From Litoditis marina (lineage: Eukaryota; Nematoda; Chromadorea; Rhabditida; Rhabditidae): a stretch of DNA of 64,000 bases. Below are positions 1-64,000 of the stretch, one piece after another (position 1 is the first letter of the stretch; each line of letters begins with the position of its first letter). Position numbers and translations under genes: made by a program. The notes beneath the pieces were generated by a model. That model was not told the origin of the DNA. It was given only the letters and a program-made list of their open reading frames with translations, and did no database searches. The stretch lies in assembly GCA_964036275.1 (NCBI GenBank), contig OZ038434.1, positions 4,672,560 through 4,736,559 on the forward strand. Direction: 5' to 3'.

Positions 1-516
1 TAATGAATAAATGATGGAAATCTTTTGTTGTAAGAATACGATACAATATATTTTGGTATTGAAAAAGTAGATATTTTAACAATGCACTCAAAGCACCTAT
101 GTTGACATAGCATTACTTCCGTACTAAAAAGATAATACAACATTTTAAATGACATCCATAATCTAAAACAAAATTTACCCGCGATTTTATGGATTTTAAG
201 CATACTAGAATGGACAAAGTCTTGAAACATTCATGTGGACGGAAAATTAACTGAATCTGTCCTGTCAACTAGAAATACTTTCTGATAATTTCTGGAAAAG
301 GTGTGATTTTGAGCACTCCGACTTATAAATAGTGTGAAAATGATTGTATTTCAATTGTTGAAACCACCTTCAATTACATGTGACACTTCGAGCAAAAATC
401 GACCTGGATTTAAACGGAAACTCCCAGGGAACACATTGTCGATAAGAAGTTTGAGACTCAAAAAACGATCAGCACCTTATATTTAGAAACAAATATGCTG
501 GAGTTTGGGAAGTTGA
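1..516. other. Flank 3' of the four-TM gene, no gene seen
   Basis: AT-rich sequence beyond the stop codon of the four-TM gene (which is on the minus strand). No open frame with splice support was seen. It presumably holds that gene's 3' UTR and intergenic DNA. Confidence 0.4.
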
Positions 517-3500
517 TCAGTAGTTCGTGTACAATTCATCGCTAGCCACCATGACACGTGATACCTGGAACAAGAGGGTTTGAGAATATGTGAATTGCAG
601 AAAACGTGGAGACATGGTAGACAATTCCTCTCATTATATCAACTATTTATTCAAATAAGACGTTAGTTATCACCAAATACCTCGTGAAATAATGCCAAGA
701 GGTAACTCGTCTGTAAAGCCCACTAGATGTTTTTCAGGCCCTTCTACAAACCATACAATTATTCACGCATCGTTCTGCAGGTTTTGCACGATAGTTCCCA
801 TTTTCTTCAGGAGGATTCTGGCACGCTTTAGGATCTGCCACCTATTGTTGCAGAGCTTCGACAACCCTTCGCTTCGACAACCTTTTTTTTGTTTTTTTTT
901 TATTCTTGAAAGAATATAACTGACCTCATGATTCTGAGTAGCCTTCAAGCGTCTTCTCTCGTCGGTGGCCACCATAGTGGCGATCCAGGAGACGCGGCAG
1001 GCGAAGAGACAAATGGCGAGGAGGAGCAGAGAAAGAGAGAACAGAGCTATCGTCAGCTGGTACGACACTGAAAAACGGTTTCAATATTTTGAAAAGAGTC
1101 AGAAGTCAAAACGTGGAGAGGGGTTCGAGTTTATAACCTTATTCTCCTATGCGCATGGATCTAGAACTCAAAAACAAACGCTTGACGGACCGACTACTAG
1201 CGCGTACAAGTATGGTCGGTCGAACATGACAGGTCCCGTATCAAATAGAGCAGTTGTTCAACTTTTTGCTCGAAATGAGATTCTTTAGTCTATTAAAAAC
1301 TATAAAAGTACGTCGGTAAGACCAGTAGAAGGCGAAGAACCCGGAAGAGAGTGCAGCCAAAACTTCAAAGTGTGTTTATTGAGTTGGGACCAGTCACCTT
1401 CAATGAACTTCAGATCTCACTCATATTTTATAAAAAATTTTACCTACAAAGAATAAGAAACTTACAATCATCCCAACCAATGTTCATGTCTGGTGCATAA
1501 TGGCGTGCGATATCTCTTGTGGCACTTCGAATGTACCTAGCCGCGTCACATTCTCTATCGTACAAGGCCCAGCCAAAGGCGATACAGAACACGAGAGCTC
1601 CGAACGCCTCCATCGTCTGGAAACAATAATTCATAACTTGGAGTGACAAAAACATTTGTGTTCCAATCTACAAGAAGACCGTGAATTTTGACTCGCATGT
1701 AGGAGGTAGTATATCAATTCACTCTGTTCGCACACCACGCGGGCGAGACCAGCTCGAAGTGAAACTGGGCCAATTCTACAACTAACGGGGTTTATAGATA
1801 ACCTAACCGGTTTATGGTAACCCTTTTTTCAGGTTACCTCACAGGTAACCGGTAGGTAACCTAAAACTAAAATGCTGTTACCGTACAAACTAACGTTAAA
1901 AACCACATTTTGCGTTGGAGAAACAGGAAACCGATTTTTCATTTTCAGCTACCGATCGGTTACCCATCGAAGTAACCGGAAAAAAGGTTATCAAAAAACC
2001 GGTTACATATAGAATTCACCATGAAACTGTAGGCCAAAACGAGAAACACAAGAGGCTTTCTCACAACTCATCACGTATTTGTCAAAATTTCTTTAGGTAT
2101 TTGATAGAGAAAGTAATAAAAGATGAGAGGGACACCCAGCGAATATAGCTGGTCTTTTTCTCTCGAATTTTCTTGAAAGGCAAATGAGCGACTTTTTGCT
2201 CGATTACTGCTACCTACTAGCTGGTAGCAGTTTTCGAGCATAACACAAACACAATTTAAATATATTTCAAGATAACTAGTTTTGAGATATTAACCTGGAT
2301 TTATCATGAAGTTCCGCAACAAAGGTGAAAACTAACCCTCAATACGGTGAACAAAATACAGAGAAAGGGCTGGTGGTATTCTATGCCACAACACATGGTG
2401 ATAGAGGCAACCAGAGAGATTGCTTCGAAAGCCGCCAGGTACATAACTGAAACAGTATAACTCAGCATAACAATACCAATAATAAACAAAGTCATATTGT
2501 TTATAGATAATATAACCGTTCACTGATCAGCTTTTGCTGAAATTCACAGTATGAATCTGCCATTTTGCAGCAGCAACTATGCAGTGATAGAGTATGGAAA
2601 AGTCTGCGTATTGGTGTTTTGTTTTTACCCTCTTCATGTGAAATTGTACCATCTTGTTTTTTAGTAGACTGAATGTGTTTCCCTAGAATTTTGATTACAA
2701 AGGCAGACGTACGTACGGGTCCATAAAACGGAGCCTATATTCTACTCAACCCGTATACCAACTACTACAGTATGCTTTGCAACGAGTCCATTTTTTATTA
2801 AGAGGACAAGAGTACCTACCGTAGTCATGTCGATATCCCGATTGGAAAAGAAGGAAAAGAAGGGCGATGACAGCTATCGAACGAGCCACCACCAACGCAT
2901 TCAAACAGTGCACGGTTGTCTGGAAAACATCAACAATTTTCAGGCTTACTTTTATCATTTTGTCAATTATATCAACTACTTCTGTTCTTCAATTACTTTA
3001 CATTTTCATTTTTTTTTCCACTTTTCATTTCAATGTTAGGCTTACTTTAATTTCCAGACGCGATAGTAATCTTCAAGGATACTGTCAGACGATCTAATAC
3101 GATATCTCGATAGTAGAGCTAACTCACAGAGCCAATTTTAAACCAACTAAATATTGAAAAAGTTGAGAATTTATTTCGCAAGGTTTATGAAGACAAAAAA
3201 TAGTATGCCGTCAGCTTAAAGTCTAGTTCTGGTACAGGCTCGAACCTACGAAAAACTTTCGTACGTCAAATAGGAAAGAGATGTCTGGAAGTTTCATACT
3301 CATACTGTACGTTTCCACGTGAACGTGAATAAGACTATAAACATAGTAACATCTAAAACCCACCCTTCCGCTGCCCCTGCAGGTGTCCTGTTGTTTGTCA
3401 ATAGTAATATCTATCCTCCGGGGTCCGTTAGAAGTTCGAGTAGCCGTTTTTGGCTCATAGCCACCGTAGTAATCGTTAAACTAAAAATATTACGTCATTA

Positions 3501-4348
3501 TATAGTCTTGAACATTTACACGTGAATCGAAACAGTATACAGCTCAACTATTCCCGTGAACCCGTGTAACGTAATCATGTGAAGTCATGAGAAGCCTGTC
3601 AAGACGACTTTCTTGAAAGTATTCAAATTGAAAATTCAGACATTGAAAAACTTTTCACGGGTTCAAGTTCAGAATTTAGTTTTGTAAAATGTAAAGCACT
3701 ACGCGCAGAACAAACTTTTTCGTGTGCTTCCTAGAAAAAAAATCAGAACAGAATAGACACTTCTGATTGGTCCTCCCACAGACGTTTCCCCTGCCCTAAC
3801 ATGGCCCTCGCGCCTCCTAATACCACCCTTGAAACCATTCTAAGTACATTGAGAGGGAAACCCCGCGGGATATCTCGCAATAAGAGGCTTAGTTATGAAG
3901 GACTGGCCAGCGTTTTTGAAGGAGCCGACATAAAGAGGGTGTCATGTGTCCCAGTAATAGCATAATGAATGGGTAGATACGGGTAGACAAATATTATTAC
4001 TGCGGTTAGTGCCTTCTGCTAAACTTTTTGACAAAAAAAAACTGGCAGGGAGTTTGAGCTTCATACTAAATTACAAAAAATGTTGGAAAGGGGGTAGTTT
4101 TTCATTGCTCTGGACTATAACTACGTGATCCTAACACATGAGTTTGTTTGTAACTACATTATAGCAGTATAATGTATAACAACTTGATTGTAACACGTGG
4201 GGTGACGTGTGAGTACTAGATTCCATGATTTTACTACCAGTTTTAGAGTCTCAACATTTTGTGCTCATAAAAATGTAGAACCTACCGCATTCTGCTCATT
4301 GTAATTGTGATATTCCGCCTGGAGCATGGGAGCGGTCGGGTGCGGCAT
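517..4348 (-). CDS. Four-transmembrane protein, family not recognised (6 exons)
   Basis: Exons on the minus strand: 4348-4286, 2919-2820, 2446-2337, 1616-1466, 1067-925, 564-517. All have canonical GT/AG borders and the phases agree throughout, giving about 204 residues. The start ATG (4348) lies two bases after a TTTTTACAG acceptor, which suggests spliced-leader trans-splicing. Hydrophobic helices are at about residues 27-46, 56-75, 93-110 and 147-168. A charged loop between helices 3 and 4 contains DRECDAARYIR, and the end is a short hydrophilic tail ending DELYTNY. There is no signal peptide, so the N terminus is probably cytosolic. Four helices with short tails recall tetraspan, claudin-like or LAPTM-like proteins, but I see no diagnostic motif, for example no claudin W-GLW-C-C. 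The first intron is long (2920-4285), and a further small exon there cannot be excluded. The last exon (VSRVMVASDELYTNY then stop) was chosen because its acceptor (TTGTTCCAG) and phase fit. Confidence 0.72.
1790..2015. repeat. GGTTACC-rich inverted repeats in an intron
   Basis: Within intron 3 of the four-TM gene, GGTAACC and GGTTACC words recur many times, including GTAACCGGTAGGTAACC, in both orientations. The composition differs from the surrounding AT-rich intron. It is probably a decayed palindromic repeat element. Confidence 0.45.
3801..3965 (+). CDS. Possible small ORF of 54 residues, doubtful
   Basis: An ATG-to-TAA frame starting MALAPPNTTLETIL lies on the strand opposite to the long first intron of the four-TM gene. 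A CCCACAG acceptor-like site is 22 bases upstream. Composition is more GC-rich than the surrounding intron and the peptide is not low complexity. There is no recognised domain, no clear donor and no support from a neighbour, so it may be chance or a fragment of a lost gene. Confidence 0.2.
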   Translation: MALAPPNTTLETILSTLRGKPRGISRNKRLSYEGLASVFEGADIKRVSCVPVIA

Positions 4349-5262
4349 TCCTGTAAAAATGATGATTAGGAGGACTTATAATACATTTCGATATATTTTA
4401 GGAGAAAAATGCAGGAACGTCAGCATAAAGAACACCGACAAAAGTGGAGCAAGACTACGTAGTACTACGTGAGCTTGACCTGTCCATTTCACTACGTATA
4501 CGTAACTACGTCCAAGCGTAAACAAAGTTTGTTCAAAATTGAAAAACACATGTCCTTCTCTTTGTTTTTGTCGAATGAGCTATTTTCCGGTCTGCATCAA
4601 AGATTATGCTAGAGTTCCGTGACTAACAAGAGACGGAATGAATATTCAAAGAGTGTTTAGATGTGAGTCACACAAGTAGCATGCATTCGAATGAACACAG
4701 CTGTTGTGAAACAATTATGACAGAATTTGAAAACATAGTAGAATCATAATATAACGAAAACTTACGTTGCTAACAAATTAGCCGTGTTGTAAATTTGCAG
4801 GTTACTAGTTTTTTCAAGCGAAATAAATAAGAAATCTAGGAGTAAAATTCAGGTATAATGTTGAAAATAGTTGAAAAAGAACACGAAATCGTGTGGAATA
4901 GAAGTTATACAACTTAACGTCCAAAACTATTGATGAAGAAATATTCAAAGACAACTAAAGACGTTCACTTTCGAGGAAACATCCAATCCACACATATTAG
5001 GCGGTTTCCCTGATTGAATTAGGAGCGAAACTTGTTTATCTGGGTAGGAGAGGGAGGTTTGATGGGAAAGGAGGGGAGAAACAGAATATATAGTTCATGA
5101 CCATGGTTGAGTTGTAGTTTGTACTCTATACACGCTACAATATAGTTTTCGACCAAATATGACGGGATCAAACTACAAATACAACGGGATAGGACAACGT
5201 ACAACCCACCGGCTCTGTTTGGAAAAAGCGAACCCTGTAGTCAGTTTCATTTATTGGTGAAG

Positions 5263-5321
5263 ACTTACAGTAATACAGCAGACAGTTCAACTTACAGTAA
5301 TACAGCAGACAGTTCAACTTT
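5263..5321. repeat. Short tandem duplication
   Basis: The word ACTTACAGTAATACAGCAGA and its following bases occur twice in direct succession. No function is suggested. Confidence 0.7.
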
Positions 5322-5367
5322 ATAAGGACTGGCTGAATAAGGAATGGACATGTGAATTACACTCACC

Positions 5368-5825
5368 TTAAAGAATCCGTTCCGCTATAATCTGAGTTTC
5401 ACGAAAAATTTAAAAAGCTCAATAAACATTTCTAATGTCTTCCCATAGACCATGGAAAAACTTTCTGACTGAAAACTTGTAAAATTTGCATAACATCAAG
5501 CACTAAAAAAGAGGACATGAACATTTTCACTGTGACGCCACTTGACTTTGTTCATTTACCTCCAGATGTATTTTCATTTCGTAGTCTCTAGTTGTATTGT
5601 CGTATATGATAGAGTGTTCTAAAAACATTTTTGTACTTCTATTGGCTATTTTGAGCATACCCAGTACGCAACTCCCCTATCGGTGTCATTACGTAAGCCG
5701 CTTTTCTGAGAGAACGAAGCAAGATAGAGATATAGAAGTATATATTTTTGATAATGGTTTTTCATTTGCCAAAAGGTCAGATTGTTAACTCATAAGTCAA
5801 AATTAGAGCGGGACGGATTCTTTAA
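5368..5825 (+). mobile_element. TTAA-flanked MITE, copy 1
   Basis: The body 5372-5821 (450 bp) is flanked by TTAA on both sides. Its ends are inverted repeats: AGAATCCGTTCCGCT on the left and, read on the other strand, AGAATCCGTCCCGCT on the right. A second copy lies inverted at about 27371-27762 and a third at 29705-30110. TTAA duplication points to the piggyBac type of target choice. There is no transposase frame, so the element is non-autonomous. Confidence 0.8.
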
Positions 5826-6029
5826 CTTATTGGTAACCATTTGGATATAGAACCGGGGTTTCAAATGTTACTAAAAGTTGACAAAATCGAGTAAAACAGA
5901 TTGTTGTGAAATGTGGCTCTAAGCTGATATTACTAGTAATCAATAAGTGTATTCCGTGGGGTATTACGATTCCAATTCAAATGTTATGAGAGCAGGTGGG
6001 GGGTCGATGAGAAAAAAAGAAGATGACGA

Positions 6030-6150
<121 letters not shown>

Positions 6151-7369
6151 ATAGCGAGATAGAGCCTGCAAGAGCGGAGTTCTCTCAGGTTCACTTTTTC
6201 AATAACATTGCATTTTGGTGCGCTCAAAAGAAACGTCTCCAAATTTGTCATTACACTTTTCAACAAATACTGGATCTTGAAATACTGGTATTAGTGAAGG
6301 ACAGACAATATAACGCAAAAGATCACATCAGAAAATTACGGCGAAATTTTCCATAGGCATAGGGAAGAGAAAATTTCCATGAAATAGAAAACATTGAAAC
6401 ACAACTCCTCCCATATGTTTTCAATGTTGATTATAGATGACGAACAAGTTACATCGAAAAAATGCATTAGAGCATTAAAAAGCTTTCTAAGTCTCAAAGC
6501 ATCATCTTTCGAGCGTTCGTTTCATAACTTTATAGCCCAAAATCGATTATTTATATTACTTGAATCTCTGACCTAACCCATTCTGTAAGGTTATTTCTAC
6601 TACTAAATATAGGAAACCAGAAAACAAGTTTGTAAATACGATAGTGGCAGGCTATTAGGATGAGAAACTGGGAATACAAGTGAAAGGTGATAACACATTT
6701 GAGCTTTACTCAGATCACCGAACCCACCAACAACTTTCGATTCTTGGCTTAAGGTGAGATCAAAGTACAATACACAGTAAGAGATATATTTACATCAGAA
6801 CCATACAAATTCCCCATTTCGGTGTATTTCTCGTCTAGGTATGCACAAAACAACACCGGAAACAAATGGAAAGTAGAAAAGTGTGTCAACTACGTGGAAA
6901 GGCGAATGTTTGCTCTGCTCATTTCATTGTGACCTCAATTGACCAACGGGCATATTATGATAATATACAATGTGGACAATGATAGCCGCCGACAGACTCA
7001 TACACAAACACAGAAGAAATGTTTGGACACAAAAACGAGATTTGCAGACACAGTAAATTGAGTAAATGGACACAAATATGACTATGTGAACACGTACGAG
7101 CATATGTAGTCGGATTCATCGAACTCACGTTTTTCACGTGAAAAACACGTAATGTGTAGTTCAAGAAATGGCTTGGACACAAAAACAAGATTCGCAAACA
7201 CATTCAAAAGACACGTTTTTGGGTGGAATGGAATTGTCGCGTGGAAAATGGGAAAGCGTTCCGCGTTTATCGGAAAACTGCCAGGAGAACATGTCATTTA
7301 GGGGCATTTCTGAGGGGATAATTAGGAGATCGATTAGAGAGAAGAGGAAGAGAGGTGGCGAGGAGGACA

Positions 7370-7401
7370 CAGAGAGGGCGAGAGAGAGGGAGGGAGAGAG
7401 G

Positions 7402-7467
<66 letters not shown>

Positions 7468-7470
7468 GGA
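7370..7470. repeat. GA microsatellite, impure
   Basis: GA repeats interrupted by GGGA variants. Open frames of 79-138 residues on both strands here are artefacts of the repeat. Confidence 0.95.
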
Positions 7471-8578
7471 AGCGAAAAAATACATAGCAATAAAATAACA
7501 TGAACAAGTGAACGATATAAAAGTCTGCGGCAAGTTTGTTTGGAAACTATTAAGACAAAATTTGTCATGGAATACAATGAGTGAAGAGTTGAGTTTTCAC
7601 AAATAGATGAGTTACAGTTACAGTATGGCTTATGCTCTAGTTGAGGCGCAGGCTATATCCCTCTCCGAGTATCCAATCAATAACCGTGGCTCAGATGATA
7701 GATTGTAAGGAGAGACGGGCTAATGACTGTCCCTCCTGTTGTAGAGGAACAGAAATCAATAATTATTTGTGTTTAGCTCGTTTTATAATGACATGTTATT
7801 TTCTTTCTGGGAGTTCTCATATTTCTGGTAATAGTTGTTCTAGAATTATTGGGAAACGGAAGAGCAATGAGTGTTGGTAAAAACGACTATTTGAAAAATA
7901 AATCGTTGGTTTTCATAACAATTTGCTCTTTGAATGTAAAACCAAGCTAACAAAATTTAGAACACAAATTCGAAAGTTCCAGTTTTTCAAACAAAGGTAA
8001 AGAGATATCTACCCAGATATGTTATTGAACAACACAAAATGCAAGAAGCGGTTTCTAACAATGAGATAGTACTAGAGTGCACACTCTATATTCTTTAAAG
8101 CTTCTTCCGTCCATACAATTGCAAACTTTTTTATACGTGGTACTCACTCATCAACTAATGGATTAGGGAAGCGGCATGTTATAATTTTTGGATCTGAGTT
8201 GAACAAATAGATAAATTCGTACACTTGTGAAAAAGAGGACGCGAGTCCAGCAGCGGCCAGTGATAAATGGAGGGAAATTGGGGGGTATTGGTCGATGGAA
8301 ATCTAATTACGCTGGGTTATGTGGAAGTAGAGAGAGGAAGAGAGATGGATATGCAAAGAAGAAAAGATTGAGAGAAGAGAGAGAGAGAAATGGAGAAATA
8401 GATAAAAAGAAAGAGAGAATCAGCTAAATCTAGAAAGTAATAATGTAAGCAATTATGGCGCGAAATTTGAATGAACAACACATACCATGAACAATACATA
8501 GCGTAAGTTTTTAAACGTTGAAAAATTAAAATGAACTGAAAGGTAGAGAATATGGAATAGAAAGAGACAGAAGGGGAA

Positions 8579-8593
8579 GGGGGGGGGGGGGGG
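8579..8593. repeat. Poly-G run
   Basis: Fifteen consecutive G residues. Comparable C runs occur at about 17443-17456 and 22001-22016. They are typical of Caenorhabditis homopolymer tracts and may mark an uncertain length in the assembly. Confidence 0.85.
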
Positions 8594-9709
8594 TTGGCGT
8601 ATCATTGTAGGCATTTATGACCCTTTCTGGTCCGGCCTCTAATGCGATGTGATGGGGGATACAATAGAGGGGCTAGCTGGCTAATAGACACCATCATTCA
8701 CAGTTTCGAAGGAATATTTATTGGAGTTATGTAACCTATTTGTATTATGTTTCTGCTCTGTAGAGTTCTTTATGTATTTTTCTCTGGAAAAAAGTTTTTC
8801 TAAACTGGAGTTAAGGAAAACACACTTGACCAAGTTTCGAAAAATTAGTATTGCAATAACGTCAACATGTTTCAAGAAAAACACACTTCACAAGCGTTAG
8901 ACTTCACCAACTGTATATTTATTGTTTTATATTATTTTGTGAAGTTAGAAGTTCACCACTGATGTTCGTAGGAATTCTCAATTATGTGTTGAGTGAAGAC
9001 ATGAGATCTTCGATTTGAAATAGTAACTGAACAAACACATGTTGTCGGAAAGAGCATATGTTCCTATCAAAATGTCCATTCTGCTACGACAGACGGACTG
9101 AATTTATTATTATTTACGGAACGAGACTAATCTCGCAGCTAATTAGTACAATTGGCCAGTCCCAATGACGATTGAATAGAATCTCATGAGATTATCTCAG
9201 GAAATCTCTTTTCCCATGAGATTTATAGCACAAGACGTTCGTTTTGGTCCGTATAAGTTGAGTTTCATGTGAATGATTTATGACGTTTTAGGGAGTTAGA
9301 AATTGAGAGAAAAACGGCGAGGAAGCTGGTTCGTGCGACTTAAACGAACTCGAAACATTTTGGAATTTGATGGCTAAAATTAAGAAAATATCACTCAAAA
9401 CATCATAGTACATTTAATTCAAGAACTTCAATTTCAAACTATTCAAAAACTCATTTCGAAAGATAAGGTGTAAATAGTACGTAATTCATAACAGCTTCTA
9501 TTTCCACTGCTTGTTTTATAGCAGTGTTGCAGATTTAAAAATTAATGTTCACCAACAAAATGTTTTCTATTGATATTAGTCGGTCAAAGTGGAGTAAAAC
9601 AAAGGCGAATGACATATGAAAAATGTGTAATCTTGGGGTATCGTGAACGGAGCTGACCTCGCACAAAAGACAAGATAAATGACCTTCAAAAATTGTGAGT
9701 CAGAGAAAC

Positions 9710-9711
<2 letters not shown>

Positions 9712-9752
<41 letters not shown>

Positions 9753-9753
9753 G

Positions 9754-9831
<78 letters not shown>

Positions 9832-9838
9832 GGGGGGG
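9712..9838. repeat. GA microsatellite
   Basis: Two (GA)n blocks separated by an ACGATACA interruption, ending in a short G run. Confidence 0.95.
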
Positions 9839-10390
9839 AGAGAGATGAGAAAGAGTGAGAGATGATAGAGAGGGAGGAAAAAACTAGAAAAGGAGAGAAA
9901 TATATAGAGAGTGGATCAAATAGCCGGTCAGCTATTTCAGTAAAAGTTCAATAACCAAATCCAGATAGAGGACAGATGGAGACAAAGCCTTGCGTGCAGA
10001 AATTCCATTCCCTTTTCCCTCTTTCTCTATAACATTTCGGAAGTGGCTAATAAGAGGAGACCACCTCACTGTCATTCAAGTACATGTTCATTTAAAATGT
10101 CGGGAACATTTGCGCTATGGAAGCGCGCAACTGCTAAAAGATAAGCAATGACAAACTTGTCGTTGGTTATTGATCCAACCGAAACGGAAAATCGGAAAAG
10201 CAACCGGTGCGAACTACAAACACAGCGGTACAGGACCAAATATCCGTACAGGCCTGCTTCTGAAGGAGCGAATCCTATAGTCAGTTTTACTTACACGACC
10301 ACTTGATATTTGTATATTATGCGTACGCGACGCTCAACTGTTGAACAAATCTTTTATGCACGCAAGAACAAACGAACATTAAATGGTTCA

Positions 10391-12016
10391 TCATTCAAGT
10401 TTCTGATCGAAATAAGGTTTGGAGGTTTGATCCAACACTGCAACATGTATCATCGACTTAGGTTGCTTCCATTCACGTCCATGTCCTACGTAACTCTGAA
10501 AAGACATGATAAATGAACATTGACGTATTCTGAAAACCTTTCCTTCCACAAATACAGTTGTTTAACCTTAACTAACTATATATATTTTTTTTTCGCCTGT
10601 GCCACCATTTACTCGTCAGTGGGGTGTCACGTGTACCAATGTGGAAAGACACGTGTTCAATGTGAATAAACATGCTTGTCAGTTCCAACCTTCACGATCT
10701 CATCTTCAGACTGGTAACTTCCTCCGTCGGTTTTGGCAATGGGATTGATGACGAGGGTCCCGTCTGAGAGAACCTTGGCTGATGTCTTTGGCTCAAGAAC
10801 CTTTCCTGCCTGGAAAAGCGGGTCTGACTGGGGCAAAACTGAAAAAAAAGAAAAACCGACCAAGTGCCAAAGCTTTTGTTTCTCCCCGAACTCGAACCAT
10901 CTAATTGCCTGCGGTTTGTTCTGTATAGTGAGTGCCACATTTATAAATTTCTGTCTCTCGCCGGAATCGAACCTGTGAGCAAATGATTCGTAGCAGGGCG
11001 TTAACCACTGCGCTATTAAAGCACATAACAGGCACGATTTGGAATCGAAGACATGTGTGCGTACACAGCGAAAAGGAAGATATACAGTACCCTCCCGCCT
11101 TTCCGTTGGCTACGACTATAATCAACATGCGACCAAAACCGTCTTGGAAATTATGAAAGTTTGGTTAGTAAGATTATTCCAACTGACGATGCTACTTATG
11201 GTTATATTTGACAGAATAAAGCTTTCTAGTATACATTTGGGCGGTGTTTACGGAACTATGGATAAAGTTTCAGCGAATGATCTTTTGTTCGTTCTCACAT
11301 ATATTGTATTATTCAGTTTTGATCTACTAACCGCCGTCACGAACTGTGCGCATCTGATGTTTTTCTCGGTTGGTCCACAGAATTGAATGAACTCCTCCTC
11401 AGACTGTCCATCTCTCAGTCGCGTCCAGGTCTTGATGTTGTCACCCAAGTACAGTTTCGTCGGTTCACCGTCCTGAAGAACGTCTGTGAATGAACTATAG
11501 GGGTTGACTGACGTTCAGTTGTAGCTTGATCAGAATACACATGCTTCAGTTATGCCTGCCCTGTGGTCAAACGGCGCGGTATCTTCATGGCGGACCGCAT
11601 GAGCTGGTAATAACGCTCACCCATGCCTAGTTTCTTTCTACAGACCCCCTCTCTACGGATACTACAATGTGATCATTGTCTTGGTTGTAATTGAATGAAT
11701 AAAGTAACACACGGCTGAAATAGTTGCCGTAAAAGATTATTATTATTATTATTATTATCTTAACTACCGTGCCTGTATGCTTTCTCTGAAACGCCTTTCA
11801 TATTTCCGGAATTTCAGCATAATGAGAATGATAGAAAAGACATTAACAACACCTACCATATCTGCGTTTTGTGACTGTTAGTTCTACTCAACTAGTTGCT
11901 GCATATCAGATATATTTAGAGTACCACTTATAAAGTTTGCTCACCCAAGCTGGTATCGTCATGTAAGCGGCTAGTGTACAGGAGATCCAACAAAGAAAGA
12001 CGCAGATGCGGTACAT
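10391..12016 (-). CDS. Small secreted Ig-like family protein, copy 1
   Basis: Exons 12016-11945, 11472-11332, 10809-10690 and 10495-10391 encode 145 residues; all introns are phase 0. Exon 1 is a signal peptide (MYRICVFLCWISCTLAA) plus a short stub. Exon 2 (47 codons) holds GDNIKTW, an acidic stretch, and two cysteines 9-10 residues apart (FCGPTEKNIRC). Exon 3 (40 codons) holds DGTLVINPIAKTDGGSYQ, whose D-x-G-x-Y resembles the tyrosine corner of immunoglobulin domains. Exon 4 ends SMIHVAV plus a longer tail than in the paralogs. The ATG sits one base after a TTTCAG acceptor, as for a trans-spliced gene. The protein is presumably extracellular; the ligand or role is unknown. The fold assignment is inference from the W and D-x-G-x-Y positions. 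The copy lies next to copy 2 in the same orientation. Intron 2 carries a tRNA-derived SINE and intron 1 carries another SINE. Confidence 0.82.
10920..11110 (-). mobile_element. tRNA-derived SINE, family A, copy 1
   Basis: On the minus strand the element has an A-box-like TAGCGCAGTGG and a B box GGTTCGATTCC, about 40 bases apart, followed by GGCGAGAGACAGAAATT. Two other copies in the same orientation are at about 19629-19770 and 41703-41880. The head does not fold as a complete tRNA. It lies in an intron of secreted copy 1, in the sense direction. Confidence 0.65.
11570..11760 (+). mobile_element. SINE, family B, 5'-truncated
   Basis: It begins CGGCGCGGTATCTTCATGG and matches the body of the longer copy at 38760-39000, ending in ATTATT repeats (11738-11758). 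It lacks the tRNA-like head of that copy, as expected of a 5'-truncated SINE. It lies in intron 1 of secreted copy 1, antisense. Confidence 0.7.
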
Positions 12017-12199
12017 TCTGAAACACTCAGAGGTTGGGGTATATGAATCATGAAAAACTAAGTAGGAATATACCATATATTGAAAAAGTGTGCTTGTGTA
12101 AAGTGTAAAGTGTTGAAGTGATCTGGCAGAAACTCCATCTCGTGCTAGGCGCTGATTGGTTGAGCCTTGGATCCCAATACGATAACGAAAGGTTGAAGT

Positions 12200-12277
12200 A
12201 GGACGATTATGTGGTTGAAAAAAATCTATTGCAGTTTAAAGGACTGAAGCTTTGGGATTGGACCACACAATCGTCCT
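12200..12277. mobile_element. Small inverted-repeat element (AGGACGATT ends), copy A
   Basis: The ends are AGGACGATTATGTGGT and, inverted, AGGACGATTGTGTGGT, with an inner TATTGCAGTTTAAAGGACTG. Other copies lie in CPEB introns at about 18974-19126 and 20035-20158. They are short and non-coding. Confidence 0.65.
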
Positions 12278-12469
12278 TCTTTCAGGCAATACGTTTTAAA
12301 CGACTTCGTCGACATCATCGAGATTTGCACTTTCATGCTTGCAGAAGTTGAACTGATGAACAGAAAGCTTGCGATCAAACATATTTTTTTCCAAGTTTCG
12401 GGTGCGAACTTATAGTGTTGGTAGCAGATACAGATATGAGTGAAGACTGAAATCTTTGTGTATTATGTG

Positions 12470-12600
12470 GACCAATCCCTTTATACAGGAATAATTAAAC
12501 GGGGAATGTCTTCGAAGCAATCAAATGTATTCAATTGCGGAGAAAATGTGAGAAACTGAATATTTATTGGATGAAATCATGTTACATTGACGGCTACCAT
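12470..12600 (-). promoter_or_regulatory. Upstream segment shared by secreted copies 1 and 2
   Basis: Collinear similarity to 15265-15400 upstream of copy 2: CTTTATACA, GGAATGT, ATCAAATGTATTCA, GCGG, AAAATGTGAGAA, TGTTACATT and GGCTA in the same order. It lies about 450 bases upstream of the copy 1 ATG. It is either a conserved promoter or residual similarity from a recent duplication. Confidence 0.45.
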
Positions 12601-13467
12601 CTTTGTGACACGTCACTGGGAGAAAACGCCAAAAAACACAAAGAAAACGTGCGAACAAAAACGAGAAACGGAAAAAAAAAACATTACTGTAGTGAATAAT
12701 ACCGTTCTACAAATTACTAGTGAGAATAAAAAGAATTTTGAGGCTACAATAATTACAACCTACGTGGGTTTCGCAGAACATCTGATAAAACCACTGTTTT
12801 TGATGCTTGCTCCTTGAGTTAATTTTGGGAAATCTCAAGTTTTTTCGAGTCGAGTTTTGAGTGTTTCGGACCCAAAAAGTCCAGTTTTTGAGTTTCCTGT
12901 TTTAGCGTTGAAATTTCGAAAAATCGAGTTTTTGTGTTTTGCGAAAAATCGAATTTTCGAGTTTCGTGTTCGACTATAACAACCCTAGTTGCTCCACTAT
13001 TGCTGAAACTACCGTTTTCAACGGTTAGCTTGGTTTCGAGGTTGGCGGTGGACAGTGTTTAGACACTATTCTATGAAAAACGTATTGTTCACTGAGAACA
13101 ACGTAGAACGTGAAAAAAAATCTGCAGTGAGTACTTTTTTGGAAAGTCGGGAACTCTCACCCTTTTCAAAGGAGATTGCTCTCAAGAAAGATCGAACTCT
13201 TGAAGCACGTACCTCTTCAGTTTTCATGAACACAGTGACATTTTATCTTCTCGAACATATGATATTTCGCTTATTTTACAGTCCGTCGGATGCAAGTTTC
13301 ACAGAAATGGCGCCCAAAGCAAGAGACGCAGGGTGAGAAGAATGTGCCGGGAGGGACTTGGATTTACTGGTTAGTTTCTTTACTAATGCGAACACACAAT
13401 GTATAACCATGTACAAATAATGAATAATTTATTATTCAGTTTGTTCCATTTCTTCAATATTTCCCGA

Positions 13468-14919
13468 TTACTGTGCTTCGACCTCCACATGAATGACCGT
13501 CTTAGGTGGCTGATACTTTCCCTTTCTAACCTGAAATAACATGATAAATGAAAAATCCATATTGTTCCCAATAGTAATACTACATTTTCCATTGAAGACA
13601 CATTCGTAGAACAGTTATGAACGTAGGAAGGAGCGAGATAGTTGAAAAAAAAGAAAAAGTATGAGCTCGATTATACAACGTTTTGAAAGAGCTACCACAA
13701 AGATCTCACATGTAAGATGATCAAACGACTCGTAACGAAGCGAAGTGAATGGATAAGTATGTTTTGATATAATCTGATCTCAACATAGATGTTGATCTCA
13801 CCTCAACGCTCTCAGCATCATATTGATAACTTCCTTCGTCGGATTTGGCTATTGGATCGATAACGAGGGTCCCGTCGGAAAGAACCTTGGCTGAGGACTT
13901 GGGCTCGAGAACCTTTCCTGCCTGAAATAATTCGAAGTGACTGGTATAGCTCTAACCTAACAGTGAATTCTAAATTTCACTAAAATGATTCTTTCCGTTC
14001 TCACGGTGTTTCATTCTGTTTTGATCTACTAACCGCTGTCACGAACTGTGCGCATCTGATGTTATTCTCGGTCGGTCCACAGAATTGGATGAATTCTTCC
14101 TCTGTCTGTCCCTCTCTCAATCGCTTCCAGGTCTTGATGTTGTCACCCAGGTTCAGCTCCATCTTCTCACCCACCTCAATAGAATGATGGTGGTTGAACC
14201 ATCTCACATATGTTACACTGTTGGAGTCAAAAAACTAAACTCAAAACTCAAAACTCGAAAACTAACTTGTTCAACAATCATATCGATCGAATATTTTCTG
14301 TTTAGGTGTACCACCTCGAGTTCGGTTCCCCAGGAAACAAACCCAACAATATACAACAACATGCCGAGGTTTATAGACAGCGGAATATGGAGACGAGCAA
14401 GATAAAGTTTGGACGTGACACATTTGCATTTCCAATTACGTTTCTGTTCTGTCCATCTATTTTATCACACACTTTTTTTGCGTATTAAATTCAATTCAAA
14501 TAGAGGGGAACTGGAAAAGTGAGAACAGACTATTTCTTTCGATGCACTTGCACTCCAAATTGTCGGAGCCTGGAACATCGCCGGCTTTACCTTTCGATGC
14601 GCCAACTCGCAGTGAAAAACCGGAAGTTTTAATCAAAAACTATTTCGCACGACTCACATTGTTACAACTCTCGTTTGAGATGGAACTCACCTCCTTCTTC
14701 GATTCAAAATCTCATTAGTTGTAAATAGAACTAGGTTAAATGAAATACAGTTGACTATAATAAAGTTATTACATAAATGAACGGATAAACTGAAAATAAT
14801 GTACACCATTTATAAAGTTTATATACTATAATCGCTGTGCTTCCTACCTTAGCGGGGTAAACCATCACAGCGGCCAGTGTGCAGGAGATCAAACAGAGAA
14901 ACACGCAGACACGGGACAT
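13468..14919 (-). CDS. Small secreted Ig-like family protein, copy 2
   Basis: Exons 14919-14848, 14174-14034, 13921-13802 and 13530-13468 encode 131 residues, all introns phase 0. The signal peptide is MSRVCVFLCLISCTLAA. Exon 2 has GDNIKTW and FCGPTENNIRC; exon 3 has DGTLVIDPIAKSDEGSYQ; exon 4 is VRKGKYQPPKTVIHVEVEAQ. The exon 2 acceptor ends GAG rather than CAG (CTATTGAG|GTGGGT) and was chosen because it preserves the 141-bp exon and the alignment with copy 1. Copies 1 and 2 are the closest pair in the family. The gene is divergent from the CPEB gene, whose first certain exon starts 1.6 kb away on the other strand. The product is predicted to be extracellular with unknown function. Confidence 0.83.
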
Positions 14920-16371
14920 TCTGAAACCGTCAAAAGTTGAAAACTAATGAAAATCACTTAGAGGAGGGGGAAGGCAGAAGGAGAAATTAATATAAAAGAG
15001 CTGCTCAAGAAGAGCTAATAGCTATTTTAATTCAAACTAACACACTTAGTTTGAATAAGGTTCACATGCTTAGTATGTTTTGGCGCTAGTAACGTTATGT
15101 TTAGGTACCCTGGCGGTACCTAAACTAGCTTTCCATTCTGCCCTCGCTTAGATATTTTGCTTAGATGTGAACGAATAGAGCTAGTGTATCAGAACTTTTC
15201 CGAGCTCTCGGTTCGATAGAGTGTTGAAGATAGACGCTATTGAAATAGCTGTTTGTATTGTCGCTTTATACAAGAATATTCAAATGAGAAATGTGTTGTA
15301 AGCGATCAAATGTATTCAGTGGCGGCCAAAATGTGAGAATTTCTATTCTGAACATTTAATGGATTATATTTTGTTACATTAATGGCTAAAATTTTTGCGC
15401 CACGTCAATGTAAAGCAAATTCGAACAAACACAAAGAGAAACACAAAATAAATAGGAAAACTACTTCAATCTAGATAAGGGATAAGAGCTACAGTTTTAA
15501 CAGTTAGTTTGCGAGAATGCTTTGTGGAAGCATCGTTTCAGCTACTATTGTCTCTCAAGAAATGTGGAAGATAACTCGTTTCGTAGGACAGTCAAGGAAC
15601 ATAATTTTGATATGATTTAACGTGATCTAATGAATTATGAACCAGGTCACCTAATGTGTAAAGTAGTTTTACACATCAGAGTTGGTGAGGGTACTTATAG
15701 TAACGTGCATAGACGCTAATAGTAGGTGGTAAAATTTTATCAGTTTCTTTTTCTCACGAGAAACCCATATTAACTTCTTATGAGGTTGGATGGTTTGCTA
15801 CGCCGCCAGGTAATAGAAGTTCAGCTTCGAATTTCCGCGAAAACGTCTTAACACGTCTTTCTTGTTAAGCGTTGTCAAACGTTTCGCCTCGTCTCATTTA
15901 GCTCATTTCATATTTTTACCCACCAAGCTGAGGTTGCTTGTCTTCAAAAGGTTTGTTAATTGATAGATTTGTCCAAACTAACGAATGATGTTTAGAGAAT
16001 TATTGGTTCTAAAGTCGTAACTCTGTTGAAACGAATTCCTGGTTGTTGATTATGTTTCCAAACCAAAAAAGTTTACAAAACTTATGCAAGAGGCTTAGAA
16101 CCGCGGAATTTCACCAACATGAATAGTTTAGGCATCATTTTAAATACTATGGTTTTCTTTGAGAGAATGGGAATCATTTGTACAATCTGTCACGAATTTC
16201 GAAGTAATGAACCGTCTTTTCCAGATGAGCAAAAGCATATTCTTGAATCTAAAGGATGATAATTTCTGGGGGAACGAGGAGTCTCGAGTGAGTTTTATTT
16301 CATTCTCCGGAACCAGTTTTCTATGCTTTTGAATCGTATGATCCATTAGTTTGTCAAACTCTGCTAAAACA
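14920..16371. other. Divergent intergenic region, secreted copy 2 / CPEB
   Basis: It contains the copy 2 upstream element at about 15265-15400 and the presumed 5' end of the CPEB gene. Several short ATG frames end at in-phase donors, for example ATG AAC CAG|GTCACC near 15650 and ATG GTG CTG|GTATAC at 16372-16380. None can be preferred with confidence. Confidence 0.4.
15265..15400 (-). promoter_or_regulatory. Upstream segment of secreted copy 2
   Basis: Partner of 12470-12600. Shared words in order are CTTTATACA, ATCAAATGTATTCA, GGC/GGCGG, AAAATGTGAGAA, TGTTACATT and GGCTA. It lies about 350 bases upstream of the ATG at 14919. Confidence 0.45.
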
Positions 16372-16510
16372 ATGGTGCTGGTATACGGTACAACCAGTAT
16401 CTGATGTGCTTTTTTTTGGAATTGAGCGTATACTGACTGAATCAGGGGTGTTCATAAAGAAACTGTATTATAATGGGCTTGAATTTTCATGAAAATCAGT
16501 ATTCTCACAG

Positions 16511-19500
16511 GCTGAGAAGGCTTCGTCGTTGGAATCCGTGGACAGTGTGAAAAAAGAGAAACAGCGTCTTTCGAGAGAGTTCGAAGAAGAGGGAGAGTCT
16601 AGAGAAGAAGAGGAAGAGCAGGGATGGAGAGAAGAAGAGGCCGGAGGCTGGGATGGATGGGAGGACGTGTGCAGTGAGCACAAGAGAAACGATCGTAATG
16701 GTACGTTTCATGGGCGGAGCTTAGTTTTTGAATGATTTCACACAACCATCTACTGCAGGTGTTTTTATACGGATTCTGAATATCGTTTTTGTTAATTCTT
16801 GTAATAGAATCAGCACGATTACAATATTATGCTGAAGTGAAAATGCCTGCAACTTGAATTTCAAGTTTTCAAGCCGAAATCAGTTTTCACGTTAACAGAC
16901 AGGGAAGACGTGGAATCTCAGCAGGAAAACGTGTATGAGAGAAATCATTCCCAATTTGATGAAACAAAAACCGGCTACCTACGATTTCTACCTAGTTAGC
17001 TAATCTCATTCATGCTTGCTGTTTTTCTTGTTTAGAAAACTTTAGATATCGTAGCTATAGAATAGAGCTCTATCAGCATAACTACTTGTCATGATTAGTT
17101 TTCGGATGTGTTTTCAATGAAGTCAGAACTCGATTAATGTGAACATATGTTATTATTAAACTATATTAATGGAGAACTCGGTTGCACGTACATGTTTTGA
17201 GTCAACATTTAGGTTATAGAGGGCGCGCTCTTTCCGTTGCTAGCCTGTACGGATGTTTGCCTGCCCGTTAGTGTTTGTAGTTTGATCCCGTTGTTTCTCA
17301 ATTGAAAGTTATGGCGTGTATCAGATTCAAAATACAATCGAAATTCGGATTTTCGCGCACCAGTACTGAAAAAATTTACAATCACCCCCCACCAAATACA
17401 AAATGGGGTGCGATAGTACATACGGACCTATTAAGAGTAGCCCCCCCCCCCCCCACTCTATCCGCAAATTCCAGTACTTCAGTGACATATCGAGACGATA
17501 ATCTCCCTATACCCTATGACATCTCTATCTTTCAGCGGCGGTACCTCGCAGTCCGTTCGGTAACGAGGGAATGTTCGGTGGATTTTCGCGCACCAATGCC
17601 GCCTCCTACTTCCACGAGCCGAACAAGAATGAGGGAATGCAGAGGAAGAGACCAAGCGGAGGGGACTATCCCAACTCGTCGGTCAGTTATTCACTTGGAT
17701 ATCGTTATAGTTTCCATGCACATAAAGCAGTATTGCTACAGTCTCTCCCACTCTTTTTTCCCTTCTCTCTTTATTTGTCTCGTTGTCTTGGTTTTTATCT
17801 TTCTTCTTCATTCATCCCTTTCTCTATTCTGGGTTTCAGAATCTTTATCTGTTAACTTTGGAAAGCGATTTTTCCAAAATTGAAGTTTAGAAAGCCAGGT
17901 TTTAAAAAGTAAAATATTTCATGAAGTGATTCAGATGTCGTTCCGTAGTCCGATGCCACGGCCGCGGCCCGAGCGTCAGATGGAGGCACAAGCCAATCTT
18001 CTGACCAGAAGAGACTTCACCGCTCTCGATGTAGGTTCACATCACCAGTAGGGTTATTCTATAGAAAGGCATCTACTTTTCGGCTTGAACATGTAAAAGC
18101 TCACAATTTTTCATCAGAGAAGACAATCTTTTCTTTTTTCAGTAAAAAAGGAAGTTATTTGTCTGAATTATTTGTTCAATAATTTTTACAATTCCAGTAG
18201 ATATATATGGGCTCTTGATGATCCGATGGATACAATAGTTTAAACACTGGAAGTGAGAACTTGTTTCCACAAAAAATGTTTTTCACCAATGTGATTTCTC
18301 TGACGTTTTCGAGGATATTCATGATTTTTCAAGGATTGTGGAATACTTGCACATATCGTTATGTTCGAAACGCAGTTACTAAAAGTAAAAAAAATTCCCA
18401 GGTCCTCAACGCAGTATACTGCAAGCAGCCGCAAGCAGCCAGCGCCGCGGAGCAGCCTGGCAGATGGGGCAGACGCGAACTGGACGAACCGGACTACGGT
18501 AAGACTGGGGCACACTGGGGTTGTTGATCGAGATCAAATTTTTGAATTTGGAGTTCTACTCCACTGGAGGTGTTTTAAACTTTGAGTCTAGTCGAGTTTT
18601 AAGTTCGACTTTAACAACGCTAGCACCCGGGCACACCATCAGAACTGGAACTATACAATTTTGATTTTTTCTAAAACTTGTTCCTTTCGTGTTCTAGTGG
18701 TTCTAGTGCGAGTAACAATGAGAGAATTAGACCTACAACAAAATCAACTTCTATTTCAAAATAAAAATCAACAAAATATATTTAAATTACTGTATATTTA
18801 TATTCGAATTGCTGTATCTCCAGTTACTCACTCGGTTTCTTCTATGGACATTCTGGAGAGGGCGGAACCAACGAGTCCTTGGATCCGAAATGAGGTTCGT
18901 ATAGTATTGTTTGGTTCGATTCAAAGAAGTTGCAGTGAAAAAGACCAGTTAGTTAACAACGAATTCTTGAAGAAGAACGATTATTTGGACCAATCGGGAA
19001 GCCTCGGTTTTTTAAACTGCAGTTGAATAATGTATTGCAGTATAAAGGACTGAAGCGTTGGGATTGGACCACATAATCGTCCTTCCTTAAAGGACTTGAG
19101 CGTTGAGATTGGACACATAATCGTCCTTCTTTAAAAATTTAAAAATATAGGCAGCTAGTTGTGGTCCTAGAACTGCGAGTATACCGTATACGCCCTCACA
19201 ACATCATCACATGCTAGTGAATGATAAGTTTGCTTCATGAAGCTTTCAAGTTTCAAGAACTATCAACCATTGGCCTTCCTTCGAGCAGGACCTTTGAGCA
19301 AAACTTTTCTTCGTACATTGTGTTCAGTTTGGAGAAGGTAGCGGAGTCGTACATTTTCAAAAATCAGTTTGGTCCACAGAAAAAGCGTTGTTAAACGTAT
19401 ATTTCAGCGTACGAATCTGAATCTGATTGACGAGAAGTACGTGGAATACTACGAATATCTATGTCAGGGAATCACAACAATGCTCGACTCGGGTCAGTCC

Positions 19501-22500
19501 TCGCCAGTTTTGTATAGTAGGTCAATCAGATCTCAGGTTGCAATTGGTAATACAATTTTTCTCTATATTTTGGAGGAATCTATCCAAATATAAGACGTTG
19601 AATTGTTGAATTCCTACATTAATTAGTATACGTATAGTGGGTGCCAAATTTATGAAATTCTGTCTTTCGCCGGAATCGAACCTGCGAGTAGCACAACCAC
19701 TCCGCTATTTGAGCACATAACAGGCAAGCCTTGAGATAAACAGTACTCTCTCGCCTTCCCATCGGCGACGATTATATTGAGTCGTTTGTATTGATTAATT
19801 CGTAGTTAGTGGTCGAACCAGACGTCATCAATTGTGTCGTATTTGATTGTTTCAGGCGCTCCGTTCCGTGTTGATTGCGGCGTTCGTTCCGGAAACTCGT
19901 CATTTCAACAAACGCGCAGCTGGTAGGCTTTTTCCCAAACCTAAACCTGAGTTTTTGGTTTTGTATAAAGTTTTCTTGGCTTTTTTCATCCACCCTTCAA
20001 GACAAGTTCCAGAAATGTACTTTTCAGTTGAAGAAGGACGATAATGTGGACCAATCTCGCGTCAACGGTCCTTTAAACCGTGATTGAAAAATGTATTGCA
20101 GTTTAAAGGGATAGTTTAAAGGGGATGTACCGTTGCGATTGGACCACACAATCGTCCTTTTTTAACGTTCTTCTTTCCTTCTTTAACGTTCAACAATCGT
20201 TCATCGTTGAGTGTAGACGGATATGTTTTTGTTCCAGCAGTGCCCTCAAATCGAAATATTACCACCAATACAATCTGGGACCAGAGATATACAGTCGCAA
20301 GGTGTTTGTTGGCGGTCTTCCTGTTGATATAGTTGAAGGTGTGTACTAACTTGAGTCTTCACCTTAGAACATCTGTTTTTTGAAACTTTTTTGCATTCAG
20401 TCGGCGCTACTATGAATATAGGAGCAGACTGAGCATTTCAATTTGTTATGTGTACAAACCTAACGAAATTTCCACTGAGTTGCAACGGGATAATGGATTA
20501 AGTACACAAACCACAGAATCATGATATTTACTGTGTTTGTTTGTTGATTTTTGAGTTAAACCTATATAAGGCGTACTCACACGTCTTGGTATTTCCAGAT
20601 GAGCTAATCGCCACCTTTGCTCCCTTCGGTTCCCTGATCGTCGATTGGCCCAATAAACACGAGACAAAGAGCTACTTTCCGCCGAAAGGTGAAGTCAAAC
20701 CATCAATCTGTGCTTTGGAAAAGTAACTAGTAAATCGTGAGATTCCAGAGAAAAACATGAAAGTAGGGAGACGACAATTGAGTTGTACTTTGATCAGCAT
20801 AATAATTTCGAATTGCAGCTAAAATTAGGCGAGATCAAACTACAACCTTCAATCTCTCCCTCGTTGAACTATACTTCCTTCTAAGATCGTGGGATTAACT
20901 CATGTACGATTCTTTTAATGACATTTTTTAGTTTAACCTGCATTTTTAAGGTTATGTGTTTCTGATATTTGACAACGAGATGTCCGTTCGTTCACTGGTT
21001 GACCACTGCATTGTGGATGATGAGAAACTGTTCCTCTCCATCTCCTCACCCCATTACGGAGAGAAGCTGGTAAATTGAGAATAGTTCACTTCAACCTGTC
21101 CATTTTGCTCAAAAGCTTTTTATATTAGACGAACATAACGCACATATGTTAAGTTATTTTGCATACATAGGGCAGTTACTTTTTGTTCAAACCTAAATGT
21201 AAAGAGAACACTTGTGAGTACGCCGAAAAGTGTGATTCCAGTGCAAGATCTCGAGCGTGAAGACTCAAACGTGCAACGTACAATTTTTTCCAATTTCTCC
21301 TTGGGACGTGAATTGATAGTTCATCTAATGAGTTCACTTTGATGACGTCATTTTGCAGTTCATTAATGATCTCTTCTGATGACGTCATTTCAGAGAGTTC
21401 AAATTCGTCCGTGGCGCCTGGCTGACGCCGACTATTTGGTGGATGTCAATGTTCCCGTGAATATCCGTCGCGTTGTCTTTGTTGGGGGAGTCCCGAGACC
21501 CATCCGAGCAGGTATTTTACTAGTTATCGATTTAGTGTGAACATGGAACGTGATGAGTTCATTGGGAAAAATCATTTCTCTTGGAAGCCTACCATTTTCA
21601 AACTGAATTTCGGACGTATTGTAAAGTAAGAAATTTGAAAGAGATAGAGGAAAAGGAGGAGAGAGATAAAGTTCTTAAGATTAAAAGAAATTTAAACATA
21701 TTGTGAAATCACTAGGTGGTAACACTTGTGATCTGACCATTGACAATGAGGCATGAATACTAAAAAAAGAACTCCGAGTTCAATCTTTACAAGATCATAT
21801 TTTAGTTGAGCTGGCTCATATGATGGATCGTCTGTATGGAAGTGTGGCCTGTGCTGGAATAGACACCGACGTAGAGTACAAGTACCCTAAAGGTCAGTTG
21901 GGGGATTAATTATTCGTAGTTTGATATTTATCAGAATCGGGGTACCCGTCTGATTTGGAATAGGAATGGGAAATGTATGTTCTTTGTGGGAACCACAACC
22001 CCCCCCCCCCCCCCCTCATTTTCAGTTTGGTTTGACGAATGATGGGAAATATCAATAAATGAATGTATGTATTACTGTCTAAACGTAAATGTACATATAA
22101 ATATTAATGTCTCACTTTATGTATAGTTGCACATTACAAATACTTTCAGGGGCCGGTCGTGTCGCTTTCACCAACTACAATTCGTACATGCGAGCCATCA
22201 CGGATCGATACGCAGTTCTCAGTCATGGCGATGTTGAAAAGAGGGTTGGTCTGGGCATACTGTAAACTATTTAAATGGACTCACACTAAAACTGACTTTA
22301 ACTTCACAGTGTTAACCACGGTTCTCTCTACGCTATGAAGGCCAAAACATACTACGGGCGGCTGCGGGCGTCTGCGGGCGGCACATGATATAAGTATAGC
22401 GCCCTCAGACTATTGATCCAATGTGCGGCTGGCTGCGGCTCTCGGCGTTTTGGCGGGTATTCATACTTTTGCGGGCAAAAGCGGCTGCGGGCGTCTGCGG

Positions 22501-23883
22501 GCGGCGCCGCACGGGGCCGCCAACAGCCGCAAACAGGCTTTGCGGCAATAATGGATTGATTCAATAGTGCCGCGGCGGCTCTCTGCGTCTGTAAGAATCA
22601 ATTGTGTTTAAACCCAAAAACACTTGAAAAAACATCATTTAATTTACAGTTTCTTTCCTAATAATTAATAAAAGTAATCCTTTGTCATTTATATGGTTTT
22701 CATTAAGTTTTTCCATATTTTTTTCTTATGATTTGAACGTTTCATCTCTTTTCGAATCGAAAAGGCTTTTAAAAGCAAGAAGAATGAAATGTGGGAGGAA
22801 AAGCGAAAAAACATCCCGAAGAGCATTCACTATTCTGATCTTCCCATTCTTAATGGGTTGAAAGAGAAGGGAGCTCGATAACCACAACTGAACGGGTTTC
22901 TCAGAGAGCATATTGAAACACTTATTACTATCAATTATCAGTCTGAGTTCTCCAAAATCACTCTGAAGATAGCAGCGCCGCAGTCAGCCGCAGCCAGACG
23001 CAAACGCGCATACATACTTCAATCAGAGTGCGTTTGCGGGCGTCTGCGGGCGTCTGCGGGGCGGCGCGTCAAAACCACCACTCAGCCGCAGACGCACGCA
23101 GCCGCAGACGCCCGCAGCCGCCCGTAGTATGTTAGGCCCTTGAGCCTATGAGTTGATATAGTGTGTAGTGAAGTGTAGTGTCCTGAAGGTCTGTCATAGC
23201 TTGACGCACGATCGAAGACCTAGAGAAATTGCTAATTTCTTCTATAGAACTAAAATACTAGTCTCCTGCTGAACGAAAATATAACGTTTTTGTATCAAGT
23301 ACCTACAAGAGAATGTTTTTTAAACCTTCTCATGTTTTATTAAAGTGAGTATTCGATGAATGATTCCAGGTCGAAATCAAGCCGTACGTTCTGGACGACC
23401 AGTTGTGTGAGGAGTGTAGTGGCGAGCAAAACGGAGGCAGACATGCTCCATTCTTCTGTCCGCATTTGGAATGTCTTCAGGTAAACTTTAAATTATATGA
23501 TTTTATAAATAACTTATTACTAAACGTTACTTACTTATGTTCCTAAACGCGTAGCAATTAAAGCATGTACCAACTTCTGCTAAGAATACCGATCTTGAAA
23601 GTATCTTACGGTTGTACGAGAAAGTTATAGGAGAAAGAAAACATGTTAATGCGTCAAATGAGACCTATGTACAACGCTTACGTTCCTGAAAAAATGATGA
23701 TACCCCCTGCTTTCCTGCCAAACTTGCCGACATAACTTATCAAATTGTATTCTCATTCCCAGTACTTCTGCTTCACTTGCAGTACTGTTGTATCATTTTC
23801 AGTACTATTGCGAGACCTGCTGGACGGACATGCATGGCAGTGCCACCCGAGAACATCACAAGCCACTCGTCAAGGAGGCGTAG
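16511..23883 (+). CDS. CPEB-family cytoplasmic polyadenylation element-binding protein (16 exons)
   Basis: Exons: 16511-16700, 16899-16994, 17536-17681, 17935-18030, 18402-18498, 18824-18894, 19408-19492, 19856-19922, 20238-20338, 20599-20688, 20951-21069, 21394-21511, 21806-21892, 22150-22244, 23370-23480 and 23803-23883. Phases agree across all joins, giving 549 residues plus an unresolved start (an in-phase candidate ATG is at 16372). The N terminus is acidic and low complexity. RRM1 has KVFVGGLP (about 304-311), DWPNK and SYFPPKGYVFLIF; RRM2 has [13 protein letters not shown] (about 413) and GAGRVAF (455). The C-terminal ZZ domain keeps all eight ligands: Cys 499, 502, 516, 521, 526, 529 and His 534, 542, ending [13 protein letters not shown] proteins bind U-rich 3' UTR elements in the cytoplasm and control poly(A) length and translation, often in the germ line. 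It is CPEB1-like; among nematode paralogs the length fits CPB-1 or CPB-2, which I cannot separate. Confidence 0.9.
17210..17305 (-). repeat. Dispersed repeat (GGGATCAAACTACAAACA type)
   Basis: Minus-strand sequence with CGGGATCAAACTACAAACAC and ATCCGTACAGGC resembles plus-strand copies at 5155-5250 and 10195-10290. It lies in CPEB intron 2. No terminal structure is visible. Confidence 0.45.
18974..19126. mobile_element. Small inverted-repeat element (AGGACGATT ends), copy B
   Basis: Same family as 12200-12277: GATTATTTGGACCAATC at one end and GATTGGACCACATAATCGT at the other. It is followed by a second partial end, giving a tandem 3' end. It lies in CPEB intron 6. Confidence 0.6.
19629..19770 (-). 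mobile_element. tRNA-derived SINE, family A, copy 2 (partial)
   Basis: The B-box side (GGTTCGATTCCGGCGA on the minus strand) and the GGCGAAAGACAGAATTTCAT tail are present; the A-box side is shortened. It lies in CPEB intron 7, antisense to the gene. Confidence 0.6.
20035..20158. mobile_element. Small inverted-repeat element (AGGACGATT ends), copy C
   Basis: Ends AGGACGATAATGTGGACC and GGACCACACAATCGTCCT are inverted repeats. It lies in CPEB intron 8, 80 bases upstream of exon 9. Confidence 0.65.
22338..23141. mobile_element. GC-rich terminal-inverted-repeat element in CPEB intron 14
   Basis: About 804 bp. The left end (AAGGCCAAAACATACTACGG) and the inverted right end (AAGGGCCTAACATACTACGG) match. 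Both continue into long GGCGGCTGCGGGCG repeats. The centre is AT-rich and non-coding. GC content of the arms contrasts sharply with the AT-rich intron. Confidence 0.75.
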
Positions 23884-24360
23884 AACCGTCAACGAAGCCA
23901 CCCATTCTGTGTTTTTAAAGCGTTATAAAGATTTTGTTGGAGTTTATGTGTTATTCTTAGTAAAATCACAAGAAATGTTTTTTTCATTGAGAACTGCATG
24001 TGGTGTGTCATTCAAGTGGTCACTAGAATGAAATATAATAGACAGTAGAACTATCGATCAGGGTTTGTAGGAAGTACGAGTTGAACTGTCAGCATCCTAT
24101 CCCTTTTCTATTGTTTTTTTGCAGGACCATATTCTCTAAACTTTTGCGTGTGGTACTTCGTGAATTGTTTTGCGATGAAAACAAACTATTACCGCAACAG
24201 TACGGTTTTGTCACTTTCATATGAACTCTACATGAAGAAATTGTTAAAGAGCAATTATGCGCCGCTTTCACGTGTACTTCTACATGTTTGTGATCAAGTG
24301 AATCATAGCTAAAAGCCTATCACAATGAAACATTTATTCGATGAATTGTATGTTTTACAT
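23884..24360. other. Convergent spacer, CPEB 3' end / secreted copy 3
   Basis: The 477 bases between two stop codons hold the 3' UTRs of the convergent genes. No further coding support was seen. Confidence 0.5.
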
Positions 24361-26776
24361 TCAACGACTATCTGTATAAATGTTGAAGATTGTTCGCTGT
24401 AGTGGCTTGCCGTCAGTTCCAACTGCTCCCTGTAACAAAAACAAAACTAGTAACAGAAAAGATAATTCAGCTTGTTTGTGGGTTTTGTCTGAAACCGGAC
24501 ATGTATGTTTTTATCGTTTGTAACTTAACTTAACCTGTTAAATAAGATTCAGTGAAGATTCATCTCAGGATGAATACAAATTTACATCCGAACCTACAAA
24601 AGCCGTTCACAGTTATTCTGATATCTCGACTTAAACTGGTTACGTCTCTGTTAGAAGCAAACGCAGTAGCCTTTCCTCCGTTTATGATTTTTCTAGTTCA
24701 TTGTTATATCAAAGTACGTATGCTACAACATTCCGCCATGTTCATCTCATCCTGCGTCTTTAGCAATTCTCACTAGTTCTCGACACTCGCCTCCCGACGT
24801 AATGAGAGAGCAGAGAAAGAGCACATGTATGGATATGCAGGTTGAGTTAAAAACACCGAGATGTTAATGAATACGGCTTCCTGAGTACGTAAGCTGAAAG
24901 AGATTCCGGCCACTCCATTCCATCTTGCATCTCCTCAAACATACGGTCTTTTCTCTGCTCTTACTTCCCGCCGAGATGTGAGAGACGAGAATAAGTGAGG
25001 CAGAGCGAGAGACGCAGGGTTTGATGAAGGGGCCGATATCTTCTAGGATACGTACTCTGGAGCGTAGCAAACCGTCCAACCCCTCCTATGAGAATCTCAT
25101 GAACACCTCATGAACTCTTCGTGAGCTTTTATTGTCGAAGTATAGCAATCAATAAAATCTCATGAGAAGTTCGTGAGATATTGCTCATGAGGTATCTCGT
25201 GAAGTTTTTAAGGAATTGCTGCCGCGCCAGATCGTTCCCTCTATTCACCTCGGGTATGGGGTCACGTGACTGGTACTGTCCAGCATCAGATTCGAGGAAG
25301 GGATCGAATACGAGAACTCCCTCGGCAGTGACGGAGGCAGAACTCTTCGGCGTCGGCTCACTTCCATCCTGAAAACGGTTAAAGTTATATCATGAGGGAT
25401 TCTTTTTTCTCAGTCTCTTTCTCTTTATCTCTCTCTCTCTTCCTCTCACGTTCTAACTCCATCCTCATTTTATTTTACCACTCTTGCTTTTTCCCTTTTC
25501 TCGCTCTATATTTCTCTTTTTCTCTTCTCATTTTGCCTCGATGATATTTTTGGTGCTCTTTATTATCAAACTAAATGTTTTCGATTTCCCATTGTAACCC
25601 TCACCGCTGCTGTGAAATGAGCGCATCTGGCGTTGATCTCTCCGTTGTTGTTGTTGTTCTCTCCAGGTGCACAGTACATGATGTATTCATCGAAGAACTT
25701 CGTTTCTCTGAGACGCTCCCACGTTTTCACTTTGTATTCCACACGGAGTTCGAATCGTTCACCCAGCTGAAAAGTGTTTTTTTTTCATTACTTTTAAAAG
25801 ATTATGCCGCGAAAAGTATTGGGAACGACTAAATTCCAGTTTCGTGATATCTGATATACTGTTAGTCAATGGGACATTCACGTGAAACATGTTAAACATA
25901 GCAAAAATCAGGAACGTGCGAGGAAGAAATGCGCGATCCCTCATTAGAATGTTAACTTGACGTGACTATTCGATTTACTTCTTGTATACAGCCTCAACTT
26001 CGGCAGCGATAAGGACAGCCTCAACTTCGGCAGCGATAAGGAACTTGACGTGACTATTCCATTTACTTCTTGTATACAGCCTCAACTTCGGCAGCGACGT
26101 GACAAACGCCTTGAATAGGCTGTCAATTTTTCATTGCACAGTTTTCTGCAAAATACATTTGGAGGACAACACAGTTGTCCAATGGTTTCGGTACCAACGG
26201 TTTTCAGACTTGTAGCTTGAAGTCTTGTGTTTCAACCACTGAGCAACCCATACCATCGGAATAGACAGCAGTCTGTTTTACGATTTTTGAAATAATTCTA
26301 ATTAGTTTGTAAGATTTTGCTGAATATTATTGTCCTTGTCATTCTCACTGACAGTTGGGCACCACGCCAATGGGTTTGCAGGTAGTTTTCACCATGTGGA
26401 AAATTTATTTTAGCAGATGCTCCCTTTCTTTACAGCAAGTGAATAGAAACAACTTTCGAGAAAAAATTCGTTTGCTCGGAGAATTAGTCATCCAAAACCC
26501 ATAGCAGAATGCCAACAAGTCTCAGTGCGACTCAGATGATGAAATAGACTATGCTGTTTGACAATGTCACACAGTCACGTGAAACATGTTAAACACAGCA
26601 GAACTCAGAAATGTGCGATGACGAAGTGCACAATTCCTCATACTACATTGGAATGCTGAGTTTACGTGGCTATTCAATTTACTTCCAGTATATACCTTCC
26701 CTTCAATAGGAAGCCTCTTGGACTGGGCCGAACAGAGTGAAAGAACGCATAGAAGAACGTAGAGGAGAAGTTCCAT
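24361..26776 (-). CDS. Small secreted Ig-like family protein, copy 3 (divergent)
   Basis: Exons 26776-26696, 25766-25605, 25368-25249 and 24429-24361 encode 143 residues, all introns phase 0. The signal peptide is MELLLYVLLCVLSLCSAQ. Exon 2 is 162 bp instead of 141: it keeps the K-T-W core (VKTWERLRE) and the two cysteines, but the loop between them is enlarged by an asparagine run (GENNNNNGE). Exon 3 keeps the 120-bp length and a D-x-G-x-Y (FLESDAGQYQ). Exon 4 is short (GAVGTDGKPLQRTIFNIYTD). The ATG follows TTTTCCAGA. This is the most divergent copy, and it is separated from copies 1-2 by the CPEB gene. Its function is unknown and it is predicted to be secreted. Confidence 0.78.
25868..26110. 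repeat. Duplicated intron segment with internal tandem repeats
   Basis: The segment from CACGTGAAACATGTTAAACA to TTTACTTC (about 25875-25985) is a copy of 26575-26690 just next to exon 1 of secreted copy 3. CAGCCTCAACTTCGGCAGCG then occurs three times between 25990 and 26097. Confidence 0.7.
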
Positions 26777-26900
26777 TCTGGAAAATGTCGAGTTCAACTG
26801 GAAAGAAAGAAAAAACAGGCAGATAGATCTCGTGAAATATGACAAGAAGATGAAGAAGGGATGGTTGAATAAGATTGAGACGGAAGAGAGCAAGGAGAAC

Positions 26901-26902
<2 letters not shown>

Positions 26903-26960
<58 letters not shown>
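26903..26960. repeat. GA microsatellite upstream of secreted copy 3
   Basis: (GA)n about 55 bases, roughly 130 bases upstream of the copy 3 ATG. The 127- and 173-residue frames here are repeat artefacts fused to the signal-peptide exon. Confidence 0.9.
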
Positions 26961-27370
26961 TGTGAGAGAGAAAGAGACAAAATAAAGAGAGAGAGAAACT
27001 GAAACGATTCTGAAACTTGTTGACAATAATTTTGTTGTATGATTCTTCTTTCTTTTCCTAGCCTTGTAAACGTTTCCACGTTGCACATCTAATGGGAAAC
27101 TGAGAGGATAAATGGATAATATTGGGAAATAATGGAAGTCTCACAGAAACTAAATCAATATTGGCCAAAATTTGAAGACACCGTGTGAGAACAAAATGAT
27201 CATCACTGTACTAAGTATCATAAGTACTATTTACCCGACAGATAGCAAAAACTACAGTTTATTGATTGTTATATTTTTGTTTACACAAGAAATGCACTTG
27301 TATGAACGTGAAATGTGATAAACTACTAGAAAACAGGCTAAAAGGATGAGAAATATTGTTCTTAGATAAA

Positions 27371-27766
27371 TGAAAAACCATTATTAAAATTATATACTTT
27401 TCTATCCCTATCTTGCTTCGTTTTCTCAGAAAAGCGGCTTACGTAACTACACCGATAGGGGGGTTGCGTACGGGGTATGCTTCAAATAGCCTATAGACGT
27501 GCAGAAATAATTTTAAGACACTCTGTCACATACGAATACACAATTAGTCACTACAAAATGAAAATAAATCTGGATGTAATTTAACCAAGATAAGTTGCGT
27601 CACAGTGAAAATGTTCATATCCCCTTCACTATTGCTTGATGTTATGCAAATTTTACAAATTTTCAATCAGAAAGTTTTTACATGGTCTATGGGAAGACAT
27701 TAAGAAACTTTTTTGAGCTTTTTAAATTTTCGCGAAACTCAAATTATAGCGGAACGGTTTCTTTAA
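27371..27766 (-). mobile_element. TTAA MITE, copy 2 (inverted, one end lost)
   Basis: On the minus strand it begins TTAAAGAAACCGTTCCGCTA and runs through the same inner words as copies 1 and 3 (GCGTACGGGGTATGC side, GATAGGG). The far terminal repeat is missing or diverged. Confidence 0.7.
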
Positions 27767-28341
27767 TGAGATTGTTGTTTTAAAACACATTTCACTTTCT
27801 TTCAAAAATTAAAAATTGAGAGTGAAAAGTATTTGTGTTTGATATTGATACCATGAGCACCCAAATGTGTTTTTTCAATGGAAACGTGTTTGTTGAACTC
27901 GCATTCACTGTTTCATGACACTATTTTTTGGTCTGAGGTCAAAAAGTTGAAGTTAAATTTAGCACATTTCTTCAATGTTCCACGCGGAAGTTCGCGCTGG
28001 ACAGTCTGTCTCAGAGAGAAACTCTGTGAAGCAGACCTAGTTTGGTTTTCCTTTGTATTTCCTCTTTTCAGTTTACTGCTTTGTTACACTTATCACTGGT
28101 TACTAGTATTGGCGTTTTTGTGATTCAAACGATGACAAAACCATAAAATTAGTTTCAGAGACAGTTGTGATGCAAAATAGTAACGACAGAACGTTGTGAA
28201 GTTCTGAAAAGTGAATGATTACCTTTTTTTTCTCAGATTCGGAACGAATGTGGAAAAGTTGTATAATTTTTATTCGCGGAACAATCGTGAAGAGAGAAAA
28301 AATCAACTGTCACATTGGCATGCCTTTTACCAGTTGTAATT

Positions 28342-29615
28342 CTAGTTGACAACCACTTGATAGACTGTTCTCGGCCTGATCGATGGAGTTCCGTCCTCGT
28401 TTCTAACCTGGAAAATATTGAGCTCAGGAAAAAGATTTTACGTCAACTTTGTCGGTTTGACGATAGTGAACGTGACCACAACACGGGGTCGAAACCAGTT
28501 ACTTTCAACGGGTTATTGTATTGGGCTCACATTTATGGCTCCAGGCTAGGAGTAAGTTTTTCTCGAGTTTTCCGAGTTCCAAACTTTTATATCCAGTTTG
28601 GCTCGAACAACCCTACTCCAGGTAAAACTTTAAAAACGCATGCGGTCCATTTTGCCCCATCCTAAATTTGAATAGTTACGAGATATGAACACTTGTAACA
28701 TCAAAAAAGTCTTACAGTGAGCGGTTCATCATTCGAATAGTAATCTCCTGCATCCGACTTGTTAATGGAGTAGATCACGAGGGTTCCGTCCATTTTCACC
28801 CGAGCAACAGTGTTTTTGTTAACGACTTTTCCACTCTGATCGATATTGATAACATTTTATAATAATAATATTCTGATAGATTACATTTTTCAGTTATTTC
28901 GTTCTAATTAGTGAATCAATCTACAATCTTTGAAGTGATCAATGGCAAGTAGCTAGTTTTTTTTCGAGAAAGATGGCGAGCAGAGTGTTCAAATCAAGTT
29001 CAAACTTCTGTGCTACACAATCTGAGGCGATATGATTCATCCTCATAAGAAGTTCTTTTTCTTGAGCAGTTCATGAGAGACTCATTTTCTATTTGCTAAA
29101 TTTCAATGTTGTAGCATAGAGGTCAGTTTTCTATGAGGTTATCTAATAAGGTTCATTGTATACTGCTACGACGTCGGCTGGGACCCCTGACCTCAGTGAC
29201 GAACTGGTAGCATCTGATGCCAGTTTCGGTGGGACCACAGTAACTGATGTACTCCTCTTCCGTTTCACCGAATCTCTTACGAGTCCAAGTTTTTATATTG
29301 CCTCCCAAGTAAAGTTCAACTTTCTCTCCAACCTGAATATAAGGAATTGTATTTCCTTTTATGACTCAATTAGTAGAATTATGTTCGTATTTCAATGTCA
29401 CCGAAAACCTTAGAAGAATTTGGGTATTGCACAGAAGCAAGCTGAATGAAGATTTCATTCAAGGCTGTCCACGATGAAGAGATTCAGCATCTGCTTTTTA
29501 TCACACATTAGGCAGTATCTTGCTGGGAAAGAGAACACACATCAATTACTTCCCAAACCCCCCTCACCGCAAATGCACACGACACCACACAGAATATGAG
29601 AAATATGCGAATCAT
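28342..29615 (-). CDS. Small secreted Ig-like family protein, copy 4
   Basis: Exons 29615-29568, 29332-29192, 28835-28716 and 28407-28342 encode 124 residues, all introns phase 0. The signal peptide is MIRIFLIFCVVSCAFA, and exon 1 stops right there (48 bp). It lacks the 8-codon stub (MMVYEAK-like) found in copies 2, 5 and 6. Exon 2 has LGGNIKTW, EEEYISYCGPTETGIRC and FVTE. Exon 3 has DGTLVIYSINKSDAGDYY, the clearest tyrosine corner of the family. Exon 4 is VRNEDGTPSIRPRTVYQVVV. The ATG follows GTTTTCAGA. It is close to copies 5 and 6 in sequence. A TTAA MITE sits directly upstream and pushes the shared upstream element about 1 kb away from the ATG. Confidence 0.83.
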
Positions 29616-29700
29616 TCTGAAAACTCATTGTTAGTGTCGAGGACTGAACCGAATACGAGATGGTATGATCTTTTATATGAAGTGGCGACGTTTTGGCGCT

Positions 29701-30114
29701 TTAAAGAAACCGTACCGCTATAATTTGAGTTTCACGAAAAATTTAAAAAGCTCAAAAAAGAAAATTTGTAAAATTTGCATAACATCAAGCAATAAAGAAG
29801 GGTACATGAACATTTTCACTGTGTCGCAACTTGACTTGGTTTATTTACATCCAGATTTATTTTCGATTTTTAGTCCCTAATTGTGTATTCGTATGTGATT
29901 GAGTGTTTTGAAATCATTTTCGCACTTCTATAGGCTATTTTGAGCATACCCCGTACGCAACTCCCCTATCGGTGTCATTACGTAAGCCGCTTTTCTGAGA
30001 AAACGAAGCAAGATAGGGATATAAAAGTATATATTTTTGATAATGGTTTTTCATTTGCCATAGGGTCAGTTTGTTAACTCAAAAGTCAAAATTAAAGCGG
30101 GACGGATTCTTTAA
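29701..30114 (+). mobile_element. TTAA MITE, copy 3
   Basis: Body 29705-30110 (406 bp) with TTAA on both sides. It starts AGAAACCGTACCGCTATAAT and ends GCGGGACGGATTCT, inverted ends as in copy 1. Inserted immediately upstream of secreted copy 4. Confidence 0.8.
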
Positions 30115-30589
30115 CTGTTATCAGAACTTCAAAAAGCGGCCGACAAACGGCGAGGTTTATCTAAGACAGCACCTCGAGATTTTGAAAACAGTTAGCGAAA
30201 AAAAATTATGCGAAATGAAATTATAAAAGATTTCAGATACTTTGTCTCACGGGTTCGCGAACAAACTGTATGAGTTTGAGAGTTATAGTAAAACAAATTC
30301 CCATTTTCCACAGGTTTTTCATAACCCATATTATATACAACTGCATTATTTTTCTCTCAGTATGCTGCAGCTGAGAATCAACCAGAAACTTTCAAGAATC
30401 AACCGGAAAATTTTTCGTGAAACAATTCTATTAATCTGAAAACTTTGGACTGCGAAACTTGAACGTGAACTTGAGAAGGAGAACAATAGTCAATATCAAC
30501 TTCCTTGGTAAAACAAATACATTATTTCCAACTAGTTAGAAATCATTCTAACTGAAAAGTAGAACGGGCGAAGAATGAATGATCTATCG

Positions 30590-30660
30590 GTATTTATAAT
30601 GTCTGTGAAACTTTACTCTAAATAAATGTGTATAATGTTGTTTTTAGTATGAGCGACTAA
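30590..30660 (-). promoter_or_regulatory. Upstream element shared by secreted copies 4-6 (copy 4)
   Basis: TATTTATAATGTCTGTGAAAC followed by AAATGTGTATAATGTT matches 34050-34110 (copy 5) and 36785-36835 (copy 6). Distance to the copy 4 ATG is about 1 kb because of the MITE insertion. Confidence 0.5.
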
Positions 30661-31668
30661 AAATCCAATCTGTGAATGTTATCCAACCAAACGTACTGGG
30701 CCATTTGAGTAAGTCCTAGATTTGGACGACTATAGAGCTTGCTCTTTACCATTGCATGTGTCTGCAGTGTATGTTTCCTATCTTACTGATTTCGTGGTTT
30801 GATTCCCATTACCTTTCGTTTGAAAAGCAAAATTTCCGAACAGTGTCAAGATCAAACTACTATATAGGATTTGTCAAACCGTTGTGGACACCGTACCATC
30901 GATTTTGTAAGGGGCGAGGTTTGGCGAGCGGCCAGTTCGTCTGCGTATCATTGATCCACACACTCTCTCAACTGCTGGCAGATAATCAACGACCGCTCGC
31001 CCCGCATCGCTCAATCAATGGAGCCCTCTGCTGTCTTTATGGGGAAAATGGCGACTATACTTCTCTATTTTGTAGTTGGGTCCGTGTTGTATTTTTGGTT
31101 GAAAATGTATTTCCGCATGTGTCGAGCCATAATGAAGATTTGTTCACTCCCTATAAAAATGGAATTTTGATTCAATTAATGGAATGAATCGTTAAACTGT
31201 TACTGGAAACCAATATAATTTACTCCCGACTTATACTTCGCACTTCACCCTCTTTACTAAAAAGTATGAGTAATGGTTGAATACAGTTGAGATCGCTGCA
31301 TTAGGCTCATCATTAGACATTTTCAACTACTTTCAAATGCGGTTTGGGGTAGAAACATCTCTCTTACAGAATCGTCGATTGTTTACTAATGAGGGCACAA
31401 GACCAGGTACAAAAGTTTGTTCTTCTTGGAATAGTGTACTCTGTACTAGTTAGACAACGGCGTGTATCATTGAAGTACGTTTGAGAGGTAATTGCGAAGT
31501 GATTTAGTTACACGTTGTGAATTTTGGAAGAGGGGTCAGCATTTATTTCACAATTGAAACAAATGTGAAAAAAATGTTGTACATTGTACATTATTCATTC
31601 GCGGGACAATCGAAAAGAGAACGAAAAAATTGTCAACTGTATCGAAATATTTATTGACAGTTGATATT

Positions 31669-33709
31669 TCAGTTGTCGGTCACAACCACATCAATGACTG
31701 ATCTGGGAAGTGCCCAGGTGCTTCCGTCCTCGTTTCTGCCTGTCTGAAATTCGTTGAGCGTAGAACTTCTACCATCGTTGAAAAGAGCGAAGAATGGTTC
31801 GCTCCATCTGTCGAAGCAAAATATGCACAAGGATAGTTTCGCAAGGAGCTGCCGCCTGATATAAGCACTCCTTCTGCCAACCTCTGAACATAGTTCAACT
31901 AGTGATTTTGAAATCATCCATAATAACAAGTATTTCCATTGAAACTATTTTTGTTTCAAATGAATGTAACACTGATTGATTCTGTGTTCACTAGAAGCTA
32001 CTTTCAGTAAATACACAAACATGTTCACTCAACATATTAGCAAAATCTTACAGTTATCGGTTGATCGTCCGAAGAATATCTTCCAGCATCCGACTTTTGA
32101 ATCTGATCAATCACAAGGGTACCGTCCTCTCTCACGTGGGCAGTTGTCTCTTCGTTCAGAACCTCTCCACTCTGATATCAAAAAATATTCACAACTTTAA
32201 ACACTCTACTGAGACATACAAACTTTACGACGACTGTGTTCGAATGCAAACTTGTCAGATGTTACATTTGGGAAAAATTTACAATCGCCCCCACCCAACA
32301 ATCACCCCCCTCGTGGTACTATTACCCCTCACCTAATTGAAATCCTGGCGCCGTAGCAAAGTCATGAAAGTGGTGAGCTCAACCTGGTTGAGGACGTAAT
32401 CACAGTCTGGCCACATAGTTGCCAACTTTCCGTGTTTAAGCATAGTGGGGGTGACCCGAACCTGGGTCAGGTAGTGTCCAGATAGTTCAGCTCAGAGCTG
32501 ACCTTTTTAGGAGACTTTGCTACGGTGCCTGGAAAAATCGCGCGAAGGTGGGGGGGGGGGGGTAATTGGTAAATGGGTGGGGGTACATTGTACATCTTCG
32601 ACAATGAACAATCACCCTCCGCAATACAAAATGGGGGGTGATAGTACATACCCGGAACTGATGAACAATCACCCCCCACTCAACCCAAGCCAGCAGTGAA
32701 TAAGCATGGTGTATAATCGGCCCCCAAGGGTGGGGGGCGATTGTAGTACGGACCCTTTTCAACCCATTTTCGACCAGGGTGGGGGGCAAACGTAAACTAC
32801 TCCCTTACATTTTAGTGATAATGTACACCACAACTATTGGAGATAGTTCTGTGTATGTTTATGGCACGGTGCCAGATAGATGATCCATCTCGATTGTTAA
32901 CTTTCTATAACAACTTGGGACGCGGTCTAGCGCGGTAGCGATATTTCCAACCTCATAAGTCATAATGAGAATGAATGAATTGTACAACATTAGTTCACGA
33001 GTGTTCATGAGGTGTTCATGAGATTTTCATGAGAAAATCATAGGAGTTTCTAATGAGGTTGGTCGGGTTGCTATGCCGCCTGACCTCCGTGACGAACTGG
33101 TTGCATCTGACGTCATCTTCTGTTGGCTCACAGTACTTGATGTACTCCTGTTCTGTTTCACCGGTCCTCGTGCGGATCCAGGTCTTTATATTGTCTCCGA
33201 GGGTCAGTTCAACTGTATCTCCTTCCTGAATACCATTTTTTCTATTCTGCAATTCAAGTTATATATTTTATATTATAAAAAGGTGATGTCGCATCTTCAG
33301 AAGCGCATACCAGTTCACATTAGGTATACTATCAACTTGATTCCCCGATTCCAAAAAATTGTAAACTCCAAAAGTGTGAACTTTGCCGAATATTGATAGC
33401 TACTGTCCTTAGTAGTACTATGGGTTTAGTTCAATATTTAGCCACCAAACATCCTGATCCAGGTCACGCGCTAGAAAAAAAAGATGAAACAGACTGTTAG
33501 TTCCGCACTATTAGCGATAAAATCTACTCTGCTAAATTTCTCTTAATGTTGTAGTCTGCGCTTTTCTTTCATAGTCACACACTTGTGAGTGCTTCGTTGG
33601 GAAATAAAATCATGAGCCAAAGTTTTAATTTTCTCACCTTTGCTTCATAAACCATCATCGCAGCAAAACCACACGACGCAACACAGAACATAATACATAT
33701 ACGAATCAT
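31669..33709 (-). CDS. Small secreted Ig-like family protein, copy 5
   Basis: Exons 33709-33638, 33225-33085, 32171-32052 and 31743-31669 encode 135 residues, all introns phase 0. The signal peptide is MIRICIMFCVASCGFA, followed by the stub AMMVYEAK. Exon 2 has LGDNIKTWIRTR and YCEPTEDDVRC; exon 3 has DGTLVIDQIQKSDAGRYSSD; exon 4 is TGRNEDGSTWALPRSVIDVV plus VTDN. The ATG follows ATTTTCAGA. Intron 2 (32172-33084) is expanded by repeats rich in GGGGTG and CACCCCCC, and by ATGAG words also seen in copy 3 intron 3. Predicted to be secreted. Confidence 0.83.
32270..32790. repeat. C/G-rich repeat cluster in intron 2 of copy 5
   Basis: Repeated CAATCACCCCCC, AATACAAAATGGGG and GTGATAGTACATAC words, in both orientations, and a G11 run. 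A matching block is in CPEB intron 2 (17385-17460), where it also ends in a C run. It is probably a dispersed repeat family. Confidence 0.55.
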
Positions 33710-34865
33710 TCTGAAAATTGTTATCGAAAAAGTATATTTGAACTAAATTATACGAGAAAACGTCCAAAGAAAACGTGAAACGACTAGTAAAGTTGTTCAT
33801 GTGAGAGAATTCTCAAGCAAACTCTAAGTTTTACATAGGATGCTCTCTACCTCTATTTCAACATACAACCATACAACATTCTGTCTAATGAAAAGTGGAT
33901 GTAGGAATGACGAGAACCTAGTTGTAGACTTGTATTGGTTGGGAGCAAGTAAATGAGAAATACGAAAAAAATCAATGGTTGCTTATAAAATGATTTGCAA
34001 TCATTCTAACTCAAACTTTGCGTGTAGAACGATCTCGCAATGAATGATCAATCAGTATTTATAATGTTTATGAAACGTTAGCGTGACTAAATGTTTATAA
34101 TTTTGTTTTCAGTACATTTTAAACGATTAAAATGATAATCTGTAGATGTTATTCAACCAAACTTACTTCATATTGCAAAATTGTGCAATTGAAGTAACTT
34201 CTGGTAAGAGGATCAAGATGAGTCAAGAACTTAATTTCCCGACGGGTTTTTACTAGTAAAAATTATAAAAAAAACATGTTATAAAATTTTAACATTTCAC
34301 AAACGTTATCACTATCGAGTATCAGAAACTCGTATAACTGGGAGTCTGCCCTCTCTTGTTGTCGTTCATTTTCTGTTTACCACTTAAAAAACCAGAATTC
34401 GTCTTTGTTTCGCATTTGACACATTGTACCGTGAACGGTCAATTTTGTAGGGGCAGAGTTTGGCGAGCGGCCTGCTAATCTGCGTATCTTTGATCTACAC
34501 ACACACACATTAATGTGCTACTTAGCACTTCTCAGAACAAGGGTCGTTGCAAAACAGTAAATTACTGTTTATACAGCGTGGCTGTCATATATTCATTTGC
34601 CCTCTCGTCGTCGGACGTCTCTTCTGGGCACACTATGTCTCTAAATTTGTTGCAATACAGTTTCGACCAAACGCGAATTTGTAATTAACAGAGCGTGTCC
34701 GAGTTTGCTCCCTCTGTGAGGGAAATGAAGATTGTACATAGCTGCGAATAACACAGATGGGAACAATCTGAATTCATTATTCATTTGAATGATAATCAAA
34801 AAGCCAGCAAATCAATTGGATTGGTTCGAAGTTTCAGTTCTCGACAATAATTGACCGATTGTGTT
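33710..34865. other. Spacer between secreted copies 5 and 6
   Basis: It contains the shared upstream element (34050-34110) and, at 34450-34500, the segment GTTTGGCGAGCGGCC also present between copies 4 and 5. No coding support. Confidence 0.5.
34050..34110 (-). promoter_or_regulatory. Upstream element shared by secreted copies 4-6 (copy 5)
   Basis: TATTTATAATGTTTATGAAAC then GTGACTAAATGTTTATAATT, about 350 bases upstream of the copy 5 ATG. Matches the elements at 30590-30660 and 36785-36835. Confidence 0.5.
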
Positions 34866-36588
34866 TCAGTTCACAATGACGTCGATGACCGATCTGGGGG
34901 TGCCCGAGAAGCTTCCGTCGGCATTCTTGTTGATCTGAAAATAAAAATTTATGACAGCCTGCAAAAAAGCAAAACTTCATTCTCGTTCCGACGCGAACTC
35001 TCAGACTAATTTGTGAGAAACATTAAAACAGGGTTTCTCGTGTTGCCGTTACAAATACAAAACTATAAAAACATTTATAATTGGAAATCTAGGCAAGAAG
35101 TGACATGTTTCTCAGTTATGCAAATTTCGCAAAATTGATAGAAAAATAATGAACTGGAAAAATAATATACCCACTCTTTCAAGTTCATCGTCTGAGTTGT
35201 ATCTTCCGGCGTCCGACTTGGCGATTTTCTCAATCACGAGGGTACCGTCAGCCTTCACGTGAGCAGATGTCTTGGGTTCAAGCACTTTTCCACTCTGAAC
35301 TCAAACTAACTTGAACATAGAACATATGTTCAGGAATTATCTCTATTTGACCTGATTAGTTTTGAGAATTACGAAAACACTTCAATATTGAACACGAAGT
35401 CAAATTGCATGAAACTTACTGCTCTTGAAATATCAGAAATTTAGCTTCAACTTGAAACTTCCCAATATTTTTTCAATGGAATTGATCACTCAGACTTGTC
35501 AATTGTTCAGGTGTCTACAAATCGTCGAAAATGCACGGAACGTATTGTAGGTGTCCTCGTGAAATTTATTAATTATCATTATTAATTATTATTATTAAAT
35601 CGACTAAGTTCATGACCCCTTGATTTGCATGACCTCTGACCTCAGTGACAAACTGTGCGCATCTGATGTTCTTCTCCGTGGGGTCACAGTGCTTGATGTA
35701 CTCCTTTTCCGTTTGACCATCTCGGGTTCGGATCCACGTCTTGATATTGCCTCCTAGGCTCAATTCAACCTTTTCTCCAACCTAAAAATTACAACGAACT
35801 CCGTCATAACAGACTCGAAACCTGTTTCTAATCCTGTACTTTTTGTGAAAAAAAATTTGTAGTGTTAGTATATTTATGGACTTTATTGTTCATTAACACG
35901 GCAACATATAGTATCTTTTCGTTGATAATAGTTCGCAATCAGAGAACATTTAACTAGTTTCAATTCTTGTCGACAAAATTTCTGACGATTGTTTGAGTCA
36001 CGCGTTAAAAAACCAGACAAATCACAAGTGGTTCTACCCTCTTCGCGATAATATCTAAATTGTTACATTCCACGTGAGCCGAAAAAACGTAACATGAAAC
36101 CATGTGATAGTCGATACTAAGAATAGAGCGTTTATAGTTACCAGTCTCAAATGACGCATGAAACTAAAAACTCGGCAGATGTCGAGGTTATCCATTATAT
36201 AGACATTCTTTCTATCAGCAGCGCTATGAGCACGACAGGTTAATAATAATAATAGACGATCTGTAACTATAGTCCACACCATTCCCACTGACAATTCGGC
36301 TGCGTGCCAGAGAATATATAGATTGTGTTTCGCTCTTCAGGGTTTTTCAACAAACTACGAATCTAGTTTAGCTAGTGTTCAGCTTAATGACAATAAGTTA
36401 ACTGATAAATCTTGGCACGACGCAAATGAGTCTCAGTGCGAATGGAGCAAACTATACATTAAGATCTACTGTGTTGACGACAACTCCAAGATACAAACTC
36501 TGACTCGGCTGCTCACCTTTGCTGGGTACATGGCCATTGCAGCAAATGCACACGATGCAACACAGAACAGAACACAGATTCGGAGCAT
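34866..36588 (-). CDS. Small secreted Ig-like family protein, copy 6
   Basis: Exons 36588-36517, 35781-35641, 35294-35175 and 34934-34866 encode 133 residues, all introns phase 0. The signal peptide is MLRICVLFCVASCAFA, followed by AMAMYPAK. Exon 2 has LGGNIKTWIRTR and HCDPTEKNIRC; exon 3 has DGTLVIEKIAKSDAGRYNSD; exon 4 is INKNADGSFSGTPRSVIDVI plus VN. The ATG follows ATTTGCAGA. The exon 3 donor is GTGGGT rather than GTAAG, chosen to keep the 120-bp exon. This is the outermost copy of the cluster; nothing of the family is seen further right. Confidence 0.83.
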
Positions 36589-36784
36589 TCTGCAAATAGA
36601 TTGATTTTGTGAATAAAGTTTGGATAAAAGTTAGTTAATGGAAACAATGTATCTAAAATGACATTCAATAAAAACTACAACATGTTTTTGTTCAAATTGG
36701 TTATTTAGAATTCTTCCACAATTGTAATTATGAAGTGCATTGATAAAACAATGTTGATGATTTTTATTTGTTGGTGTCCATCAC

Positions 36785-36835
36785 TTATAATGTTTTTGAA
36801 ACATGTTGACGTGGACAAATGTTTATAATGTTAAT
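36785..36835 (-). promoter_or_regulatory. Upstream element shared by secreted copies 4-6 (copy 6)
   Basis: CTTATAATGTTTTTGAAAC then ACGTGGACAAATGTTTATAA, about 200 bases upstream of the copy 6 ATG. Confidence 0.45.
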
Positions 36836-38759
36836 TCAAGTAGATTTTGATGGACTGAAGTTGTTATGAAAAACAGCTTTGATTTGAATGAAGAGATGTG
36901 TTTGCAAATTGATTTGATTCGAAAACTTATTTCACGAAACAGAAGCCAATTTCAGAAGAATTCACTATCTGCAGATTTGTTTTATTTTTCAAATAGTTTA
37001 CTAGGCAGTGATTGAACCGTGATTTATTCGTACTGAACAATCCTAACAAAATCAAAAACACAGAAGAACCGAACGATAATCGTCGTGCACTGTCCTACTT
37101 TCTGTAAATCGTCATTATATAGTGTACAAAAATGACTGCTCGTTAAATATTACATCACGACATTACTACTGGAAAGTTCTAAACTTCCCATTATGGTCAT
37201 TGACCAACATGACTACAAAGTACAACAGAACTACCAACTACTGGACAGTTCCAAACTTCCTATGATGTTTAGTGAACAACAGGATGGAACTGAAGTGAGA
37301 CTGGAGAATGACTAAAGTAGAAAACAGGTAGGTGTCAATCGGAGACAAATAACAGTGTAATAGCGGGGCAATTGGGTTGATGGATGACCGAAACACTGGT
37401 TGTTTCAGGCACTATTTCAGAAATGAATGTTTTTCATTCGAATCAAACATATTTGGTCACCAGGACTTTTGAATGTTATGGTTGAGATGATCAGAAAGCA
37501 TGTACACAAAATCTCTTCGGTCCTCATTCATGCAGATGTGAGTAAATTTCTCATCCTGCATGATCAAATAGTTGAGAAAAACAAGTTTTATTCTTCTGAA
37601 CACATCCTTTTTCTAGCTACAAGGACAGGGAGTTTAACGTGAAGTTATTGTTCAAAAGTTATGTTCTTCGTGAAGGATGAATTTAAAATCATTTGACCTG
37701 ATCTCCATCATTGACATTATGTGGGGAATAAACAGAGGTATAATGTTTGCACGGTTCTATATGCGTAGAAATCAATTGATCAACAACACACATCTACAGT
37801 AGCAGGGGCTGGATTTTTTCTATAACCATGAATCACTAGAAAAAATAATGGGAAAATATTACTACTGTTTAATCATGAGGATATATAGAACGTTTAGTTC
37901 GAACACAGTACAATTACTGTGCAGTGCAATATAATATGTTAGTCACATTACAAATAGAAGATAAAGAGAGTTTTCTTTGCTGAAAAAACAGACCACCTGG
38001 CCTCTCAATGATGTTCGGCGGCAAACACAAGTGATGCACTTGAAACCATACAAAGAAACGAATAGAAAATAGGGAACAAGACGTATGGTGCATGCCAAAC
38101 TCATGGGGTTGAATTTCAAGATGATTGCTTGGAGAGAAAAAATAGATGGGGAAAATATATTTTTCATCCCTACTGAAACTGTTACAGTATGAACGCGAAA
38201 TTTCCAGCCAGTTTTGATCACGTAAATAGAAGTCTCAGTAGGACAGCGGCACAGTAGGAATGTGAACTACGTGAGGCTTAAGGTTTCTCCCTCCCCGGTC
38301 TTCTTTCTTTGAACCACACCAATTTACTTTCTTCTGTACGTATGGTACCAACGATGGCGAGGGTACTAGTGCTAGAACATCTTTCTATTTTCATTCCATC
38401 CCGCGTCTCTTGTATTTCTAACTTGACTTGACGCACTATGTTTCAAGGAGATGATGCAACTTGGAAAAAATGTCGAAACGATCATAAATATTGTCTAAGG
38501 TTAAAAAAAGTATAACTAGTACAGAATTCCGATGGTTTCTTGCCGCAGCTCAATTTTGAGACACAGCATTTATTTTTTGCACGTTAGCTAGGAAAATTCA
38601 ACTAGCTGAGTTTTATTCCCAGTTTTGCATAGAATCACTCAATCAAGCATGTGCGTCATGTTTCGTACTGTAGCTAGTTCGGATGAGTTGTGAATCTGGA
38701 GCCATGAAAATGAAGAGAAACCGTCGAAACTTTAATACAATCAATCAGAAAACAAAAAA

Positions 38760-39000
38760 GGGGCCGAGTGGTCGACTGGTAGTGTGCGCGCTAGCACTCA
38801 AAACACCATGGTTCGATCCCACTCGGCGCGGTATCTTCATGGCGGACCGCATGAGCTGGTACTAACGCTCACCCATGCCTAGTTTCTCATCTACGGACCC
38901 TCCTCTCTACGGATACTTATGTGATCATTGTCTTGGTTGTATTAAAATGAATAAAGTGAAACACGGCTGAAATAGTTGCCGTAAAAGATTATTATTATTC
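38760..39000 (+). mobile_element. SINE, family B, full length with tRNA-like head
   Basis: The head GCCGAGTGGTCGACTGG to GGTTCGATCCC to ACTCGGC has A- and B-box-like words and a perfect 7-bp acceptor-like stem (GCCGAGT/ACTCGGC). The T arm is too short for a real tRNA. The body matches 11570-11760 and ends in GATTATTATT. Confidence 0.75.
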
Positions 39001-39154
39001 ACTACTCTAGAGTTTGATGTCCAGAGCTACCACTTTCGGTTTGATAGTAATTGCACATTCGAGAATAACTGTTCAACTCCCAGCTACGTGTAAACTCGAG
39101 TTGCAGCTGGAAACAAACAATTTGCTTGTAATGAAGTTGGATTTCCTCATATCG

Positions 39155-39177
39155 TGCGCAGCGCGGAGCGCTGCGCA
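39155..39177. repeat. Perfect GC hairpin, copy 1
   Basis: TGCGCAGCGC, loop GGA, GCGCTGCGCA: a perfect 10-bp stem. The 42-base block around it (39151-39192) is identical at 61698-61739. Confidence 0.9.
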
Positions 39178-39277
39178 GATTAGTTTTTGTTCAAAGGTCT
39201 GCAGACAATACAAAACAGATTATTACAATTTTCTTCAAAGTACGTCGACCATTTTCTTAGATTTTTGCATGAATTAC

Positions 39278-40289
39278 TGAAGGGCAACACGTCTACAAGA
39301 TACTAAGTTCACGTTCCAAGTAGAATTTATTCAGAGGAGTTAGAGGGCCCAACGTCTCGCAAAAATGGCTTCCGTGCGGGGCGGCGGCGGCGGCGGCGGC
39401 TGCGGCGCCGGCGACAAAAGTGTCCGCCTCCTCAAATTTCGGCATAGTTTCGCACAAAATTAACTCATTCAAAAAATACTTACATTTTTGAAAAGCTCTA
39501 AAAAAGTTGAGGTATACGTATTTTTCAGGTATGTCTGAAATTTGAATATTACGTGTGAGAGAGCCAAAAATGGTCTCGCAAAAAATCATGGATAGACCGG
39601 TTTCGTGAAAATAAAAATGAAAGAACAGTTTAACGTGTAGTAGGAAGACGTTTTCCAATGACGAACTCATGACAGGCGGGTACAGCTTGGTTTTCACTCC
39701 TATTCACATGTCTCATTGGCGGATTGGATAAACGCTCTATTCACGCACGGCGAACGAAGGTTCGATTCCTGCCTGGAGTCTAGAGTGGAGAATTTGCTAT
39801 CACTTGAACGAGGTTACAACTACACCAAACGTTCTGCACTACGGCACGGTTCAAAACTCCAATAGAAAAATATAACTTTCCTTGTTTAGCTTATTGTTCA
39901 AAAATATTATTTTTTATCAAAAATGACCGTTACTTCGTAACCATAGAAAAAGAGTTCAATTAGTATAAAAAACGAGTGTAAAGAAAGTAAAGAATAGTTT
40001 TGGATAAATATGTACAAGAAATTTAAAAGAAGTCCAATAAAAATATTTTGAGGAAAATGCTAATCTCGCTTCTCTTGAAAACAACGGAGTATAAGCTAGA
40101 TTATTGTGAGTCGCAGTCAGAAGTTTTCTTCCGACAACCAAAAACTCGGTATCCTTTTTTTGAAATTCTAAACCGAGCGAGATTAGAGTTTTCCTCAAAT
40201 TATTTTTATTGGACTTCTTTTATATTTCTTGTACATATTTATCCAAAACTAATCTTTACTTTCTTTACACTCGTTTTTTATACTAATAC
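39278..40289. mobile_element. Foldback element with tRNA-like segment, copy 1
   Basis: About 1 kb, related to 62939-63914. Order: a GGCGGC trinucleotide run (39379-39405); a tRNA-like stretch at about 39715-39780 (TGGCGGATTGG and GGTTCGATTCC); then two ~112-bp nearly identical inverted arms (39959-40071 and 40176-40288) beginning TAGTATAAAAAACGAGTG. The arms give mirrored open frames on both strands that are not genes. Confidence 0.7.
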
Positions 40290-41702
40290 CCAGATACAGT
40301 TCTATACCTTCACTTGTTTGTGGTTTAATTGTTTTACTAGTTCTCATGTGAATTTATGACTATTTTTATAAAAACTAAAATGGAGTAATTTCAAACTTTC
40401 TAGCGCTAACCAGTAAACAAAATGCCCTTGATCTGTGTTGTACCCACATACGACACATACACACACAAACTTACATACATACCAGTGAGCATGTGTGTGG
40501 GTAGACAGTGAAACCAGGAAAATACCTCTATAGTATCTTTGGTACAGATTGTACTTCTACTGAGTTTTTGATCTCGTGACCGTATTAAATTTTCCACTTC
40601 TTGAGCTTCTAGATATAGGTTGCAACGAAGTGTTGGCAGTTAACTGGTGATTAAGATAATTGCATCGCTGCCACCTAAAATTAAGTAACTCAGCTCGTTA
40701 CATTCATTCGCGTTTAAGGTACTGTCTCGCTAAAATCTCATTGAAAAGTTCATTCTAAATTCACTCCAATCGATGAAAAAAGTCAGACAACTGACTAGAT
40801 GTTTTAAGAATTCGACAGCTTTTCCAACTTTATGTTTGGTGAAGTGCATCGAGTGGTGAACGGTTTGACAAATGCCAAAGATAGCTGATAGATATGACAC
40901 ACTCCGTCAATGTAGAAATCATTACAAACCATTGTACTCACTGGCTGTGGATTATTTTAATCATTTCTGTTTTTATTGTTTTAAATTATTCAGGTATCAG
41001 CTGAAAACCAGAAAATGGCCAACTTGCCGGGCGAAACCCGAGGGACTGACGTTGTGAGTTACACATACTTTTCGATGTCCGTCTTTCTTTTAGCACATTT
41101 CTTTTTCTTCTTCCTTTCCGATTTTTTGCCTCCGTCTACGATCACGTCTCCGGTTTTCAAATGGTTTTTATCGGGTTCGTTCGGTGTCTCAATAATGTTT
41201 TTAATACTTTAAACCAAGGGGTTTTATAAATCGCCTTTTCTCATTCTCGAATTGGCGATTAACACTTCACTTTGCGGAGTTCTATGGGTCCCAGCCACTC
41301 CAACCAGTCTATTTGTGTTTAAAATACACTCAACTTTGTTCTTTCGAACTTTCCCGTAGTTGTACTGGAAGGAGCCTTACTCGACTCAAAAGACACCCAC
41401 CTTTCGACTTATTTTTCCAAAAATTAGTATATATCAGTGTAATGTCTATTTCAGTGTTAATGTTAATTTAAATGACGGTCAGTAGAGAGTCATAATGAAG
41501 TTCAGGCGGGCTGCACCATCTTTCCCAATGGAACCAACACTTGTTATGACGCCGAACCAGTGAATATTGGTCACATTCCAATATCTACTCTGGTGGAAAT
41601 ACCTCTACAGGCTCTTATCATCATCTTCAATACGACACTAGTTGTCATCCTTTTGCGCAAGAGAAAGGAATTGAATGTGAGTGTTTCACGTTGACCCCCT
41701 TA

Positions 41703-41880
41703 TAGTGGGTGCCTAACTTATAAATTTCTGTCTCTCGCCGAAATCGAACCTGCGATCGAAGTTTTTTGTAGCAGGGCGCTAACCACTGCGCTAGTAGCGG
41801 ACACAACCGGAAAGCTTTGAAAACGAAGACATATGTGTGTACACAGCGGATTGCTGTTCCTATAGAGTGTGTTTCGTATC
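41703..41880 (-). mobile_element. tRNA-derived SINE, family A, copy 3
   Basis: On the minus strand, TAGCGCAGTGGTTAGCGCC and GGTTCGATTTCGGCGAGAG, with the same tail as 10920-11110. It lies in chemoreceptor intron 2. Confidence 0.65.
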
Positions 41881-42038
41881 TGTGTGTTTAGTATTTAGTA
41901 ATGTGCTAGTGTACTTCGAACACTAACAATTTCTTGAAACTGAAAAATAGAAGATAGATAAGAAACATTTTTGTTTGACAGTTCTACAAGACATTCTATT
42001 CTAGACGCCATTCTTCCATTTTGTTCTATATCTGTCAA

Positions 42039-44710
42039 CAAGGAAGGTACCCCGGGCTACGCCCGGGTCCCTCCCTTGATGAGTCTAGGTCGGTGGTTGC
42101 GTCGAGAAGTTTTTTATTTTCTTTTTTTTTTCGTTATTGCAAAGTCCTCGAACGCGGTAGTTCTCCTTGACATAGAGCGCGGGAGTTCTCCTTGACATAG
42201 AGCGCGGGAGTTCTCCTTAACATAGAGCGCGGGAGTTCTCCTTGACATAGAGCGCGGGAGTTCTCCTTGACATAGAGCGCGGGAGTTCTCCTTGACATAG
42301 AGCGCGGGAGTTCTCCTTGACATAGAGCGCGGGAGTTCTCCTTGACATAGAGCGCGGGAGTTCTCCTTGACATAGAGCGCGGGAGTTCTCCTTGACATAG
42401 AGCGCGGGAGTTCTCCTTGACATAGAGCGCGGGAGTTCTCCTTAACATAGAGCGCGGGAGTTCTCCTTAACATAGAGCGCGGGAGTTCTCCTTAACATAG
42501 AGCGCGGGAGTTCTCCTTAACATAGAGCGCGGGAGTTCTCCTTAACATAGAGCGCGGGAGTTCTCCTTAACATAGAGCGCGGGAGTTCTGCTTAACATAG
42601 AGCGCCGGAGTTCTCCTTAACATAGAGCGCGGGAGTTCTCCTTAACATAGAGCGCGGTAGTTCTCCTTAACAGAGAGCGCGGGAGTTCTCCTTAACACAG
42701 GGCGCGGTAGTTCTTCTTAACACAGAGCGTGGGAGTTCTTCTTAACACAGAGCGCGGGAGTTCTTCTTAACACAGAGCGCGGGAGTTCTTCTTAACACAG
42801 AGCGCGGTAGTTCTCCTTAACATAGAGCGCGGAATAGTTCTCCTTAACATAGAGCGCGGAATAGTTCTCCTTAACATAGAGCGCGGGAGTTCTCCTTAAC
42901 ATAGAGCGCGGTAGTTCTCCTTAACATAGAGCGCGGTAGTTCTCCTTAACATAGAGCGCGGTAGTTCTCCTTAACATAGAGCGCGGGAGTTCTCCTTAAC
43001 ATAGAGCGCGGTAGTTCTCCTTAACATAGAGCGCGGTAGTTCTCCTTAACATAGAGCGCGGTAGTTCTCCTTAACATAGAGCGCGGGAGTTCTCCTTAAC
43101 ATAGAGCGCGGGAGTTCTCCTTAACATAGAGGGCGGTAGTTCTCCTTAACATAGAGCGCGGTAGTTCTCCTTAACATAGAGCGCGGTAGTTCTCCTTAAC
43201 ATAGAGCGCGGTAGTTCTCCTTAACATAGAGCGCGGTAGTTCTCCTTAACATAGAGCGCGGTAGTTCTCCTTAACATAGAGCGCGGGAATTCTCCTGAAC
43301 ATAGAGCGCGGGAGTTCTCCTTAACATAGAGCGCGGGAGTTCTCCTTAACATAGAGCGCGGAATAGTTCTCCTTAACATAGAGCGCGGGAGTTCTCCTTA
43401 ACATAGAGCGCGGTAGTTCTCCTTAACATAGAGCGCGGGAGTTCTCCTGAACATAGAGCGCGGGAGTTCTCCTTAACACAGAGCGCGGGAGTTCTTCTTA
43501 CCACAGAGCGCGGGAGTTCTCCTTAACATAGAGCGCGGGAGTTCTCCTTAACATAGAGCGCGGTAGTTCTCCTTAACATAGAGCGCGGTAGTTCTCCTTA
43601 ACATAGAGCGCGGGAGTTCTCCTGAACATAGAGCGCGGGAGTTCTCCTTAACATAGAGCGCGGGAGTTCTCCTTAACATAGAGCGCGGAATAGTTCTCCT
43701 TAACATAGAGCACGGTAGTTCTCCTTAACATAGAGCGCGGTAGTTCTCCTTAACATAGAGCGCGGGAGTTCTTCTTAACACAGAGCGCGGGAGTTCTTCT
43801 TAACACAGAGCGCGGGAGTTCTTCTTAACACAGAGCGCGGGAGTTCTTCTTAACACAGAGCGCGGTAGTTCTCCTTAACATAGAGCGCGGAATTGTTCTC
43901 CTTAACATAGAGCGCGGAATAGTTCTCCTTAACATAGAGCGCGGAATAGTTCTCCTTAACATAGAGCGCGGAATAGTTCTCCTTAACATAGAGCGCGGGA
44001 GTTCTCCTTAACATAGAGCGCGGGAGTTCTCCTTAACATAGAGCGCGGGAGTTCTCCTTAACATAGAGCGCGGGAGTTCTTCTTAACACAGAGCGCGGGA
44101 GTTCTTCTTAACACAGAGCGCGGGAGTTCTTCTTAACACAGAGCGCGGGAGTTCTTCTTAACACAGAGCGCGGGAGTTCTTCTTAACATAGAGCGCGGAA
44201 TAGTTCTCCTTAACATAGAGCGCGGAATAGTTCTCCTTAACATAGAGCGCGGGAGTTCTCCTTAACATAGAGCGCGGGAGTTCTCCTTAACATAGAGCGC
44301 GGGAGTTCTCCTTAACATAGAGCGCGGGAGTTCTCCTTAACATAGAGCGCGGGAGTTCTCCTTAACATAGAGCGCGGAATAGTTCTCCTTAACATAGAGC
44401 GCGGGAGTTCTCCTTAACATAGAGCGCGGGAGTTCTCCTTAACATAGAGCGCGGGAGTTCTCCTTAACATAGAGCGCGGGAGTTCTCCTTAACATAGAGC
44501 GCGGGAGTTCTCATCATAAATGTTTCCAGCAGCAGCCGGTTTCAAAAAAACCAAAATGAAAACAGAAAAACACGTACTTTTCACGTGTTCTCCTCACAAA
44601 ACCAACTACAAAGTGCACCATTTATTCTCCATTTCTCGACCAAAACGCAATTGCCTCAGACTCACAGACAGACAGACAGACAGACCAAGCAACGGTTTTA
44701 TATTAGTAGA
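42039..44710 (-). mobile_element. Helitron-like unit F (outermost, 3' end of concatemer)
   Basis: 2,672 bp. 5' end TCTACTAATATAAAAC at 44710; 3' hairpin at 42041-42078. Nearly all of the unit is one minisatellite array (42157-44515). Its 3' hairpin sequence (CCCGGGC type) differs from that of the other units (GGCGGC type). Confidence 0.75.
42157..44515. repeat. 25-bp minisatellite array in unit F
   Basis: About 90 copies of a 25-bp monomer, GGGAGTTCTCC TTAACATAGAGCGC with variants. The first dozen or so copies mostly read CTTGACATAG, later ones CTTAACATAG. A 27-bp variant (GGAATAGTTC) and a CTTCTTAACACAG variant occur in clustered blocks. Open frames of 68-119 codons (LCQGELPRSMS repeats) are by-products of the monomer. 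Confidence 0.97.
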
Positions 44711-44869
44711 CAAGGAAGGTCGCCGGCGGCTAAAGCCGCCTCCGCCTCCCTTGTTTTTATTCCGGGCTGGCGAGCTCTTATAGGAGTATTTGTTTAAGCT
44801 CCATTTGCGGAACTCACGTTTGTCTCAACCATTTCAATCACGTTTTTATCAACAGGAGGCGCAATGATA

Positions 44870-45740
44870 TCTACTACATAGAGCGGGACATCTCACTCTA
44901 ATATAAGGCGCAACATCTCAGCCTAACATAGAGCGCGACCTTTCTCCTTAACATAGAGCGCGGAAGTTTTCTCTAACGTAGATCGCGAAAGCTCTCTTTA
45001 ACATAGACGGCAAGATCTAGAGAGCGAGACCTTTCCCCACCATAGAGGGGACCTTTCCCTAACATAGAGCGCGAGACCTCTCCTTAACATAGAGCGCGGG
45101 AGCTTTCCCTAACATAGGGCGCGCGAGTTCTCTTCAACCACAGACAGGTCTTTCCCTAACATAGAGCGCGGGAGTTCTCCCTGACATAAGGCGCGAGAGC
45201 TCTCGCTAACATAGAGCGCGGAAGTTTTCCCTAACGTAGAGCGCGGAAGTTCTCTTTAACATAGACGGCGAGACCTCTCCCTAACATAGAGCGCGAGACC
45301 TCTCCCTAACATAGAGCGCGGGAGCTTCCCCTAACATAGGGCGCGAGAGTTCTCGCTAACATAGAGCGCGAGTCCTCTCCCTAACATAGAGCGCGGGGGA
45401 TTTCCCTAACATAGGGCGCGAGAGTTCTATTCAACCCTAGACAGGTTTTTTCCTAACGTAGAGCGCGGGAGCTCTCTTTAACATAGAGCGCGGAAGTTTT
45501 CCCTAACGTAGAGCGCGGAAGTTCTCTTTAACATAGACGGCGAGACCTCTCCCTAACATAGGGCGCGGGAGTTCTCTTTAACATAGAGCGCGGAAGTTTT
45601 CCCTAACGTAGAGCGCGGAAGTTCTCTTTAACATAGACGGCGAGACCTCTCCCTAACATAGAGCGCGAGACCTCTCCCTAACATAGAGCGCGAAAGCTCT
45701 CCCCAACATAGGGCGCGGGAGTTCTCTTCGACATAAGGCG
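44870..45740. repeat. CATAGAGCGCG minisatellite, unit E
   Basis: Degenerate 20-25-bp monomers (CTCTCCCTAACATAGAGCGCG, TTCTCTTTAACATAGACGGCG and variants). Confidence 0.92.
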
Positions 45741-46248
45741 CGGGAGCGGCAGCAGCTCCAGTCCAGGGCGGGCATCCTCGGGGCGAACAGAGCGTTCGAA
45801 TGGCTCTCATCTCATCCCGCCGCGCTTTTATACCCATTAGCTTACCCTGTTGAGTCATTCCTGTTAACCGTGACGGCCTGAAACTCGTCTACTCAGGTTG
45901 AGATGCACTTGCTATTGCGAAAATGGGAACAGTGGGGATTCACATACACAGCAAAAATTAAATGGTTCTGGTTCTCACCTTTGGTTCACATGTACAGCTA
46001 CAAAAGGTGCAGTGGGTGTGGGGCTCACATAGACAATGGAAATGGAAACAGTAGGGCTTACATAGACAGTAGAACCTCCTTTTCTCTCTAGCTCTTCCTC
46101 TCTTTCTCTCTACTTCATCTCTCCCTGTCTTACGCGCTAGTGAAAATGGGAACAGTGGGGTTTACATAGACAATGGAAATGAGAACATTGGGACTCACAT
46201 AGACTGTGAAAAGGGGAACAGTAGGGCTTACACAGACAGTAGAACCTT

Positions 46249-46249
<1 letters not shown>

Positions 46250-46291
<42 letters not shown>

Positions 46292-46300
46292 CTCTCTTAC
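46250..46300. repeat. CT microsatellite, unit E
   Basis: (CT)n tract; the orthologous tract in unit D is at 49205-49245. Confidence 0.9.
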
Positions 46301-46854
46301 TCTCTTCTGTATATGTTTTCTAAAGAAAATACACAGCCAGAAAAGAGAAAGGGAGAGAATTTACAAATTGATCGTCGAAAAAAGTTATAAGCATTAATGA
46401 GAAAATGAATAGAACATGAACTATCACCTTTTTTTCTATATTTCAGCCTTTATATAGCAATAAATACAACTATTCAACATACCTATAGCCGAAAATCTAG
46501 AGCACTACCGCCGATGCATCAATCGAGAATGGAAATGAAAGCCGAGAAAACACGTACCGCTCACGCGCTTTTTCCCAAACCAACTACAAAGTACAACTTT
46601 CGCTCCATTTTCGACCAAAAGTGCTTGCCTCACCCCAAAATCAGACAGACTGACACACACACCAAATAAGCGCTTTATAATAGAGGACAAGGAAGGTCGC
46701 CGGCGGCTAAAGCCGCCTTCGCCTCCCTTGTTTTCATTCCGTGCTGGCGAGCTTTTATAGGAGTATTTGTTTAAGCTCCATTTGCGGAACTCACGTTTTT
46801 CTCAACCATTTCAATCACGTTTTTATCAACATGAGGCGCAATGATTTCTACTAC

Positions 46855-48570
46855 ATAGAGCGGGACATCTCACTCTAATATAAGGCGCAACATCTCAGCC
46901 TAACATAGAGCGCGATCTTTCTCCTTAAAGGGACCGTACCTCTATAATGTGCAATGCAGGTAATTTTTGAAACATGTAAAAAGTCATTTATTCTATTTTG
47001 AGATGAAAGTTCAAACCTTACGTACAGAAAGTTGAAAAAAACCACATTATTACGGAGCAAAATAGAAGCCAACAGGATTTGGGTTACTGTAATGCAGCAA
47101 TCCTTAATTTATCACTGTATTGTAGTTTTCATGATATTTAGAAAACTTTTCGCACAGATCTCATATTGGTAATTTTGGCCATGTTTTGAATATGGTTTCG
47201 TAATTTTATGAACATTTTGAAAATTTTGTACGTAGGTGGACTCGGCGGTGTATGTACGTGCGCGTGGTCGCGCCACATTTTTGAGAACATGGAGCAAGAC
47301 AGGAAGTTGACACCTATATGAATGATTTTTGTTTTTTATTGTGAACAATATCGACTAATCAGCTCGAACCTCCAAATTAAAGAGGAACGGTCCCTTTAAC
47401 ATAGAGCGCGGAAGTTTTCCCTAACGTAGAGCGCGAAAGTTCTCTTTAACATAGACGGCGAGATTTAGAGAGCGAGACCTTTCCCCACCACAGATGAGAC
47501 CTTCTCCTAACATAAAGTGCCAGACCTCTCCCTAACGCGCGGAATTCTCTTTAACATAGACGGCGAGATCTAGAGAGCGAGACCTTTCCCCACCATAGAG
47601 GGGACCTTTCCCTAACATAGAGCGCGAGACCTCTCCTTAACATAGAGCGCGGGAGCTTTCCCTAACATAGAGCGCGGGACCTTTCCCTAACATAGAGCGC
47701 GAGACCTCTTTTTAACATAGAGCGCGGGAGCTTTCCCTAACATAGAGCGCGAGACCTTTCCTTAACATAGAGCGCGGGAGCTTTCCCTAACATAGAGCGC
47801 GGGAGCTTTCCCTAACATAGAGCGCGGGAGCTTTCCCTAACATAGAGCGCGGGAGTTCTTCCTGACATAAGGCGCGAGAGCTCTCGCTAACATAGAGCGC
47901 AAAAGTTTTCTCTAACGTAGAGCGCGGAAGTTCTCTTTAACATAGACGGCAAGACCTCTCCTTAACATAGAGCGCGAGACCTCTCCCTAACATAGAGCGC
48001 GGGAGCTTTCCCTAATATAGGGCGCGAGAGTTCTCGCTAACATAGAGCGCGAGACCTCTCCCTAACATAGAGCGCGGGAGATTTCCCTAACATAGGGCGC
48101 GAGAGGTCTATTTCACCCTAGACAGGTTTTTCCCTAACGTAGAGCCCGGGAGTTCTCTTTAACAGAGAGCGCGGAAGTTTTCCCTAACGTAGAGCGCAAA
48201 AGTTCTCTTTAACATAGACGGCGAGACCTCTCCCTAACATAGAGCGCGAGACCTCTCCCTAACATAGAACGCGGGAGCTTTCCCTAACATAGGGCGCGAG
48301 AGTTATCTTTAACCCTAGACAGGTTTTTCCCTAACGTAGAGCGCGGAAGTTCTCTTTAACATAGAGCGCGGAGGTTTTCCCTAACGTAGAGCGCGGAAGT
48401 TCTCTTTAACATAGACCGCGAGACCTCTCTCTAACATTGAGCGCGAAAGCTCTCCCTAACATAGAGCGCAGGAGTTCTCTTTTTCCAGACAGGTCTCTCT
48501 CCAACATAAGGCGCGAAAGCTCTCCCCCAACATAGGGCGCGGGAGTTCTCTTCGACGTAAGGCGCGGGAG
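46855..48570. repeat. CATAGAGCGCG minisatellite, unit D
   Basis: Same monomer family as unit E, interrupted cleanly by a TTAA MITE at 46925-47399. Several blocks are collinear with unit E. Confidence 0.92.
46925..47399. mobile_element. TTAA-flanked MITE nested in the minisatellite
   Basis: Body 46929-47395 (467 bp). Inverted ends: AGGGACCGTACCTCTATAAT and AGGGACCGTTCCTCTTTAAT. TTAA on both sides reconstitutes the satellite word CTCCTTAACATAGAGCGCG when one copy and the body are removed. Related to but distinct from the AGAATCCG MITE family. Confidence 0.9.
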
Positions 48571-48892
48571 TGGCAGCAGCTCCAGTCCAGGGCGGGCATC
48601 CTCGGGGCGAACAGAGCGTTCGAATGGCTCTCATCTCTTCCCGCCGCGCTTTTATACCCATTAGCTTACCCTGTTAAGCCTTTCCTGTTAACCGTGACGG
48701 CGTGAAACTCGTCTACTCAGGTTGAAATGCACTTGTTATTGTAAAAATGGGAACAGTGGGGATTCACATACACAGCAAAAATGAAATGGTTCTGGTTCTC
48801 ACCTTTGGTTCACATGTACAGCTACAAAAGGTGCAGTGGGTGTGGGGCTCACATAGACAATGGAAATGGAAACAGTAGGGCTTACATAGACA

Positions 48893-49019
48893 TTGGGCGG
48901 ATGTCCGAGGCGAAGAGATATTGAGAATGTGCAGAGACCGAGATACTTGGATGGCCATAAAGGAACACCATATTGTAACAATATGAAGTGAATGAATAAA
49001 TCTTGAAATCTTGAAATCT
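48893..49019 (+). mobile_element. 5'-truncated LINE 3' end with 9-bp target duplication
   Basis: 127 bp flanked by ACATAGACA on both sides (48884-48892 and 49020-49028); unit E has the empty site at about 46050. One frame reads EILRMCRDRDTWMAIK to a stop, resembling the C-terminal end of non-LTR retrotransposon ORF2 proteins. The 3' end is AATAAATCTTGAAATCTTGA, a LINE-like repeat tail. Confidence 0.75.
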
Positions 49020-49197
49020 ACATAGACAGTAGAACCTCCTTTTCTCTCTAGCTCTTCCTCTATTCTCTGTCTTGCGCTAGTGAAATGGGAACAGTGGGGT
49101 TTACATAGACAATGGAAATGAGAACATTGGGACTCACATAGACTGTGAAAAGGGGAACAGTAGGGCTTACACAGACAGTAGGACCTTCTTTTCTTTT

Positions 49198-49246
<49 letters not shown>

Positions 49247-49422
49247 CTCTCTTACTCTCTTCTGTATATGTTCTCTAAATAAAATACACAGCCAGAAAAG
49301 AGAAAGAGAGAGAATTTACAAATTAATCGTCGAGAAAAGTTATAAGCATTAATGAGAAAATGAATAGAGCATGAACTATCACCCTTTTTTTCTTTATTTC
49401 AGCCTCCACTATGACCAAAACG

Positions 49423-49541
49423 TGTCACGGCCCCATCCGCCTAGTGACATTGTCGGGCAGACTCGCGAGACGGCAACGACATTGTGAGTTCCGTCTCGCG
49501 AGTCTGCCTGACAATGTCACTAGGCGGATGGGGCCGTGACA
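49423..49541. repeat. 51-bp-stem hairpin with TGTCACGGCC ends
   Basis: Arms 49423-49473 and 49491-49541 are inverted repeats with one mismatch; the loop is 17 bases. Confidence 0.93.
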
Positions 49542-51714
49542 AAACGCTCGTTGACGCTTTTGCTCCTTCCCAATATTGAAACCTCACAATAAACAAAAAT
49601 AATAGTAATAATAAACACATTTATTCATTCATATAAAACAATACGTAATTTATCACAAGACATAATTATTAATATCAGAAACCACACTAATTACTGTACA
49701 AATCCCAAAACATTACAAAATTACAATAAGAATGATAACAAACAACGAACATAGTAGAAAACATTCAGAAAATACGTTATAAAAAGAAAAAAACACTTTG
49801 TTCGGAAATAGTGAATAATGATACTGATGTTCGAAAATAAAGATATGATACTCAAAAAAGACAATTATATGAACGATTTCGAATACATATGTGATGTTAG
49901 ACTATTGACATCGAATGCCGAATCATTATTGAATGTAGAAACATTTCAGTCTTTGGATAGATAACACACAATGTGCACACATAGAGAAAAGAATATGATA
50001 GCAATCACGTAGAGGTGCAATGTAGTTAGCCTACTACAGATCGAACTTTCTATTGAGCCGAATCGATAATTTGGTATAAAAAACTAGGTTGCGGTTGACT
50101 TTCTAGCGTTTTTTGAAGGTTTTCTTGTGAAAACACACAGTTATCTCGCTTTATGCATAATAAATCGACAGAACATTGAGGTTCCTTTGTTCCTTGCGCC
50201 TAACAAGTCAACCAGAACCTGCTCGACAGTTCATTGATCCAAGAAAATAACCAAAAAATAAACTAACTGGCGACGATTAAACTGATATATATTGAGCTGC
50301 GTTTTTCAGCTTGAGTAAGCAATATAACTTGATGTTTATATTTTTCCTGAGGTAAAAATATTATGAACTGAGATTCATGAATGCAGTTTTTAATACAGCA
50401 CTTCGCATATCAACTCTATCTAGTTAGCCTAATTGTCGCCAGCCTACGATCCTACGAGAAGAAACAGATACAATTGGCAAACCTATTAACGTCAGAAGTC
50501 AGATAAGGGCAGACGGCTTTCTTGGAGATGTAGGTAGACTGTCGAACGCAGACCATTCACGCGGTGAAAAGTGGAGGCCCGACCTCCGATAGCAGTAGGG
50601 GTGATCCGAAGATCCAATACCAACAGATAGAAGAGTCTGAAAAACAGCAGTTAAAATTTATGGGAGCAACAAAACTATGTAATTTCATAATTGTATTCTT
50701 CCTAATCTTAACTTGGATGAAAAACACAATTTCTGACGTGCCGCATGAGCTGGAAATGATGCTCACCCATTCTCCACGGCTTCACCCTCTACAGACGAGA
50801 CAATCCTTTCATCCTACCCCTTCTAAGGTTGATCACGTGATTTGCGTGCGATTATAAAATAACCTGATTTTCTTATTAGAGTAACCCTTGTAAACCAACC
50901 CCCCCCCCATACAGCAGTAAGGTAAGACTACGAGAAGGAGTTAGTTTTTCCATTTGAATAAAATGAAACGTAGGCGATTTCTCCCAAATTTGGCAAAAAG
51001 AGGAACAGAAAGAAAAAGAGTGCGTTATATGAATTTCTGTGGCGGGCAACGGGACAACCATCCTGTGGACCTGTGGTTTAAGTATTATTTTCAATTTCTG
51101 GCCAAGCTGAGGAGATCGAAGCCGCGTGACCGGCTAGCTGGGGGGAGACCCCCCAGACCCCCCACACTAAGCTAATAGAGAGAACTAGAAGACAAATAAG
51201 AAAACTAACATCGAACCAGATGAGCGGGTGTTCCGGAATCGGATGCATGCTGTGGTTGCGTTTGCGATTGCGTTTGATTCACGACAAGATCTGGCCGTAC
51301 ATCCCTTCACCACTGAAAACAAAGACAAACTAATAAACATGGAACACTATACAGCAGAGCAACAAAACATGTATATAGCTAGCCAACATAGCTATTATAC
51401 CAAAAAAACCTGTTTTTCGATTACAACGTTCATATTTTGCAGCAAAAATTACCAAACTTTCCCGAGAATGGCGAAAGGATAAAGTGAATTCGGTTATCGA
51501 TATTGCATGGGTATTCCATAGTGTAAGTGTTGTTGAGAAATGGTTCAAAAGGTGCCATCCTGAACCCCCACCCCAGTTAGTTAACCGTGGCATAGCACCT
51601 CAGACTTATATTAGGGTTTTAGAAAAAGCGGACAAGATTTCAATATCCTTATTGCCTCAATAATTGAACATCGGTCAGGCACTATACGATGCGACCAGGA
51701 GAAATTTACTCAAA

Positions 51715-51877
51715 CACCAGTAAGGTCCGACTAAGCAAAATAAAGTAGTCCGTTTATAGATGTGAACACAGAACACATGAAAATTGATTATTTCGCACCA
51801 AAATCAGAGAAATTCTAACGTTTTCAGGTAGTCCGTTTTTCGAATTTTTCTGACTATTCGGACAACTTTACTGGTGT
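51715..51877. mobile_element. CACCAGTAA inverted-repeat element, copy 1
   Basis: Ends ACACCAGTAAGGTCCGA and, inverted, ACACCAGTAAAGTTGTCCGA; inner AAGTAGTCCGTTT. Copies 2 and 3 are at 51979-52143 and 54126-54290. Non-coding; TA flanks are possible. Confidence 0.65.
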
Positions 51878-51978
51878 ATGAATTTACTATCCACCACTTA
51901 CTATAATTCAAGTGATTTAATTCAAAAGTAAAATACGATTTAGCAATTCAGTTCTTTCTAATAAAAGCAACTTAACCA

Positions 51979-52143
51979 TACACCAGTAACGTCCGACTAA
52001 TCGACAAAACGTAGTTCGTTTTTAGATTTAAACACGTGAACATTAATGATTTTAAATTAGAATTAGACAAATTACCTCTTTTCTGGCGCAAAAGTAGTCC
52101 GTTTTCGGAATTTTTCTGTCTATTCGGACAACCTTACTGGAGT
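51979..52143. mobile_element. CACCAGTAA inverted-repeat element, copy 2
   Basis: Same ends and inner AAAGTAGTCCGTTTTCGGAA; 100 bases from copy 1 in the same orientation. Confidence 0.65.
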
Positions 52144-52320
52144 ATGAACTTAACGTTGGCTTGAGAAGACACATAGACTAGGGCGAGTGTAAATAAACTC
52201 TAATCATCGTGCTGAACTGCCAATAAAATCAAAGTACACCCTTTCTACGAAACCCCTAAAATAAGGCCTTTTTGGCTGAAATTTAAATATTGCGCCATCT
52301 GAGAGTCTTACTATCCTTAC

Positions 52321-52591
52321 TGGTCCGTACACGAACATCAACCCTTCACTACTTTCTTCGTCTTCAAAATTATGGTATAAACTGACAGATTACATATTAC
52401 ACATAGTGAGTGTGTGGATGTGTTACAGCGGAAGCCACCAAATGAGAACAAACGCAAAGCTTACCGAATTATACCGTCGATCCAACAAAAATACTTGTAG
52501 AGAACAGCAAAAATTACATTGGAGTCAGCGAACTGGGCAACATTGCATTTGAGGCGAGCGTTGACACAAGTAATGACGAGACACCTCCTGC
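52321..52591 (-). CDS. Possible two-exon gene fragment inside the 7-kb segment
   Basis: Exon-like 52591-52465 (acceptor TTTATTTCCAG, donor CG|GTAAGC) encodes 41 residues including RLKCNVAQFADSNVIFAVLY. It joins in phase to 52381-52321 (acceptor ATCTGTCAG, donor CCA|GTAAGG), encoding LYHNFEDEESSEGLMFVYGP. Both borders and the phase agree, so it looks like a captured or remnant exon pair. It is on the same strand as the Helitron 5'-to-3' direction. No upstream exon with start was identified and I do not recognise the protein. Confidence 0.35.
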
Positions 52592-53819
52592 CTGGAAATA
52601 AACATTATAAACATGGATAAAGCGATAAATACAACAAGCATAAGATTGTAAGATAAATATAGGAGCAGGAAGGTTTTTCATTGCTGATGAATAACTGAAT
52701 TTAATTGACTTGAATTTGAGTGATTTTCGTAGTTTCAAAAAGAATAATGCATTGTATTGAAGAGTTGGAGCAAAAGCGCAACCAGCAATCACTAAAAAAA
52801 ATACTACAAGGAGGGCTTTGACAAAAAATATCGAAAAACTCAATAAAATACGAATGAAAATAGAAATAGAAAATTTAAAACAGAGGCGATCAATATTTTT
52901 CGACAACCGTTAAAGGGGGGCTGCATTGAATGGGCGATTTGCCTAACGTGCTCCAATCGGAAAGACCAAAAGGCACTAGACGCAGAGCGGCAGGCGAGCG
53001 GCGCAATCATATTGGCAGTCGAGCCTGATTCGAAATTTTCTCTTGAATATGTCGTCAATATTATATATCTTTGTTATTTTCTGTTTCGTGCATGTTGCAT
53101 TTAATTTTAGTCTGAATTTATGTTGTTGGAAAAAAGGATATGTTGGAAAGAAAAGCCGGCTGATTTTATCGGATGTAATTTCCGAATTGGTTTATTTGGA
53201 CTCTCTCGTTTAATTTTGATATCTATTGCTTTGTGTTCATTTTATTGCCCTGTTTATTTACGTCTAAATTTTCAAAGTTATTGGAAAAACCGAATCAGTG
53301 CTATTTTTTCAGGTTCGCGTCCAAGTACGAGCATGACGAAAGTGGTATCAGCGATATTATAACGTCTAATTGATGTCGATGCATTATTCTCTTCTATTAT
53401 GTCCCCTCAGGTTAGTTTCTAATGCATATGTGTCTTCTCTCCATTTTCCCCTGTCAAAAATCGTAGCTTAAAAAAAGAGTAGCTATAGCTAGCAAATCCA
53501 AGATTTTCGCGTAGTACATCCATAAGTGAAATTTTTATTTACTTCTCATTTCATCAGTCAGCAGACAGACCATTAACTAAATCTGACTGTCCGGGAAAAT
53601 CACTACGTTTTTTGAAAACGCGAAAATCAACTTTATAGTGCAGTTCGTTCTGGTGAAAGTAACTTTCGAAAAATAGTTGTACTTTAGTGATTTATGACGA
53701 CAAGTGTTACCTTTTGTACTGTCGCTACCTCAACCAGCTAGCACATATTCAGTAATTGAGCTGTTGTAGTCGATAAATCTGTCTTTAGCAGCGAATTTTC
53801 ATCTTACCTCCAACCCGGC

Positions 53820-54107
53820 CAATTCACTGGAGAACCGGGTCCTTCCCGAACCGCGAACCGGTCACTGGAGAACCGAACCGACCGAACCAGATAGTATACG
53901 AGGTAAAATGAGTGGGAATCCACTAATTTTACCTTGTATACGATTTATGTGTTGAAATCATGATGAATTTCGGTCCGGTTCAAACCTTTCACTGGGAAAC
54001 CAGTCGGTTTAGAAGGCCGGTTCGGTCGGTTCACTCTGTTCGGTTCGGTTCTCGAGTGACCGGTTCGCGGATCGGTTCGGGAAGGACCCGGTTCTCGAGT
54101 GAATTCG
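53820..54107. repeat. Long GGTTCGG-rich palindrome
   Basis: Outer arms (53820-53890 and about 54020-54107) share CGGGTCCTTCCCGAACCGCG on opposite strands. The centre has its own smaller hairpin (GTATACGAGGTAAAAT / ATTTTACCTTGTATAC). Confidence 0.85.
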
Positions 54108-54125
54108 CCCTCCAACCCTAACCAT

Positions 54126-54290
54126 GTACCAGTAAGGTTTGACTATCCGATAAAAAGACGTCCGTGTTTAGATGTGCACCCGTGAAAATTGATGATCTTC
54201 CATTGAAAATTGATCGATTATTCTGTTCTCGGCGACAAAGTAGCCCGTTTTCCGATATATTTCGACGATTCAGACAACTTTACTGGAGTA
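54126..54290. mobile_element. CACCAGTAA inverted-repeat element, copy 3
   Basis: Ends GTACCAGTAAGGTT and CAACTTTACTGGAGT; adjacent to the palindrome 53820-54107. Confidence 0.6.
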
Positions 54291-54892
54291 TAAACTTGAT
54301 CGTCTTTTTCCCTTGATAACCGTCAATTTTTAATGTCATCTGAGTAAGTAACACATTGGTCAGCTGAACTGGACAAATAATTTGGTTCACTGACCACACA
54401 AATCGCGGCTATTATTCGTTTCAGTGTTATAGTGAGAACTTATTTCAGATTCACTCATTTTGAAGTAAATGTTCAGTGCTTGGATGTGGAATGAATATTG
54501 TTCCTCACACAGATTACTTGTGGACAAATCGCGGAATTCCTAATGTAAGTAAATTTACGGCTAATTTCGATTTGTATTTGCTATCGGGTGTTTTGTGTTA
54601 TCAAATAATACACGCACATTGCAGTTTGTATTATGCAGTAGGATATGTTCTGCTCATTAGTTTCTGTAACACAAAAGAAAACCATTATCATAACATAGTG
54701 AAGTTGTCCGAATGGCGAAAAAACTCTAAACACGGACTCCCTTTTCTTCAAAACCGGGAGAATTGGCCTATTGTTGTTCAGTTATCACGAGTTTTTATGA
54801 ATTTATAATCAGAAATGGACTAATGAAAGTTAATCACATATTACCGGTGTATTACTGATGATATTGGCGGTTGAAAATTCCTTATATTTCAG

Positions 54893-54987
54893 AGATACTT
54901 CTTTGCAAGAGGTTTATTGTATTACGGGAGATGCTTTGTCTGACCCCTGTGCGCTTGGCAGAACACTGGCCTGGAATGTGAATAAGG
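54893..54987 (+). CDS. Possible orphan exon in the 7-kb segment
   Basis: Canonical acceptor (CTTATATTTCAG) and donor (AAG|GTAACT) enclose 95 bases. One frame is open throughout (DTSLQEVYCITGDALSDPC and on); a second frame stays open until a stop four bases before the exon end. A donor-bounded piece at about 54478-54543 lies upstream but does not share the first phase. Coding status is uncertain. Confidence 0.25.
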
Positions 54988-56327
54988 TAACTTTTTATTC
55001 GTAAGCATGGATGAAACTCCAAATTCAGTTGATCGTACATGATTTGGTCATTTGGTGAAAGGCTCGTTTTTCCTCTGTAGTTTGATCGGCCAAAATTCCT
55101 AGTTCTGAAATTGTACAGTTCATAGAAAGGAAACTGTAGAGGTAATTAGTTAGTTCAGCAGTAGTTTGTAGTATACAAATTGTGGAGGTAAGCCGTAAGC
55201 AGGTGTTTTTTGTGCAATTTGGTTGCTTTGGTTGCCCTTGGGAAGCAACCGAGTCTTTACACATGCGACCCGGTGGCTTGTGTAATTGGCCGACTTATTC
55301 GACATAGTTCATCATAGCTGGCTGAGATAGTCAGCGATAATGGTAAACACGCAAACTGGGCCTTCCTCATCCTTTCCCTTCTCACCGCAACTTATTGACA
55401 ATCACAAGTTCATTCCAATGATAAATGAACAATATAAATATTTGACGAACCTATGTATATGCATTTTAGGTGTTCATTATCTGAGTCACTGGAGGAGCGA
55501 GAATCCATTCCCATTCTGAGGTATTCCTCATATGATCGTATCCATATACCATGTTTTATGTCTAGCGATGATCGTTTGTACTATTTTCCGAATCTGGTAG
55601 TTTTTCAGCTTTCATTTTTTTCTTAGAAGTTGGCTATATTCGTGCTCACCTTTTTTTATATTTGTAAAATTTGAATAAGTTCGTCTCGGAATCTATCTAC
55701 AAACATTATGCATATTTTCTAGTTCTTCTCTGTTGAAAATGCTGTGAATTGGCCGATTGGCTAGATCTGTGATCTTATTTATGGTTCTAGCATTCTTACT
55801 TCGTTGTAAAGACTGTAACGGAATTTATTGAAGCAAATTGGTTAGTTTTTGATGAATGCGCTTTGGTAGAGTAAAACTCACCTACTCCCAAAATTTGTGA
55901 TTTACGTGTGACTGTAATTTTGAAATATCTCCATGAAATGCTTTCATTTCGCTGATGTTAAGAATGAGAGATCTGAATATGATGCTGTGCAATGCATTGT
56001 TTTGCTTCATTATATTTGGTTGGTATAAATATTGATTGTAAACATTTGTGTGGATGACAGCTAAACCGCGGCTGTCACGTAACTTGGCGCTACTCCAAAC
56101 TTCCTCTGCGTGTCTGACTTAGGTGAAAATGAAGTGAAATTACAAAAATAGAGCATTTATAGTTTGTATTATGGACATAAACCTGCATATATCGAGTTAT
56201 GTCAATGTTTCAAATTATTTGAACATTCAATTCTGCCCCCCTTTAAGTCACTCCACGAAGCCAACCGCACGATGTAAACACCGGGCACCATGGTGCGCAA
56301 CAAGCAAAACCGTTGTTTTTAATATTT

Positions 56328-56376
56328 TGTCACGGCCGCCGCCGACTGAGATTTCCAGTCGGCGGGGGCCGTGACA
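56328..56376. repeat. 20-bp-stem hairpin with TGTCACGGCC ends
   Basis: Arms TGTCACGGCCGCCGCCGACT and AGTCGGCGGGGGCCGTGACA with one mismatch and a 9-base loop. Shares its outer ten bases with the hairpin at 49423-49541. Confidence 0.92.
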
Positions 56377-56631
56377 CAGAATTATCCGAGCATATAGCAA
56401 TAAATACAACTATTCAACATACCTATAGCCGAAAATCCAGAGCACTACCGCCGATGCATCAATCGAGAATGGAAATGAAAGCCGAGAAAACACGTACCGC
56501 TCACGCGCTTTTTCCCCAACCAACTACAAAGTGCACCGTTTGCTCAATTTTCGACCAAAAGTGCTTGCCTCACCCCAATATCAGACAGACTGACACACAC
56601 ACACACCAAATAAGCGCTTTATAATAGAGGA

Positions 56632-58093
56632 CAAGGTAGGTCGCCGGCGGCTAAAGCCGCCTCCGCCTCCCTTGTTTTTATTCCGGGCTGGCGAGAGCTT
56701 CCCGGCCCTATTTTTTCTGTACATGGACCGTTGAAGCTCTCCTCAACACCGAGCACGAAAAATGTCCTCAATAGCAAAACCTCTCTTCAACATAGAGTGC
56801 GAGTCTTCTCTCTAACATAGAGCGCGACTCCTCTCTCCAACAAAGAGCGCGAGCACTCTCCCTAACAGAGCGCGAGTTCTCTATCTAACTTAGAGCGCGA
56901 GCCCTCTTCCTAACTTATAGCGCGAGATCTCTCCCTAACATAGAGCGCGGAATTTCTACTTAACATAGAGCGCGGGATGTCTCAGCATAGAGCGCGGAAC
57001 ATCTCCCTAACATAGAGCGCGGAACATCTCCCTAACATAGAGCGCGAAACTTCTTCCTAACATAGAGCGCGGAACTTCTCCTTAACATAGAGCGCGGGAT
57101 GTTTCAACATAGAGCGCGAGATCTCTCCCTAACATAGAGCGCGGAACTTCTACTTAAGATAGAGCGCGGGATGTCTCAGCATAGAGCGCGGAACTTCTCC
57201 CTAACATAGAGCGCGGAACTTCTTCCTAACATAGAGCGCGGAACTTCTCCTTAACATAGAGCGCGGGATGTCTCAACATAGAGCGCGGAACTTCTCCCTA
57301 ACATAGAGCGCGGAATTTCTTCCTAACATAGAGCGCGGGATGTTTTAACATAGAGTGCGAGATCTCTCCCTAACATAGAGCGCGGAACTTCTACTTAAGA
57401 TAGAGCGCGGGATGTCTCAGCATAGAGCGCGGAACTTCTCCCTAACATAGAGCGCGGAACTTCTTCCTAACATAGAGCGCGGAACTTCTCCTTAACATAG
57501 AGCGCGGGATGTCTCAACATAGAGCGCGGAACTTCTCCCTAACATAGAGCGCGGAATTTGTTCCTAACATAGAGCGCGGGATGTTTTAACATAGAGTGCG
57601 AGATCTCTCCCTAACATAGAGCGCGGAACTTCTACTTAAGATAGAGCGCGGGATGTCTCAGCATAGAGCGCGGAACTTCTCCCTAACATAGAGCGCGGAA
57701 CTTCTTCCTAACATAGAGCGCGGAACTTCTCCTTAACATAGAGCGCGGGATGTCTCAACATAGAGCGCGGAACTTCTCCCTAACATAGAGTGCGAATCTA
57801 TATCTCTCTGTGTCTCTCTCTCTCTCTTTCTCTCTCTGTTGAGGCCGCATGTACTCCGCTTGTCCCACGTGACAATAACGCCAATTTGTTTAACTTGACT
57901 GAACAAATCTATTGCTCATTTCGTCAATTTGCAGCTGCACCCGATTCATATTCACTTGGAAATAGAAATGGAATCCATCCAAATCACGTTTTTTCCACGC
58001 CATTTGCCTCACTCATCACTCTGGCTTTTCGACCAAAAGTGCAGCCAAATTGTTACAAACACACACACCAAACTAGCCTTTTATACTAGTGGA
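56632..58093 (-). mobile_element. Helitron-like unit C
   Basis: 1,462 bp. 5' end TCCACTAGTATAAAAGG at 58093; 3' hairpin 56632-56673 (GGCGGC TTTA GCCGCC). Minisatellite 56735-57790, then a short CT tract and a ~250-bp leader shared with units A and B. Confidence 0.8.
56735..57790. repeat. Minisatellite of unit C with a ~242-bp higher-order repeat
   Basis: CATAGAGCGCGGAACTTCTC-type monomers. GGATGTCTCAGCATAG recurs at about 57170, 57411 and 57653, so a block of about ten monomers is repeated at least three times. Confidence 0.93.
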
Positions 58094-59266
58094 CAAGGTA
58101 GGTCGCCGGCGGCTAAAGCCGCCTCCGCCTCCCTTGTTTTTATTCCGGGCTGGCGAGAGCTTCCTGGCCCTATTTTTCCTGAACATGGACCGCCGAAGCT
58201 CTCCTCAACATAAAGCACGAAAAATGTCCTCCATAGCAAAACCTCTCTTCAACATAGAGTGCGAGTCTTCTCTCTAACATAGAGCGCGACTCCTCTCTCC
58301 AACAAAGAGCGCGAGCACTCTCCCTAACAGAGCGCGAGTCCTCTATCTAACTTAGAGCGCTAGCACTCTCCCTAACTTAGAGCGCTAGCGCTCTCCCTAA
58401 CATAGAGCGCGAGTCCTCTTTCTAACTTATAGCGCGAGATCTCTCCCTAACATAGAGCGCGGAACTTCTACTTAACATAGAGCGCGGGATGTCTCAGCAT
58501 AGAGCGCGGAACTTCTTCCTAACATAGAGCGCGGAACTTCTCCCTAACAGAGCGCGAGTCCTCTATCTAACTTAGAGCGCGAGCACTCTCCCTAACAGAG
58601 CGCGAGTCCTCTATCTAACTTAGAGCGCGAGATCTCTCCCTAACATAGAGCGCGGAACTTCTACTTAACATAGAGCGCGGGATGTCTCAGCACAGAGCGC
58701 GGAACTTCTCCCTAACATAGAGCGTGGAACTTCTTCCTAACATAGAGCGCGGAACTTCTCCTTAACATAGAGCGCGGGATGTCTTAACATAGAGCGCGAG
58801 ACTTCTATCTAACATAGAGCGCGAAACTTTTTCCTAACATAGAGCGCGAGACTTCTCCCTAATATAGAGCGCTGAACTTTTTTTTACATAGAGCGCGGGA
58901 CTTCTCCTTAACAAATAGCGCGAAACTTCTCCTTAACATAGAGCGCGACAGTTCTCGTTAGGATTCTCTTTCTCTCTCTCTCTACCTCTCTCTCTCTCTC
59001 TATCGCTTGAGGTTGCGTGTATTCCACGGGACGTTAGCGTCATTTGTTTAACTTAGAATGGGTAAATCTATTGCCCAGTTTAATTTGCAGCTAACAACCG
59101 ATCTGTATTCTGCTTGAAAATGAAAATGAAATCCATCCAGCTCACGTTCTTTCACGCTATTTGCCTCACTCTTCCCTCTGATTTTTCGACTAAAAGTGCA
59201 GAGAAATTGTTACAAACCCACACACACACACACACACACACCAAACTAGCCTTTTATACTAGTGGA
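58094..59266 (-). mobile_element. Helitron-like unit B
   Basis: 1,173 bp. 5' end TCCACTAGTATAAAAGG at 59266; 3' hairpin 58094-58135. Satellite at about 58190-58960, CT tract, then a leader containing a CA run (59218-59242). Confidence 0.8.
58190..58960. repeat. CATAGAGCGCG minisatellite, unit B
   Basis: Monomers similar to unit C at its 3' side (identical opening order of variants), including AACTTAGAGCGC variants. Confidence 0.92.
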
Positions 59267-60570
59267 CAAGGGAGGGCGCCGGCGGCTAAAGCCGCCTCCT
59301 CCTCCCTTGTTTGAGCCTAGGCAGGCGGGAGCTTCCTGGCCTTCTTTTCTGAACACAGGACATGAAAGTTCTCCCTATCATAGAGCGCGAAACCTCTCCT
59401 TAACATAACGCGCGGGAGTTTTCTTAACATAAAGCGCGAAATTTCTCCCTAACATAGAGCGCGGGAGTTCTCCCTAACATAGCGCGCGGAAGTTTCTCTT
59501 AACATATGGCGCGAGAGTTCTTCCCAACATAGAGCGCGGTAGTTTTTCTTAATCCGGGGCGCCAGAGTTCTCCTTAACATAGAGCGCGTAAGTTCTCCCT
59601 AACATAGAGTGCGAAACTTCTTCTTAACATAGAGCGCGGAAGTTTTTCTTAACATGGGGCGCGGGAGTTCTCCCTAACAGAGAGCGCGGAAGTTTTTCTC
59701 ATTCCGGGGCGCCAGAGTTCTCCTTAACATAGAGCACGAAATTTCTCCCTACCATAGAGCGCGGGAGTTTCTCTCATTCCGGGGCGCCAAAGTTCTCCTC
59801 AACATAGAGCGCCGTAGTTCTCCCTAACATAGAGCGCGGGAGTTCCCCTTAACATAGAGCGCAAAAGTTTTTCTTTACATGGGGCGCGGGAGTTTTTCTA
59901 ACATAGAGCGCAAAAGTTTTTCTTAACATAGAGTTCTACCTAACATAGAGCGCGGAAGTTCTCCCTAACATAGAGCGCGGAACTATTCCCTAGCACAGAG
60001 CGCAAAATTTTTCCCTAACATAGAGCGCGGAAGTTTTTCTTAACATGGGGCGCGGAAGTTCTTCCCTAACATAGAGCGCGGAAGTTTTTCTTAACATGGG
60101 GCGCGGAAGTTCTTCCCAACATAGAGCGCGGAACTCCCTTCTAACATAGAGCGCAATTTCTCCCTAACATAGAGTGCAAAACTTCTCCTTTACATAGAGC
60201 GCGGAAGTTTTTCTTAACATGGGGCGCGGGAGTTCTCCCTAACATAGAGTGCGAATCTATATCTCTCTATGTCTCTCTCTCTCTCTTTCTCTCTCTCTGT
60301 CGAGGCCGCGTGTACTCCGCTTGTCCCACGTGACATTAACGCCAATTTGTTTAACTTCAATGAACAAATATATTGCTCAATTCGTCAATTTGCAGCTGCA
60401 GCCGATTCATATTCACTTGGAAATAGAAATGGAATCCATCCAAATCACGTTTTTTCCACGCCATTTGCCTCACTCATCACTCTGGCTTTCCGACCAAAAG
60501 TGCAGAGAAATTGTTACAAACCCACACACACACACACACACAGACCAAACTAGCCTTTTATACTAGTGGA
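59267..60570 (-). mobile_element. Helitron-like unit A (5' end of concatemer)
   Basis: 1,304 bp. 5' end TCCACTAGTATAAAAGG at the host junction 60570; 3' hairpin 59267-59309. Satellite 59350-60250 and a leader almost identical to that of unit C. Confidence 0.8.
59350..60250. repeat. CATAGAGCGCG minisatellite, unit A
   Basis: Includes the distinctive variants CATGGGGCGCGGGAGTT and ATTCCGGGGCGCC, not seen in other units. Confidence 0.92.
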
Positions 60571-61669
60571 TTGTGGTAACAGCTCGCTGTTTCATAACAT
60601 TGGTGTTCCAATCTATTCCTACAGTTACTGGACAACCTTTCGATATCGGAGAACGCTTTCTAACACTTTATGCCGAGTATTTCTCCGACTTGCTGTCGAT
60701 TTTACTTGTCTTCACTATTTCACTCAATCGATGCACCACGGTTTTGAGTACTAGGGTGGATGAACGGCTGTTTGAGAGGTGAACTAAATTCATTGCAGTA
60801 ATACAAACTCCTTTTCTTAGTTCTCCATTTTAAACTATGATAAGATTTGAGCATTTGAGCGACAGCAAATTCTCATAATGTTCAATCAGAGTTTTGAATC
60901 GTTCTAATGAATGTATGGGACGTTGGTCACCATGTATTTCATCAAACTTCTACAGAACCTATAGTAAAACAGTTGGGTATAGTTCGGAATGATGGACGCC
61001 TATTGGTGTCCGCTAATGCCTTAAGTTGGGCTCTGGTTATTTTTTCACTAGTAGACCTAGAGTCATACCACTCAAGTACTACCTATAAAACTTTGTTCAG
61101 TCCTCGCTCCTACTATCTGATGCTACTCTGCACAATTATATCTGCTCTTTGTACATTTATTTTCATAAAAGTAACCGGGATGGGAAGAAGCTTCAAACCA
61201 TATTTTGGGTATATTGATAGCATTACGCAACCCGACCTGTTCTTGGTTAGTTTAATCAATAAATAACGAAGAGACGATAGTTTCGGTCACTTCCATTTGT
61301 GTGAAAAACTTCAATGTTAAATAAATATACTGCCTCGATGAGTTACTAGGTTCAAGAAAGAAACATACGAATTAGTCCAGAGCAGCAAGATTTTTACACA
61401 ACACGTATTGTTCAAGAAAGTGTGATGTATGCTTATCAAAACAACTTACCACGCTTCCAATTTGTTACGTTTACTCACGTTTTCCCAAGCAGGTCGTAAG
61501 GCTGGTCTACCTCATGTTCCCCTTATTTTCTATTATTTTATATATTATTATATTCCTGAAACTACGATCACAAACAGCAGATTCTGTGCTGAGAGCTACT
61601 GCTCTGTCCATATCTAAATCGGAGCGAAACGTGGTTATACAAGGAGCCGGAATTGCTCTCATCAATGGG

Positions 61670-62137
61670 GTTAGTAAAATTCAAATCCACTCAAACAATC
61701 GTGCGCAGCGCGGAGCGCTGCGCAGATTAGTTTTTGTTCTCAATTATGCAGACGTTTTGAAGAGTTTTTTGCCCGTTTCTTAATAATAATATAAAGTTTA
61801 TTGCGCATAGATTCAACAACAAAAAGTAATAAGAATTAACTTATTGAGTTATTGAAAGCTTCTATGGCAAAACGTGTCCCAAAGGATTGTATGTTAAATG
61901 TACAATCTACTTACAAGGGAGCGTTGATCAGACTACAAAGTGCAAAGTCGAGACGATGCATGGGCAAACAAAGGTCAGATGATCGATAAAACAACGAGAC
62001 CAGTAACTGAACAGATCGAGAGCTACAGCAAAAATCAAGTATTTGCTCATTTGGGAATTAGATGGGAGCGCAAGAATGCAATACGGTCTTTATGATAATT
62101 TTTACTTAGAGAGCAGAACCAACATGAAGTACAGTTT
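61670..62137. other. Region 3' of the last chemoreceptor exon found
   Basis: After a GG|GTTAGT donor, no TM6 or TM7 exon could be found here. It contains the second copy of the GC hairpin block and AT-rich sequence. Confidence 0.4.
61702..61724. repeat. Perfect GC hairpin, copy 2
   Basis: Identical to 39155-39177 together with the flanking ATTAGTTTTTGTTC. Confidence 0.9.
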
Positions 62138-62803
62138 TCATTGAGAAGCTCTCTGGATATCCACTTTTGAACATCTAGCATCAACACGTATAGGAGTGAA
62201 AGCGTAAGAAACTTCCTTATCTGAGGTTAGGGAAAGCTTTAAGGCAGGATCAGGCGTCAAGGGGAGACGTAGTTCGGGAGCAGCTTGTTCTGGTTGGGGT
62301 TCGGGTGTAGATTGGGTGACTTCGGGAGCAGCTTCTCTCCTGGCCTTCCGAGCGAGGAATCCCTGGAGACGTTGTTCCGGAGTCTCCAGTCTCCGTACAC
62401 TGTAAGAAGAATAGGCAGCATTCGTTCTCATCAACTGAGCAAGAGTTTTGAGGTGGGGAAATTTGGTGGTTTTGGCGATTTCAACACAGAGAGGACGGAA
62501 CTTTCCATCTGTGCGAGGTTTGCCCAAATGATGCAAAACGGTAACGGCTTCGGACGAAATACCAACCAGGGAAAAAAGTTTACTAACCTGATTCCTGGTG
62601 GCATCCTCCGGGAATCCGCAAACGACCAGCTTTCTCCGGTTTTCGTGGCGTTGAAGTTGTTCGGTGATCATCGCAGGGATGTTCTTCTTCAGATCTTCTT
62701 GTTGAGCACGAGTTTCATTCAGCAGATTCAGGATTTGGTCAAGTTTTTCACCAAAATCGCAAATTGATGATGTTTTGTTGATTGGGGTGGAGGACGGGGC
62801 CAT
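62138..62803 (-). CDS. ORF1-like protein of a non-LTR retrotransposon
   Basis: An uninterrupted 221-codon frame starting at the ATG at 62803 (MAPSSTPINK). An N-terminal coiled-coil-prone stretch (about residues 18-50, LDQILNLLNETRAQQEDLKK) is followed by an RRM-like region (KLVVCGFPEDATRNQVSKLF, then RPLCVEIAKTTKFPHLKTLA). The C-terminal part is Pro/Glu-rich. Coiled coil plus RRM-like core, no introns, and location among repeats fit ORF1 of an L1- or CR1-like LINE; ORF1 proteins bind the element RNA. No reverse transcriptase frame follows on the minus strand (61.7-62.1 kb), so the element is truncated or the ORF stands alone. The frame is intact, so the copy is fairly young or conserved. Confidence 0.6.
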   Translation of the reverse strand: MAPSSTPINKTSSICDFGEKLDQILNLLNETRAQQEDLKKNIPAMITEQLQRHENRRKLVVCGFPEDATRNQVSKLFSLVGISSEAVTVLHHLGKPRTDGKFRPLCVEIAKTTKFPHLKTLAQLMRTNAAYSSYSVRRLETPEQRLQGFLARKARREAAPEVTQSTPEPQPEQAAPELRLPLTPDPALKLSLTSDKEVSYAFTPIRVDARCSKVDIQRASQ

Positions 62804-62824
62804 AATCAATAGAGCGATCGACCG

Positions 62825-62890
62825 ACCCGGGCAGATAGAGAGGCCCGAATGAGATAGAGAGGCCCGAATGAGATAGAGAGGCCCGAATGA
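62825..62890. repeat. 19-bp tandem repeat upstream of the ORF1
   Basis: AGGCCCGAATGAGATAGAG three times, just upstream of the ORF1 start; it could be a LINE 5' UTR repeat. Confidence 0.8.
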
Positions 62891-62938
62891 GATTCTTCCT
62901 TATTTGTGAACCATTTTCCGAGAAACTTGCGGTGAGCA

Positions 62939-63914
62939 ATTGAAGGGCATACATCTACAAGATTTGTGAGTTTGAGTTGAAAATTACCCGTTGACGTGAG
63001 TTGGAAGGGTAAACGTCTCGCAAAAATGACTTCCGTAACGGGGCGGCGGCGGCGGCGGCTACAAAAAAATGTCCGCCCTCTTTTCGGGGCACAGCTTCTC
63101 TCTCAATGAAAAATTCTGAACACAGTTTACACTGTTGTGAAGCGAAGAAACAGTTGGGGTATACGTAATTCTCAGTCATAGTTGCAAATTTCATTTTAAG
63201 AATGATAGGGTTTTAAATAGTCTCAGGAAAATTTCTGAATTGACCGGTTTTGAGAAAATAAAAATGAAAAAAGGAGAATCACGTGAAATTGATTCCTAAA
63301 CTTCTCAGCTCATAACTCAGTTGCACGTATAGCCTAGTTTTCATTTGCACTCACATGTCTGAGTGGCACAGTGGATACAATTTCTGTTCTAGTGAAAACG
63401 GATTGAGGTTCGACTCCCGTCTCGAGCGGTGCCACTTGCAATATACTGCTAGTATGATTTTGAGTTATCCCAGTGCTCAATGCTGTGTCAAACTTTATCA
63501 AAAATGACGTGCATTATTTCCACATGGTTATATATTGTTTTAATAAGAGTTTCTCCGTAACTATAGAAAAGGAGGTCAATTAGTAGAAAAAAACGAGTGT
63601 CAAGAAAGTAAAGATTAGTTTTAGAGATCACATAAACGAAAAATATGAAACAGGTCCAATTAACGGATATTGGCTAACCTCGCTCGGTTGAAAATAACAA
63701 AAAAAGTCACAAATATTACTCAATACCGATGATGCAACATCTGAATACATTACACGAAAATCCAACTAGATTTTTGCCATATTTGCATATTTCAAACAAG
63801 CGAGCTTGGCCTTTCCCTCTTAATATCCGTTTATTGGATCTGTTTTATATTTTTCGTTTATGTGATCTCTAAAACTAATCTTTACTTTCTTGACACTAGT
63901 TTTTTATACTAATG
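62939..63914. mobile_element. Foldback element with tRNA-like segment, copy 2
   Basis: Related to 39278-40289 in the same orientation: GGGCATACATCTACAAGAT start, GGCGGC run (63042-63058), tRNA-like stretch (TGGCACAGTGG and GGTTCGACTCC, about 63360-63425), and inverted arms of ~110 bp beginning TTAGTAGAAAAAAACGAGTG. The arms of this copy have their own sequence, which differs from the arms of copy 1. Confidence 0.7.
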
Positions 63915-64000
63915 TAAAAGCACAACAAATATTACTTTGTTCGAAGAACTCTAACAGGGTAAAATTGATCCTGTAACAATCTTTGCAATACTACCGAAAT

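Follow-up and report, generated by a model that had tools for sequence, protein, structure and literature searches.

Tandem Helitrons and the closest described elements

Tandem or head-to-tail Helitrons have been described in bat, Bombyx, maize and plant-centromere arrays, with distantly related elements directly adjacent to each other in bat and maize. In the passages of the sources considered here, the cause given for such arrays is bypassed termination, rolling-circle intermediates or none (PMC4067079, PMC5876387, PMC5148889). A triple Helitron of Metarhizium acridum is also tandem (three elements); it is a single case, and the part of its description considered gives no target or family statistics. 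Compared with the bat, Bombyx, maize and plant-centromere arrays, the one described here mixes families that keep their cognate ends, and its target resembles the elements' own 5′ end. As tandem Helitrons are already known elsewhere, the present case is a variant.

Canonical Helitron1 elements (bat Helibat and Helraiser) share with this locus a 5′ TC, insertion between A and T, absence of target duplication and a 3′ hairpin. They end in CTRR, whereas the elements here end in CTTG; their hairpin lies ~11 bp (10–15 bp) before the 3′ end, according to the sections cited (PMC4067079, PMC13286980), whereas here the stem reaches the last base. Helraiser targets show, in the portion of PMC4778049 considered, a general AT-richness within ~20 bp that is stronger on the 3′ side, in contrast to the TATA-like motif found here at +7 to +12. 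Helentrons, DINE-1 and HINE are likewise non-autonomous, some with internal tandem repeats (excerpts of PMC4067079 and PMC7492417), but Helentrons insert in TT (part of PMC5148889), not in A/T as here.

An 18,532-bp block of six units in a coding exon

In the window (the whole 64,000-nucleotide stretch of Litoditis marina DNA analysed), a block at 42039–60570 spans 18,532 bp and, on the minus strand, starts with TC and ends with a hairpin and CTTG. The locus lies at C16:4.71–4.73 Mb. On this strand, host ...TTACCACAA is followed by the block start, TCCACTAGTATAAAAGG, and the hairpin ...CCTTCCTTG by host TTGACAGATATAG. These limits, ends and flanks had been given in the initial annotation and proved exact to the base. 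The block splits A/T within a coding exon (here and below, a slash within a sequence marks a join or insertion point). The uninterrupted site that the annotation had predicted is present in the same genome, in a paralogue 60.8 kb away, where the site is intact (CTGTCAA/TTGTGG in the alignment) and CTGTCAATTGTGG is unbroken. The uninterrupted CTGTCAATTGTGG implies an insert of exactly 18,532 bp, with neither duplication nor deletion of the target, and bears out the proposed A/T target. The features are as follows.

42005..42038, plus strand: host exon 2, left part, ending ...CTGTCAA, from the paralogue alignment and open frame (start inferred by eye from a TTCTAG acceptor)
42039..44710, minus strand: U6, 2672 bp, 5′ type t (TCTACTAATATAAAACCG), type-A 3′ end (CCCGGGCGTAGCCCGGGGTACCTTCCTTG)
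42039..42078, minus strand: 3′-terminal hairpin of U6, stem to the last base, −15.7 kcal/mol, z −5.9
42153..44512, no strand: 25-bp satellite array within U6, 93.5 copies
44711..46687, minus strand: U5, 1977 bp, 5′ type d (TCCTCTATTATAAAGCG), type-B 3′ end
46688..56631, minus strand: U4, 9944 bp, type d, type B, bearing secondary insertions
49408..56391, no strand: extra DNA of U4, ~7 kb, absent from U5
56632..58093, minus strand: U3, 1462 bp, 5′ type c (TCCACTAGTATAAAAGG), type-B 3′ end
58094..59266, minus strand: U2, 1173 bp, type c, type B
59267..60570, minus strand: U1, 1304 bp, type c, type B, opening the array
60571..60782, plus strand: host exon 2, continuation past the insertion (end from the open frame, not a splice site)

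The interrupted gene is duplicated. Its paralogue keeps the frame TPFFHFVLYLS-IVVTARCF... open through the insertion site, and the block divides an ATT codon as A/TT; we read the stop just before this open frame as the end of an intron. The two host gene pieces (81 aa and 71 aa) match no Pfam family and a protein homologue search with the 81-aa piece found none; by eye only, the gene was read as serpentine-receptor-like. Dating of the insertion via the paralogue fails, the divergence being a patchwork that resembles gene conversion: to the left, ~440 bp without mismatch are followed by 25 mismatches in ~350 bp plus ~250 bp of indel, and to the right 2 of 758 positions differ.

Five internal CCTTG/TC junctions divide the block into six units, so that it is not one element. 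The units belong to three end-families, unlike a homogeneous rolling-circle concatemer in which all units are one element, and are joined exactly, the 3′ end of one abutting the 5′ end of the next. Each carries a short-repeat satellite (62 exact cores in U6), and all six are non-autonomous Helitron-type elements. U4 and U5 are 94% identical over the 5′ 200 nt and 96% over the 3′ 150 nt. The extra DNA of U4 is bounded by palindromes with common TGTCACGGCC ends (49423–49541 and ~56331–56377); it was rejected as a captured gene after ten ORFs gave no Pfam match over the cut-off. Rfam and tRNA scans were both empty. U3 is a mosaic within the array, its 5′ end nearest U1 and its 3′ end nearest U2. 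Its first 250 nt are identical to those of another locus, L023, whose copy starts in host DNA; this identity is not kept up into the satellite (82% over 1144 bp).

Junctions and families across the genome

The initial annotation had suggested searching for copies of the two ends. In loci fetched with the 3′-end query, T lies directly 3′ of CTTG in 30 of 30. With the 5′-end query, the same TC start occurs in 27 of 30, preceded by A (14) or by a 3′ end (13); in the three exceptions T (L019) or G (L029) precedes, or the match begins inside (L028). Four fetched loci (L001, L002, L021 and L031) are ends of the 42039–60570 array itself. Copies elsewhere begin and stop at identical bases, and the block termini are not due to chance. 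T came next after 34 of 35 distinct 3′ ends with host flank, a count before which L019, first listed as tandem, was judged by eye to be a host flank and reassigned. A preceded 20 of the 23 5′ ends without a recognised upstream 3′ end. By this last count and the empty site, insertion is in A/T and not in TT as in Helentrons.

TC is found at the 5′ end of all six units and of copies elsewhere, and CTTG, not the canonical CTRR, at the 3′ end of all six units and of the 30 loci from the 3′-end query. Folding of three of the six 3′ ends gave hairpins with z −4.6 to −5.9 that are flush with the terminus instead of ~11 bp away. The Helitron type of the insertion, its place in a coding exon, its concatemeric nature and its nonstandard CTTG, all claimed beforehand, are upheld. 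Its supposed singleness fares less well, given six units, three families and differing neighbours: sampled relatives nearest the U5 3′ end and the U6 5′ end lie mostly beside different neighbours or host DNA. Junction-spanning queries for other copies of the whole array gave best full-query matches of 93% (U3–U4) and 94% (U5–U6) among 40 scored candidates each.

Satellites are generally prone to recombine and hard to assemble, and some units, such as U3, are mosaic. An assembly artefact, or recombination driven by satellites alone without transposition, is nevertheless highly improbable, since the junctions are exact from terminus to terminus and lie outside the satellites, the 3′–5′ junction pattern occurs 140 times in the genome against 0 for the control, and the empty site is exact.

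On contigs 1–3, 28 of 81 TCYACTANTATAAAA ends lie directly 3′ of CCTTG. Many 3′ ends lack a common 5′ type (the only types counted) directly behind them: one follows 6 of 94 type-A ends on contigs 1–3 and, on contig 1, 14 of 75 type-B hairpins. Of 74 neighbouring type-B hairpins on contig 1, 30 lie within 3 kb in the same orientation and 0 in the opposite one, and a crude exact-pattern check of the fetched loci found no head-to-head or tail-to-tail joins. Opposite-strand type-A matches were left out because they arise from the near-palindrome of the hairpin. Within units, 5′ and 3′ ends pair cognately (t with A, 13/13; c with B, 16/18; w with B, 6/6). Between units, junctions that mix the three best-defined families (B to t, A to c, A to w) account for 19 of 64, in a small sample in which L061–L090 were picked via the junction pattern itself.

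Simple rolling-circle read-through, by which one element yields tandem copies of itself, is the cause named for the bat and Bombyx arrays in part of PMC4067079. It would suit the similarity of U4 and U5 and a second array, L091, in which K5, K6 and K7 are identical over the 5′ 200 nt and K4 and K5 over the 3′ 150 nt. It cannot, however, yield the mixed-family junctions, including U3–U4 and U5–U6 here; read-through is insufficient alone and stays as a component, and as a full account it is unlikely.

A preformed six-unit array, or large pieces of one, might instead have been copied into the exon at once via bypass of internal 3′ ends; bypass of the Helraiser terminator is documented in the portion of PMC4778049 considered. 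The outer ends behave like those of a single Helitron insertion, and the empty site is exact. Other loci carry junctions resembling U3–U4 and U5–U6, 80–94% identical across all or nearly all of the query. At C1:13.18 Mb, C2:9.90 Mb and C3:24.32 Mb, matches spanning both lie close together with their order kept (85–92%, from positions only); the 5′ end of the last unit at C1:13.18 Mb, TCTACTCC, is related to type t. The B-to-t junctions also carry a weak signal of shared ancestry (rho 0.37, p 0.03, n = 11). Against this, the two sides of B-to-c junctions are uncorrelated (rho 0.06, p 0.34, n = 17), cognate ends are intact in every unit, and full-length junction matches among the scored candidates reach at most 94%, yet the identical copy of the U3 5′ 250 nt begins in host DNA. 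The source array may have been lost or may be absent from the assembly. We regard this route as possible but rather doubtful.

Target motif and proposed growth at the 5′ end

The separate cognate families, the differing neighbours of relatives, the limit of 94% on junction matches and the U3/L023 identity favour separate arrival of the units. We consider it about an even chance that this head-to-tail chain, its six units mobilised in trans, grew at its 5′ end. Counting against such growth are the absence of U3/L023 identity in the satellite, the B-to-t signal, the recurring U3–U4-like and U5–U6-like junctions, the many 3′ ends with no common 5′ type directly behind them and the lack of matches to a predicted footprint (below).

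The target sites bear on how a chain of this kind could form. Of 35 host A/T targets, 27 have a TATA-like motif between +7 and +12, compared with 359 of 7253 (5%) random A/T sites of the window; the motif was chosen after viewing the same 35 flanks, and is rare at other offsets. The A/T site hit in exon 2 has ATATA at +8, and TATA also occurs near the matching position in the 5′ ends of the elements themselves. Scored with a matrix built from these ends, host targets are about equally distinct at each offset from −3 to 0, which makes the register of the motif loose.

The first unit would have inserted at the exon 2 A/T with ATATA at +8 in one copy of the duplicated gene. Transfer of later 3′ ends would then target the A/TC-N6-TATA terminus of an element already resident or mobilised at the same time, and the nick that starts the resident's own transposition may accept the incoming 3′ end, which would produce CTTG/TC without filler. 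With the resident 5′ terminus as target, chains would grow at the 5′ end, U6 (3′-most) being the earliest. Near-identical neighbours (U4 and U5; K5–K7 of L091) could reflect local read-through or unequal exchange via shared satellites. We tentatively propose that the same recognition reads both the target and the element's own 5′ terminus, which would make resident 5′ ends super-targets, assemble mixed-family chains unit by unit and let one nick serve as both start and target. Motif-bearing A/T sites number ~2.7 million genome-wide (estimated from the host DNA of the window), so the motif alone cannot direct elements to resident ends and an extra preference for true termini is assumed.

TCTA between a 3′ and a 5′ end at two loci (L020, L008) had suggested a footprint of insertion 4 nt inside a resident 5′ end; it was dropped when the one pattern sought gave 0 matches (control, 1). 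The L022 flank TCCACTA was left unused as a second footprint: the next start seen downstream, L053, lies beyond a gap of ~0.5 kb in the fetched sequence and is complete by eye.

The array shows one way in which elements that carry satellites can build long arrays within genes. This genome supplies many exact junctions, families with distinguishable 5′ as well as 3′ ends, one whole array with its empty site and a target motif like the 5′ terminus; these four features make serial insertion versus read-through testable by comparing individuals. In the part considered of a Fusarium paper, both routes were kept possible for one triple array.

Movement of the units in trans would depend on a rolling-circle transposase resembling that of Helraiser and encoded at another place in the genome. 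Helraiser-like Rep genes are located among such Helitron-type units, which links them by position only to array-type ends; one Rep-bearing unit is at C4:9929393–9940173. The genome contains 90 Rep matches, 19 of them with E below 1e-58, and its Rep domain aligns to Helraiser residues 10–268 (E 5e-77) with the HUH motif aligned.

Structure of an 18,532-bp insertion in a coding exon

Read on the minus strand from 60570 to 42039, the block begins TCCACTAGTATAAAAGG and ends in a hairpin with CCTTG, the host flanks being ...CCACAA on its 5' side and TTGACAG on its 3' side. The same contig carries a near-identical paralogue at C16:4793168-4794642 in which the corresponding empty site, CTGTCAA/TTGTGG, is intact; to the right of the site, the paralogue and the interrupted copy are mismatched at 2 of 758 bp. 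Since this site is uninterrupted, the insertion added exactly 18,532 bp, with no target bases duplicated or deleted. The open frame of the paralogue runs across the site, the insertion point lying within an ATT codon. The initial annotation had proposed an A/T insertion into a coding exon without target duplication and a search for the empty site; the paralogue bears out the proposal and provides that site within the same genome.

The interrupted gene has 23 exon-level matches in the genome and, judged by eye, looks like a nematode serpentine receptor; comparison with Pfam models gave no match. A further, partial copy of its flank adjoins the paralogue (C16:4791875-4792033, in the region C16:4791875-4794642), and the two main copies diverge patchwise, as after gene conversion. 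Downstream of the interrupted exon lies a perfect 19-bp tandem repeat of 3.2 copies (window 62833-62893).

Five exact CCTTG/TC junctions divide the block into six units, U1 (5') to U6 (3'), classed by their 5' starts (types c, d and t) and 3' hairpin ends (types A and B).

Units of the block, from 5' to 3'
U1, 59267-60570, minus strand, type c start and type B end
U2, 58094-59266, minus strand, type c start and type B end
U3, 56632-58093, minus strand, type c start and type B end
U4, 46688-56631, minus strand, type d start and type B end
U5, 44711-46687, minus strand, type d start and type B end
U6, 42039-44710, minus strand, type t start and type A end

The starts are TCCACTAG for type c (U1-U3), TCCTCTATT for type d (U4-U5) and TCTACTAAT for type t (U6), and the hairpin ends are GGCTTTAGCCGCCGGCG for type B (U1-U5) and CCCGGGCGTAGCCCGGG for type A (U6). 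All six units carry one common 25-bp satellite, with 11 to 62 exact cores each. Several long stretches are common to U4 and U5 at 93-96% (44665-46662 and 46642-49390 / 56392-56602), and secondary insertions are confined to U4, being missing in U5.

About 7 kb of extra DNA in U4 (49408-56391) lies between two palindromes with common TGTCACGGCC ends; by eye, it includes an inverted repeat at about 53.8-54.1 kb, and a short CCAGTAAGG...TTTACTGG repeat is present in it several times (at about 51.7, 52.0 and 54.1 kb). Nested in the U4 satellite is an element (46929-47395) with ends AGGGACCG...CGGTCCCT and TTAA on either side, by eye like a short piggyBac-type element. A 127-bp insertion in U4 (48893-49019), absent from U5, is bordered on both sides by ACATAGACA and has a tail of repeated TTGAAATC-like sequence; it appears retroposon-like by eye.

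Ends and junctions across the genome

Across the 262-Mb genome there are 140 instances of the junction pattern CCTTGTCYACTANTATAAA, compared with 0 of its reversed control. Type-A 3' ends number 294 and type-B hairpins 657 (control 0 for each), and the 5' pattern TCYACTANTATAAAA is found 244 times (control 18). Of the 81 copies of this 5' end on contigs 1-3, 28 come immediately after CCTTG. Counting that 5' pattern alone, it directly adjoins 6 of 94 type-A ends (contigs 1-3) and 14 of 75 type-B hairpins (contig 1). When 30 type-A 3'-end loci were picked by similarity alone and their flanks read by eye, another element's 5' end came next in 8, and T stood at +1 in all 30. Neighbouring type-B hairpins on contig 1 lay within 3 kb in the same orientation in 30 of 74 cases and in opposite orientation in none. 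What precedes 84 distinct 5' ends is a recognised 3' end (61), A (20) or G (3), one of the last visibly following a variant 3' end.

In units with both ends visible, type t is paired with A (13/13), c with B (16/18), w (TCTACTAATATAAATGGG) with B (6/6) and d with B (2/2, both from the block). Mixed junctions comprised 12 B-to-t, 4 A-to-c and 3 A-to-w among 64 distinct junctions, a sample that includes loci picked by junction pattern (L061-L090). Seven unit starts are seen in a second array (C2:23.144-23.154 Mb), whose last unit is incomplete in the stretch examined; a single type-t start lies within a type-c run, and three units have 5' ends that do not differ over 200 nt. Joins that are not exact were noticed at two loci only, where the four bases TCTA separate a 3' end from the following 5' end (locus L020, 1497-1500; locus L008, 3008-3011).

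Target sequence and proposed growth of the chains

The first base after the 3' end is T in 34 of 35 distinct host flanks, and TATA, ATAT or ATAA lies within +7 to +12 in 27 of 35, as against a mean of 1.8 (maximum 4) of 35 in windows +14 to +35 and 359 of 7253 random A/T sites in the window's host DNA (binomial p 9e-29, descriptive because motif and window were picked after viewing the same flanks). A scoring matrix built from the elements' own 5' ends, and thus independent of the host flanks, separated host targets from random A/T sites with an AUC of 0.73-0.80 at offsets -3 to 0 (0.78 at 0), lower at +1 (0.66), and with no excess at +6 to +15 (0.48-0.54). The target of the block itself is T-TGACAGA-TATA. 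Upstream of the cut, nothing beyond A stands out by eye in 20 flanks.

The A/T ahead of a resident element's TC-N6-TATA is a site of the host-target kind, and joining an incoming 3' end at the resident's front would give exactly the observed junction and orientation, so that a chain would grow serially at its 5' end. A/T motif sites number roughly 2.7 million in the genome, as estimated from the window, and random choice would therefore almost never strike a resident end; we infer that the model also needs either a direct preference for that end or exploitation of the nick that initiates the resident's own transposition. One pattern tried for the footprint expected from out-of-register hits on resident ends found none.

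Units might instead arrive as preformed chains. Queries spanning the U5/U6 and U3/U4 junctions gave no full match above 94% and 93%, respectively, among 40 scored candidates each. For B-to-c junctions there is no correlation between the two sides (rho 0.06, p 0.34, n = 17; with a single junction taken from each array, rho -0.07, n = 13), so these joins look independent, whereas the sides of B-to-t junctions show a weak correlation (rho 0.37, p 0.03, n = 11), and some of these joins may thus have moved together. A c-d-t-like order of match positions recurs at three other places and can be reconciled with either serial growth or preformed chains. The first 250 nt of U3 are identical to L023, a copy starting after host A, which together with the lack of closer junction matches favours separate arrival of the units; against this, U3 and L023 share no more than 82% identity over 1144 bp with the satellite included.

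Relation to known Helitrons

The units work like Helitrons. Canonical Helitrons have a CTRR 3' end and a characteristic hairpin spacing, neither of which was found here; the units are therefore not classed as canonical, and the nonstandard CTTG end noted initially stands. The terminal CTTG lies inside the hairpin stem in all three folded 3' ends (U6, U1 and U4). The block is a mixed tandem chain of Helitron-like elements whose 3' end is non-canonical, real, precise and beyond the ordinary, and of a known kind: Helitrons in tandem arrays and directly next to one another have already been published. The open literature covered (parts of PMC5148889, PMC4778049, PMC5876387, PMC6927752, PMC8022731, PMC4067079 and PMC13286980; PMC7492417 by listing) yielded no nematode example of such chains and no target motif of TATA-like sequence that matches the 5' terminus.

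The genome contains 90 matches to the transposase (Rep) profile PF14214, 19 of them strong. Rep sequences of the strongylid nematodes Haemonchus and Heligmosomoides are the nearest named relatives (59% identity). Compared with the solved structure of Helraiser (7lcc), a translated Rep piece matched at 5e-77, and the HUH residues align. The putative link between Rep and the ends is one of position: one copy (C4:9935242) has on one side a type-c 5' end (C4:9929393) and on the other a type-B 3' end (C4:9940173), which has no satellite core in the preceding 1.5 kb and abuts a further 5' end. Another (C1:6035886) lies among ten type-B hairpins and a type-A end clustered over about 31-32 kb (C1:6015413-6047687), all of them, the Rep included, in a single orientation.
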